Assembly (NCBI GenBank): GCA_914767715.1
Contig: OU612071.1
Coordinates: 23,991,681 to 24,055,680 of the forward strand
Source of the DNA: Membranipora membranacea
Lineage: Eukaryota > Bryozoa > Gymnolaemata > Cheilostomatida > Membraniporidae
Length of the DNA: 64,000 nucleotides
Direction of reading: 5' to 3'
The stretch's first letter is position 1. Each line of letters begins with the position of its first letter. Both the position numbers and the translations under genes were made by a program. The notes beneath the pieces were generated by a model, which saw only the letters and a list, made by a program, of their open reading frames with translations, was not told the origin of the DNA and ran no database searches. This document shows, piece by piece, positions 1-64,000 of this stretch.

Positions 1-1734
1 AGCACCTGTGATAAACCCAATGTCTGTAGGAAACTCAAAGTGTTGGGCATACCAATTTTGAAAACAAAGGACATTAACACCAAATTCAATCCAGAATGAA
101 CATACTAAAACGGCTGCACCCATGTCAATGCAACTATAACAAAACAAAACTGAAATGTGGAAGCTTAGACCCAATTACATTTGTACTTCATTAGAAATTG
201 CCTCTTACATCACACTGTTTGTAGCCTTCACTGCTGACAGGAATGCAGTTTTCAAGCTCAGCCTTGCTGAGTTTCTTGTAAGCAGCATTTTATTATCAAC
301 AACACCGTAACAGAAAATCAAAGCACCATCTGCGAAAATGGAATAATCATGTTCCCTTGTCTAAATTAACCGGCCTCATCATACATCATACAATGATTGC
401 ATTGCTTTCAATGAATAATTTATGCAGTGCGTTAATCAATCAACTAAGCACAAACATTCTTCTAACTGTTCAACTGTTAAAATTTACTAAGCCATCATTT
501 TCTGACTGCTTCAAATTGTTTGGAACATTACCCAAAAGAACAGATAACAATGCAGGTTCTTGAGCACATATTCCGCTTCTACATGTCACCAGGTCCATTT
601 CGGAAAATTTAAACCTAGAGGTTTGATATATTTGTAGGAAATGAAGACTCATTTATACAGGTTCTCATATAGAGATTTATATGATTTTATATACTCTACA
701 TGTTCTCATCCTATTAAGATTTATGATTCAAAACTTGTCTTATGATGTCTAAGTCTTAAAGAATTTCATTTCCTAAAGTGACTGACATTGTTTGTCCCAG
801 TCTGATGTCTGGGAAATGGAAGTACCTAAGGGTATGTCTATTCTATTCAATACAAACTGCTCCTAGTTTTCAAGCATACCCTGGTGAATTTGTGGAGCAT
901 CCAGTAGGCTGCATTGAGACAAATCTGGAAAAAGGTCATAGACATTATTAACACGATCCTAACATGCGGGCCTACACACAACCATGTGGAATTGTTCGTC
1001 CTGACCATAATTAATTTTGAAGCTTTTGACAGATCATTTGTCATCAGTTTTTACGAAACACAAATTTTGGGGTGAACATAATTATTGCATTGATAATGTA
1101 GGTATCTATTAACAAAAACTATGCACCAAAACCACGGTATTCCAGATAGTGCCTGCTCACGCAAAAATGTCAAAACAATATATTCATAGATCTTGAATCA
1201 TAAACATAATTATTATAGATTAATCAAACTGTGTATGTTTATACATTCACATTTCCCCAGCATTGGTCATTCATTCCACAATAGCAGTTTGGATATATTA
1301 ACTGTGGAACGCTTTCAGTAGCAATTCTGAACCTTTTATACACGACTCAATCAATTTAATGTGGTGAAAACAATGAAGAAATTGCGTTGGTCTTGTTTTA
1401 ATCTTATGACTGAGACAAGCAAGACAATGATTATGAAAGTTTCATCGCAAGACACAAAGAACACAATACGATTACAACAACTTAACCGATGAAAAGGTAA
1501 TACAAATTCAAATAGCAAGACAAATTTAGTTGTGTAGAGAGAATGAGTTTATCAGAAAGTAACACCAAAATATTTACAAATTTACCTATAAGACGTGACA
1601 CTGTCTGAATTTAAGATTAAATCCTCAAATGATTAACAGGCACAATTTACATTATGTTTAGACAGGCACAGGCTGAGGTACAGAAGTTTGGTGGTTACTA
1701 GTTCAGTACAGACAAGTCACTCAGGATTTGTCTA

Positions 1735-1778
1735 CTAGACATGAACCTCAACCTCACGCAAGTTCAGAAAATCGTTCA
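1735..1778 (-). pseudogene. Tail of FTP-lectin exon B, truncated by a deletion
   Basis: Read on the minus strand this is the last dozen codons of the lectin exon that is complete at 21065-21287, ending with the same TAG. At base 1778 the match stops and jumps to sequence equivalent to 22971 in X2. The rest of the lectin pseudogene and the LINE fragment are therefore deleted from this copy. Confidence 0.7.
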
Positions 1779-2336
1779 AAAACGGGACTAAAAATATCAG
1801 AGGTGCACTGTGTGTTTGCAGTTTGCACACCCACATGCAGTTAAAAGATCCCCTCTGCCTCGTCAGTAACAATTAGCATGCAAGCGTGATCAAGGATGAT
1901 CAACAAGCGCTCAATGGACCATGAATTATCACACCGCTTCAATTACAGCATATAACGCATTCGATAGGCAGGCGTGCTACAATATAAATTATCATTGCCA
2001 AAATAATGGCAAGAAAATTTATCATGGAAAATTGATGTTACTCACCTATGAAAGCCTCTTACTCATTTGATATTATATCAAATGGCAAAAGATTAAAAAT
2101 GTACAGAAGATGTTTTCTACCATCTGAGAAACATCCATAGTGATAAATTCAACAGGAAAGAAATTAAATCAGGTGGGTTAAAGGCATGTTTTTTGACCCT
2201 AAAACTACCCTTTTTCCCCCAAAAGTGATAAAAATTTTGGGTCAACCCTCATGAAAGACAAATTGTACAGGTGGGTTAATCTCTATTGAAGTCTATATGT
2301 CGCAAAACAAGACACAGATCTGACCTTAACTACACT

Positions 2337-2720
2337 GTATATCTTGTTCGTACGTTTGTACATCCTGTTCGTACATCGTACATTCGGGCCACCTGCCATG
2401 CGCTGATGCAATGCAATCAAATCTCCTAATGCCATCTTGATTGGAACATAATATCAATGAAAACAGGAAATTGTGGGAATTGAATGGAATGGCTTGACTA
2501 TTTATCATTGATTACGTCTTTGGTAAATACTTGACCCGATTTCAGCAAAAAGACCAAAACAGAACACGACCTCTACAGGATATCGTCATTGTGCAGCTAT
2601 TCTAGTACCCATAGTCACACATGGGAGCCCTTACATCCTCGACCACTCCTTCAACCCTTTGTGTGTCATCTATACAATCAGCCATAATATAATCCCTCCT
2701 GTTAGCATTTCTTTTTAACA
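2337..2720 (+). repeat. Internal repeat R with TCCTGTTCGTAC mini-repeats, copy 1
   Basis: A few near-repeats of TCCTGTTCGTAC are followed by about 350 bases beginning ACATTCGGGCCACCTGCCAT. The same module recurs at about 4670-5150, 23600-23910 and 26030-26510, so it occurs twice per X block. No coding content is evident; small open frames in it differ between copies. Confidence 0.75.
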
Positions 2721-4669
2721 ACAAAAATACTCAATTATCATAAAAAGTAGCACTGTGCCTAACAGAAATGTAAGGAAACTTTAACAATAGTAAAAATTGA
2801 TAAAATTACTCAGTTAACACGATATTTGATGACAACACAAAAACAAGTTTTTATAGGGATGACTAACTTTAATCTTCTGTTTGTGATTTTGTAACCAACG
2901 CTTTCCTTTTCATTTTATCTTCCTTGAATGAGGATCTGGCACAGACACAGGCAACTGTGTCCCAAAGGGTGAGAATACAATCTTTTACATATGTGTCACA
3001 GACTTAATGGCTCAACAGTGAATTTAGAGCATATCCGCCATGCCATACCAAGTCCCTGATGCCAAGCCCCTGATACCAAGCGGCTGATACAAAGATGAGA
3101 CCATTTTATAACTCAATGGAGTTTTTTATTTGATTGCTTCTTCTTGCCGCTTCCGTTTATATTTGACAAATCTGACACCTCTTCTCATAATTGAACAATT
3201 AAAAATGCTGATGGATCACTATTTGATAAATTTTGCAGAAACATAAAACCCACATTTGGCAAAAGAAAGAATATATTTTACACTATATCCTGCAACAACT
3301 GATTTATGAATTATATTAAATTGATTTCTGGTTTCCCTTGTGGTCAGAAATATACTCTTTGCGTAGCTGAAGGTTCATATATTTATATCTTGTAGGGCTA
3401 TGAAGAAGGGCAACTTCAGTAGTTGAGAAAAGTTTAGAACAGTTTTCTTTCCAGTAAAGACACTAGTTTCAACTCTGTCCAGGGACAATTCCAAAGGTTG
3501 CCACAGTGCTATTCATAATACCTTTTACATATAAGCACCAAATATGAATAGGTTCTTCTATGGCTTTAAGTTATAATAAAACCAAATGTTTTGATGTTAT
3601 CCAATTTATCCGATAGTGATCATTTTTAAACTTAAAAGCTGAGTCTTCTGCTCAACCTTTATGATGATGATGCTCTTATCATATTGTAAAGTTCATTCAT
3701 AATCAATGTATACAAAATATTCGGTGTTAAAGCTTTGTTCCTTTATTCTCTTTGTGAAAAAATTGCTTTGCATCCGTTTTAGTTGAATAGAAGAATCGCT
3801 AGTACATGGCTTCATTTTTTAGACCCTACGTAATGAGGGCTGTCGCTGGCACAACCCAAATGAGAATGCAATATCCCTATTACATCTTGAGCAAATTTCC
3901 AATTCATAATAAGACATAAGATCATAATACAATAGATGCCCTATAACTGACATTCTTTCACTCAATTCTGTCAATATTTTGAAACATATCGTTATATCCT
4001 CAATGTCTCATCCAGAGAAATGCAGCAACAATTTTTTCATGTTATTTACTCATAAAAGTCGGATGACAGCTTCCCGTTGGTTGCCATTATAACAAAACCT
4101 AACCAAAACAGGAACAAGTGTCGTACAATGTAAAGTAAATAATATAGAAACCCAGCCAAAACGAAAGTCATTCAAAATAAATGAGTGACTTAAAAAAATT
4201 GAAATAAAACTTGCAAAAATACTTATGCGAGATAATAGTGTCCTATAATTTCGTATTACATATCCACTCGTTCCAAATTGATGATAGGCTGGAAACATAA
4301 TAACAAATTTCATGACAAACTTTCGTTTTCTATTTGCAGATTTGAAAACCTTGCAGTCTGTAAAACTTTTATATGTCTCTGATGGGTTAAATTCACGGGA
4401 GCCAAACAAGACAGCTTTTGCCATTCAATCAGAGGAGAATACTTTCTGTCCAAAGCTGTCTCCACCCTTGAGACATCCAATAAACTTAGAAAACATCAAA
4501 TCACTCAGAAAAAAAATTGAGGACCATTGATAACACTAACTGGGTTTCAGATAACATTGTATATAGATAAAACTTACATTGAAACTTTAGGTCAAATAAG
4601 GTTGCAAAGATTAAAATAAAATATATATTTTTAATTTTTCTCTCATGGATGACATTTTAGGGTCGGATA

Positions 4670-5150
4670 ATATCCTGTTCGTATATCCTGTTCGTTACAA
4701 AGATTAAAATAAAAGTTTAATTTTTAATTTTTCCCTCATGGATGAGATTTTAGGGTCGGATAATATCCTGTTCGTACATCCTGTTCGTATATCCTGTTCA
4801 TACATTCGTACATCCTGTCTGTACATTGTACATTCGGGCCACCTGCTATGCGCTGATGCAAAGCAATCAAATCTCCTAATGCCATCTTGATTGGAACATA
4901 ATATCAATGAAAACAGGAAATTGAGGAATTGAAAGGAATGGCTTGACTAGTAATCATTGATAACGTCTTTGGTAAAAACTTTGCCTGATTTCAGCAAAAA
5001 GACCAAAACAGAACACGACCTCTACAGGATATTGTCATTGTGCAGCTATTCTAGTACCCATAGTCACACATGGGAGCCCTTACATCCTCAACCACTCCTT
5101 CAATCCTTTGTGTGTCATCTATATAATCAGCCATAATATAATCCCTCATG
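4670..5150 (+). repeat. Internal repeat R, copy 2
   Basis: Second copy of the module described at 2337-2720. It is preceded by two rounds of a short sequence containing AGGGTCGGATAATATCCTGT. The X2 counterpart is at about 26030-26510. Confidence 0.75.
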
Positions 5151-5890
5151 TTAGCTATTCTGGTTAAAATTCATTGGAATGACATGAGGTTATAAAACTT
5201 GTCATAACTCAAGAACTAATATGTTTAGAAGGAAACTTTAAAATGTAAACCTTCTCCATAAAATTTTTGATCTGTCTATCCATGTTCTATCAGTCTAGCA
5301 ATGCCAGAAATAATTTCAATGACACTGAAACACACAACAAAGTGTATAAATAGTTTTATTTTGTGTTTAGCTTATCACAAATGCCCTCATACTTGTTTTA
5401 CACAAACAAGATTGATACCACTGGACAGGAAATTTCGTTTGGATGAGAAATAAAAAAATAATGAACTCGTTACAGGCAATATTACAGCCATGCTGCAGGT
5501 TACAGCGGAGAGGGTGCAATAAATACAAAGTTTATGCAGGCACTGCTATTGTATTATATTTATGGATCGATGGCTAGTAGTTGGAAAGCTGCTTTGTACT
5601 AGCTACTAAACAGCATTTGTAAGGTGCTTTGTACTAACTACTAACAAGCATAGTAGTCTATCGATGCAACTATGTAGCTCAATTCAGGAATAAGCCAACT
5701 TGTAATTTGCCTGCCTTTGTACAAGCGATGCCCAAACTCAAGCAAATCTCAGCAAGGCTCACTCACACACATGTATCCTCTTATGATATGCAACAAGATG
5801 TGATACCAGAATGCATCAGTATAAATCTAGTGCAAAGCCTATTTGTCCGTGATAAACCATGATTTTGAATTGAAATAAATATAAAGACCT
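5105..5890 (+). repeat. Old interspersed repeat (also at 26460-27230 and 44063-45010)
   Basis: Besides the recent X2 copy, this stretch has a much more diverged relative at 44063-45010. Shared landmarks in the same order are GTGTGTCATCTAT, CACTGGACAGG, GATGAGAAATAAA, CTGCTTTGTACTA and CTAACTACTAAC. It is therefore an older dispersed repeat or duplication that was later carried along in block X. No protein is recognisable. Confidence 0.65.
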
Positions 5891-5920
5891 TCATCGCATA
5901 CGCGAAGTCATATGGATACC

Positions 5921-6180
5921 AGTAATAGGATACAAAAAATGAATATAAAAATGAGATTGCAGATCAAAAATGTGATCTGTGACACATTTCAAAGTGAATA
6001 CCCTCAAATGATGGAGAAAAGTAATAAGATACAAAAAACTGCAGATAAAATGAGATGGCAACCAATTGATGGAATCAAAGGCACATTTCAAAGGAAATGT
6101 CCCTCAAATGAGGAAGCAGTAATGAGAAACAAAAAACTGAGAAGGCCTCTCGGAGTAATGAGCATTGAGAAGCAGGCAAG
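5921..6180 (+). repeat. Degenerate ~98-bp tandem repeat
   Basis: AGTAATAGGATACAAAAAA (5921), AGTAATAAGATACAAAAAA (6019) and AGTAATGAGAAACAAAAAA (6118) mark three units about 98 bases apart, each followed by a CACATTTCAAA box and a CCCTCAAATGA box. The third unit is out of frame with the first two. The 119-codon open frame across it is thus better explained as a DNA repeat than as a 33-residue protein repeat. X2 has the same array at about 27274-27540. Confidence 0.6.
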
Positions 6181-6474
6181 TAGAATAAAATTCAAAAATA
6201 TGACTATTTGTAAAAAAGATGAAGGAACACTGTTCCTAAGTGATCTAAAGATAATACTAAAATCGGACTGATATAAAGAGTCATCTACGGCATACCTGAG
6301 TATGATACGGAGGGAAGAATTATGATTTGCCTGAGGTAAAGCGGTACTGATTGTCAAATAAAAGAATTCAATCAAAAGAAGAAAAACATCAGAGATGGCA
6401 GAGTAAAAGTGTGTGTAAAATTGATAAAGGAAAAATTATCGCAGGGTTGTCTGAGACTGCAGTGTGCGCTGACC

Positions 6475-7197
6475 CGAAGAAAGAAAGCTTGATTGCAAAA
6501 GAGAAAATCAGCAATCGAGCCGCATAGGCTTGTTAAAAAAAAAGAGAAAACAATGAGGAAACAGGGACAGGAACCAGCAGATAACCCGAAAAAGAGAGAA
6601 TTTTGAGAATATTGACGCAAACAATAAAATAATGTTATATTTTGAAGCGGGTAATATTGATGATGCATTGAATAAATGTTGATTTTGAGAGTTTGCCACT
6701 ATCAAAGGATGCCATAGATTGAAGTGTACTTGGCAAATCAAATTGGTGAATTGTGAAAAAATGGGATTATTTTGAGACATTGAGTCTGGAAAAAATTGGA
6801 TCAAAAAAAGGGAGACTGTTGAGAGTTTGACTCTGTCAAAACATGTCATAAATTGAAGGCAGCTCTGGAAAACCCTGAGTCAGTATAAATAAGGGATCAA
6901 TTTTGAGAGATTGACTGAAACTAAAATCATAAACTGAAGTGGATTCGGTGATAGCTCAGTGCTTTATTGAAAAAAAAAGAATAGTTTTGGAAGGATTGAC
7001 TATATCAAATTGTCATACTTAGAAGTGTTCTCTTAACAATACCGATGCTGAATTTTAATAAAGGGACTCTGAGAACAGCTAGATCGAAAAAAAGGCAACA
7101 TTTAGAGGAGATTGGCTTAGGCAAAGAATGGAAGCAAAAAGTCTCCATGGTCGGAATAGAATTTAGAGCTGAAATCGAACATATGAAAATGTTATGC
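6475..7197 (+). repeat. Purine-rich stretch with diverged ~90-130-bp tandem repeats
   Basis: This segment sits where X1 departs from X2. It contains four loose copies of a motif like TTTTGAGAGTTTGAC followed by TATCAAA and then CATAAATTGAAG, near 6678, 6808, 6900 and 6985. It is rich in AAAAA and GAGA runs. I see no gene. Its last bases (AATGTTATGC) match the end of block Y at 11124-11133, so it may be a decayed Y-like unit. Confidence 0.5.
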
Positions 7198-8341
7198 AGC
7201 ACCTGTGATAAATCCAATGTTTACTATAATTATAACTATACTAACTGACTAACTGCAACTATAACATAACAAAACTGAAATGTGGAAGCTCAGACCCAAT
7301 TACATTCGTACTTAAATAGAAATTGCCTCTTACAATACTGTTTTTAGCCTTCACTGCTGACAGGGATGCAGTTTTCGAGCTCAGCCTTGCTGAGTTTCAT
7401 GTAAGCAGCATTTTATTATCAAAAACACCGTAACAGAAAATCAAAGCACCATCTGCGAAAATGGAATAATCATGTTCCCTTGTCTAAATTAACCAGTCTC
7501 ATCATACATCATACAATGATTGCATTGCTTTCAATGAATAGTTTATGCAGTGCGTTAATCAATCAACTAAGCACAAACATTCTTCTAATTGTTCAACTGT
7601 TAAAATTTGTTAACCCATCATGTTCTGACTGCTTCAAATTGTTTGGAACATTACCTATAAGAACAGATAACACTGCAGGATCTTGGGCACACATTCCACT
7701 TCTACATGTGACGAGGTCCATTTCTGAAAATTAAAACCTAGAGGCTTGATATATTTGTAGGAAATGAAGAATCATTTATGCAGGTTCTCATATAGAGATT
7801 TCTATGCTTTTATATATTCCACATGTTTTCACCCTATTAAGATTTATGATTCAAAACTAGTCTTATGATGTCTAAGTCTTAAAGAATTTCATTTCCTACA
7901 GTGACTGACATTGTTTGTCTCAGTCTGATGTCTGGTAAATGGAAGTACCTAAGGGCATGTCTATTCTATTAAATACAAACTGCTCCTAGTTTTCAAGCAT
8001 ACCCTGGTGAATTTGTGGAGCGTCCAGTAGGCTGCATTGAGACAAATCTGGCAAAAGGTCATAAACATTATTAACACGATCCTAACATGCGGGCCTACAC
8101 ACAGCCATGTGGAATTGTTCCTCCTAACCATAAGTGATTTTGAACAGATCATTTGTCATCAGATTTTATGAAGCACGGTTCTTCAAATAATCATTGCACA
8201 CATATTTTTCCAAAGCAGAGTACACAAATTTTGGGGTGAACATAATTATTGCATTGATAATGTAGGCATCTATTAACAAAAACTATGCACCAAAATCACG
8301 GTATTCCAGATAGTGCCTGTCTCACGCAAAAATTTCAAAAT
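7198..8341 (+). repeat. Partial X block (first ~1.1 kb only)
   Basis: This matches 1-1165 and 11134-12190 and stops at CTCACGCAAAAA. It carries a private insertion of roughly 50 bases around 8171-8222. It makes a fourth, truncated X start in the array. No gene is supported. Confidence 0.75.
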
Positions 8342-8835
8342 TGCCTTTTACAAACCAACCTAAGTCAGCATCAACTATATAGATAAACGAATCATATGAC
8401 TGCCTGCTACCAAAGCTAAGTTAAAACAAGCTCTTGATAGAATTTCAGCATCTGACTTGGACAAAGTGATGCAACAGCATTTACTCAAGTAGTGTGGTAT
8501 GATAAATTCAAATAGATAGAGAAGAGCACAAGCAAACACGATTACCCAGAATTTATATGTCGTATAGCTAAAAAAAAAAAAAAATGTTGCACATAGATAC
8601 CTGAGTGATTGGCGGTGATATAGCTAGATCTGATAGAAAAGAAGGCATCGACCTAGGGGCCGGAACCAGAGGCTGTAAAAACATAACATTATAGTTTTAA
8701 AATAATTATAACTATAATAGTTCCGAGCATTGGCCCTCGCTAAGGCCCTCATGTCCCTATGAATATTGAGAGGAACAGTTGAACTCAGAGTTCAAATTTA
8801 TTTATGTCGTACAATAGACCATTGATGGTTAAAGT
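8342..8835 (+). other. Junction segment without X or Y homology; short coding-like relic
   Basis: Bases 8403-8492 read as 29 sense codons (ATKAKLKQALDRISASDLDK and on) ending in TAG. The helical, charged composition resembles the C-terminal end of an exon from an unknown gene. There is a 14-base A run at about 8571-8584. Nothing else is recognisable. Confidence 0.3.
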
Positions 8836-8837
8836 CA

Positions 8838-9063
8838 CAAGGGTTAGTCACTCACCGAATCGTCACAGCGAAATAGTGTGTGCCTTAAGGGGGAGGCTGC
8901 AATGACTTCGCCAATTTGCTCTCAGTTTTTACGCAGGTAGGAGCACACCTGTGGTTCCAATCACTCCCAGTAGTCAGTGGACTGCAGTTGGATTCAAACC
9001 CACGACCTTCAACACTTGCATGCTGAAGGACCGGCGCTCTAACCACTGAGCCACCTCCTACTC
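8838..9063 (-). mobile_element. tRNA-derived SINE (copy in Y1)
   Basis: Read on the minus strand it starts with a tRNA-like head. The A box TGGCTCAGTGG is at 9053-9043 and the B box GGTTTGAATCC at 9000-8990, with normal tRNA spacing. A non-tRNA body of about 130 bases follows. The anticodon arm does not fold into an obvious functional tRNA, and the same unit recurs in Y2. I infer a Pol III SINE rather than a tRNA gene; the family is not identified. Confidence 0.65.
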
Positions 9064-10137
9064 CTATACCGTGCTAGTATGCAAACATTAAAAAAAATAA
9101 GAACAAATTACCAGGAAATCAAAGGCCTTATAACAAAACAAACATGCCGTTGTAGAGTTTATCCCCCGGGAAAGGCTTCACTGCCAAAACAGAATTCAAG
9201 GAGCCAGTGGGCAACAGTGAGAATGCAGACTAAGACCTTCTATCCATCAATCCTTACACCAACCATGCTGTAAGCTTCAGACCTTTTATTTATGAGTTGT
9301 AGCATAACATTGTTGCTTACAACCATCACAAGTGACCTGGACATACAACCATACAACCAGACTTAAACTCAAACTCAAAGAAGTTATCACAGAAAACAAA
9401 CTGCAACAGATATATGGCTTCTTGATTTCTGAAATTTGCAAGTCACAACTGAGTCACACACGGATGCATCATTGTTGGCAACATTCCCACAAAGTATTAG
9501 GATATTTGTGTCAGATTTCAACACATGGTCAGCCTCATACCGATCACAACAACAATAACTGTCTAAAGACCTGATACAAATTATAGATATTTTATTTGAC
9601 ACTTCGGACGCCAGGCACATTAAAGCAGGACAATTTGAAAACCGATTTGTCACAACATGTCAAATCAATATGGCAGAAGTTGTTGTAGTTTGGCATAATC
9701 ATCATCCCAAATGAGGCCTATATTCTATTTTCATAATAATGACATATTCAATTTTGTTTTTATGGCTTTCTTAAATTCCAGCAATAGTATGTGAATTATT
9801 CAATGTAGAATAAACAGGATGCAAATTGATGAGGGCTGACATATTGGCCAATGAAGTGCCAAAATGCTTTAAAATCTTATTTTGAATTGATCATGATAAA
9901 TCGCTATATGACCACTGTATTATGGGAATTATTCATGATTTATTCATCCATCGCTGGGTGGATTTTTATCAGGTTGAAAAGTGTGCTGCCATGCCAAAGA
10001 TCACGGTGTATTTTCAATTTGATTTATTACTCGATGCCAAATACAAAAGGATGTGTTAGTCTTATCAAATAGCTGGATTTCTGAAATAGATGCTTTGACA
10101 CTAATAACAGTAATTAATGCCTTGGGAGAGTTGCACA

Positions 10138-10145
10138 TATAAATA
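10138..10145 (+). promoter_or_regulatory. TATA box of the peptide gene (Y1)
   Basis: TATAAATA lies about 80 bases before the ATG, giving an expected start near 10168 and a 5' exon of about 60 bases. It is preserved in Y2 at 29098-29105. Confidence 0.55.
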
Positions 10146-10223
10146 TGGGATTCTTGGCGAATAATTCAAAATCTAAGCACTTCTCCACCTGTTCATTTCA
10201 ACTTACTGAAAACATCAAGCGAC

Positions 10224-10941
10224 ATGGTGAGTAAAAGTCTCATGTCATTCAATTTTGTTCATTAAACATTGGGTGAGGCTATAGATTTGATAACTTGAAA
10301 CACTGAGTTAAACAGATGTTCATAAATACTATTGTAATCATGTTATCATAGAATAGAGTTCCTCAGTTCAGTTTGAAAATAACCATATCATGCAATCAAC
10401 ATAAAAATCACCGTCGGAAGGAGTTAGTCTCCCTTGAGTACAGGTGTTATTACATCTACTGAGCTACTCTTTAAATAGATGAGGCAAATGGGTTTCTTTT
10501 TTCTGCGCAGCACAGTTCAGTAAAAAAAATCAGAAAATAAACATATCGTGCTACGAAACCAACATCAACATCAACATCAACATTGGAAGGAGTTAATCTC
10601 TTTTGAGTTCAGGTGCCATTACCTCATACTGAGATACTCTTATAATTTATGAGGCAGATGAGTTTTTTCTTTTTTGAGCACCCGATGAACATCCAGTACT
10701 TTTCGTTTAACTACATTTCGCGGATCGGTCATTGGAGGGTTCGGTTCTTCAGAGCTAGATGTGAAGCAACAACTTCACCTGCGCATTCCATTTTTTTATT
10801 TCACAGAGGATGAATATATTTTACGGTCTCGCAGCGCTCCTGATGCTAGCAGGAATCTGCAACGCAGGATGTTCTGGTGGATGCCCATCCGGAAAGTATT
10901 GTCAAGATGGCTCTTGTTTATGGATACTGAACACCCAATGA
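10224..10941 (+). CDS. Secreted four-cysteine peptide, two exons (Y1 copy)
   Basis: Exon 1 ends with the ATG itself (10224-10226), followed by the donor GTGAGT. The acceptor TTTATTTCACAG leads into exon 2 at 10807, which reads on in frame to TGA at 10939-10941. The 45-residue product starts MRMNIFYGLAALLMLAGICNA, a textbook signal peptide with a predicted cut after CNA. The mature part is about 24 residues: GCSGGCPSGKYCQDGSC plus a short hydrophobic tail. Its four cysteines are spaced C-x3-C-x5-C-x4-C, which could form two disulfides. A TATA box lies upstream and AATAAA at 10999-11004. I do not recognise the family; such peptides serve as defence, venom or signalling molecules in invertebrates, and which applies here is unknown. 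An 80-codon open frame over the same bases in another phase lacks these gene signals. Confidence 0.75.
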
Positions 10942-12364
10942 AGATGCTTGAAAGCAAATCCATCAACATGAAACACTTTGAGTGGAGGTATCTCAAGAAA
11001 TAAATATAAGCTTAAAATCATACCAAATCTTACAATAGCAACATAGTCGCTGTTTACATATATAGTCATCATGGAAATAAGTATCTATATCTCCATTACG
11101 TTTGTTTACCCCTTCTCTGAGCAAATGTTATGCAGCACCTGTGATAAACCCAAAGTGTTGGGCATACCAATTTTGAAAACAAAGGACATTAACACCAAAT
11201 TCAATCCAGAATGAACATACTAAAACGGCTGCACCCATGTCAATGCAACTATAACATAACACAACTGAAATGTGGAAGCTTAGACCCAATTACATTCGTA
11301 CTTCATTAGAAATTGCCTCTTACATCACACTGTTTGTAGCCTTCACTGCTGACAGGAATGCAGTTTTCAAGCTCAGCCTTGCTGAGTTTCTTGTAAGCAG
11401 CATTTTATTATCAACAACACCGTAACAGAAAATCAAAGCACCATCTGCGAAAATGGAATAATCATGTTCCCTTGTCTAAATTAACCGGTCTCATCATACA
11501 TCATACAATGATTGCATTGCTTTCAATGAATAGTTTATGCAGTGCGTTAATCAATCAACTAAGCACAAACATTCTTCTAACTGTTGAACTGTTAAAATTT
11601 ACTAACCCATCATTTTCTGACTGCTTCAAATTGTTTGTTTGATATATTTGTAGAAAATGAAGAATCATTTATACAGGTTCTTATATAGAGATTTCTATGA
11701 ATTTATATACTCTTCATGTTCTCATCCTATTAAGATTTATGATTCAAAACTTGTCTTATGATGTCTATGTCCTAAAGAATTTCATTTCCTATAGGGACTG
11801 ACAGTGTTTGTCCCAGTCTGATGTCTGGGAAATGGAAGTACCTAAGGGCATGTCTATTCTATTCAATACAAACTGCTCCTAGTTTTCAAGCATACCCTGG
11901 TGAATTTTATGGAGCATCCAGTAGGCTGCATTGAGACAAATCTGGCAGAAGTTCATAAACATTATTAACACGATCCTAACATGCGGGCCTACACACAACC
12001 ATGTGGAATTGTTCCTCCTGACCATAAGTAATTTTGAACCTTTTGACAGATCATTTGTCATCAGATTTTATGAAACACAAATTTTGGGGTGAACATAATT
12101 ATTGCATTGATAATGTAGGCATCTATTAACAAAATCTATGCACAAAAATCACGGTATTCCAGATAGTGCCTGTCTCACGCAAAAATGTCAAAACAATATA
12201 TCCATAGATCTTGAATCATAAACATAATTTTATAGATTTATCATCACAAACTGTGTATGTTTATACATTCACATTTCCCCAGCATTGGTCATTCATTCCA
12301 CAATAGCAGTTTGGATATATTAACTGTGGAACCCTTTCAGTAGCAATTCTGAACCTTTTATACA

Positions 12365-12366
12365 CG
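12365..12366. repeat. Target-site duplication CG, left copy
   Basis: The empty sites in X1 (1343-1344) and X3 (31409-31410) read TATACACGACTCAATC. Here the left flank ends TATACACG and the right flank resumes CGACTCAATC at 20673. CG is therefore duplicated around the insert. Confidence 0.85.
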
Positions 12367-12384
12367 CTCAGTGTCATAAATGGG
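12367..12384 (+). repeat. Left terminal inverted repeat
   Basis: CTCAGTGTCATAAATGGG, 17 of 18 bases matching the inverted right end. No longer inverted or obvious subterminal repeat was found beyond it. Confidence 0.85.
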
Positions 12385-14198
12385 ATTTATTATCTCCTCC
12401 TGCTAAAAAACTTGTATGATCTTAATTCATTCTATTTACAGGGGAATTTCACCTTTTTTTGGATTAACACATAAGTCCACATCCATATTTTCATCTGTGA
12501 TGATAAAAATTTGTTACGCAATCTCAAACCACAAATTTTGGGTATTCAAATGCTTAAAAAATGAAAGGAGTTTTATAACTCAAGAAATAAGCTTGCTACA
12601 GCTCTAAAACTTTGCAGTTATATTCAGCATACCTCAAATATACCGCACAAAAGTTTCCGTCACCACAACATAAATATATTATGCAATAATTAATGTGGTT
12701 GACTCTATATTATCACATAACTTGGCAAAGTAAATGACATGTTCAGGGGTCAATCTTTGCCCGGTTAGCGGTTAGACTATTAGCAGGATCCAACCATGCT
12801 ATTATGTGATATCTAAAATGACTGCAGAAGCTAAAATAAGCTGTGCTGCATTACATAATAATTCATCCAGTCTGCTGATACTACTACTACTTTGTAGTAA
12901 AGTTTTGTACTGTGGTTATATCGTAAACAACATTAGCGTTTGAGCGGAATGTTTTGTGGTTTTTTATGCGAGTGCAAGCCAACCGCAAATTCCCACGATT
13001 ATTCATTCAGCTACTCTCAGACACAGTCACGTATCGGCAGCATGATTATTAGTGATATTGTGCCAATGAGAAGTGCATGAGTGATCCATGTAAATTAGTC
13101 CACCGGAGCTAAGTAAACACAAATTCCTGAACATCGGCAAAGCTATTCTGCACAGATAATAATTTACACCTCAAATTCAAAAGACATGACCAGTCGGTAG
13201 CGATGAAAATTGCATCAAATTAACTAAATTTTGTTACCCTAGACATAAAATGTTCAGAGATGAATTTGAGGTAACAAATTCAATTAGAATCGAAAGTATT
13301 TCTAAAACTCAGGAACAAAGCAGGCAACGATTCTTCAATTTTTGGCTCATTCTACACTAACTATAAATCATTACATGGCAAGTTTTTATGCAGACAGCAT
13401 GAACTGAGAAGTAATATTTTATCTGACCGATTCTTTGTTATTACATGTTTGGATAAAAAAGAAGAACTTTTGAGAAATGAATTATAGAGATCTCAGTTAA
13501 CAACAATTTTATTAAATGTGTAGAAAACTCAAAAATATAATAACAACTCAAGGCTACTACTAGTTGGTAAGACATAGTAAGTGACATGATTTGTGTTCTA
13601 AGCAATTAGATGTGTGGTAATAGATATGGCTATAATTAGATTCCGCTCATTAGCCGACATCGTAGTTATCATGTCACAATATTGTTGTTGTATCGATCTC
13701 TCGCCATTTGCCAATAGTTTTCAGTCTTTCGGATCAGTATCCCAGGCCTGCAAGAGAAAAATAAATCATATTCATATACATCGCCAGTTCAACAAATTCA
13801 ATCTTTTGATGGAAAAATCTGCACTGTCAGCCCATTTGGTTGAGGAAAAAATTATCTGACCAAAACATCTAACAGAAAAATCTGCAGTGTTAAAGCAGAT
13901 CAGAACAAATTTAGACTGATTCACACAAAGTTTATTGGGTGCTAATTGTTTGTACTTGATGCCAATATTATAGATCACCTGATGGTATTTGCCAAAAAAA
14001 AGGGCATTGGTAAGCCACTCCTAATTAGTCTGATAATAATAGCAATACCTTAGGCTGAATTCCCACCAATAAAAATTCAGGTCAATTAAGAGAGGGAAAA
14101 TTTGGAGGGAAAAACACACTTTCTCTCAGTGAAAAACTTCTGAGTTTAGACAAATTTGGTGACTTTTTGTAAAATAAGAGGTGCAAACTGACATATTC
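12385..14198 (+). other. Transposon 5' region upstream of the recognised coding exons
   Basis: This AT-rich sequence should hold the promoter and 5' untranslated region, and possibly an unrecognised first coding exon. Short open frames at 12416-12607 and 13614-13859 show no supporting signals. Nothing else is seen. Confidence 0.4.
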
Positions 14199-17100
14199 AT
14201 GGGGAAAGGAAGGCCACCAGTTCTTATCTGTGGTTTTGCCCATGTCATCCTCTTTTTGGAGTGCGCAGATCTACCAATATATCAAGAATGCATGGAACGC
14301 TATCCAGAAATGATGAAAGACCTCTGTGAGAGCTCTTATAAGAGACTAAGAAAAGGACAAAAACAACAGCTGACACAAACGTAAGTCACAAAACTCACAA
14401 TTGCAGAACAAAAAACTGGTGTAAATAATATGGGGTTTCTCAACTGCAAATATTTACAAGCAATAAGTAAAACTCATGTATTCAGATAATATTTCATATT
14501 TTTTCTTCAGGAAATCATATGTAGATGGCTCCAACGGTAAGGAAAACTTCCTACGTCACTTCAGTACTGCGAATTGGAACAAACTCAACCTGGAGGAAAG
14601 GCTAACTCATTCTTTTAAAAACTGTTTGGCATGTCTCAAAAAACCAAACAGTGCAACCTATTGTGTGCTCCGAGTAAATAGTGAAGCAGCATGTAGTGAC
14701 CAGGACTCAGTGATGGGAATAATCAATAAATCTAGGTCGAAGGATCCGCAGCACTGTGTTAAAAAAATAACAGAAAAAATTGACCCAGATTTTGAGAAGA
14801 AATTTGGTGTTACATTTACAGCAGCATTCACAAGCATGATCCAACTGGGGGTAAAATCTGATCAAATAAAAAACACAGTCGATACTGTAGGTGAGGCGAT
14901 AGCCTCAGATACAAATAAGGCGATTCTGTCAAACAACCTCAGCTACCGGAGTATGGCAAATGTCCGCAAAAAAATTGTTTTGGAGGACAAAAAAGAACAA
15001 ACTACTAAGCGATATGAGATCAAACATGACAACTTTCTGTTTGATCGGGAAGCTGTCAAGGTTGAACTTGGTGTAACACCAAATCCTGTATGGTCTCATC
15101 TCGCCGAAAGGTTTGTTGTTTTCCAACAGAATGGCAAACCTGCAATGAATGGGGGACAAGTCCTAAAAGCATATGCAATAGATGAGGGACTGTGTGCACC
15201 CTTGCCAGATACTGTCAGAGCCCGGAAAGTAAACAGACGAATAGATGTTGATGGTGTCAATGTTTCCATAAGCAAACTTTTACCTCATGATGAAAAGCTT
15301 AAGGGACTGACCAAGAACATGATTCTGTCTGGGGAGATAGACATTGGGACTCCAATAGTACCTATAACATTACATGTCCGCAAATATAATAAAATCCAGA
15401 AGCGTATGGTCAGAACAGAGGTGAGACTTGAAGGCAGAGCATACTCCCTTCAAAGCATTATGGACAAGTCACTGAAAGAGCAGGAACAGGAGGGAATGCT
15501 TAGAAAACCCTATCCCACAGACTACTCGTTTGCACTGGCCAAGTCAGAACTGGAAGAAAAAGGTAAAAACACCCCGAAAATTGATTGGAATGGACTCAAT
15601 GTGTAGATGACTATAATGTATTTTAAAACATTTCTTTCTGGCTGTTTTAAAAGTTGATGAATTTAAGAGAGACAAATTGTATTCAATTTAACTGCAAGCA
15701 CTGACCCCCTTCATTTCAGGTATAACAGTAAAGGCAGCTGACATTGCAGGCCTGAACAGTAAGATAACAAACAGGAAGTACACAATTTGGCATGACCACT
15801 CGACAATAGCTGGACATTCATGCTTTCTGGTGTTAGTGGGATTCCTTTATGATCCAATGGTGTTTCTAACAGAAAATGAGTTCAAAGGGTAATTGCGCAC
15901 ATACATAATTACCTTTTAACCAGTTTTAGTTTCATAGTTTTTAGTGATAATTTGATACTTAAGTCAGACCCTTGTGAATGAAATAAAATGTTGACACTAT
16001 GATTACCAAATACATTGCACGACGTCAACAGTGCTAGAAACATTGAAGTGTGATGAAATCTTTCCCAGAATGCACTTGAAACCTAGATATTGCACTTTGG
16101 GACATAAAATAATATGGCCATGGTATCACATGAATTATTTTATTTTCAGGGGAAGAATTCAGTGTTTCATAGAAATGCCCCATATCTATATGATAGCCAG
16201 ATCACAGTCATCAGTAAAGGATCAAGTCCTCTACACCCCTCTTCGTGTAGAAGACCTACTGCAGCTACAAGTTTCGATGACAACCACGGGAGTTTCTTAC
16301 AAATCTGATCTACGATTTGGAACAGGTAAAATTTTAACATAAACATGTTCAGCATCTTGTAAGTGCCAAGATTTAATTTCCTTCCTTGCCCCTCCCCCTC
16401 TCACCTTCTCTTCTCTCCCCCTTCCTCTCTCACCCCTGAGAGTAACGACTAAAGCAGTTTTCCGTTATACATCTTCAAAAAAGCTTATTATTGTATAAAT
16501 AGGAGATTCACCAGCAAGAGCCTTTGAGTCCGGAAATCAAATAAATGGACACTATCCATGCCATTGTGGAGCTGATATCAGATATGCTGACCAACATCAT
16601 CATCTAAGATGCCCTAGGTATACATCACTGGCAAGTAGACTGGATGTCATCGAAACCACCTCACTATGGGAAACCAGGAGTCAGGGTGATCTGTCAGTGT
16701 ATGACAATCTGGATGTGAGTAATCAACAGAATCTATAAATTGGTATACTCTTTAATGTGATTCAAGTCTGTTACGTTGAAATTCATAGGCTTAGGCCCAA
16801 TCGGATAGAAAAAAGAATCCAACATTATTTTGCCGTTAAGCATACCATCAACAATAACAATTTATACCGAAAGCTCAGACATAAACCTAATCTATCAAAT
16901 TCATTGGAAAATACAGGTTAATGCCCTTAGGACTGAGCTGGAAAGTCGTGGGGTCGATTGTGTTGAAATGCTCAAGCCAGAGATGAAACTGAGGCTTGAA
17001 AAAAAACTCGCTGGCATCAAAAGACCGCCTGCATTGCTCTGTGGGCCGGATGGAAACAGGGATCTAGTATTGGAGTATGAGGTTGCCCAGTTAGAACCTC

Positions 17101-20100
17101 TTCATGATCTGAAGACAATGATAGGTATAAATCAGTTATAATCCTACACCATGCTAGTTTTTGAGGCTGCTTGATTGAAATATCTTTTATTTTGTACGCT
17201 GCTGCCGTTGTAAATCTCAGCATTGGCTAGACAAAGCTTCAGCCGTAACAGAGACTTTATATATTATCTATAGTCTTTGGACATAATACAAATTTATTCC
17301 CTAATGATATCATACCATGTCTTGCTTGTAGATATTGAATGATAGTTCATCAAACATTTACTGCCAGTTTTATCAATTACCAGACCGCAAGCACAATGTT
17401 TACTGCCTATGTGGTTAAGTTGTGGTTTCTGATTGCAGGCAATGTATTCAAGGAAATGATGTTTGTTGTATCGCAGCAGCTTCAAGAGTTACTAAAATCA
17501 GTACTACCAGAGCTTCAAAGTATGTCAAGCCACATAGCATCAAAGCACCATTCATCCAGCAAAATTAATCTAGCCTCTCCTGAGTTAATTGCCTCGGCAA
17601 ATAGTAAAAATGGCCGAACTACATTAATTTCACTAGTCACAACAGCACTTTTCATAAAACATGAGACTAGTATTGTTTTGGGGATTTTTAGATCACCATC
17701 ATGAAATCTCAGGAAGTAAAGCCAGAAAAGCTCTTCTTGGAATCAGGGACATCATGTCCAATACTAATGAGATACACGAACAACCCGATGGAAGGAGATT
17801 GTATAGGCTGATAGTGAATCTGTCCCACATTCAAGACCTTGCATATGCCAATGACTCTAGGAGGAACAAAAGAAACATTTTAGCACTTTATGGGCTCACC
17901 TATCTGTTCCGACTTGATTTCAAAAAGGTAAATTTTAATAACATTCACATGTAGTTACTTTTAGACTAAAACATGATGTGAAGCACTTATTCAGCTCCTA
18001 CAGAAATTAGCAAAATTTTATTATATATTTTAGCTATTTGGTGCACCTAGGCAAGTATCTCACAGGGCAATGTTCGGAATGCCATTTCACTCCATAACTT
18101 CACACTTTCCCGAGTGGTTCAGGATAGTTGCATTGAGGTCGCTAAACGCTGAGTGCCAAGAACGTTTCTTTAAAGACATCAAAGGAACGGAGGATAGCAC
18201 TAACTATCAACCTGAGCATATACAAGTGAACGCCATGACACGCCTTCATATGAAGCGGTTAGAAGGTGATTTCGGCAGGTCGCTGAAGTCACAAGAGTCT
18301 GCAATCGCGAGGATGTGGGAGCTATTTCCAAAGAGGAATAACACAATCATTACTCAGAGTATGATTGATGAAGATCCTACAGGTTTTGCTGCACATAAGG
18401 AGAGAATTTCTGATTATCTCCTTGATGAATGCTGGCACGAGGAACTGGAAGATGGATCATGGATTTTTTTGGACGGAGAGGGTGAGGCTGAAGAAAGATC
18501 AGGAAATTATGTACAGTTGATGCATTTCCGGTAAATATTGCCTAACATCTAAAAGAGTATTGGTCTGTTGCATACTGAGCAAAGTTGGATTTATTAAAGT
18601 TGATCATCCATATCTCATTGCATATTGAAGTTTTTAATGGCATATTATCACTGTCGGTATTTACAGTGATGAAAATATTAATGATGTTTGGGACCATATC
18701 ACTAGCTGCTTCTCAGCCTACAAAGCTAAACGACTGGCAAGCTGTGATTTAGCCGCTGTTGATGATGGATTTGATGACAAGGAGGAAAGCGCTGAATCGC
18801 TGGAGGATATTGGTGAATTAAACCAGCAACAACAGGAGGAAGAAGATGAGCCAGAGATGATAACAGAAATAGGTAAGTTTTGATTGGGGTACATTTGGTG
18901 TGCTGATCTCATAATACTGGTGATACTTTTAGGTGAGTTTGCATGATTTAGACATTTACACGGTGGGTGAATGGGGTATAGATAATTACTTGGCATGATC
19001 TCGGAATAATAATAGTCTCGTCTTGATAATTTCAGTGCCTCCAGATGAGGAAGTATGTCAGGAATCAGATATTGACAGTGACTCTCATATCTCCTCTACA
19101 AGACTAGCAGGTATTAAGTAAATTTTCACTAGTTAAAGACTTGTGCCCAAATCTGTAAATTTTATCCTAAATCTTTTATGGATCTTTCATAATTCTCTCT
19201 GTCCCAATCACGTGCATTGAATACTCGCAATGGTTGATGTTGTAACACATACCTTGGAATTTATATTTGAAGGTGTGAATGATCTTTCGCTCAGCAGCAC
19301 TTTGTGTACTCCATTCAAGAAACCTAGACTGGATTTATCGCATGTATCGAAGACACCAATCACCGACCTCTCTGTTTCCGAGATACACCCTTCAGGTATT
19401 GCAAGGACTGAAGCCTGGAACGAAATAAAACGACAGTGAATTAAATTAATACATGTTGATCACAACTAAAGTAGCACATCATTAGCAAATCAAATGTTGC
19501 CCAGGTCACTGTTAGTGTTTATGGGTGATGATGCATACTGCTAACAGTGACGGAGGCCAAATTTGAGCGCTATTATCCCTGTTGTAGAAATAAATTTAAT
19601 AATATATGTAAGTTTGTGTGTATCCTAAATTCAACATACTAAATTTTAGGTGAATTAACCCCTAGAGCTGAAAACCTTTCGAGTCTTCCCAGCACCTCAA
19701 CGCCGATTGTAGATGGCGACAGTACAAGTGAGAAGAGTTCGAAGCACTTGAGTGGAGATGGTATGTTTGTTTATTACCATCACTATCATCTTGTAATCTA
19801 ATCGTAATATGATTGCATTATAAAAGCCTACACTGCCTACCTGATCTGGCCCAACCTGACATACTAATAAAAAACGAAATATTGCAACTTTATGATGATT
19901 AATGATACTAATGACAGATTTAACCTTTTGCAGAGCTTATCCTGAGGAGGCTTGTTGGCACTCAATTAGCAGACCAGTTTCTGTCGAAGCGGCGGAAGTA
20001 TAACGTTAAATCTTCACCTTCAAACAAACGGAGCTACTACGACGTCCGCTCTAAAATAGTACCGATACTCAAGACTGCAAAAGAGAAAACGAGAGAGAAA

Positions 20101-20232
20101 ATAAAAAGATTTGAGTTAAAAAACATAAATGAAGTTGGGTTTATAAGAGCCATGGGCGACGAACAAGCCTTCACCGAGAAAGATTTTTGCAATCGGGAAA
20201 TAAGAGCTATCAACCACTACCTTCATTATTGA
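14199..20232 (+). CDS. Putative DDE-type transposase of the CG-target element, 15 exons
   Basis: Exons inferred from GT..AG sites and frame: 14199-14380, 14511-15562, 15720-15888, 16150-16325, 16503-16714, 16917-17124, 17439-17603, 17692-17927, 18034-18530, 18667-18872, 19036-19110, 19273-19395, 19650-19760, 19934-20232. The first could hide an earlier exon, making 15; 14 are directly mapped. They join into 1237 codons without a stop. Residues 435-439 read WHDHS; 527-537 GDSPARAFESG; a Cys/His cluster (C546, C548, H558-560, C563) follows; 836-846 read SLNAECQERFF. I propose D437, D528 and E840 (or E843) as the catalytic triad with a zinc-binding insert. Residues 966-1140 are acidic and the C-terminus (RRLVGTQLADQFLSKRRKY) is basic. 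From memory, similar WHDHS/GDGPA proteins are common as uncharacterised genes in cnidarian and sponge genomes. The 88-base intron 17604-17691 is the least certain: without it the frame breaks. Confidence 0.8.
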
Positions 20233-20359
20233 GACAATGCAAAGTTAACGTCTTCTGTGTTATAAAGTTACTCACCTATTCCAGAATCCAAGAGCGAATG
20301 TTGCTTGTTTTTCACTGCTAAGAGTATTTTTATCCAAAGCTGTTTAGTGAAAATTCAGG

Positions 20360-20365
20360 AATAAA
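20360..20365 (+). terminator. Polyadenylation signal of the transposon gene
   Basis: AATAAA 128 bases after the stop codon and still inside the element; a plausible 3' end signal. Confidence 0.5.
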
Positions 20366-20654
20366 TATAAAAATTCAGAGCTTGGACTAGGATCCATAGC
20401 ATTTTGTTATTCAAACTTACAGCCAGCCAGTACAGCTGCTTTACAGTGAATATAAATCTGCATCGACTATCAACACAATGATGCAAGGCATTAAAGTTCA
20501 AACTCAAGTCAATAAACCACAGGCATGTTTTGATCCAAAATGATAATATTATTAGTCGCTTGGCATTGCAATTAAAAATAGCTCATCCAATCAAAAGTAA
20601 CTGAATATGGGAATTTCCAAACACGTGTTAATTTGTTTACAATTACGAGCTCAA

Positions 20655-20672
20655 CCCGTTTATGACACTGAG
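20655..20672 (-). repeat. Right terminal inverted repeat
   Basis: CCCGTTTATGACACTGAG, the inverse of the left end with a single C/T difference. Confidence 0.85.
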
Positions 20673-20674
20673 CG
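20673..20674. repeat. Target-site duplication CG, right copy
   Basis: Second copy of the CG dinucleotide that occurs once at the empty sites 1343-1344 and 31409-31410. Confidence 0.85.
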
Positions 20675-21064
20675 ACTCAATCAATTTCATGTGATCAAAA
20701 CAATGAAGAAATTGCGTTGGTCTTGTTTTAATCCTATGACTGAGACAAGCATGAGAATGATTATGAAAGTTTCATCGCAAGACACAAAGAACACAATACG
20801 ATTACAACAACTTGACCGATGAAAAGGTAATACAAATTTAAATAGCAAGACAAATTTAGTTATGTAGAGAGAATGAGATTATCAGAAAGTAACACCAAAA
20901 TATTTACAAATTTACGTATAAGACATGACACTGTCTGAATTTAAGATTAAATCCTCAAATGATTAACAGGCAAAAGATACATTATGTTTAGACAGGCACA
21001 GGCTGAGGTACAGAAGTTTGGTGGTTACTAGTTCAGTACAGACAAGTCATTCAGGATTTGTCTA

Positions 21065-21681
21065 CTAGACATGAACCTCAACCTCACGCAAGTTCAGAAA
21101 ATCGTTCACCCCAACAGCAGTGACTCTCACATATCTACCAATCATGGCTTCATAACACAGATGGAGTCTGACAGGGGGCTGATGTCCTGGATAATATGAG
21201 CTGAGTCAGTCATACGCTCTCCAAATCCTTCAGCTGTCCTTTTCATAGCTACTGATATCAGTACATTCTTTAGTCTTAGTTCAGTGGCTGCAGGAAAAGA
21301 TTAAACGAGCCTAAAAATGGCTTTGTAATGTATGACTCCAATATTTTGCCAATAAATGAAAGGCTGTATGGGCAAAAACAATTTATCAATAGATAATTTA
21401 TGCTAACACACAAACTGCATAATACTCTCAGAAAATTATGAAGATTGTTGGAACCAGTCACCAATATAAATAATAACTACCTGGAATATTAAAACTAACA
21501 CGGCTCCAGATATTTTCCCCTCTAACGAAATCTTCCTGATCCAAATTGACTTGAAGCCATGGAGAAATTATTTCTTCAATATGAGCGAGTATTTGGTTAG
21601 CACCGCTATAATCCCCATCTATTGCATTTGAACTAATCAAAGCTTCAAGTGTGCTTCATAACTCAGCAGTCACATTTGTAT
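21065..21681 (-). pseudogene. FTP/F5-8-type lectin pseudogene, two exons (X2)
   Basis: Exon A (21681-21481) and exon B (21287-21065) match, in order and splice phase, the undamaged lectin exons at 60964-60437. Exon A keeps the family pattern AIDGDY..., SPWLQVNL and a hydrophobic strand. Two lesions kill the gene. A TGA follows the codons for NVTAEL near the start of exon A. A 4-base deletion in exon B, inside the region equivalent to TDSACSYSPGYQ, shifts the frame. The terminal TAG is still recognisable. Both lesions are shared with the X3 copy, so inactivation predates the duplication. Confidence 0.8.
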
Positions 21682-22258
21682 CTAAAACATAGGTTAATAT
21701 TTTATTGTACACTACAGATTTTGTTCGCGACGAACAAGGTTTAGTTTGTAAGAGTTATCTTCCAACATTGCTATAGAATTCATTTTATTGACTGTTAGGA
21801 TAAATAGAGCTGTACCAGCAATATGAGATAACAGTTGTAGCAAATGCTAACAATCAACACTCTCATTGTTATCGTATGCTATTGTACAATATTATCCCTC
21901 TCACCAAACTTGACAAGGCGTCAATGTTGCCTCAATGGCCATGAATTGAGACCACTCAACATCGACACTGCAGACCAATGACACAAAAATCGGCAGCAGT
22001 TGGTTGAAGGGAATCAAATTCAGTAATATTTGCTTGGCGATTACCATGCACTCTATCAAGATTGGTGCACGATTAAAAATTACTCACAAGTAAGCAGTCT
22101 CTAGCACAGGTTCAGTCCGAGCTCAGAATTTTGGTCTTGAAGTTTGAAGTGCGAAGTTTATTCATTGCTTCATTAACGTACGGCCATCCTTTAATAGGTT
22201 GATAGCTCAAATGTAAAGCATACATGGAAAAATGAAAAACAAAGGAGTCTGAGCTGCA

Positions 22259-22702
22259 TCAGTTGGAAAATAGGGTGTCGAATTCAAAAAAGTTTTTTTT
22301 GTCTCTTAGTGGTTTTACACTTGAATGGCTTGTATTATTATCTATTTTTGCTCTACAAGTGAATTTGCTGTTTGTATTTATTCCAATACGACGGTTCATG
22401 GAGTGATGATTGTTGTCGGCTATTTCAGTGGATTGTTCACTGCAAGAGGTGTGCTGGAAAATTTTTATGGCTGGCAGTGCCAGATTGTCTAGTTTCTGTT
22501 CATAGTTGTCAGAGGACCGCACCAAAATACGAGTAGCAGAGCGCTGTATCCTCTCTAGTCTGGTTTTGTCAGTGTCTGATAGCAGATTGGGCCATGCAGG
22601 GCAGGCTTTGCCGATTACAGACTTAATATTGGCTACGTAGAAGGATTTTAGGCCGTCACTGGAGGCTTGATATGGGATTTGCCATTTTTGATAGGAATCC
22701 AC
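22259..22702 (-). pseudogene. C-terminal end of a LINE reverse-transcriptase ORF (X2)
   Basis: The 147-codon minus-strand frame contains SVIGKACPAWPNLLSDTDKT followed by RLERIQRSATRIL. That matches the post-reverse-transcriptase region typical of non-LTR elements (a Y/K-x-CPAW-x-N-x-L stretch, then LExIQRxAxRI). It ends with a basic, aromatic tail (KPLRDKKNFFEFDTLFSN). Only this 3' end remains, a 5'-truncated insertion. The superfamily (CR1/L2-like?) is not certain. Confidence 0.65.
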
Positions 22703-23599
22703 AAGCTACCTTTTCAACTCACAAATTAATTATTGGAAGCAAAATTAGAAAAAAAACGTCTTCTTTTAAATCGATTGTATATGTTATTGCTTATGTAATA
22801 ACCACCTGCAACCAAGATACAACCTGCAATGCTATCTCCTACTTTAATGCTGGACCATGTATTAAATGTAGGTATATAGTTTGAAGGGTTACAGGATATA
22901 ATAATATAGTCAGTCATTTCAGATTTGGTACTGGCCCGTCATTCATCCTAGCCGGGTCCTTGCGGAACGGGACTAAAAATATCAGAGGTGCACTGTGTGT
23001 TTGCAGTTTGCACACCCACATGCAGTAAAAAAGATCCCTTCTGCCTGGTCAGTAACAATTAGCATGCAAGCGTGATCAAGGATGATCAACAAGCGCTCAA
23101 TGGACCATGAATTATCACACCGCTTCAATTACAGCATATAATGCATTCGATAGGCAGGCGTGCTACAATATAAATTATCATTGCCCAAATAATGGCAAGA
23201 AAATATATCTTGAAAAATTGATGTTACTCACCTATGAAAGCCTCTTACTCCTTTAATATGATATCAATTGGCAAAAGATTAAAAATGTACAGAAGATGTT
23301 TCCTACCATCTGAGAAACATCCATAGTGATAAATTCAACAGGAAAGAAATTAAATCAGGTGGGTTAAAGGCATGTTTTTTGACCCTAAAAATACCCTTTT
23401 TCCCCCGAAAGTGATAAAAATTTTGGGTCAACCCTCATGAAAGACAAAATGTACAATGACCCATTGAAAAACCTTCGAATGATAGCTCAAATGTCAAAAT
23501 CGGACAACAACTGCTCAAGTTACCACAGGAGGGTTAATCTCCATGGATGTCTATATGTCGCAAAACAAGGCACAGATCTGACCTTAACTACACTGTATA

Positions 23600-23910
23600 T
23601 CTTGTTCGTACATTCGTACATCCTGTTCGTACATCGTACATTCGGGCCACCTGGCATGGGCTGATGCAAAGCAATCAATTCTCCTAATGCCATCTTGATT
23701 GGAACATAATATCAATGAACACAGGAAATTGAGGGAATTGAAAGGAATGGCTTGACTATTTATTATTGATTACGTCTTTGGTAAATACTTGGCCCGATTT
23801 TAGAAAAAAAGAACAAAACAGAATACGACCTATACAGGATATCGTCATTGTGCAGCTATTCTAGTACCCATAGTCACACATGGGAGCCCTTACATCCTCG
23901 ACTACTCCTC
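23600..23910 (+). repeat. Internal repeat R, X2 first copy
   Basis: Counterpart of 2337-2620. It is cut short at about 23910, where X2 switches to sequence not present in X1. Confidence 0.65.
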
Positions 23911-26029
23911 AAATGAGAGTCTTTCCCCTTGCAAAAGATATACCCATTGACTAGGGCCGCCTCAATACAAAAATGATAAATTACTTGGTACCACTTGTAG
24001 GACCTATGGGGATACTTTATTTCAACTCTCTAGTTGATCAAATCAATCTGCATCCCCCATAAATTTATTATAATCCACTATTAAAACTTCATAACAGTAT
24101 TACAAATAGTATTGTTTACACAATATTGAATTTTGGAAAGGGGATACTATCGTGTTTCAAACATATACTCTGTAGCATTTCTTTTCAACAACAAAAATAC
24201 TCAATTATCATAAAAAGTAGCACTGTGCCTAACAGAAATGTAAGGAAACTTTAACAATAGTAAAAATTGATAAAATTTCTCAGTTAACACGATATTTGAT
24301 GACAACACAAAAACAAGTTTTTATAGGGATGACTAACTTTAATCTTCTGTTTGTGATTTTGTTACCAACGCTTTCCGTTTCATTTTTTCTTCCTTGGATG
24401 AGGATCTGGCACAGACACAGGCAACTGTGTCCCAAAGGGTGAGAATTCAATCTTTAACACATGTGTCACGGACTTAATGGCTCAACAGTGAATTTAGAGC
24501 ATATCCGCCATGCCATACCAAGTCACTGATGCCAAGCCCCTGACACCAATCGGCTGATACAAAGATGAGACGATTTTATAACTCCATGGAGTTTTTTATT
24601 TGATTGCTTCTTCTTGCCGCTTCGGTTTATATTTGACAAATCTGACACCTCTTCTCATGATTGAACAATTAAAATGGCTTCCCTTGTGGTCGGAAATATA
24701 CTCTTTGTGCAGCTGAAGGTTCATATATTTATATCTTGTAGGGCTATTAAGAGGGGCAACTTCAGTAGTTGAGAAAAGTTTAGAACAGTTTTCTTTCCAG
24801 TAAAGACACTAGTTTCAACTCTGTCCAGGGACAATTCCAATGGTTGCCACAGTGCTCTTCATAATACCTTTTACATATAAACACCAAATATGAATAGGTT
24901 CTTCTATGGCTTTAAGTTATAATAAAACCAAATGTTTTGATGTTATCCAATTTATCCGATAGTGATCAATTCTAAACTTAAAAGCTGAGTCTTCTTCTCA
25001 ATCTTTATGATGATGATGATGTTATCATATTGTATGGTTCATTCATAATCAAATTATACAAAATATTTGGCGTTAAACCTTTGTTCCTTTATTCTCTTTG
25101 TGAAAAAATTGCTTTGCATCCGTTTTAGCTGAATAGAAGAATCGCTAGTATATGGCTTCGTTTTTAAGACCCTACGTAATGAGGGCTGTCGCTGGCACAA
25201 CCCAAATGAGAATGCAATATCCCTTTTACATCTTGAGCAAATTTCCAATTCATAATAAGACATAAGATCATAATACAATAGATACCCTATAACTGATATT
25301 CTTTCACTCAATTCTGTCAATATTTTGAAACATATCGTTATATCCTCGATGTCTCATCCAGAGAAATGCAGCAACAATTTTTTCATGTTATTTACTCATA
25401 AAAGTCCGATGACAGCTTCCCGTTGGTTGCCAGAAAATTATAACAAAACCTAACCAAAACAGGAACAAATGTCGTACAATGTAAAGTAAATAATATAGAA
25501 ACCCAGCCAAAACGAAAGTCATTCAAAATAAATGAGTGACTTAAAAAAATGGAAATAAAACTTGCAAAAATACTTATGCGAGATAATAGTGTCCTATAAT
25601 TTCGTATTACATATCCACTCGTTCCAAATAGATGATACGCTGGAAACATAATAACAAATTTCATGACAAACTTTCGTTTTCTATTTGCAGTTTTGAAAAC
25701 CTTGCAGTCTGTAAAACTTTTATATGTCTCTGATGGGTTAAATTCACGGGAGCCAAACAAGGCAGCTTTTGCCATTCAATCAGAGGAGAATACTTTCTGT
25801 CCAAAGATGTTTCCACCCTTCAGACATCCAATAAACTTAGAAAACATCAAATCACTCAGAAAAAAAAAATTGAGGACCATTGATAACACTAATTGGGTTA
25901 CAGATAACATTGTATATAGATACAACTTACATTGAAACTTTAGGTCAAATAAGGTTGCAAAGATTAAAATAAAATTTATATTTTTAATTTTTCTCTCATG
26001 GATGAGATTTTAGGGTCGGATAATATCCT

Positions 26030-26510
26030 GTTCGTATATCCTGTTCGTTACAAAGATTAAAATAAAAGTTAAATTTTTAATTATTCCCTCATGGATGAGC
26101 TTTTAGGGTCGGATAATATCCTGTTCGTACATCCTGTTCGTATATCCAGTTCATACATTCGTACATCCTGTCTGTACATTGTACATTCGGGCCACCTGCC
26201 ATGCGCTGATGCAAAGCAATCAAATCTCCTAATGCCATCTTGATTGGAACATAATATCAATGAAAACAGGAAATTGAGGAATTGAAAGGAATGGCTTGAC
26301 TAGTAATCATTGATTACTTCTTTGGTAAAAACTTTGCCTGATTTCAGCAAAAAGACCAAAACAGAACACGACCTCTACAGGATATTGTCATTGTGCAGCT
26401 ATTCTAGTACCCATAGTCACACATGGGAGCCCTTACATCCTCAACCGCTCCTTCAACCCTTTGTGTGTCATCTATACAATCAGCCATAATATAATCCCTT
26501 CTGTTAGCTA
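26030..26510 (+). repeat. Internal repeat R, X2 second copy
   Basis: Counterpart of 4670-5150, with the same TCCTGTTCGTAC mini-repeats at its left. Confidence 0.7.
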
Positions 26511-27825
26511 TTCTGGTTAAAATTCATTGGAATGACATGAGGTTATAAAACTTGTCATAACTCAAGAACTAATAAGTTTAGAAGGAAACTTTAAAATGTA
26601 AACCTTCTCCATAAAGTTTATGATCTGTCTATCCATGTTCTATCAGTCTAGCAATGCCAGAAATAATTTGAATGACACTGAAACACACAACAAAGTGTAT
26701 AAATAGTCTTATTTTGTGTTTAGCTTATCACAAATGCCCTCATACTTGTTTTACACAAACAAGATTTATATCACTGGACAGGAAATTTCGTTTGGATGAG
26801 AAATAAAAAAATAATGAACTCTTTACAGGCAATATTACAGCCATGCTGCAGGTTACAGCGGAGAGGGTGCAATAAATACAAAGTTTATGCAGGCACTGCT
26901 ATTGTATTATATTTATGGATCGATGGCAAGTAGTTGGAAAGCTGCTTTGTACTAGCTACTAAACAGCATTTGTAAGGTTCTGTGTACTAACTACTAACAA
27001 GCATAGTAGTCTATCGATGCAACTATGTAGCTCAATTCAGGAATAAACCAACTTGTAATTTGCCTGCCTTTGTACAAGCGATGCCCAAACTCAAGCTAAT
27101 CTCAGCAAGGCTCACTCACACACATGTATCCTCTTATGATATGCAACAAGATGTGCTACCAGAATGCATCAGTATAAATCGAGTGCAAAGCCTATTTGTC
27201 CGTGATAAACCATGATTTTGAATTGAAAGAAATATAAAGACCTTCATCGCATACTCGAAGTCATGTGGATACCAGTTAATAGGATACAAAAAATGAATAT
27301 AAAAATGAGATTGCAGATCAAAAATGTGATCTGTGACACATTTCAAAGTGAATACCCTCAAATGATGGAGAAAAGTAATAAGATACAAAAAACTGCAGAT
27401 AAAATGAGATGGCAACCAAATAATGGAATCAAAGGCACATTTCAAAGGAAATGTCCCTCAAATGAGGGAGCAGTAATGAGATACAAAAAACTGAGAAGGC
27501 CTCTTGGAGAAATGAGCATTGAGAAGCAGGCAGGTAGAATAAAATTCAAAAATATGACTATTTGTAAAAAAGATGAAGGAACACTGTTCCTAAGTGATCT
27601 AAAGATAATACTAAAATCGGACTGATATAAAGAGTCATCTACGGCATACCTGAGTATGATACGGAGAGAAGAATTATGATTTGCCTGAGGTAAAACGGTA
27701 CTGATTGTCAAATAAAAGAATTCAATCAAAAGAAGAAAAACATCAGAGATGGCAGAGTAAAATTGTGTGTAAAATTGATAAAGGAAAAATTATCGCAGGG
27801 CTGTCTGTGACTGCAGTATGCGCTG

Positions 27826-28054
27826 TCATAAGGGTTATTCACTCACAGAATCGTGACAGCGAAATAGTGTGTGCCTTAAGGGCGAGGCTGCAATGACTTC
27901 GCCAATTTGCTCTCAGTTTTTACGCAGGTAGGAGCGCACCTGTGGTTCCAATCACTCCTAGTAGTCAGTGGACTGCAGTTGGATTCAAACCCACGACCTC
28001 CAACACTTCCATGCTGAAGGACCGGCGCTTTAACCACTGAGCCACCTCCTACTC
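27826..28054 (-). mobile_element. tRNA-derived SINE (copy in Y2)
   Basis: Same unit as at 8838-9063, with the A and B boxes kept. Its 3' end coincides with the X2/Y2 junction. Confidence 0.65.
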
Positions 28055-29097
28055 ATATACAGTGCTAGTATTCAAAACAAACAAACATAACAAAACAAAC
28101 GTGCCGTTGTAGAGTGTATCCCCCGGGAAAGGCTTCACTGACAAAACAGAATTCAAGGAGCCAGTGGGCAACAGTGGGAATGCAGACTAAGACCTTCTAT
28201 CCATCAATCATTACACCAAGCATGCTGTAAGCTTCAGACCTTTTATCTCTGAGTTGTAGCATAACATTGTTGCTTACAACCATCACAAGTGACCTGGACA
28301 TACAACCATACAACCAAACTTAAACTCAATCTCAAAGAAGTTATCACAGAAATCAAAATGCAACAGATATATGGCTTCTTGATTTCTGAAATTTGCAAGT
28401 CACAACTGAGTCATACACGGATGCATCATTCTTGGCAACATTCCCGCAAAGTATTAGGATATTTGTGTCAGATTTCAACACATGGTTAGCCTCATACCAA
28501 TCACAACAACAATAACTGTCTAAAGACCTGATACAAATTATAGATATTTTATTTGACACTTCGGATGCCAGGCACATTAAAGCAGGACAATTTGAAAAAC
28601 GATTTGTCACAACATGTCAAATCAATATGGCAGAAGTTGTTGTAGCTTGGCATAATCATCATCCCAATTGAGGCCTATATTCTATTTTCATAATAATGAC
28701 ATTTTCCATTTTGTTTTTTATGGATTTCTTAAATTCCAGCAATAGTATGTGAATTATTCAATGTAGAATAAACAGGATGCCAATTGATGAGCGCTGATAT
28801 ATTGGCCAATGAAGTGCCAAAATGCTTTAAAATCTTATTTTGAATTGATCATGTTAAATCGCTATAAATGATCGCTGTATTATGGGAATTATTCATGATT
28901 TATTCATCCATCGCTGGGTGGATTTTAATCAGGTTCTAGAGTGTGCTGCCATGCCAAAGATCACGGTGTATTTTCAATTTGATTAATTACTCATTGCCAA
29001 ATACAAAAGGATGTGTTAGTCTTATCAAATAGCTGGATTTCTGAAATAGATGCTTTGACACTAATCACAGTAACTAATGCCTTGAGAGAGTTGCACA

Positions 29098-29105
29098 TAT
29101 AAATA
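29098..29105 (+). promoter_or_regulatory. TATA box of the peptide gene (Y2)
   Basis: TATAAATA at the same distance from the ATG as in Y1. Confidence 0.55.
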
Positions 29106-29183
29106 TGGGATTCTTGGCGAATAATTCAAACTCTAAGCACTTCTCCACCTGTTCATTTCAACTTACTGAAAACATCAAGCGAC

Positions 29184-29901
29184 ATGGTGAGTACAAGTCT
29201 CATGTCATTCAAATTTGTTCATTTAACATTGGGTGAGGCTATAAATTTGATAACTTGAAACACTGTGTTAAACAGATGTTCATCAATACTATTGTAATCA
29301 TGTTATCATAGAATAGAGTTCCTCAGTTCAGTTTGAAAATAAACATATCATGCTATCAACATAAAAAATCACCGTCGGAAGGAGTTAGTCTCCCTTGAGT
29401 ACAGGTGTTATTACATCTACTGAGCTACTCTTTAAATAGATGAGGCAAATGGGTTTCTTTTTTCAGCGCAGCACAGTTCAGTAAAAAAATAAGAAAAAAA
29501 ACATATCGTACTACGAAACCAACATCAACATCAACATCAACATTGGAAGGAGTTATTCTCTAACGAGTTCAGGTGCCATTACCTCATACTGAGATACTCT
29601 TAAAATATATGAGGCAGATGAGTTTTTTCTTTTTTGAGCACCCGATGAACATCCAGTACTTTTCGTTTAACTACATTTTGCGGATCGGTCATTGAAGGGT
29701 TCGGTTCTTCAGAGCTAGATGTGAAGCAACAACTTCACCTGCGCATTCCATTTTTTTATTTCACAGAGGATGAATATATTTTACGGTCTCGCAGCGCTCC
29801 TGATGCTAGCAGGAATCTGCAACGCAGGATGTTCTGGTGGATGCCCATCCGGAAAGTATTGTCAAGATGGCTCTTGTTTATGGATACTGAACACCCAATG
29901 A
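29184..29901 (+). CDS. Secreted four-cysteine peptide, two exons (Y2 copy)
   Basis: Exon 1 ends in the ATG at 29184-29186 (donor GTGAGT); exon 2 is 29767-29901. The protein is identical to the Y1 copy: a signal peptide ending ICNA, then a mature peptide with C-x3-C-x5-C-x4-C cysteines. Bases covering the acceptor, exon 2 and the 3' untranslated region (29696-29973) are identical to 10736-11013, while the rest of Y shows scattered differences. Donor, acceptor, TATA box and AATAAA (29959) are all kept, so both copies look expressible. Function unknown. Confidence 0.75.
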
Positions 29902-31793
29902 AGATGCTTGAAAGCAAATCCATCAACATGAAACACTTTGAGTGGAGGTATCTCAAGAAATAAATATAAGCTTCAAATCATACCAAATCTTACAATCGCA
30001 ACATAGTCGCTGTTTACATATATAGTCATCATGGAAATAAGTATCTATATCTCCATTACGTTTGTTTACCCCTTCTCTGAGCAAATGTTATGCAGCACCT
30101 GTGATAAACCCAATGTCCGTAGGAAACTCAAAGTGTTGGGCATACCAATTTTGAAAACAAAGGACATTAACACCAAATTCAATCCAGAATGAACATACTA
30201 AAACGGCTGCACCCATGTCAATGCAACTATAACATAACACAACTGAAATGTGGAAGCTTAGACCCAATTACATTCGTACTTCATTGAAATTGCCTCTTAC
30301 ATCACACTGTTTGTAGCCTTCACTGCTGACAGGAATGCAGTTTTCAAGCTCAGCCTTGCTGAGTTTCTTGTAAGCAGCATTATATTATCAACAACACCGT
30401 AACAGAAAATCAAAGCACCCTCTGCGAAAATGGAATAATCATGTTCCCTTGTCTAAATTAACCGGTCTCATCATACATCATACAATGATTGCATTGCTTT
30501 CAATGAATAGTTTATGCAGTGTGTTAATCAATCAACTAAGCACAAACATTCTACTAACTGTTCAACGGTTAAAATTTACTAACCCATCATTTTCTGACTG
30601 CTTGTTTGTTTTGTTTTGTTTGGAAAATTACCCATAAGAACAGATAACAATGCAGGTTCTTGAGCACATATTCCGCTTCTACATGTCACCAGGTCCATTT
30701 CGGAAAATTAAAACCTAGAGGTTTGATATATTTGTAGGAAATGAGGAATCATTTATACAGGTTCTCATATAGAGATTTCTATGATTTTAAAAACCTACAT
30801 GTTCTCATCCTATTAAGATTCATGATTCAAAACTTGTCTTTGATGTCTAAGTCCTAAAGAATTTCATTTCCTATAGGGACTGACATTGTTTGTCCCAGTC
30901 TGATGTCTGGGAAATGGAAGTACCTAAGGGCATGTCTATTCTATTCAATACAAACTGCTCCTAGTAGGCTGCATTGAGACAAATCTGGCAAAAGTTCATA
31001 AACATTATTAACACGATCCTAACATGCGGGCCTACACACAACCATGTGGAATTGTTCCTCCTGACCATAAGTAATTTTGATCCTTTTGACAGATCATTTG
31101 TCATCAGATATTATGAAACACATATTTTGGGGTGAACATAATTATTGCATTGATAATGTAGGCATCTATTAACAAAATCTATGCACCAAAATCACGGTAT
31201 TCCAGATAGTGCCTGTCTCACGCAAAAATGTCAAAACAATATATTCATAGATCTTGAATCATAAAGATAATTATTATAGATTTATCATCACAAACTGTGT
31301 ATGTTTATACATTCACATTTCCCCAGCATTGGTCATTCATTCCACAATAGAAGTTTGGATATATTAACTGTGGAACCCTTTCAGTAGCAATTCTCAACCT
31401 TTTATACACGACTCAATCAATTTCATGTGATCAAAACAATGAAGAAATTGCGTTGGTCTTGTTTTGATCTTATGACTGAGACAAGCATGACAATGATTAT
31501 GAAAGTTTCATCGCAAGACACAAAGTACACAATACGATTACAACAACTTGACCGATGAAAAGGTAATACAAATTCAAATAGCAAGACAAATTTAGTTGTA
31601 GAGAGAATGAGATTATCAGAAAGTAACACCAAAATATTTACAAATTTACGTATAAGACATGACACTGTCTGAATTTAAGATTAAATCCTCAAATGATTAA
31701 CAGGCACAAGATACATTATGACAGGCACAGGCTGAGGTACAGAAGTTTGGTGGTTACTAGTTCAGTACAGACAAGTCATTCAGGATTTGTCTA

Positions 31794-32393
31794 CTAGACA
31801 TGAACCTCAACCTCACGCAAGTTCAGAAAATCGTTCACCTCAACAGCAGTGACTCTCACATATCTACCAATCATGGCTTCATAACACAGATGGAGTCTGA
31901 CAGGGGGCTGATGTCCTGGATAATATGAGCTGAGTCAGTCATACGCTCTCCGAATCCTTCAGCTGTCCTTTTCATAGCTACTGATATCAGTACGTTCTTT
32001 AGTCTTAGTTCAGTGGCTGCAGGAAAAGATTAAACGAGCCTAAAAAATGGCTTTGTAATGTATGACTCCAATATTTTGCCAATAAATGAAAGGCTGTATG
32101 GGCAAAAACAATTTATCAATAGATAACTGCATAATACTCTCAGAAAATCATGAAGATTGTTGGAACCAGTCACCAATATAAATAATAACTACCTGGAATA
32201 TTAAAACTAACACGGTTCCAGATATTTTCCCCTCTAACCAAATCTTCCTGATCCAAATTGACTTGAAGCCATGGAGAAATTTCTTCTTCAATATGAGCGA
32301 GTAATTGGTTAGCACCGCTATAATCCCCATCTATTGCATTTGAACTAACCAAAGCTTCAAGTGTGCTTCATAACTCAGCAGTCACATTTGTAT
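31794..32393 (-). pseudogene. FTP/F5-8-type lectin pseudogene, two exons (X3)
   Basis: Exon A 32393-32193 and exon B 32016-31794, same structure as in X2. It carries the same in-frame TGA early in exon A and the same 4-base deletion in exon B. A few further substitutions separate it from the X2 copy. It cannot encode the full domain. Confidence 0.8.
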
Positions 32394-32970
32394 CTAAAAC
32401 ATAGGTTCATGTTTTATTGTACACTACAGATTTTGTTCGCGACGAACAAGGTTTAGTTTGTAAGAGTTATCTTCCAACATTGCTATAGAATTCATTTTAT
32501 TGACTGTTAGGATAAATAGAGCTGTACCAACAATATGAGATAACAGTTGTAGCAAATGCTAACAATCAACACTCTCATTGTTATCATATGCTATTGTACA
32601 ATATTATCCCTCTCACCAAACTTGACAAGGCCTCAATGTTGCCTCAATGGCCATGAATTGAGACCACTCAACATCGACACTGCAGACTAATGACACAAAA
32701 ATCGGCAGCAGTTGGTTGAAGGGGATCAAATTCAGTAAAATTTGTTTGGCGATTACCCTGCACTCTATCAAGATTGGTGCAGGATGAAAAATTACTCACA
32801 AGTAAGCACTCTCTAGCACAGGTTCAGTCCGAGCTCAGAATTTTGGTCTTGAAGTTTGAAGTGCGAAGTTTATTCATTGCTTTATTAATGTACGGCCATC
32901 CTTTAATAGGTTGATAGTTCAAATGTAAAGCATACATGGAAAAATGAAAAAAAAAAGAGTCTGAGCTGCA

Positions 32971-33414
32971 TCAGTTGGAAAATAGGGTGTCGAATTCAAA
33001 AAAGTTTTTTTTGTCTCTTAGTGGTTTTACACTTGAATGGCTTGTATTATCATCTATTTTTGCTCTACAAGTGAATTTGCTGTTTGTATTTATTCCAATA
33101 CGACGGTTCATGGAGTGATGATTGTTGTCGGCTATTTCAGTGGATTGTTCACTGCAAGAGGTGTGCTGGAAAATCTTTATGGCTGGCAGTGCCAGATTGT
33201 CTAGTCTCTGTTCATAGTTCTCAGAGAACGGCACCAAAATACGAGTAGCAGAGCGCTGTATCCTCTCTAGTCTTGTTTTGTCAGTGTCTGATAGCAGATT
33301 GGCCCATGCAGGGCAGGCGTTGCCGATTACAGACTTAATATTGGCTACGTAGAAGGATTTTAGGCCGTCACTGGAGGCTTGATATGGGATTTGCCATTTT
33401 TGATAGGAATCCAC
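32971..33414 (-). pseudogene. C-terminal end of a LINE reverse-transcriptase ORF (X3)
   Basis: Paralog of 22259-22702 created by the segmental duplication. The open frame of 147 codons is kept, with about eight residue differences. Same motif (CPAW, then RLERIQRSATRIL). Confidence 0.65.
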
Positions 33415-33544
33415 AAGCTACCTTTTCAACTCACAAATTAATTATTGGAAGCAAAATTAGAAAAAAAAACTTCTCCTTTTAAATCAATTGTATATGTTAT
33501 TGCTTATGTAATAACCACCTGCAACCAAGATACAACCTGCAATG

Positions 33545-33920
33545 TTGGATGGATGGATGGATTTATTACTATCATAGACAAAAATTTGTCACGAAATACG
33601 TTGTTAATACTGACAAGAAAGAAAAACATGGAAAATATCAGATCTCTGTTGTATAAAGAGTTTTTTAGAATAGTATATTATTAAGTGTATGTATGAGATG
33701 TCTTAAAAAGCTGTCTCTACCCCATGTACCCCGATATTTAACGGTGCGGTAGCGACCTGAGGGGCATTTAGTTAGAAAGTCATTGATAAAGTGCTCTTCA
33801 TCGTGTATGTACCGTAGTCCAAGTGTCTTGATCTGGTTGGCCACCAGAGCATCTATATCGGGGTGCTCAATCCCTAACTTGGCGGCATCTTTAAATATTT
33901 TGCGTAAGGACTTCTTGTAA
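33545..33920 (-). mobile_element. 5'-truncated LINE insertion private to X3
   Basis: X2 reads CTGCAATG then CTATCTCCTAC; here about 375 bases intervene. On the minus strand the insert reads about 84 sense codons (including KIFKDAAKLGIEHPDIDALV and later YRGTWGRDSFLRHLIHTLNN) to a stop. It then has a 3' tail of CCAT repeats (GGATGGATGGAT on the plus strand). This is typical of a LINE 3' end. No clear target duplication was found. Confidence 0.65.
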
Positions 33921-34146
33921 CTCCTACTTTAATGCTGGACCATGTATTAAATGTAGGTATATAGTTTGAAGGCTTACAGGATATAATAATATAGTCAGTC
34001 ATTTCTGATTTAGTACTGGCCCGTCATTCATCCTAGCCGGGTCCTTGCGGAACGGGACTAAAAATATCAGAGGTGCACAGTGTGTTTGCAGTTTGCACAC
34101 CCACATGCAGTAAAAAGATCCCCTCTGCCTCGTCAGTAACAATTAG

Positions 34147-34469
34147 AGAAGCTGGAATTCCGGCATGCAAGGGTATAGGGTGCGGCTTGAGTACCATTGG
34201 TCCCTGTACCCGTACTCTGGAGGGGTAACCCACTCCGCAATGACGACTTACACTTAGACTTATTCCTGCATTGATAAGTTTTATCTAATTCTTCTTCAAA
34301 TTTCAAAGTTACAGATTTTCATACTGACTAGAAGCTGCAAGCATGCAAAAAATGTGTTATAGATTAACTTTTTTTATTGTGATTCCCTGTTGTTATCTAT
34401 ATTTGTGTGATGTTTCTGTATCGAGGGCACTGATAGTACACATAACATCCATTGCACAAATTTGAAGGT
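34147..34469 (+). other. Unassigned sequence right of X3
   Basis: Starts with a relatively GC-rich 110 bases (to about 34250), then AT-rich sequence. No gene or repeat family recognised. Confidence 0.4.
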
Positions 34470-35590
34470 AACTCTAACTATGTCTTCCCAATTTACTATT
34501 AGGCTAACAGATTAGTCTAAGATTGCTTTCAGAACAATGTGACTAGCTCATAATCCAAAGACATGAATAATACCTTTGAGTTTAAACTGGTGCCAATGTC
34601 TCATTCCAATCAAGATTATTCCTAATTACATAAGCAATAATGTTTATGATTGATTGAAATGAAGATGTTCTTCTAATTATGTTAAACGACCAACCGAAAC
34701 TTACAAAATGCACTGTGGGATCGATGAGATTGATTGAGATGCTTATCAACACACAGGGGTGGCTTCATGCTGCTGGGGCCGAAGAGGTTGTACTAGAGAA
34801 GGCCTCGAAACAGTGCTTGACTCATGGTTTCTAGCTGAAGACCTGTGTGTTGTGCAGTGGTACAAGCACAACTGTATGTTGTATCAGTTGTGAGTTGAAA
34901 AGGTAGCTTGTGGATTCCTAGCCGAATTGCCTCCAGCGATGGCCTGAAATGTAGCTAATATAACATTTGTAATCACCAAAGCCTGCCCTGCATGGTACAA
35001 TCTGCTATGTCTTCCCAAATAAGTATTTGACCTCAAATGAGTCTAGGATCGCTTTCAGAACACTTTGGCTAACTCATAATCTAAGGACATGAATGATACC
35101 TTCGAGTTAAAACTGGTGGCAAAATCACATTCTAGTCAAGATTATCCCTTATTACATGGGCAATAATCTTTACTGTTGACAAAAATGATGGTGTTTCTCT
35201 AACTATGCTTGCAATGAATAATTTGTGAGTTGAAAGGGTAGCTTGTTGATTCACAGCTAGCCAAATCGCCAGAACCCATATCATGCCACCAACTTTCGTC
35301 AGGGAGTCCAGAGTCTCCAGCGTTGATCTTGAGTGGCCCCAATTCATTGCAATTGAGGCAACATGAACACCTTGTCAAGTTTGGTGAAAAGGATAATATT
35401 TTACAATAGCACATGTTAACAATAAGACCGTTTTTGTAACCATTTGCTACTGTTGTCCTATAATATTGGTACAGCTCTATTTATCCTAACAGTCAATGGA
35501 ATGAATTCAATAGCAAAGTGGGAAGATAATTGTTACAAACTAAACCATGTTCGTTGCGAACAAAATCTGTAGTGGTATAGCCCAAACAAG
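34470..35590 (+). repeat. Diverged, inverted fragments of the X2/X3 LINE-lectin region
   Basis: 34870-35010 is the inverse of 22575-22735 with many differences (shared GGAATCCACAAGCTACC and GCAGGGCAGGCTTTG in the other strand). 35340-35590 is the inverse of about 21711-21960. Within the segment, 34485-34690 and 35005-35215 are direct repeats about 525 bases apart. I infer two old copies of the same LINE-related sequence in opposite orientation. Confidence 0.6.
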
Positions 35591-37431
35591 TAAAAAAAAT
35601 AGTCAAATCCATTTGCTTAGGGGTCAAATGAATTTTAAGCTCCAGAGATCGAAAGATATTATTTTTAAGCAGTTAATTAATTTATGAAAGCATAACAGAG
35701 GGTGCTCAGAATTTTCTGCTCCAGGAAAGGTAGTATCTTACCTATGCTAAGGAAAAATTTCAAGAGGCATATGATTGGCGCTGGCTTTTGCAACCTACAG
35801 TCTGCACTGCTAGCGATCATACTTTTTTAGCATTCCAGCTGTCACTCAGTTTCTAATGATAAAGTTGTTTCAGATTTACTTGATATATAAATACAATGCC
35901 CTAGTTGGGATAAATTAAGCAGGATAATTATGATATAAAAAAAAATTACTAAAGATAACGGCAGATGTCGTATATTCTTCTTGAAGTGATGCAAAAACGT
36001 TCAGATCCCCTCCACCATTTGTCAGCGAGTTGTATAAGAAACAGTTGTGGGCAGATTCATTCGATTGTGACTCAAAGTTTTATCCCCGACATTTTGACTG
36101 CATTGGGCAAATTTTTGCACAACTGATAACAGATGCGCTGAACATTGTCTGCTTAGGTATGTTGTCAACACTAAATAACACAAACACTGCCTCTCTTCTG
36201 GCTACATTTGTAAAGTACAGAATAATCAGCATCAAAATTCTCATAAAGCTCATTTTCCCCATGTTTGCCTGCGGCAAGGGAACTCATAAAATGGGCTAGC
36301 GAACAAGAACACCAACCTCACAATGTGTGATCTCTCTGGTAAGTACATCTAATAAAATTATATATATATATATATCTAATACCGCTTGTGATGCAAGCCA
36401 TGGTTATTGATTTTCTTAGGATGAGATCATGTAACGCTATCTCGACTCTGGTCCCAATATTGACCTGATGTTCTAACAATGTGTGAGCAATGCATCAGTC
36501 ATTTGTGAGTGAATTGGGAAATGCAAAACTGCTTCAGCCTCTCAATGACCCCACTGCTAATCTACACAGTAATCTAATGCTACATTCTCAATCATTTCTC
36601 ATATTATGCTCCCTAAAATTAACTATTCTTCGCTGTGCAGACTAATATCAGTTGAAACATCTGGTGGAAGCGTATGTGTTAGCTGTAACCACAGCTACAA
36701 ATCCAAGGCGTCACACAGGCAGTTGACATTATTATAATTGAAGATTCACATGACCCACTCAACAGTTCAAAGGCATCAGATCACCATATTAATTAAATCT
36801 ATGTAACTGGTTGTAAGAGCGTGTCATTTAATTTGAATGAGGAATTGAAATCCCAAATCAATGTTTTAATCTCCTGATTACCAGCCTTAGGGAAGACTAT
36901 GTTTTGGTAATGTTCTGTCTCAAACTCCCAACTCTCTGCTTTCATTAATTTCAAACCCATAGGAATTTACAGTAAACATTAAAGTGTTTGTAAAGTAACA
37001 GGTTACTTGGTATCATTTTTGAGCTTGGAATGAGATTTAAACAGCCGTCATACATTCATTTGCATGAAAAATAAGTCTTCAGGGTTACTTGGTTTGGTAG
37101 GTTTGGGGGTTATAAGTTAACACTATTGAGCTGCCTACTCATGCACAGCCCAGCTTGTCCAGGCGATTGGTAATGAGCCTATTATTGGGAAATACAGTAA
37201 TATTAGAGACAATTGTGGTTAGATAACAACTTTTGCAAATACATGACAAAGTCACTCACAAGTCTGACGATGACATAAAAGTTCAAAAGGATTTGTATAC
37301 ACACTATTTAATGAGTTGAGACTGCTAATCAAAACATCCTTCATCTCTGTTATGAGCCCATGTCGAAGATGAGATTAGAAGAACCTCTGTACCAAAGATT
37401 ATAAATACTGACTGTACATTACAATCAATGA
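35591..37431 (+). other. No recognisable gene; (TA)n at about 36358-36375
   Basis: Short open frames on both strands at 36030-36300 overlap one another and show no domain. A short TA microsatellite follows. Nothing else is supported. Confidence 0.4.
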
Positions 37432-37806
37432 CTATGACCCATTCCCTGTCCATAGCGAGTGACTTTTATTTTCAGGCCGCAGCGCTTTTTTGCTCTGTTT
37501 GAATAAGATTACACTGTAGCAGTGGATTCTTCCTGCTGAAAAAGCCTTGCTTATTTCAGATTTACCTAAAAATGGTCCATACAATGCTTTATGGTTTGTA
37601 CCAAATCTTGTGATGATATCCAACACTAGCCCCCCCAAAAAAGATTCATACTGATGAAATAACTCAAAAACTTGACAAATTAATTTCCTAAGTGACTGAT
37701 GTGTGCTTTGACATAGGTTCTCATATGGCCTGCTGCACTTAGTCAGTAATATTGATAGTCCATGTTTAGACGTGCTGAGTATCTGTGATGCACAGATGGA
37801 CAAGAT
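37432..37806 (-). CDS. Candidate exon of an unknown protein
   Basis: The minus strand has a good acceptor (TATTATTTTACATCAG) just before 37806. It is followed by 124 sense codons to a stop at 37432-37434. The composition is protein-like (QSLRKLICQVFELFHQYESF is an amphipathic helix). I do not recognise the family, see no donor or partner exons, and cannot tell a real terminal exon from a chance open frame. Confidence 0.25.
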   Translation of the reverse strand: MLSICASQILSTSKHGLSILLTKCSRPYENLCQSTHQSLRKLICQVFELFHQYESFLGGLVLDIITRFGTNHKALYGPFLGKSEISKAFSAGRIHCYSVILFKQSKKALRPENKSHSLWTGNGS

Positions 37807-39116
37807 CTGATGTAAAATAATATAGAAAGTTTCTCAAGGTATCTCACTGCTAACACTATTATCAATACTCCTTTTTAAGAAGCAGTCAAATTCATTTACA
37901 TATTCATCACCCTGAAGTCCGGAATAACTAGATGACAAATTTATTTAGTTCAATTTACTCTGTGACTTGTTAATTCCAGTTTTTGATGTGAACAACAAAG
38001 TTTCTCCGAGAAAATATTGTGTTCCAAACATCAGAATATTTGCAAAAATTGTTGTAAAGATTCTCAAAACTTCAAATCACTCAGTATTAATCATCGCATG
38101 CTTTGGATTTTAACATCATGCTAATGCCTGAAATTTCGAGATTTAAAAAGAAATTATTTTAGATTTCTGTGCAATTTAGAATAACATACATTCTACCGTG
38201 TAAATTTTGAATCTTCCATTGAAATTCTATTGAAAGCCACTAATCATAAAGCATGCGGGCTGAAGACAGAGTTTGATTGGAATGTCATATCTTAGTATTT
38301 ATAATCTTTGATACAATCGATGTAGCCGCAATCTCATTTATTCATCAAATAAATATAAACAAAACCTTGAAATACTTTAGCGATGTATTGATCTGCCTTT
38401 ATATTGCCAATTTCTATCTCGAGCAGTAACCATGGTTAACAGAAAATGTTGTATCTGTCAAAGCACTGTGGGTTATTTCAAGTGGCTGAAATCATACAGA
38501 TTTAAACTTGAGTGGTGGGACTACCTCAGGGATATTTTCCCTATGATAATCAAATGGACTCGACGTTGATTTGCTATTATTGCCTCCTAAATGATTTTCA
38601 ATCTCGCTCGCACTGGATCTGTTAATCTCCATGTAATTTTCACTCTCGCTGTCGGATGAGCTAGAGTTGTAATTCTTGCCATGCTTGATTTCTATCGATT
38701 GTTTGCTTTGTCATTCAATTATGAAATTTTATACACTATCCCATTTTACCAGCTAAGCCACATGACATGGGACAGATTAACTTTGCATTGTATTCACTCA
38801 TTCATTCAACAGATAAAATATGTGTGGTTTGATATTGTATAGGGAATATCAAAACCACTGTGTCATAACAAAATGTCTTACTTACGAGATACTGTATATT
38901 CCCATTACAATCTAAGGTACTAAAAAGGTACTTTTTTCAACAAGTGATCACAACTCCAAAGGAAAAAATAGTACCTTTTTAGTACCTTCTCATCCCAACT
39001 TTGAGGGCAAATAAGTCTTAACTGGGCCACAGGCTGCCTTTGGACATAGCATAATGTTCTAAACTAGACTGAGAGCTCTAGAATGATACCAAAAAACCTG
39101 ATCTTTTACAAACACT
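37807..39116 (+). other. No gene seen; small inverted repeat at 38914-38988
   Basis: AT-rich, without open frames of note. Confidence 0.4.
38914..38988. repeat. 75-bp hairpin-forming inverted repeat
   Basis: Arms AAGGTACTAAAAAGGTAC plus a T run pair with the inverse at 38962-38988 around a 23-base loop, with one or two bulged bases. This may be a tiny foldback element. Confidence 0.6.
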
Positions 39117-39341
39117 TTAAACACAATATGCTATAATGTTACTCAGTTCACTATCATGAAATCCAAAAATGAACATGTGCAAGCATGTTTTAGCGTTTGA
39201 TACACTGGCACAAATTAACTCCTTCAGAGCAATTGCCGTCGGTGTCATAAATGTGGTGGACCTACAGCGCCCATGAACTCCCAAACTGGGGTCACCATCA
39301 CGTTTTTCAATGATGCTCCTGCTCGATTTCATAGGATTTTC
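39117..39341 (-). CDS. Candidate exon of an unknown protein
   Basis: An acceptor-like GGTTTTAACAG on the minus strand precedes 39341, followed by an open frame (ENPMKSSRSIIEKRDGDPSL and on) to a stop at 39117. It lies on the same strand as 37432-37806 and could belong to the same decayed or real gene. Family unknown. Confidence 0.2.
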   Translation of the reverse strand, partial: ENPMKSSRSIIEKRDGDPSLGVHGRCRSTTFMTPTAIALKELICASVSNAKTCLHMFIFGFHDSELSNIIAYCV

Positions 39342-40023
39342 CTGTTAAAACCTTTGAAATTGACTTCGTATGTTACATTACCTTGAGGAGGGAGTCTGAC
39401 ATTAAAACATTAATGAGAGCATGATATTCAAGTAAATCAAATACAGATTGGGAAGGGTTTTGTGAAAATTCCTTTCAAAGTAATCTGCTGTAGAGAACAC
39501 TTAAAAACGATAAACAATATATAAAGTGTGACTGATCATGTATAATCATCCAATGTGAAGCATCCATTGCAACTAACGCATCAACTTGATGCTTCATTCA
39601 CATCTATAAGCAAATAATTTAACCTTTCGAGATTTATTAATTATACAGTGTAACCACGAAATAAGTAAATTACTAATAAATGGTAGTCATCCTAAAATTT
39701 GTCCAGCATGCCGGCAACGATATATTCACAAGAACCCTACCAATTAGCCCCTACACTTCAGAAGTAATGAGCATTCTGTAATTACAACGGAACTGATGAG
39801 GTAGATTGAGATTTCCTACATGGGAGTGCATAACTCACCACCATTAATTTTTAGTCAGCCTGTTTTTATTCACCTCATTGAATGTATACAATACCACCAG
39901 ATGTATGAATTGGTGCCTGTAGGATGTAGTAACCTAAGTTATACTCAGGGCATATAAGGTAATTTTGTGAACCCGAGTTATCTCCACATCTCGAAAAGGC
40001 CAAAATTCATATAAATTATAAAG
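39342..40023 (+). other. No gene or repeat recognised
   Basis: AT-rich non-coding sequence; nothing supported. Confidence 0.4.
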
Positions 40024-41357
40024 CGAAAAACTTCTTTTGTGGCTGGCATAAAAATTTATCAAGCTACAGACCTCAAATTTTCAGGACACACTCACAAACT
40101 GTGTATTTCTTTGCCCCCCATGAAAGTGGAATAATTGCATACATAAGCCGGCAGCAGGGCAGCAATTTATATCATTTTTTAACCGTTTTCCGTAAAGCTT
40201 TCGATATGTTGGTAGATATTTTCCTTGTTTACTAAAGAAAATAACCACTATGTTCCTCAGAAGATGAGCAATCCAATGATATAAAAATTTGTGGTGTCAG
40301 ACCATTTGAAGCCATGCTGCTGCTCAAAAGAAAATGTGCTTCTACATTATTTTATTGATTTGCGATGATTTAGCTGTGCACAAATAATATGCTGAGTGTG
40401 TGTGTATTCATCATCAGTAATGTAATGTAATTATTGTAATACAGAATTCATGCTCCACTAAATTTAAGGCGGACACTCTTATTTTGATACAACATGTCTG
40501 TGTAGCTCAGTGGATAATTCTCTATTTCGTCAACGCAGAGCTCTGGGTTCGAGTTGGTGCCAAATTTTTTAAACTCTCAATATGGCTATAAATCATAATG
40601 ATTGTAAAGAGGAATCCTTTTTTGTTGCAAACAAAATAAGTTGTCGAGCTACAGACCTCAAATTTTCAGATCATACTCAAAAAATGCCCGCCATGAAAAT
40701 GGAGTAGTTGCATACATATGCCGGCAGCAGGGCAGCAATTTTATCATTTTCAAACTGTTTTCACCAAAGCTCTCGAAATGTTGGAAGATGTTTTCCTGTT
40801 TTACTAAAAAAATTAACACATGTTCCTCGGGAGATGAGGAATCCAATGATATAAAAATTTGTGCTGTCAGACCTTTAGAAGTTATGCTGCTGCTCAAAAG
40901 ATAATTTGGCTACACATTGTTTTACTGATTTGTGATGCTTTAGAAAAAGCTTCTTTTGTAGCTGGCATAAGAAAATATTGAGCTACAGACCTCAGATTTT
41001 CAGGACACACTCACAAACGGTGTATTTCTTTGCCCCCCATGAAAGTGGAATAATTTCATACATAAGCCGGCAGCAGGGCAGCAATTAATATAATTTTTTA
41101 ACTGTTTTCCATAAAGCTTTTGATATGTTGGTAGATATTTTCCTTGTTTACTAAAGAAAGTAACCACTGTGTTCCTCAGAAGATGAGCAATCCAATGATA
41201 TAAAAAATTGTGGTGTCAGACCATTGGAAGCCATGCTGCTGCTCAAAAGAAAATGTGCCTACACATTATTTTACTGATTTGTGATGCTTTAGAGAAAGCT
41301 TCTTTTGTAGCTGGCATAATAAGCAATTATTGAGCTACAGACCTCAGATTTTCAGGA
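40024..41357 (+). repeat. Three copies of a ~330-bp repeat plus the start of a fourth
   Basis: Units begin CTTCTTTTGTAGCTGGCATAA, then GAGCTACAGACCTCAGATTT, GCCGGCAGCAGGGCAGCAAT and a CCAATGATATAAAAATTTGTG box. They lie at about 40024-40375, 40620-40940, 40945-41290 and 41292-41357. The first two are separated by about 240 bases holding a tRNA-like sequence. Open frames on both strands of the second copy are broken in the others, so this is a DNA repeat. Confidence 0.75.
40495..40565 (+). ncRNA. tRNA-like sequence (tRNA pseudogene or SINE head)
   Basis: It shows TAGCTCAGTGG (A box) and GGGTTCGAGTT (imperfect B box) at tRNA spacing, and CTCT/AGAG in the anticodon arm. The acceptor stem does not pair well, so it is probably a pseudo-tRNA or a SINE remnant. 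Confidence 0.45.
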
Positions 41358-41365
41358 CATACACT

Positions 41366-41690
41366 GAGTTTCATGCCCCATATATCATTACCCAACCAGC
41401 AACATTATTGTATAATTAACCCTGCCTGCCAAATAAACTACATTCTTTATTGCTATTGTATTGTTATAGTATAATCCTTTACAGTTCTAGCCCAGTTCTA
41501 GTCAATATTATATAATTGGATTGACATTGTATTCAATGAGTTTGTATTTAGATGACCGGGCAAGTTAGCTGCTACAATGAAAGCATTCCATTCGAATTGT
41601 CCTCCTCACAATTTTTTTAAGCACAGAAAACTCTTAGTATTGAGTATGATGAGCCGACAAAATACCTATGTTCAAATCTTCTGTGTTGTA
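41366..41690 (+). repeat. Solo copy of the sequence found at 55951-56340
   Basis: Shares ATATATCATTACCCAACCAGCAA, TTGTATTTAGATGACC and AAGCATTCCATTCGAA in the same order with the region just after the THAP/DDE relic, but lacks the tRNA-like insert present there. It is either a fragment of the same transposon's 3' end or an independent short repeat. Confidence 0.65.
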
Positions 41691-41998
41691 CTGTAGGCCT
41701 ACCCTAAGCTATATCTTGTGCAATCTGAGAATGTAGGCAGCAACTGCATAAATAGAATACATCAGCTAAATTATGCTAGCAGAATTATCACAAAACATTG
41801 CTACTAATAAAAACGTACAACATCGCTCACCAGTTGAGCGAGGATCTACTTTGAATTAATCGCCCTACATGCCTAAGTGGAGAAAAGTGGCGAATGAGGC
41901 CATATTCTCCACAAAACTACCGAAAATATGCTGACTGATGCTAGAAAACATACTTGGTGTCAAAGCATGCAGTATTAATACTGATTATTGGCATAGTC
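41691..41998 (+). other. No gene seen
   Basis: Short AT-rich spacer before the TTAA-flanked element. Confidence 0.4.
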
Positions 41999-42002
41999 TT
42001 AA

Positions 42003-44058
42003 TCTACGCTCCTTGGGATTTTTGAGATTGAATGGCTCTGAGCAAGGATTTAGCTCTGAATGCTATGGTATGTGGGTAGAGAGAGGCAAAAGTAAATCTA
42101 TTGTAAACCTGGTATACATTCATTACCTGTCTACAAAGGAGCTCTTGATGTTAAACTTTATCATTCCCAGCCATCTCAGTTATATGGTGTACAGGAAGCA
42201 ATTGTGGCATTTTTCTCTCTCACTCTTGGATGGTAGTTCCCTAGCAGGTGTTGGCACTAGTACAGATAGTATTTAAATGTTAGGCTAGTGACAAGACACT
42301 AACGTTTACAGTAATACATTTTAAGCTGTCAGCTTGTGTGCCACAAGCAGGGAGGTTAGCCTTTAACAGGCATAATGACTTAATTACCTCAATATTCCTT
42401 GTCAAAATTTTTAATTATCGAATTAATTGTCGCTGGTAGTTAATCCTACACACACATTCCATTGCACTTGTAACAAGTCATCATGACACACTTGTGGAAT
42501 TAGAGAGACAGGATGTCATCGTAAGCTGACCTAACTTCCTGTCTTTTGCTGCTGATAATGAATGCGATGAGTTTTTAATTTTGCGAATGTACATGTTTAC
42601 AATGATGGTTGTTTTGGTGAAAGTACAATCATGATCATTCTTTGACAGAAGAGTGAGGGGGCGGGAAGTTTTAACCTTTTATGAAAAATACTAGATGGTT
42701 GACCAAATTCCATTTGTATATTTTCATCAAATTATTTCACCGAACTCTGCTTCCAAGCTCATCATAGTACAGAGTAACTATGCCAAAAATGAGATTGCTT
42801 TGCAAAAAATCTCTTGCGCCCTTATTATCCGGTATTTGCAACTATGTTTCATTGATTTTCCTCTGCTACTTGGTCAACTACAAGAGCTGAGCCAGACACA
42901 ACATACAGTGGTTGTATCTGGCTCAGCTCTTGATAAACTGCTGCTAGCTCATTACGATAATCTGTGTGTTTACCCAAAGGGTTAACCATTTTTAAATCTA
43001 CTGGTACCTTTTAAGTTCTGTGCAGGTTGCCTATGAATGCCAATGTCAACAAAATTAACATTCTGACTGGCTTATCTTGATTATGACTTGATGGGTAAAC
43101 AACTTGGATAACAACAATCCATCCAATTATGCTTGAACTCAGATGCTTGGCTAAGATGTTGATGTCAAGTAAAAGGTAAACAATTGGCAAATAGACACTG
43201 AGAATCTTGTTCAATTCACTAAGCTAATCCCATTGAAAGTGATCAGGCAGATTGAACTTTACATTGTAGCCATTGAATGCATGCATTGAAAAGTTTGGTG
43301 TGTTGAAAGTTCTTTCAACCTAAAGGATTATCAATGAATATCAAGACTGATTTCACCAACCTACTCCAGATTAATACAATTTTCAACTAAAATGGTTTAA
43401 TTTTTTTAACATTTCATTTCAGATCAATTGCATGTAATTGAGTGATGTGGCTAGTAACGGGCAAAACAACATCGATGCATCAGTTCCATGTGGTCTACCA
43501 AATACATTTCCTAGAAGTTTCGACCATTACGACAGGATTTCCACAATGCAGCTATAGTCTAGAGTTCCAATCAAGGAGTACTTTTACTCCTTGTTCCAAT
43601 CATTTCAACAAATTCCTGCCAAAGGAATACCCACACTGATATTTATTCTGTTATATATGAGACCGGTAGCTTAGACAGGCGGCTGGGTTGCCAGATTAGG
43701 GGCTTGTAGGGCCATTACATCAGTTAAGATTTAGAGCGATAAATAATTGCCTGGACAGTCTTGTAGCAGATAATCTTTCAAAGCTATCAGCTTAATATTA
43801 TCGCCTGCATTGATATATTTAGAATTTACAGTGACCATCAGACATTCCGTACAAACGAGTTCTATTGTGTCATTGAACTATAGGTCTGTTTGATCAAGAA
43901 GTAACAGGGGAAGCTGTTACTCCTTGGTTTGATTTACCCTTGCTTCTCTCTACCCACATTCCATAAAATTCAGAGCTTGCGCTCCATGCCCAGAACATCT
44001 TCAGCCAACAAACAGCTAATGAAAGCCATCCGCGCTAAAAAATCCCAAGGAGCGTAGA
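42003..44058 (+). mobile_element. 2056-bp non-autonomous DNA element with TTAA flanks and ~100-bp inverted ends
   Basis: Both ends read TCTACGCTCCTTGGGATTTTT inward and are flanked by TTAA (41999-42002 and 44059-44062), the target duplication of piggyBac and Kolobok elements. The inverted ends continue to about 42098 and 43931, the right one with about 30 extra bases; both include ATGTGGGTAGAGAGA. The inside has no long open frame, so it is non-autonomous. A strong hairpin lies near its centre. It is inserted at the left edge of the old repeat 44063-45010. Confidence 0.7.
42881..42932. repeat. 52-bp hairpin inside the TTAA element
   Basis: Two 22-base arms (CAAGAGCTGAGCCAGACACA and on) pair with one mismatch around an 8-base loop ATACAGTG. 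A stable RNA hairpin would form in either orientation. Confidence 0.75.
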
Positions 44059-44062
44059 TTAA

Positions 44063-45010
44063 CCCTTAGTGTGTCATCTATATAATCCCTCTGGTTAGCT
44101 ATTCTTGTTGAAATTCCTAAAAATGATAAGGGGTTGTAAAAATTGATATATCTTAAAATCTAGAGGGTGTAGAAGGAAAGTTTAAATAAACTTCTTCTAA
44201 ACAAGATTCCTGATCTATCTATATAACTTTTAACCACCCAGCAATAACAGAAATGATTGATGAGGTATTGAAACACACAAAAAAGTGTACAACTAGACTT
44301 ATTTTGTATATATCTGAACACAAATACTCTCACAGGTCTTACAGAGTCATAATTTGTACCACTGGACAGGGAGTTTTGTTTAGATGAGAAATAAAGAAAT
44401 AACTAACTCTTTACGAGCAATGATACTAGCATGGTGATGATTATAGCAAGGAGGGTTCAATATTAGCAAAGTTTATGCAAGCAGTGCCATCGTACTATAA
44501 TCCTCTATCAATTGGTAAGCTGCTTTGTACTAATTTCTAAAAATTATTAAACTGCCTTGTACTAACTACTAACCAGGATAGTAGTCTTGGACCTCACTAA
44601 CCAAAAAATGTGTACTAGCAGCACCGATTCCCACCTAACTGCAACCCTCTATGAGCCATAAGAAGCTTAACACAGGGATAAACCGACTTGTAAATTTGCC
44701 TGCCATTGCTAAACACAATGCCTGAGAAACCATTCTGTGATCAATGAAGAGGGAGTTCATTGCTGTGATCAAACCTCAATATGTATGTGTGCGCTATACA
44801 AATGACACTTCTTGTTTCGGACATACAGAGGTAGACCAACCCTCTCACCAACCTCAACCGGACTCACCCACACAGTTCAGTGACAACCGACAACCAAATC
44901 ATCTAATGATATATGACAAGATGTAAGATCAGTGCATCAACATGAACCTAGTGCTCAGCCTATTTGTCGAGTGATGAACCTTTTGATCATGTTTTGGAAA
45001 TGAATTGAAA
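44063..45010 (+). repeat. Diverged copy of the old repeat at 5105-5890
   Basis: Collinear with 5105-5890 with many substitutions and indels, from GTGTGTCATCTAT to CAGCCTATTTGTC. It shows that this part of block X is an older dispersed sequence. No gene. Confidence 0.65.
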
Positions 45011-48000
45011 GCTGTCTATTTTAAAAAACAAGTCGTACTCATTGTACTCTTAAATATAACTGATATACATGTTAATCCACAGTAGGAATACCTGCATTGA
45101 ACTAAAGTTCACTGATACCTGAATAGGATGCAAAGCATTGGAATGAAAAATTATGAATAATCGACGAGGTGAGAACAATAAACTGTCCAAAAAAAAATTG
45201 AATCCGTAGAAAATACTAAAAAGTTTAGATGTTATTCTTGCATATGTTAACCCACAAAACATTGGCATTCACAATCAACAACCCTAGAAGGCCTCCTGCG
45301 ATTGTCAACAGGATAATAATATACCAGTAGGCGCAAGAAATGCCCTAAAGTCAATTGATATATCAATACAAATGTGAACACTGAACAGCTTGAAACTTTG
45401 ATAAAATGAGAGCATGTGCCCATCCCTATCAATTATCATATGGGGAAAGTTTATGTGGCACTACTTCATGATCTATCGATTCAACAGTGTGCAGTGACAA
45501 CATAGTGCTGCGCAGATATAAGAGTGTGACTTTTGTGACAGTTCACTATCGGAGGAGGTGCTCATGGTGCATATTTGATGTGTCATGACTGGTGTCCGCT
45601 CTATACCAGCATGAGTCTCAATTATAGTCTGAAAAGAAGAAAAATGTATATCAATCACCGTGTCATACTTTCAGAGCGATTGTGGCTAAATTAGGGGGAG
45701 GGTGTCAACGTGTCGCTGGCTAAAGTATCCTCAATTTGATATACTTGGTATATTCGATATTTACCGCAACCCATCACCAAAAAAAACTATATATAATACC
45801 GTCTAAGTGATGTAGCAACAATCATGAATCAGAGGATTACATTGTTTGACATAATAATTTTGCTGGTGACTCCCAAAATATTGATAGATAAGCATTGGTG
45901 ATCATTCAAGCCCATACATACCTTGGGTGGGGGGGGGGGGGGGGGCTATTTGTCCCTGGTGTCTTCACAACTTCAGTTCCAAGTGTAACAAAGAGAGTAT
46001 CAGCAGAGTGTGCTTCTTTGAAGCTGGAGTTATTGGTGGTGGGTGACAAGGTGTGAGAAATCTGCTGAGTATGATGCTCTGTCGTATATCTTCTGAGTCA
46101 CTGTCTCCATTCTACGTTCACTCCTCCAAATAGTAAAACTGTAAAAAATAATCTTGTATGTAGAAATTTCATGATGTGAAGTCAAAACAACGGTAAGATT
46201 GTTGTAGAAAAAATTATGTGCGGAGTTTGGGACACCATATATGAGTATATCTGTGAGAAATGACCTCCTGACAGCTATCTATTGTATGCCGTCTATAGAA
46301 TATCATGAAGCTATGACTGTCCACTAAACTCCGAATTGAGATGTATGTAGGCCCACGCGGCCACATCAAAACAGCACTTTTTGAAGTACCATACTATCAC
46401 AAAAGACAAAAGTATGCAAAGCGAAAGCAGATATAATATATATAAGCTCAGTGTCAGGCCCAAGGTGAAACAACATTAGCAAATGCTCACTCCGATGGTT
46501 TGTTCAAAAGCTTCAGGTGTCATACAATAACCCCCCCCCCTAATTCCCTTCTAACAGAGGCACTGTTGAAGTTTAGATCAGAGTACACAATATGACGCAA
46601 AAATCATGGCTCAGAATAATTCATTTTAGCAATCAGGAGTGGGGAAACTTTTCAATATGGAGTAGCGTTGGTTGGGTGGTTGGCCATCAATAATGTTAAG
46701 TTGGTTGGATGAAGACATATTTCTTCTTTCTTTGATCCAGAATCATTACAAGTTCTGTGATAAATGCCTACATTTCAAGTTCCTCCCCTTTTACTGGTGA
46801 CACCAGAAGCGAATCTAAATGCAGAAAAATTGGATAAAACGATAGGGATAATGACATAACATACACTGTGACATTGCATTGACTAGATTGGAAAGCAAGC
46901 ACTATGTGCTCGACATCTACTTGACTCTTTGTTAGGTTATTTACTGAGCATGGTGACAAAAAGTAAAACATTCTCTACCTCAAGAAAAATTTTAATCTAA
47001 TTTGCATATATTTGGAGCTGCTCCTCCTCCAGCCATCAACACAAGACAACATCGTTTTACTTGGATTTTACTAGGACTGGAGCAACCGGAAATGCAGGGG
47101 TGAAAATATTTTAATTGACATACAACTTATATTATAATCATGTGGGAATTTGCCAACAGCATTTACAGCCATGTTTTTTTTATTGTTATTCAGCAGACTG
47201 TTAGTACTGCAATGGTTGTCTGCACTTAGTTTTTGTAATAGAGGAGAACTCCGAAGGCACTTGGGTGCCTTTCTCAAGAATTGGATGTGACAACCCTGTC
47301 ACAACCATCCAATGAGCTCATTAAAACCCAAGTATCTTAAAACTTTGAACGTGAGGTCACCCACTGGAAGTTAATGTCAAGTGACGGAGTTGAGAAAATG
47401 TTGGCTAGCCATAATTTTATTACTTCAAGCCATTTTCTCGAAATGCAAACTTTTCCTATTGAACTAACATTACTCCACTAGAGAAGCCCCATCATGTAAG
47501 TGGGGTCCAATGGTATTGAAGTAACTCACGGTTTAATCTTCTGGCAAGTTCTGGCGGGAAGCCATGGTTTATTAACTTCTGAATACCATCAAATCATCTT
47601 CTGATCTAAAACCACATATTATATATATATACGGGTGTGAATATTGAGTTTTTTGAGATATTCATATATCACACTCTAAATACAATAGGACGATAAACTT
47701 GATATTACATTATATTCAGGATAGTTGTCTAAAGATGATTTGCAGTAAATTACTCCTCTAGCGGAGGTGGGAGTCTATATGAAGAAATGAGAGCAAATGT
47801 TAGCTTGCTTTAAATGTAGCTATTTGTGAATTTTCCCTGCTGCATATACTTAACTCTCTTAGGGTATACACAATGTTACATTGACTGCCAGCAACTCACA
47901 TTTCTGCACATATTATATAATATATTGACTATGGACCAAATTTGTTTCCCCTGAAACAGCTGAGGTCGGCTCAACAAATATGAATGGCTGAGGATGAATT

Positions 48001-48396
48001 TTTTTCGCAATTCTTAGTTTTGGATTTTTTTACCAGATGTATTATTACTGATGAAAACCGTGTAAGCCCTCTTTATTTCACCCTATCTAGATATGAAGTT
48101 AGGGCACTGAGATCATTGCATTTGGAGCCGGATTCTAACATTTTAACAAATTACAAATTACAAAACACTTAAAAACCAAAATCACAATCTGATCGCTCAC
48201 CAGGTGAGTGAGCAATACCTGCTAGGGGTCTCACTTTCAAAACGTTCAGTCAATGATTGAACTATATACATTCTGAGCGAGCGATTTGGGAGTGATGTTG
48301 TCTACTTGAAAGACCAAGTGGGCAATAATTTCGAGTGATGCGATAGTGATAATTTGCTTTAGTAAAGTATCGCTCTTTCTAATTGAAAGACACCCC
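45011..48396 (+). other. No gene recognised; homopolymer tracts
   Basis: AT-rich sequence with a G run at about 45929-45945 and a C run near 46531-46540. Short open frames on both strands (for example 46768-46971 minus) show no domain or consistent splice signals. A short sequence near 48105-48175 loosely resembles 49630-49710. Confidence 0.4.
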
Positions 48397-48536
48397 TGAT
48401 TGGCAAACTACAGAAGGCTACTAGTCGTGATAATAACTAACAGTTACTAGCTAGACCTCTTAGTTAGTCTACTCATTCTTCACGACTGAGTAGTAGAGTA
48501 CTACTCTACTACTCAGTCGTGAAGAATGAGTAGACT
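48397..48536. repeat. Short repeat ending in a near-perfect 71-bp palindrome
   Basis: 48466-48500 and 48502-48536 are perfect inverses (35 bases each) with one base between. The left half and the preceding ~70 bases (TTGGCAAACTACAGAA, ACTAACAGTTACTAGCTAGA) recur at 51611-51730, where the palindrome is not complete. Confidence 0.85.
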
Positions 48537-49121
48537 TACAGAGTAGTGTGAGAGTAGCTTACCACTTTATCTGATGAATACTTGTTCTTCCTACACTAAC
48601 TGCCTTCAAGTTGTTTGACGCGGTAGTCAAATGTCAATAGATGCCAACATCCTGCTAATCCAATGCCTCAGGTACGTTCTAAAATGTAAGGTACAGTTAT
48701 CAAAATCAAGCAGATATAATGTTCATAAAAAGTTCCATAGAGGAGTAAAGTATTCATAGGAGGAAATTTTCTTCATTTTGCGCAGGCTTGAAAAAGCTAA
48801 CTTCAAGAGTAGCAAACATACGCCCACCCTTTTTTTCTTTTTATGGACTTCAACCTTCACTAGCCAAAATTTAATGCTAGCTTACATTAAGTCATCTCAA
48901 GACTAGCTAAACTAAACTTTAGCTAATACTTACTCCCTAGGCTATACGTTTAGTTGACTATAAATTAGAAACAAGTTTTATGCTGTTTAATTTTTTTTAG
49001 GGCCTGTAACCTAGAATTACCCACACACCAACATATGTTGGGAAGTTAAATGCCCCATGATAACCACAATCGAACAATTGACAATACTTTAAGAGACAGA
49101 TTTCATTATCATTTCATTCAC

Positions 49122-49230
49122 CCCCCCCCCCCCTTCCTTCACCTGCAATCTACCTTATCAATCTAATTAGTTAACCACTAAATAGGTTGATAAGGTAGAT
49201 AGCATGTGAAGGGAGGGAGGGAGGGGGGGT
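49122..49230. repeat. Foldback element with C-run and G-run ends
   Basis: ATCTACCTTATCAA (49148-49161) pairs with its inverse at 49187-49200. Outside it CCTTCCTTCAC pairs with GTGAAGGGAGG, flanked by C11 and G7 runs; inside, CTAATTAGT and ACTAAATAG nearly pair. The whole would fold into one hairpin of about 105 bases. Confidence 0.7.
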
Positions 49231-51610
49231 CTTTCAATGAGTATGAGATATGGTTACCAATTAGGCTACCGATGGTATCCTTGATTTGGACAATCAAATA
49301 CAAATGATCACTGCGTCAGGGTAGCGAAGAGTATATCATGACCCATCATGAATCATAATAATGTAACTATTTGACACTCAGACACTCACTCGGTACATCA
49401 AAATTTCTCAGGACAGAATTCAAACCACCAAAGGTTCTGATGCGTAACTCTGCCATTATCATGCCATACTGAATCAGTCTTTCTCCTGTATTCTCTGCAA
49501 CAAATATTTAGTTAATGATGTGATAAAGTATGAACATAATACATTCCAATGTCCTAAGTACATTATTTGCATTCAAATTATTTGCAGTCTTATAACAAGG
49601 CTTTGCTGCTACAAGGTTCATCCCTGGACCCTTCAATTTTCTCTGCATTGAGAGCCTGATTCTAGCATGTTGCCAAATAACAAATAACACAACACTTAAA
49701 GACCTGGTTAAATCTACAATCCCTATGATGGAAACAGATTTGCCAGCCGTTGGTGAAGAAGTTTGTGAAGTTTTATATCTGGTGTCTTGGAATGGAAACA
49801 CTCGATCTATAGGTTTGATCAGCACATAACGGCAGCAATAATTTGTAACTAAAATGATCATTCAAGATAAAGAGCTGTGGCAAGGAGGGTGGAATATAGG
49901 GAAGAGGTGACTTGATGTTGCGAGATGGAATGAGTTGTTCCCTCCATGAAAAAAAGAGCACAACTCCGATAGTCACTGAACTCCTAATTACACTAACTGG
50001 CCGGCTTCAATGAAAAATTCTTGCTGAGGCAGTTTTACCAAATTTATGCCATGATACTTCAACGATTACACCGACGCAATTATCGTCAGTTAGCCTACAC
50101 ATATCACCTGACATTTATATCATCATATTACTAACCATGCTCGATGCAAGTGTAACAGTGGAGATATCGATGCGTATAACCCCAGCCATCTCAAGCCTTT
50201 CTGGGTCAGTTCCCTGCTGCAACTTAATCAAATTTTACAACCGAAATTGAAAATTTGATTGTCTGCTTACCTGTTTGAATTGAGTAAGCTGAACGACTAT
50301 TGATACTACGAGTTGTATCACATCTGCTATAAACCACCCAAACACTCTCTTCTTCATTGTACTGTTCTCAGTACTATTCTACGGTCTGTGTTGCTTTACA
50401 ATGTAGACTAAAATACGAAAAAAATCTGCAATCAAAAGGAGTCATTTCTTGTATCTAGGCCTATCTACTCTTTTCCCAAATTAACAAGACGAATAATGAA
50501 ACCAGCGTTATACTCTAGAGAGCTAGTACCTCTACAACACTTAAATACACCATTCTATTGATGAAGATTTACATTTGGGAAACTTTTGCAATCGTGTGCA
50601 AGCTGGCAATGGTCTAGTTTCTCTCAGTAACCAATTTCTCTACTCTCCAACTAGAGACCACTATAACCAATGGTTGTCAGTGGTTGACCCTGAATTAAGG
50701 CGAAGTACATGCTTGCAACTCAAAGAGCCCACACATGTAATATTATATGCAATCCGCCCCCCCCCCCCCCTCCCCGATCACTGCTTATTATAATGAAATG
50801 ACCACTGTGACGCAGTTGAGACTCTGTACAGCCAACAAATCATTTGAATTCAATACCATTGGCAAAAGGCAAGGTCTGCACTGGTTTCCTTCCTCTGGTG
50901 ATCGGGGTTGGTATATTCTTTATTACATTATAGACCAAGGAATATTTCAATTAGCATGAGCTGTGCTTTGTAAACCAAAAGATCATTACAACTTAAATGC
51001 TCAATATCCTCGCTCCTTAGATAAATTTGTTCGCAAATAGTTCACACAAGAGTGAGCATAGTTCAATTGATTAGTGGCCAATTCTCGAACGAAGCTGAAA
51101 GCAGGTCTCGCCTACTAAGCTAGATGATGATGTACCACTTGGTCTTACATGCGCATGCTTGATCAGTAGATAAAGTGTATACTAATATGTATATAGTTTT
51201 GCTGTTTGTATTTAAGGGTGACCCCACCAGTCTCAGACAGTTGGGAATGGTTGACATAAAGCAATAATGATCCGTCAGTTGCGCCGAGGCAAAGCCTATG
51301 CACACACTTTATACAAATACAAGACCCAGCCTACATAGGCTGTAGTTGTAGTAAAGAGAGGGGGCATTTCCTTACAATTTGTAAAGTATGTAGGCCTACA
51401 TGTAGCCATAGTAGATTAGCAATAACAGTTCTAGACAATTAGTTGCACGAGAGTTGCCCACCTAAACATGCCACCACCAACAAACAACAAAGCGAGGAGT
51501 AAGGAGTTAACTCCTTGGACTTGTATGAGCCTTCCCCCCCCCCTCTTACAACTCTTAGGAGTCCTCCTCCTTGCTTGATATTACACTGCACATGTACATT
51601 GGACTGGTAC
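49231..51610 (+). other. No gene recognised
   Basis: Short open frames at 49508-49861 (minus), 50575-50793 and 50747-50959 (plus) overlap each other or lack any domain. C runs near 50757-50770 and 51535-51542. Confidence 0.4.
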
Positions 51611-51730
51611 CATTGGCAAACTACAGAAAGCTACTGGTAGTGATAGTAACTAACAGTTACTAGCTAGACTTCTTAGTCGACTCATTTTTCACTCACAACT
51701 GAGTAGTAGAATAGTAGTGTAGTGTACCAA
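51611..51730. repeat. Second copy of the 48397 repeat
   Basis: Aligns with 48397-48515 over about 115 bases with substitutions, including CAACTGAGTAGTAGA, but without the mirrored right arm. Confidence 0.7.
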
Positions 51731-51949
51731 ATAAATACTAAATAAATAACATATATTTACCTGAGAGCTACAACAAATTGATTCAATCAAGTCCATTCAC
51801 AGCTGTTCTAATTTCATTCTTCTTGTGAAGCTGAGTTGGCTCATCATCTCTTCATCGTGGTCTTATGTGTCTGTGAAGTAACTGATTGGTGCCACTGAGT
51901 CTGACTGCTGTTCAGAAAGTTAACTACTAGCAATATTGATAACTAACTC

Positions 51950-52432
51950 AGTGTTCCCCAACACAGATATTGTAATCAGTATGAAGCACTGAATTAGATT
52001 CTTCTCTTAGAATGGAAAAAGTATCATAGCGTTATACCGGTAGGACACTAAACACAGGGACCCATCTGACTGTTATCTGATTGGCTGTCCCTAGTAGCAT
52101 GAATAATTAGCCTGAGAAATTGTCTTGTTTACAAAATTGCAAACAGTAATTATACCCCATACAGTGTCGATGATTAGGGCATTTCTAGATTGCTACTAGG
52201 GACTGGCTATTTTTGCAAGCCCTTTGTTTTGCAAAAGAAAGCTAATGATGCTATTCCAGATATGGAATTCAATGGTATGAAGTTATTGAACAGGCCAATA
52301 AGAAAAAAGTAAGATGTAATGGGCCAATCATATCAAAGCCTGTGAAAATTCGAAGAGAGAGGGCAACTCTTCATTTTTGAAGGTTTTAGCGTGAGAGGGC
52401 AATTCCGAACCAGTTACCTTATTACCCTGGAG
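51950..52432 (+). mobile_element. Short interspersed element, interrupted by a nested insertion
   Basis: The outer parts 51950-51986 and 52283-52432 together match the inverse of 63399-63589 almost base for base (GTTCCCCAACACAGA to ATTACCCTGGAGT). The inner 288 bases are a separate insertion. The element is about 190 bases long when uninterrupted and has no coding capacity. Confidence 0.75.
51987..52274 (+). mobile_element. 288-bp MITE-like insertion with 8-bp target duplication
   Basis: GTATGAAG occurs on both sides (51979-51986 and 52275-52282) and once in the uninterrupted copy at 63.5 kb. The ends are CACTGAATT and its near inverse AATTCAATG. An 8-bp duplication and CA-starting ends are typical of hAT-type elements; this one is far too small to code. 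Confidence 0.75.
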
Positions 52433-53546
52433 TAGGACTGACTGACCCAGATCATTTTTCCTCGACCACTTCACTCTTTCTTTTACATGAAAGTTTACCA
52501 TTTCAGTTTTGTGTGAATAGAACTACCACCAGTTCCTTTCATTTAATACACGACATCGGACACTTTTCTGTGCCCTGTTTTAAATAAGAGTTATCTCCTC
52601 CTGTCGAACACAAATTTATCATGGCTTATCATGTAGCCTGTGCTAAATTTGCAGAAATAACATCCATTGGGGTAGGGTAAGGGTCCAGCCCTGCAAGTAA
52701 GTTATACCTCATCATAAGAACTTTTACATATCTGCAGGATAAAAAAATCTGAGCATGCATGATAAAGTTATTGAATGCAACAGTGTATTGTGCACCCTGA
52801 TCACTGTCAATTAGCTCTACTACTGCATACATCAAAGGATGATTTATAGCATTCATTATGCAACCACAAATCACTATGTAGAAACTGTTTGTAAACAGTA
52901 AACAAAAGAGGGATTTCCCCAACCACAAGATCAGCTGATTCATTCATAAGTATGAGACGCTCAGTTTTATCCGAAAACAGTCATTATACGAAAGCATTTA
53001 TAGTCATAGCATACAAAGTCAAATAAGTTCAAAAGATAAGAAGATAAATAATGCCAGCAGCAGCCTAGTTGTGCAGCTTTGGGTTGCACTAATCACCCAT
53101 CAATTATCTAACATCAAGAAGCAACCATGTAAAAAAGACACTGGACAAAATAAGGGTAAGATCGGTTTTTATTTTCCTCATGATTATTCCAAGCTTTATA
53201 AGTAAAGAACCAAAACATAGCAGATTTTGATATTAAATCACGCATATACACGCCTGAAAGTTGAGAAGTGGTAATTGCAAATATTGCTGCACTAGCCTTT
53301 TCATGCAGGCGTGGGTTTTTGTTTTTTTGGTCCAAAACTCGTGGCCACGTGACAAGGCTACTGCTGCAGCATTTATCTTCTTTCTTTATTATTATTAGTC
53401 TGATCTGAGCTATCAGTTACAATGCATGAAATTTGAAGATTACCGAGCAAGCTTTGATAAATTTATAAAGATTTATATAGAATATCAAAATCATTTAAAT
53501 AAAACATTGACAACTTTTTTACTTTAATATTATCTTTTACAGGATT
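52433..53546 (+). other. No gene recognised
   Basis: Probably includes the left flank of the THAP/DDE transposon relic; its exact left end was not found. Confidence 0.35.
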
Positions 53547-55952
53547 GTGTGGATGTCTACCATTTACACAATTTTTAGATTTCTGTCTGATAACCTAAAG
53601 TGGAAGAATTGGGTCACCTTGATCAATCGACAAAAAAGCGTAACTGATAAAACATTGTGGGTCCCGGACAGTAATTCGAGAGTATGCTGTGTTCATTTTG
53701 TAGATGGTCTACCCACTGATAAAAATCCCAATCATACGCAGAAGCTTGGATACGATGCAACACTGAAGATTAGCACTTTACTGAGGAGCCCAAGGAATAA
53801 AAAAAAACGTATCAGTAGAAACAGGAACAACCAGCAGCTCGGAGCCACTAATGATATCAGACAGATCTGGTCAACCAGGGCCATCTAATATTTCCTTTCA
53901 CAAAACAAATACAGCCATTTTGGAAACATTATTTGATGATGAGTGCTTTAGTGAAATCGAGACTAATCCTCTGGTCAATATTCAGGAAGGGCTGTATGCC
54001 GCTGCCACTGATGAGCTACATAGACCACCTGTCCCAACCTCTGCAGCTGATAATAACAATCATGAACTATTGGAGGCTAATGGAAAACTCATGGCCAAAT
54101 CTATGGTTTTGAGAGCCAAAACTGCCCAGCTCAAACTTCATCAAACTCAAAAAGCTCTTGAAAACAGACCAAGATGCGTCATTTTACACTGGTGTCCCAA
54201 AGGTGAAGATTTTTGTACTATTAGCTGTACTTTACAGTCAGCTCCATGTAGTGAAGAAAACAATACCTGTCACCCATATCGCACAGCTTGAGTACAAAAG
54301 ATTTCAGAACCTCCGTAAGAATACACATGTCAAGCTGTGCAATGAAGATCGGCTGCTGCTAGTGTTAATGAGGCTTAGACTTGGACTTTTACGCAAGGAT
54401 CTAGCTGACATGTAAATATAAATTTTAATTTGTAAGAGCTATATGTTGTAAACAATACACGATATTGTTACCCATTTCTTACAATGTACATGCACTGTTC
54501 ATAATGTTACAAAAGCTGAAAGGTCTTGGTGCAAGCTAAAGTGCAAAAATATTAGCTACAAAAAATAAGACGTACCTTTTATTTATCAGGCTTTGTCGGT
54601 CATTATTAGAAGGGAACACCCATGGGATCACAAAAATATTCTAGATTGATTAATTATTTAAATCTCTTTATAAAACTATCATTTTAGCTAAATGTTTAAA
54701 ATGAAATTTATTTACAGATTTGGCATCAGTGTGACCAGTGTTAAGGAAATTCTCAACTGTACCCTACCGCTCCTCACCTGTACCCTACCGCTCCTCACCT
54801 GTACCCTACCGCTCCTCACCTGTACCCTACCGCTCCTCACCTGTACCCTACCGCTCCTCACCTGTACCCTACCGCTCCTCACCTGTACCCTACCGCTCCT
54901 CACCTGTACCCTACCGCTCCTCACCTGTACCCTACCGCTCCTCACCTGTACCCTACCGCTCCTCACCTGTACCCTACCGCTCCTCACCTGTACCCTACCG
55001 CTCCTCACCTGTACCCTACCGCTCCTCACCTGTACCCTACCGCTCCTCACCTGTACCCTACCGCTCCTCACCTGTACCCTACCGCTCCTCACCTGTACCC
55101 TACCGCTCCTCACCTGTACCCTACCGCTCCTCACCTGTACCCTACCGCTCCTCACCTGTACCCTACCGCTCCTCACCTGTACCCTACCGCTCCTCACCTG
55201 TACCCTACCGCTCCTCACCTGTACCCTACCGCTCCTCACCTGTACCCTACCGCTCCTCACCTGTACCCTACCGCTCCTCACCTGTACCCTACCGCTCCTC
55301 ACCTGTACCCTTCCGCTCCTCACCAAAGTGCTGAACCCTACCGCTCCTCACCAAAGTGCTGAACCCTACCGCTCCTCACCTGTACCCTACCGCTCCTCAC
55401 CTGTACCCTACCGCTCCTCACCTGTACCCTACCGCTCCTCACCTGTACCCTACCGCTCCTCACCTGTACCCTACCGCTCCTCACCTGTACCCTACCGCTC
55501 CTCACCTGTACCCTACCGCTCCTCAACTGTACCCTACCGCTCCTCACCTGTACCCTACCGCTCCTCACCTGTACCCTACCGCTCCTCACCTGTACCCTTC
55601 CGCTCCTCACCAAAGTGCTGAACCCTACCGCTCCTCACCAAAGTGCTGAACCCTACCGCTCCTCACCAAAGTGCTGAAGCCTCTCATTGTCTTTTACACT
55701 ATGGAAGAAATCGCTAAAACTATCCCCAAAGAATACTCGAACTATAAAAGACTACGTCGTATTATTGACTGCACCGAGTTCACCATTCAAAAACCTAAGG
55801 ACCTTAAAAACCAAGCAGCAACATGGTCCGAATACAAACATAACAAAACTGTAAAGTGCCTGGTCGCTATTACACCTCAAGGTAGCACACTGCGTTTCAT
55901 ACCCAAGAATTGTCTGACAATCCTGTACAATTCTAGAATTTTCAGAAACTGA
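53547..55952 (+). pseudogene. Broken THAP-domain DDE transposase gene
   Basis: Three out-of-phase frames join into one transposon protein. The first (53547-53888) has THAP-like WKNWVTLINRQ then VCCVHFVDGLPTDKNP and LGYD, missing the first Cys pair in frame. The frame then shifts to 53851-54150 and again near 54150, where FYTGVPK starts the segment leading to the helix-turn-helix RLLLVLMRLRLGLLRKDLAD. A likely intron 54414-54717 joins this to [13 protein letters not shown] minisatellite then intrudes. The DDE part resumes at 55671 with RRIIDCTEFTIQKP (first catalytic Asp), ATWSEYKHNKTVKCLVAITPQG, and stops at 55952, so the second Asp and the Glu are missing. Relic of a Harbinger/ISL2EU-like DDE_Tnp_4 element with linked THAP. 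Confidence 0.75.
54757..55666 (+). repeat. 21/28-bp minisatellite with two-level structure
   Basis: The unit CTGTACCCTACCGCTCCTCAC is repeated 27 times (54757-55323). Two 28-base units starting CAAAGTGCTGAA follow (55324-55379), then 11 more 21-mers (55380-55610) and two more 28-mers (55611-55666). Both 21-mer blocks end with the same variant unit (CCCTTCC). The array is GC-rich in an AT-rich region. Its stop-free frames on both strands come from the 21-base period and are not genes. Confidence 0.95.
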
Positions 55953-56345
55953 CCTATATATCATTACCCAACCAGCAACCATGATTGTGTAATTAACCCT
56001 GCCTGATAAATAAATTACTTTAATTATTGCTATTGTATAGTCATAGTATAAGCCTATATAGTTCTAGTCAGTATCATACATTGACATTGACATTGTTTTC
56101 AATGAGTTTGTATTTAGATGACCAAGCAAGATATGCTGTTATGAATAGATATTGCTGTGCAAGGTAGCATCAATATCTATATTGCGGGAGGCCCAGGTTC
56201 AAATCCCCGCCGGGGCAAATCTTTTCCTTTCGTTTCATTATGATAAAAATTGAAAGCATTCCATTCGAAATGTTGGCTCATAATATTTGTAAGCACAGAG
56301 AACTCTTAGTAATGAGTATGATGACCCGACAAACCAAGGACTGCT
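55953..56345 (+). repeat. Sequence shared with 41366-41690, 3' of the DDE relic
   Basis: Matches the solo copy at 41.4 kb, with an extra ~110 bases here (about 56140-56250) containing a tRNA-like sequence. Confidence 0.65.
56140..56225 (+). mobile_element. tRNA-like insertion (SINE-like)
   Basis: Contains GGCCCAGGTTCAAATCCCCG with a B box and a well-paired T arm and GGGGC end, but a poor A box. It is absent from the paralogous sequence at 41.57 kb, so it is an insertion rather than a native tRNA gene. Confidence 0.5.
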
Positions 56346-59317
56346 CCTTGGTTGAACTTACAAAGATATTTAAGTCAGTCAAAGTCTATATCACAAATCA
56401 AAATTTATTAAAATGATAGACAGGTCTGTGTCGCGACCTTGAAGAGGTCACAACGGATCGACCCGGGCTGTTCAAACCCCACCCTACCCACCCCCTACAG
56501 CCTACCCAGGCTATTAGAGACGGCTTGTTATTCAGTTTGCACTTTCATCCATGCAGCTTATCATTATAGTTATAGTTTGCTATATCAACTGGCTTTATTG
56601 ATTATCCTGAGAATTTAAATCTTCTTACACAGCTTTGATTGTTCAAGTCCATAAAAATCATGCATTTGTGTTCTTGTTTGTCTATCTGGTTTCAAAAGGT
56701 ACTATATACCAGCTGATGCTTATGTGATTCCTTCTATTATGGGCCAAATCTGACCACCCTAAATTGATTATCAAAAAATCTTGTAAACAGAAATAGCATT
56801 CCTGCACTATTTTGTCATGACTGTCAATTAAACTCTTCTGAGGCAAAGGAAGAAAAGGAAGACTAACAATCTGTGCAAATTGTTATGTGGTTTTTATCGA
56901 TCTTGATCGTTCTGCACTCTGTCTTATTCCCTAAATATGCAATTTTGGTGCTAAGAGGTAAAAACTTTCAAGTATGATTTGCGTTTCATCATAGTAGACA
57001 CAGATCACTTCAGATCACAGCCATACAACGATATAAGACAGTTGTGTAAACAAAGACCTCCTGCCCACAATGGCAGAAAGTGTGCACAATCCTGCAATTT
57101 GCTTTAGTTTTTTATGGACCATCGTTTTATCAATCATGCTATGACTATGGATGTAAGTTGGGTAGGATTCCCACTGAAGGCAGGTAATTCGTTACGTTTA
57201 ATTTGCAATTTGGTGTTATCAACATATATTGACTAAATATAAAAATTGTCAAAAGACAGTAAGTTTATGGTTACTTATTTACGTGATTATAGCTTATGAA
57301 AAGCTAAATACTTCTGTTTTGCAGGAGCTATAGCTATCAAGGAATTCAATTCCCATTCATTTTTGATGTCAATTATTTTTACTGTTAGCTGAGACCACTA
57401 ACATGCATATACAGTGTAGTACATATCAGTCAGGGCGCAGTGTATTCATGCAGTTTCTCTTTATGATAAAACATTTCAATCAGCAGTTAATGTTCATGAA
57501 TTTCACTATGATATGATTTCAATAATGTGACCGGAGAACGGATTAGGCCTAAGCCAAGCGCAGCAGTGATTTAGAACACAAAACTTGCTACTAAGGTGGG
57601 TTTATATCAAGGAGTTTGAAAAAAGGAGTGGAAACGGCCTCTCATTTCAAATTGTTGCTTGCCTCCACTGGTAATTGTCCTCTCTTTATCAGCAAATGTT
57701 TTTCATGACCACAGCCAATCAGAGCAGAGACTGCAGAGAGTGACTTCCTGCCAAAAAGAAGTACAACTTGAGTTGCTGTAATAATTTTGATGAACTGTCC
57801 AATTAGCAAGAGCATAGTTGTGAAATCCCATTTATCAAGATGGGTTCTACCGCAAATTTCCTAAAGTGTTTGAACCTCTTGAAAAGAAACTAAACTAAGT
57901 AGCAGAGAGATATAGATAGCACTCAGGTATAGTCCATGCGTCAAACTATAGTCTAGTTTTACCTGGGACTCCAAAGCCCTCTGCTACCCATCTGTGAAGG
58001 GAACGTTTCACTGCAGACATGGCCATAAATTTGCCTCATAATTTGGTAATCAATGGCGGTTTTCATCAGTCAAACGTTGTATGTTATGCCTCCCTTTGTC
58101 ACTTAGGTGTTAGAAAGGGCTTATTTAAGTACTTAACTACTCTTATCTGGTCTAAGTTCCTCACATGGTTTTTAAATGGTGAATGAATGATTTATTTTCA
58201 GTCTCTCTATCCCCAATCAAAAATTTGCATTGGAATTATAATTCAATACCCTGTAAAAGTGGTTACTATATTATAAGCTATGTCTCATCTACACTTGTGG
58301 TGATTTACATCATGGTATATTGTCTCTGGGTGTCTGAATATACCATTGAGTAAACATGTCAAATATTTTAATAATTTTCAACTGGAGACAGACATATAAA
58401 AAGACTGAGGACTTAAATGAATTTTAATGGAGGGACCATACTAATACAACTCTTGGAAACAGCCTTGTTAAGTCACAGGCTACATTTTGTTTCCACTCCC
58501 TCTCTGTAACTCCCTGGTTTATATAGTGTCATAATATGCCAAAATGGTTTGTTACATATTGAAAACTATGTATGTGGTTTTGATTTTCATATTTTCGGAA
58601 TTGTGCTCACTCACAAGGGGAAATTGTCGGAATTAATCTAAAAGATAAACACCCACCAGAACGATGGGACATTATTACCCTAATATCTTCAATAGAACTT
58701 GTTTTCAATAAACATTTCCCATCAATGGATATTAGGTTTTTTTACAAATCATTGGATAACCAGCGTAGACTGCTTTGAGGGTAACATCACTATCAGAGAT
58801 GGTTTGATGACCTCACTTTCATACTAGAATTCAATATCGTACTGATCAATAGTGAGCACAATGCGTTCATTGCTATCTTCATAGTTATCAGAAAGTTATA
58901 AACCATCTCATATTAGGGCAGTCTACTTATATTTTTTTGAAATGTTATCACACTTAATTAGAATAATCAATGTGTGATATTTGGCAGAAGTTAATCTGCA
59001 TATCGTACCAATTATAATGAACCACCACTTCAGATAATAGGCCTGAAATACTCTAATGTACAAGGTAAATAGGTCTTTCAGATTTTCAGGAAACTAATAA
59101 TATTGTGATATGAAACAAGCAATGTTGCACATTGGTTTTATGGTGAATAGATATATCTGTAACAATTAGCGTCAATTTGTGACCATGTGCTATTGTGATG
59201 TCTTGATCAAATAAACGGCCTATTACTAATAGCTTGGAACACTGCCTTCCATGATCTACAATCTATTACTGGGCAGTGTTTGGTGAATTTCTCATCTGTT
59301 TATCTGTTTCCTTATAG
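56346..59317 (+). other. No gene recognised
   Basis: About 3 kb of AT-rich sequence without open frames of note. A GC-richer patch at 56425-56525 has a weak tRNA-like stretch (GTTCAAACCCC) that I cannot support. Confidence 0.4.
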
Positions 59318-59503
59318 CGTAATTTACCCGAAGAAATCCGAAGCATTATTTCATTCTATAGAGTATATTGGCAAGTTTTCCGCATACCTAACATGTTCTC
59401 TATTGTTTATTGACACTCTAGGGATTGTCAAGTGTTGGAATGTTGACAATAGTTTCCCTGTTGTAGCCAATCCACGTGAAACTTTGAAAAAAATGTGTGT
59501 TCC
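59318..59503 (+). CDS. Candidate internal exon of an unknown protein
   Basis: A strong acceptor (CTGTTTCCTTATAG) and a strong donor (GTAAGT) bound 186 stop-free bases reading VIYPKKSEALFHSIEYIGKF and on to RETLKKMCV. No domain is recognised. A second stop-free stretch, 59567-59791 (KHPSNIEERIDVLQHSND and on), lies close by on the same strand in protein-like composition. These may be pieces of one decayed gene. Confidence 0.3.
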
Positions 59504-59791
59504 GTAAGTACTCACTAGAACATGTTGAAGTTAGTGATAAATCTAATGGTCTTGAGAGGTGCCCAACCTGATTAAGAGCATGAGTACCTGAAGCACCCGT
59601 CGAACATTGAAGAGAGAATTGATGTCCTACAGCATTCTAATGATGAAAAAATGGGGACAACCATAAAAATCCTTACTATTTTGAGGGCCACTCAAAAACA
59701 AAAATGTGAAATCAAGTATGGATGCGTTGAGAAAATTGTGCAGCAATCAAACATTTCATATCTTTCTAGTCGCAAACCTCAATATCTTGTA

Positions 59792-60436
59792 TGAATGAGA
59801 TGTGAATTTAGTTGTGATTCTTGCATTCCAATTTTTCGCTGCAGACAAAACTTATCAGAATTAAATGGGAAAACCCAATTATGATGTAAAGACTCTGTTT
59901 CAGGGAGCAAAAACGGACAGTGGATGGTAAATTAGGGCGATTGCAGCCAAAATAATAATAGACATTTAATTGAGATTGTTTCGACCGAAAAGTAAACTTG
60001 ACATCCACAGCAAAGAAGACAGAAAACAGGGGCAACTTCAATTTGGCTAGACATATTTGCAGTTTTGTTTGATGCTTGGTTGACATCCAAAGGAGTTCAA
60101 ATGACCATAAGAAAATAAAAAATTTTGATAAAAATGAAAAGTTCAAATCTCATTCGGTTTAAAACTTAAATGCATTATGTGATATATTGGTCCCTTCAGC
60201 CAGATCTCAATGCATTATAATGTCACCTAATTCAAACATTTCCCAATTAGGACAAATGTTTGTGATCCACCAAGTTTACATTAAGTGAACTGCAATGTGT
60301 TTAGTAAGTCTTATCGATGCAATCTATATCTATAGCTGGGCTGTAAAAAACATATTAAATATGTTTGATTTCTGAAAGCTGAGATGGTGAGGACATTGAA
60401 AAAAGAGTTGAGATAATTAAGATACCAGTCGAATTA
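59792..60436 (+). other. No gene recognised
   Basis: Downstream flank of the minus-strand lectin gene; probably includes its 3' untranslated region. Confidence 0.4.
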
Positions 60437-60964
60437 CTACTCATGAACCTCGATCTCAAACAAATTAAGCTTGTCGTTCACATCAACAGCAGTGATTCTC
60501 ACATATCTACCAATCATGGCCACATAACAGAGCTGAAGTCTGACAGGTGGCTGATATCCTGGAGAATATGAGCATGCTGAGTCGGTCAGACGCTCTCCAA
60601 ATCCTTCATCACTAGTCATCATAGTTAGGAATATCAACACATTCTGCAGTCTTAGTTCAACTCCTAAGATATAAATAAAATTAATATGAATATCTTAATA
60701 AGATGTTATAAAACTCTTGTTAATCAATATTATAAATGTGTGAAGTCACAATGTAATACTATATACCTTGATTAAGATAAGATATTCGATTCAAGATCTC
60801 TACTCCTCTCACCGAAGCTGGGCGCTCCAGATTGATCTGCAGCCATGGAGAAGTCTCTTCTAGGGTATGTGCAAAAGACCTGAGTCCATAATTCCCATCT
60901 ATTGCCTTTGTACCATAGGTTTTGGTACTATTTATACTGGACAACTCTGTGGTAACATTTGAAT
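60437..60964 (-). CDS. FTP/F5-8-type lectin domain, last two exons
   Basis: Exon A (60964-60767; acceptor TTGATTTCCAG, donor GTATAT) and exon B (60663-60437; acceptor TTATATCTTAG) join in phase. They give about 141 residues of an eel-fucolectin/tachylectin-4/pentraxin-1 (FTP) domain. Key features: KAIDGNYG, AHTLEETSPWLQINL, a VRGVEILNR strand, GFGERLTDSACSYSPGYQPP, a RYVRITAV strand and the closing LNLFEIEVHE before TAG. Such domains bind sugars with calcium, usually in secreted innate-immune or adhesion proteins. The canonical fucose-contacting R-x-D after NR is not evident (NRIS). Upstream exons with a signal peptide must lie at higher coordinates, and I could not identify them. It serves as the undamaged reference for the pseudogenes in X2 and X3. 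Confidence 0.75.
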
Positions 60965-63289
60965 CTGGAAATCAAGTTGAATTTTTAAAAATATATTATC
61001 AAGTCATATGGACGGGTGCTGTGGTGCAAGAGAAATTGGAGATTAGATTCAACAAAACTACCTCACTCAATCCATGTTCAGAATTCTATATAATGAGGCA
61101 ACCTTACACAAAACCAATATTTCCATGATGCATGTTTCAATTGAAATAATGAGAGTAGTGAATCATATACACGCCTCAAACTGAACACAAAACAATTATA
61201 AAATATTGATAACTCAATGAATATTTGATGTGTCATGTCTTCTAACATGAGATCACTTAAAACAATAACATATTGTGAGCATTAAATGCTGACTTAGATT
61301 ACTGTTCCTAATATGAAGATGAAAGCCATATTTGATTGTAAACGAAGAATACAAAAATTACTTAGGTATGGTAGAAAAACCAGTTACTTTAGAAACTTCG
61401 ACATGACAGAAAATCTGAATGTAAAACATAGATCGGCAGATTGAATCAAAATTTTACCTTGGCCATTTCAGTCCACATAAAGAGGTTTAATCTGATCACA
61501 ATCACTGTACACTCTTAATTTTTTTAATTCCTATAAGATAATTTATCAAGTCTCATGAGCTTGCCTTTTCCAACTTCAGGCTACTGACTTTCAGTATCTT
61601 GCCCAGACCATACTTACAGCAAATTACCACATCAATCAATACTAGTAGCACTGACAATAGTAACAAGATCTTGCAAATCCATGTCACAGAGTAGCAAATC
61701 AAGCAGCATCCAAGCATTGTACCTCATACCATCTTACATCGTACAGGGGCACACAAAGCAATTGCACTGCGTTTTGTTGTAATGATTCAAAACTTCTAGT
61801 GTTTTGTCGGATCAGGGAAACACATTTTTTCTCAGCTGTTAACGCTTAATTATGTAGTTTTTACATGTTTGTGTACTGTGCGTTACAAGCGTTTCAAATA
61901 GGCCCAATGTGATAGATTAACCATAACCATAAACCCTGGTTTGTGATTTCACCTTGGCTTATCATTGTTATTGAAAAAATTGACTTGTGAGAACTAAATT
62001 CAGTTTGTTCACCTAAACAAAGATAGAAGTCTCTTGTCTCCTTGAAATAGTTTCAATTACATTGAAGTTACAATGGATTTGATGGCTTATCCCCCAAAAA
62101 ACTATAGAGTGAAGGCTAATTATTAAATCTAGGTATTTACACATAAAGGTGTGTTGTGTAATGTTACTTGATAAAATCTCTTATACATGGTCTGTGTACG
62201 GCGGGTTCAGTAAATGGGATAATCCTGTTATTTGTCAACTCTGAGAAATTTAAAGAGCTCTTACAGCAAAAGTTCGCTCCCGAAGACTAGCTATATAGTA
62301 GAAGACCATATCATTTTGTTTGCAATTATAGACTCAAATTTAATTGCTTGAGTTCGTTATTTCAGACCAATGTTTTATTGGTCTTCCCTGAATTCCCTAC
62401 CATGAATGGCAGCAAAATATGAGGTTCACTCGTCTCTCTTACCTTGTAGGACGTGATTTCAACCTTGGGATGTCAGAGAATTAGCTAGGTTGTTTTTTCC
62501 TCTATGGCTGCAGTATTTTCTGTAGTCTGGGATAACCTAATATTTTATTGGGGTAAGGGCTGCTGAGCCCATTGTCATTAAATCGCATTACACAATGGAC
62601 AGTTTGCTAATATAGAGAAATGGTTCATTAAAGTGGGGTGATATCTCAGACATATGTCCAGCATGGTTGCATCACATGACCGCCTGTTAACAGGAAGAAA
62701 TACAGGTTAGGCTGCCCTAAAAGTGGGACGTCTGGAGAGGAAAATCTCACACTTAGGGAATGATGCATCCTAGTAACTAGAAAGTGTCATATAGTGGAGG
62801 CAACCTAGGACCTTACAAACTATTTGTGCATTGACATGCCAGAACTTAAACAAGCATTTATCGTCCATTGACAAAGACACCTTGATCTTATACAATTGGC
62901 TAAGAAACCAAAAAAAACCTGACAGAATACTTCAAATAATGAACAATTTTATATACACAAGTTTATATTGACAATAGGAATCAAGTCAGATACCTTTAGG
63001 TGCCCATACAATTATTGCAGCTGTTAGACTAGAGCTATGTTTTGACCACAGATTTGCTACCAGAAGCAAGTCATTATCAATCATCATGATATTATATTGC
63101 TAGTTATTGCCACAACGCATTATCAATGCATTTTAGCGCATAGGAAGAGAGAGAAATTCTGAAGAAGGGAATTCATGGCAATGCCTTGATCACATCAATG
63201 AATAAAAACATGATGCTTGAAGATAGATAATATCAAAAAGAGCTAAAAATACAATTATTTGATTTGGAGTGAGGCTGAGGCTTATCATT
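60965..63289 (+). other. No gene recognised
   Basis: Should contain introns and possibly earlier exons of the minus-strand lectin gene, none of which I can support. Confidence 0.35.
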
Positions 63290-63358
63290 TTATATATATA
63301 TATATGCATATACATATATATATATGTATATATATGTATATATATATATATATATATA
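63290..63358. repeat. (TA)n microsatellite with TATG/CATA interruptions
   Basis: About 69 bases of alternating TA. Confidence 0.9.
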
Positions 63359-63398
63359 GGAGGTGTAAGAGAGTATTATTTGTTACTATACAGTCTCA

Positions 63399-63589
63399 CT
63401 CCAGGGTAATAAGGTAACTGGTTCGGAATTGCCCTCCCACGTTATACCCTTCAAAATGAAGAGTTGCCCTCTCTCTTCGAATTTTCACAGGCTTTGATAT
63501 GATTGGCCCATTACATCTTACTTTTTTCTTATTGGCCTGTTCAATAACTTCATACTGATTACAATATTATCTGTGTTGGGGAACGAGGG
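63399..63589 (-). mobile_element. Uninterrupted copy of the ~190-bp element at 51950-52432
   Basis: Inverse of the 52-kb copy, without the nested 288-bp insertion and with a single GTATGAAG (as CTTCATAC on this strand). Confidence 0.75.
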
Positions 63590-63593
63590 AGTT

Positions 63594-63680
63594 AAGCTGC
63601 GTTTACATGTGCGACAGATCGGCTAATAATAACAACTCCGACACAGTTCATCGATTTGACTGACCGTGTAAACAGCTAAT
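63594..63680 (+). mobile_element. Possible left end of a DNA transposon
   Basis: After GTTAA comes GCTGCGTTTACATGTGCGAC, and about 50 bases later an inverse-like CGATTTGACTGACCGTGTAAAC. Ends of this GTTTACA..CGAC kind are common in animal DNA transposons, and a gene starts 230 bases inward. The other end is outside the window, so this is only a suggestion. Confidence 0.35.
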
Positions 63681-63722
63681 CTGTGTTTAAATCGGTGTTT
63701 AAATCTGTATTGTTCAAAATCG

Positions 63723-63749
63723 TTCACTTGTGACAATGTCACAAGTGAA
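63723..63749. repeat. 27-bp palindrome
   Basis: TTCACTTGTGAC, AAT, then its exact inverse; about 80 bases before the ATG of the next gene. It could be a protein-binding site. Confidence 0.6.
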
Positions 63750-63829
63750 AGACAAATCTCAACGATTATGAATGGTTCAGCCAATAACAGCACAGCAGTG
63801 ATTCAGTGCTGGGTTACTTGGCAGACAAG

Positions 63830-64000
63830 ATGGAAGATATAAATAAAGTTGTGGCCAAGGGAGAAGTTAAAAATTTATTAAAAAATGTTGATACTGGTGA
63901 ATTCATTAAACAACTTGAGCCTCTGGTCAATATATGGAATCATATGTTACCTGACCACCACAAAAAAGCCAAAGATGAGTACAGAGCTCTTGCTGTGGCA
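63830..64000 (+). CDS. N-terminal part of an unidentified protein, cut by the window edge
   Basis: ATG at 63830 opens 57 stop-free codons to the last base (MEDINKVVAKGEVKNLLKNV, later LVNIWNHMLPDHHKKAKDEY). The sequence is helical and charged. Start chosen as the first ATG after an in-frame-poor leader. No family recognised; its place behind a possible transposon end suggests a transposon accessory gene or transposase start. Confidence 0.4.
   Translation, partial: MEDINKVVAKGEVKNLLKNVDTGEFIKQLEPLVNIWNHMLPDHHKKAKDEYRALAVA

Follow-up and report, generated by a model that had tools for sequence, protein, structure and literature searches.

A 64-kb window, the whole stretch of DNA analysed here, contains paralogous blocks X1, X2 and X3, and X2 differs from the other two by a long insert that carries a gene. 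The locus thus raises the question of what kind of element entered X2, and whether it belongs to a known group of transposons. We conclude with high confidence that the insert is a DNA transposon of the cut-and-paste type, complete, structurally intact and probably autonomous, that it falls in the CMCT clade (CACTA/EnSpm-Mirage-Chapaev-Transib, with RAG1, the protein that rearranges antibody genes, included), and that its gene encodes an RNase H-like DDE transposase of 1208 aa built around a RAG1-type core. This reading is based on the insertion, its ends and duplication, the open gene, its conserved residues and the fold predicted for two homologues.

Insertion site and ends of the element

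The insert in X2 spans positions 12367-20672 (8306 bp) and is flanked by CG on both sides. The sequence TATACACGACTCAATC was found exactly in X1 and X3, at paralogous sites which lack the insert and contain a single CG each. Compared with these empty sites X2 has gained 8308 bp, i.e. the element of 8306 bp and one additional CG. When the flanks of X2 were joined with one CG, 96 of 100 positions matched X1 and 99 of 100 matched X3, and the blocks surrounding the insertion site showed approximately 92-98% identity to each other. The element inserted cleanly into one unit of a tandem repeat. Coordinates, letters and empty sites had been given correctly in an earlier sequence-only reading, and its exact boundaries agree with the inverted ends, the CG flanks and the two empty paralogous sites. 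The 2-bp duplication that it proposed was likewise observed, CG occurring once in X1 and X3 and twice around the insert. Being known from one insertion, this duplication is a single data point and makes no statement on target preference. The G+C content of the window is 37%, with a CpG observed/expected ratio of 0.45.

The two ends of the element, CTCAGTGTCATAAA, are perfect inverted repeats over 14 bp (12367-12380 and, inverted, 20659-20672) and match at 17 of 18 bp overall. Of 200,000 random pairs of 18-mers drawn from the window, none matched at more than 15/18, and the binomial chance of at least 17 matches in 18 is 8e-10. The ends are of the form CT..AG (CTCAGTG), the motif CAGTG beginning two bases in, and so differ from the 5'-CA..TG-3' ends that are described for the CMCT clade 'in most cases', which is a usual and not an absolute feature (PMC12730594).

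Two other explanations of the insert concern its boundaries and its origin. One CG might be part of the element's own end, so that no duplication was made at all; CG is palindromic, and one event cannot fully separate the two readings. This would make the element asymmetric, with CG at one end only, yet on each side the inverted repeat terminates precisely next to the CG, and we consider the explanation very improbable. Since tandem duplications such as this window can be misassembled, the insert might alternatively be an artefact, or else a host gene that lies within a segmental duplication. The ends of the insert coincide, however, with inverted repeats (17/18) and a duplicated dinucleotide, and the relatives of its gene have a predicted DDE transposase fold, which makes an artefact extremely unlikely. 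With inverted ends, empty sites and an open internal gene, the preferred reading as a full-length DNA transposon, which the sequence-only reading had also proposed, is upheld.

Further copies of the element were not detected in the rest of the window, either by blastn (E ≤ 0.1) or by tblastn outside the element (E ≤ 1), and searches of viral contig and genome contig collections yielded no confirmed relative among related loci. An end with two mismatches at 39238 was dropped as a further terminus since no partner end was found for it, and an 'empty site' with two mismatches at 61166 was dropped because its flanks were unrelated. At 7254-8340 the left flank has one more paralogue, the fourth, but this is partial, stops before the insertion point and hence gives no third empty site. 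Other repeats were also observed in the window. Inverted repeats of 166 bp, 95.8% identical and about 11 kb apart, are located at 52275-52440 and 63391-63555 and might belong to another transposon; no clear target duplication was found outside their arms. At 54652-55680 a long array of 21-bp tandem repeats gives rise to extended reading frames on either strand, which are probably meaningless. Open frames of 148 codons on the minus strand, present in two paralogous copies (22262-22705 and 32974-33417), resemble what we take to be an end fragment of a non-LTR reverse transcriptase.

Table 1. Features of the element and its insertion sites. Residue counts give the rows of the MAFFT alignment with the conserved residue out of those with any residue at that position, window protein included; row totals vary because many aligned rows are fragments.
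Feature	Position	Strand	Remarks
Left CG target duplication copy	12365-12366		single CG at empty sites
Left terminal inverted repeat	12367-12384	+	14 bp perfect, 17/18
5' noncoding part of element	12385-14198		longest stop-free stretch 85 codons
Exon 1	14199-14380	+	start ATG; Cys11 of conserved N-terminal C...H...CxxC set
Exon 2	14511-15562	+	His94, Cys99, Cys102; N-terminal and putative dimerisation/pre-RNase H-like region; RAG1 match starts nearby by homology
Exon 3	15720-15888	+	first catalytic-type Asp D437 (WHDHST), 54/55 rows
Exon 4	16150-16325	+	gene model
Exon 5	16503-16714	+	second catalytic-type Asp D528, 63/63 rows; zinc-type Cys pair C546 (63/63) and C548 (65/65)
Exon 6	16917-17124	+	SAP-like domain (by homology); active-site-type H660 (EPLHD), 75/75 rows
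Exon 7	17439-17519	+	gene model
Exon 8	17692-17927	+	gene model
Exon 9	18034-18530	+	HxxxxH (H791 75/76, H796 74/76); catalytic-type Glu E812, 75/75 rows
Exon 10	18667-18872	+	gene model
Exon 11	19036-19110	+	gene model; little homology support
Exon 12	19273-19395	+	gene model; little homology support
Exon 13	19650-19760	+	gene model; little homology support
Exon 14	19934-20232	+	C-terminal part and stop codon; little homology support
Right terminal inverted repeat	20655-20672	-	17/18 match to left end
Right CG target duplication copy	20673-20674		single CG at empty sites
X1 paralogue, empty site	1337-1352	+	exact TATACACGACTCAATC
X3 paralogue, empty site	31403-31418	+	exact TATACACGACTCAATC

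Predicted gene and its relatives

A single gene was predicted in the element, on the plus strand at 14199-20232, with 14 exons (3627 nt) and 13 introns, all of them GT-AG, encoding 1208 aa (hereafter the window protein) with no internal stop. Splice sites were picked by hand from the DNA sequence alone, as GT-AG introns on the plus strand. The large multi-exon gene that had been noticed inside the insert is supported by this open model, from which the element would probably be autonomous. Homology covers most of the window protein up to approximately residue 950, few blastp matches extending beyond residue 1000, and for this reason exons 11-14 are little supported. No second long reading frame was seen in the element; the longest on the opposite strand has 125 codons and mostly faces exon 10. 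With one gene and no second long frame, no RAG2-like gene was seen, although a gene of small exons might escape.

The first protein search yielded five relatives among 7990 scored candidates and a search with P0005 yielded 82 among 5290 candidates, P0005 counted in; both combined gave 86 relatives. A profile search with A1 gave no match, perhaps because low-complexity words had filled the candidate list. The best blastp match was P0001, with 29% identity across residues 11-953 (E 8e-91). The catalytic-region tree, in which 55 of the 86 rows were kept, paired the window protein with P0001 (support 0.89), and four further relatives, P0064, P0003, P0059 and P0002, joined them in a six-member clade (support 1.0). 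All relatives named by organism are from Branchiostoma. Three relatives carry the names 'uncharacterized', 'hypothetical' or 'AP-5 complex subunit zeta-1'; the last, the source name of P0003 from Branchiostoma belcheri, is apparently wrong, the protein being apparently a misannotated transposase relative.

Conserved residues and predicted fold

The window protein was aligned by MAFFT with 85 of the 86 relatives, P0004 being omitted as an apparently chimeric gene model. The catalytic-type and zinc-type residues listed in Table 1 were conserved, and so was E815 (75/75). An N-terminal set was also conserved (C11 25/25, H94 30/30, C99 30/32 and C102 30/31) and may serve in DNA binding. The catalytic Asp residues of RAG1 are D600 and D708. 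For the CMCT clade, a DDE triad with C(2)C and H(3-4)H between the second D and the last E, together with a third His, is described (PMC12730594), and the same layout was found here, formed by D437, D528, C546/C548, H660, HxxxxH at 791-796 and E812. The His of EPLHD corresponds to H795 in DALHCD of RAG1, which is described as an active-site residue (PMC7204232). The Cys pair of the window protein is spaced as CxC, in contrast to Cx2C in RAG1 and in many homologues; among the homologues CxC, Cx2C and Cx3C all occur. Together with the His pair, this Cys pair should hold one zinc. Between the Cys pair and H660 a SAP-like domain is inserted, and the distance from Cys to His is 112 in the window protein vs 65 in RAG1. 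SAP matches were obtained for 10 of 32 relatives at E ≤ 0.01 (best 2.9e-7), with several just below the Pfam cut-off, and the family profile matched 1zrj (E 0.0014), which we take to be a SAP structure. Pfam SAP was unlisted for the window protein itself, so that its SAP-like domain rests on the alignment.

Pfam and PDB searches by sequence matched no transposase at the cut-offs used. The window protein gave no meaningful Pfam match and no transposase model at E ≤ 10, and no transposase model was obtained for eight homologues at E ≤ 1, for 32 of the 86 homologues at E ≤ 0.01 or in the precomputed Pfam assignments of all 86 relatives. Transposase_21 (PF02992) was absent from the Pfam lists of the window protein and of the eight and 32 homologues, HMMER filters dropping weak matches; a transposase of this type, as expected of EnSpm/CACTA, was thus not found at the cut-offs of E ≤ 10, 1 and 0.01. 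IS5/ISL2-type matches (PHIS: ISL2EU, Spy, Harbinger) were not listed for the window protein or the homologues either, while RAG1 came first among the folds listed. Against the PDB the window protein had no meaningful match by sequence (best E 0.12, plasminogen), and the family profile gave four matches at E ≤ 10, none of them a transposase; RAG1, BbRAGL and Transib chains were absent from both sets. A sequence-only hhalign comparison with RAG1 gave a probability of 1.8% (P 0.027), which is not significant alone.

Structures were predicted for two homologues, P0001 and P0044, standing in for the window protein. In both models the catalytic region had a RAG1/Transib-type fold, as in the CMCT clade. 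By VIA the nearest folds of both were RAG1, BbRAGL and HzTransib, and Foldseek agreed, except that BbRAGL was absent from the 50 matches listed for P0044. RAG1 was the best fold match, over approximately 460-470 residues. No CACTA or Chapaev structure was among the fold matches, and the ranking can therefore not separate these lineages. The predicted fold of the homologues and its own catalytic-type residues indicate that the window protein is a DDE transposase of the RAG1/Transib type, which places the element in the CMCT clade. Its RAG1-type core is predicted to comprise the dimerisation/pre-RNase H region, D437, D528, the Cys pair, the His pair, H660 and E812.

For the movement of the element we infer catalysis, dimerisation, hairpinning and a stagger, besides the autonomy mentioned above. 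A dimer of the transposase would bind the CTCAGTG ends, nick them and then cut both ends of the element by double-strand cleavage. RAG1 and Transib cleave through a hairpin on the flanking DNA, and if their route applies, cleavage here would pass through such a flanking-DNA hairpin. The freed 3' ends would then be joined to the target DNA with a stagger of 2 bp, and repair of the gaps would give rise to the CG duplication.

Placement among known transposons

Whether the element is new at a lower rank was weighed against two placements. The RSS heptamer is CACAGTG, with which CTCAGTG shares six of seven bases. This likeness (approximately 0.0013 by chance) is a post hoc comparison and a hint only; together with the nearest folds, it would fit a RAG-like (RAGL/ProtoRAG) or Transib transposon. 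Such a placement is very unlikely given a 2-bp instead of a 5-bp duplication (PMC7204232, PMC4411706), the single gene, ends without the initial CAC and PDB sequence matches that lacked RAG1, BbRAGL and Transib chains, and the fold ranking does not separate the lineages. The chances are about even, on the other hand, that the element is an ordinary member of an invertebrate family of the EnSpm/CACTA type (or Chapaev/Mirage) that is already in Repbase/Dfam, a possibility nested within the preferred reading. Duplications of 2 bp are normal in animal CACTA elements, Repbase is described as having merged Chapaev and Mirage into EnSpm (PMC4455052), and homologues are not rare (82 in one search), so that curators may well have met them. 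Against this stand ends that begin with CTCAG, neither CCC nor CAC, and the missing Pfam transposase match, whereas SmTRC1 is described as carrying Transposase_21 (PMC1636069).

An undescribed, widespread lineage of the RAG1/Transib clade, possibly of superfamily rank, is a tentative reading to which we give clearly less than an even chance; it would be characterized by heptamer-like CTCAGTG ends, 2-bp duplications, a C/H/CxxC module at the N-terminus and a RAG1-type core whose zinc region has received a SAP-like domain. Searches of the open PMC literature returned no paper on an element with these ends or on a CMCT transposase bearing SAP; Repbase, Dfam and most subscription journals were outside its scope, and the result is therefore no evidence that the lineage is undescribed. 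If it is, the V(D)J recombinase would gain a new outgroup for tracing its origin. Duplication length, ends and domain layout set this branch apart from Transib and RAGL, so it could help to show which features of RAG1 are ancestral. The clade from which RAG1 came is enlarged by an apparently intact element whose two ends and two empty sites all lie in a single window, and transposition could be tested at the bench with its open gene. Annotation also gains, since relatives now named uncharacterized, hypothetical or AP-5 belong to a family missed by Pfam transposase models in the sets searched.

The sequence-only reading had held that a 2-bp CG duplication with these ends fits none of the DNA transposon superfamilies it listed, but that list omitted EnSpm/CACTA and relatives, among which 2-bp duplications occur. 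The range in EnSpm/CACTA is 2-3 bp, which includes the length found here. For the CMCT clade 2-5 bp are described (PMC12730594), in agreement with the 2 bp (CG) of this one insertion with two empty sites. Animal EnSpm/CACTA elements (TRC, SmTRC1, Spongebob) share with it the terminal inverted repeats, a CMC-type core according to the literature and the 2-bp duplication, described as direct repeats for CACTA/TRC (PMC1636069) and also for Spongebob of Hydra (PMC4298943), while the ends of TRC and Spongebob are reported to start with CCC (same sources). Below the level of the CMCT clade, the element departs from EnSpm in Transposase_21 and ends and from Transib, RAGL and Chapaev in duplication length. 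For Chapaev/Chapaev3, also of the CMC group of animal transposons, duplications of 3-4 bp are described and ends that are invariably CAC..GTG (PMC4079192), in contrast to 2 bp and CTC..GAG here. For Transib (HzTransib) 5-bp duplications are given (PMC4411706). RAG1/RAGL (ProtoRAG) provided the best fold match and has the identical set of D, D, C, C, H, H, H and E, but here the Cys pair is separated from the active-site-type His by the SAP-like domain, and RAGL is described with 5-bp duplications, RAG2L and ends like the RSS heptamer (PMC7204232). Plavaka A, ESTA and Lanisha are also assigned to the CMCT clade; fungal PlavakaA makes a 2-bp duplication but has TGT..ACA ends, and fungal ESTA likewise duplicates 2 bp, but these are TA (PMC12730594). 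With such 2-bp duplications among its CMCT relatives, the broad kind of element to which the X2 insert belongs is already known.
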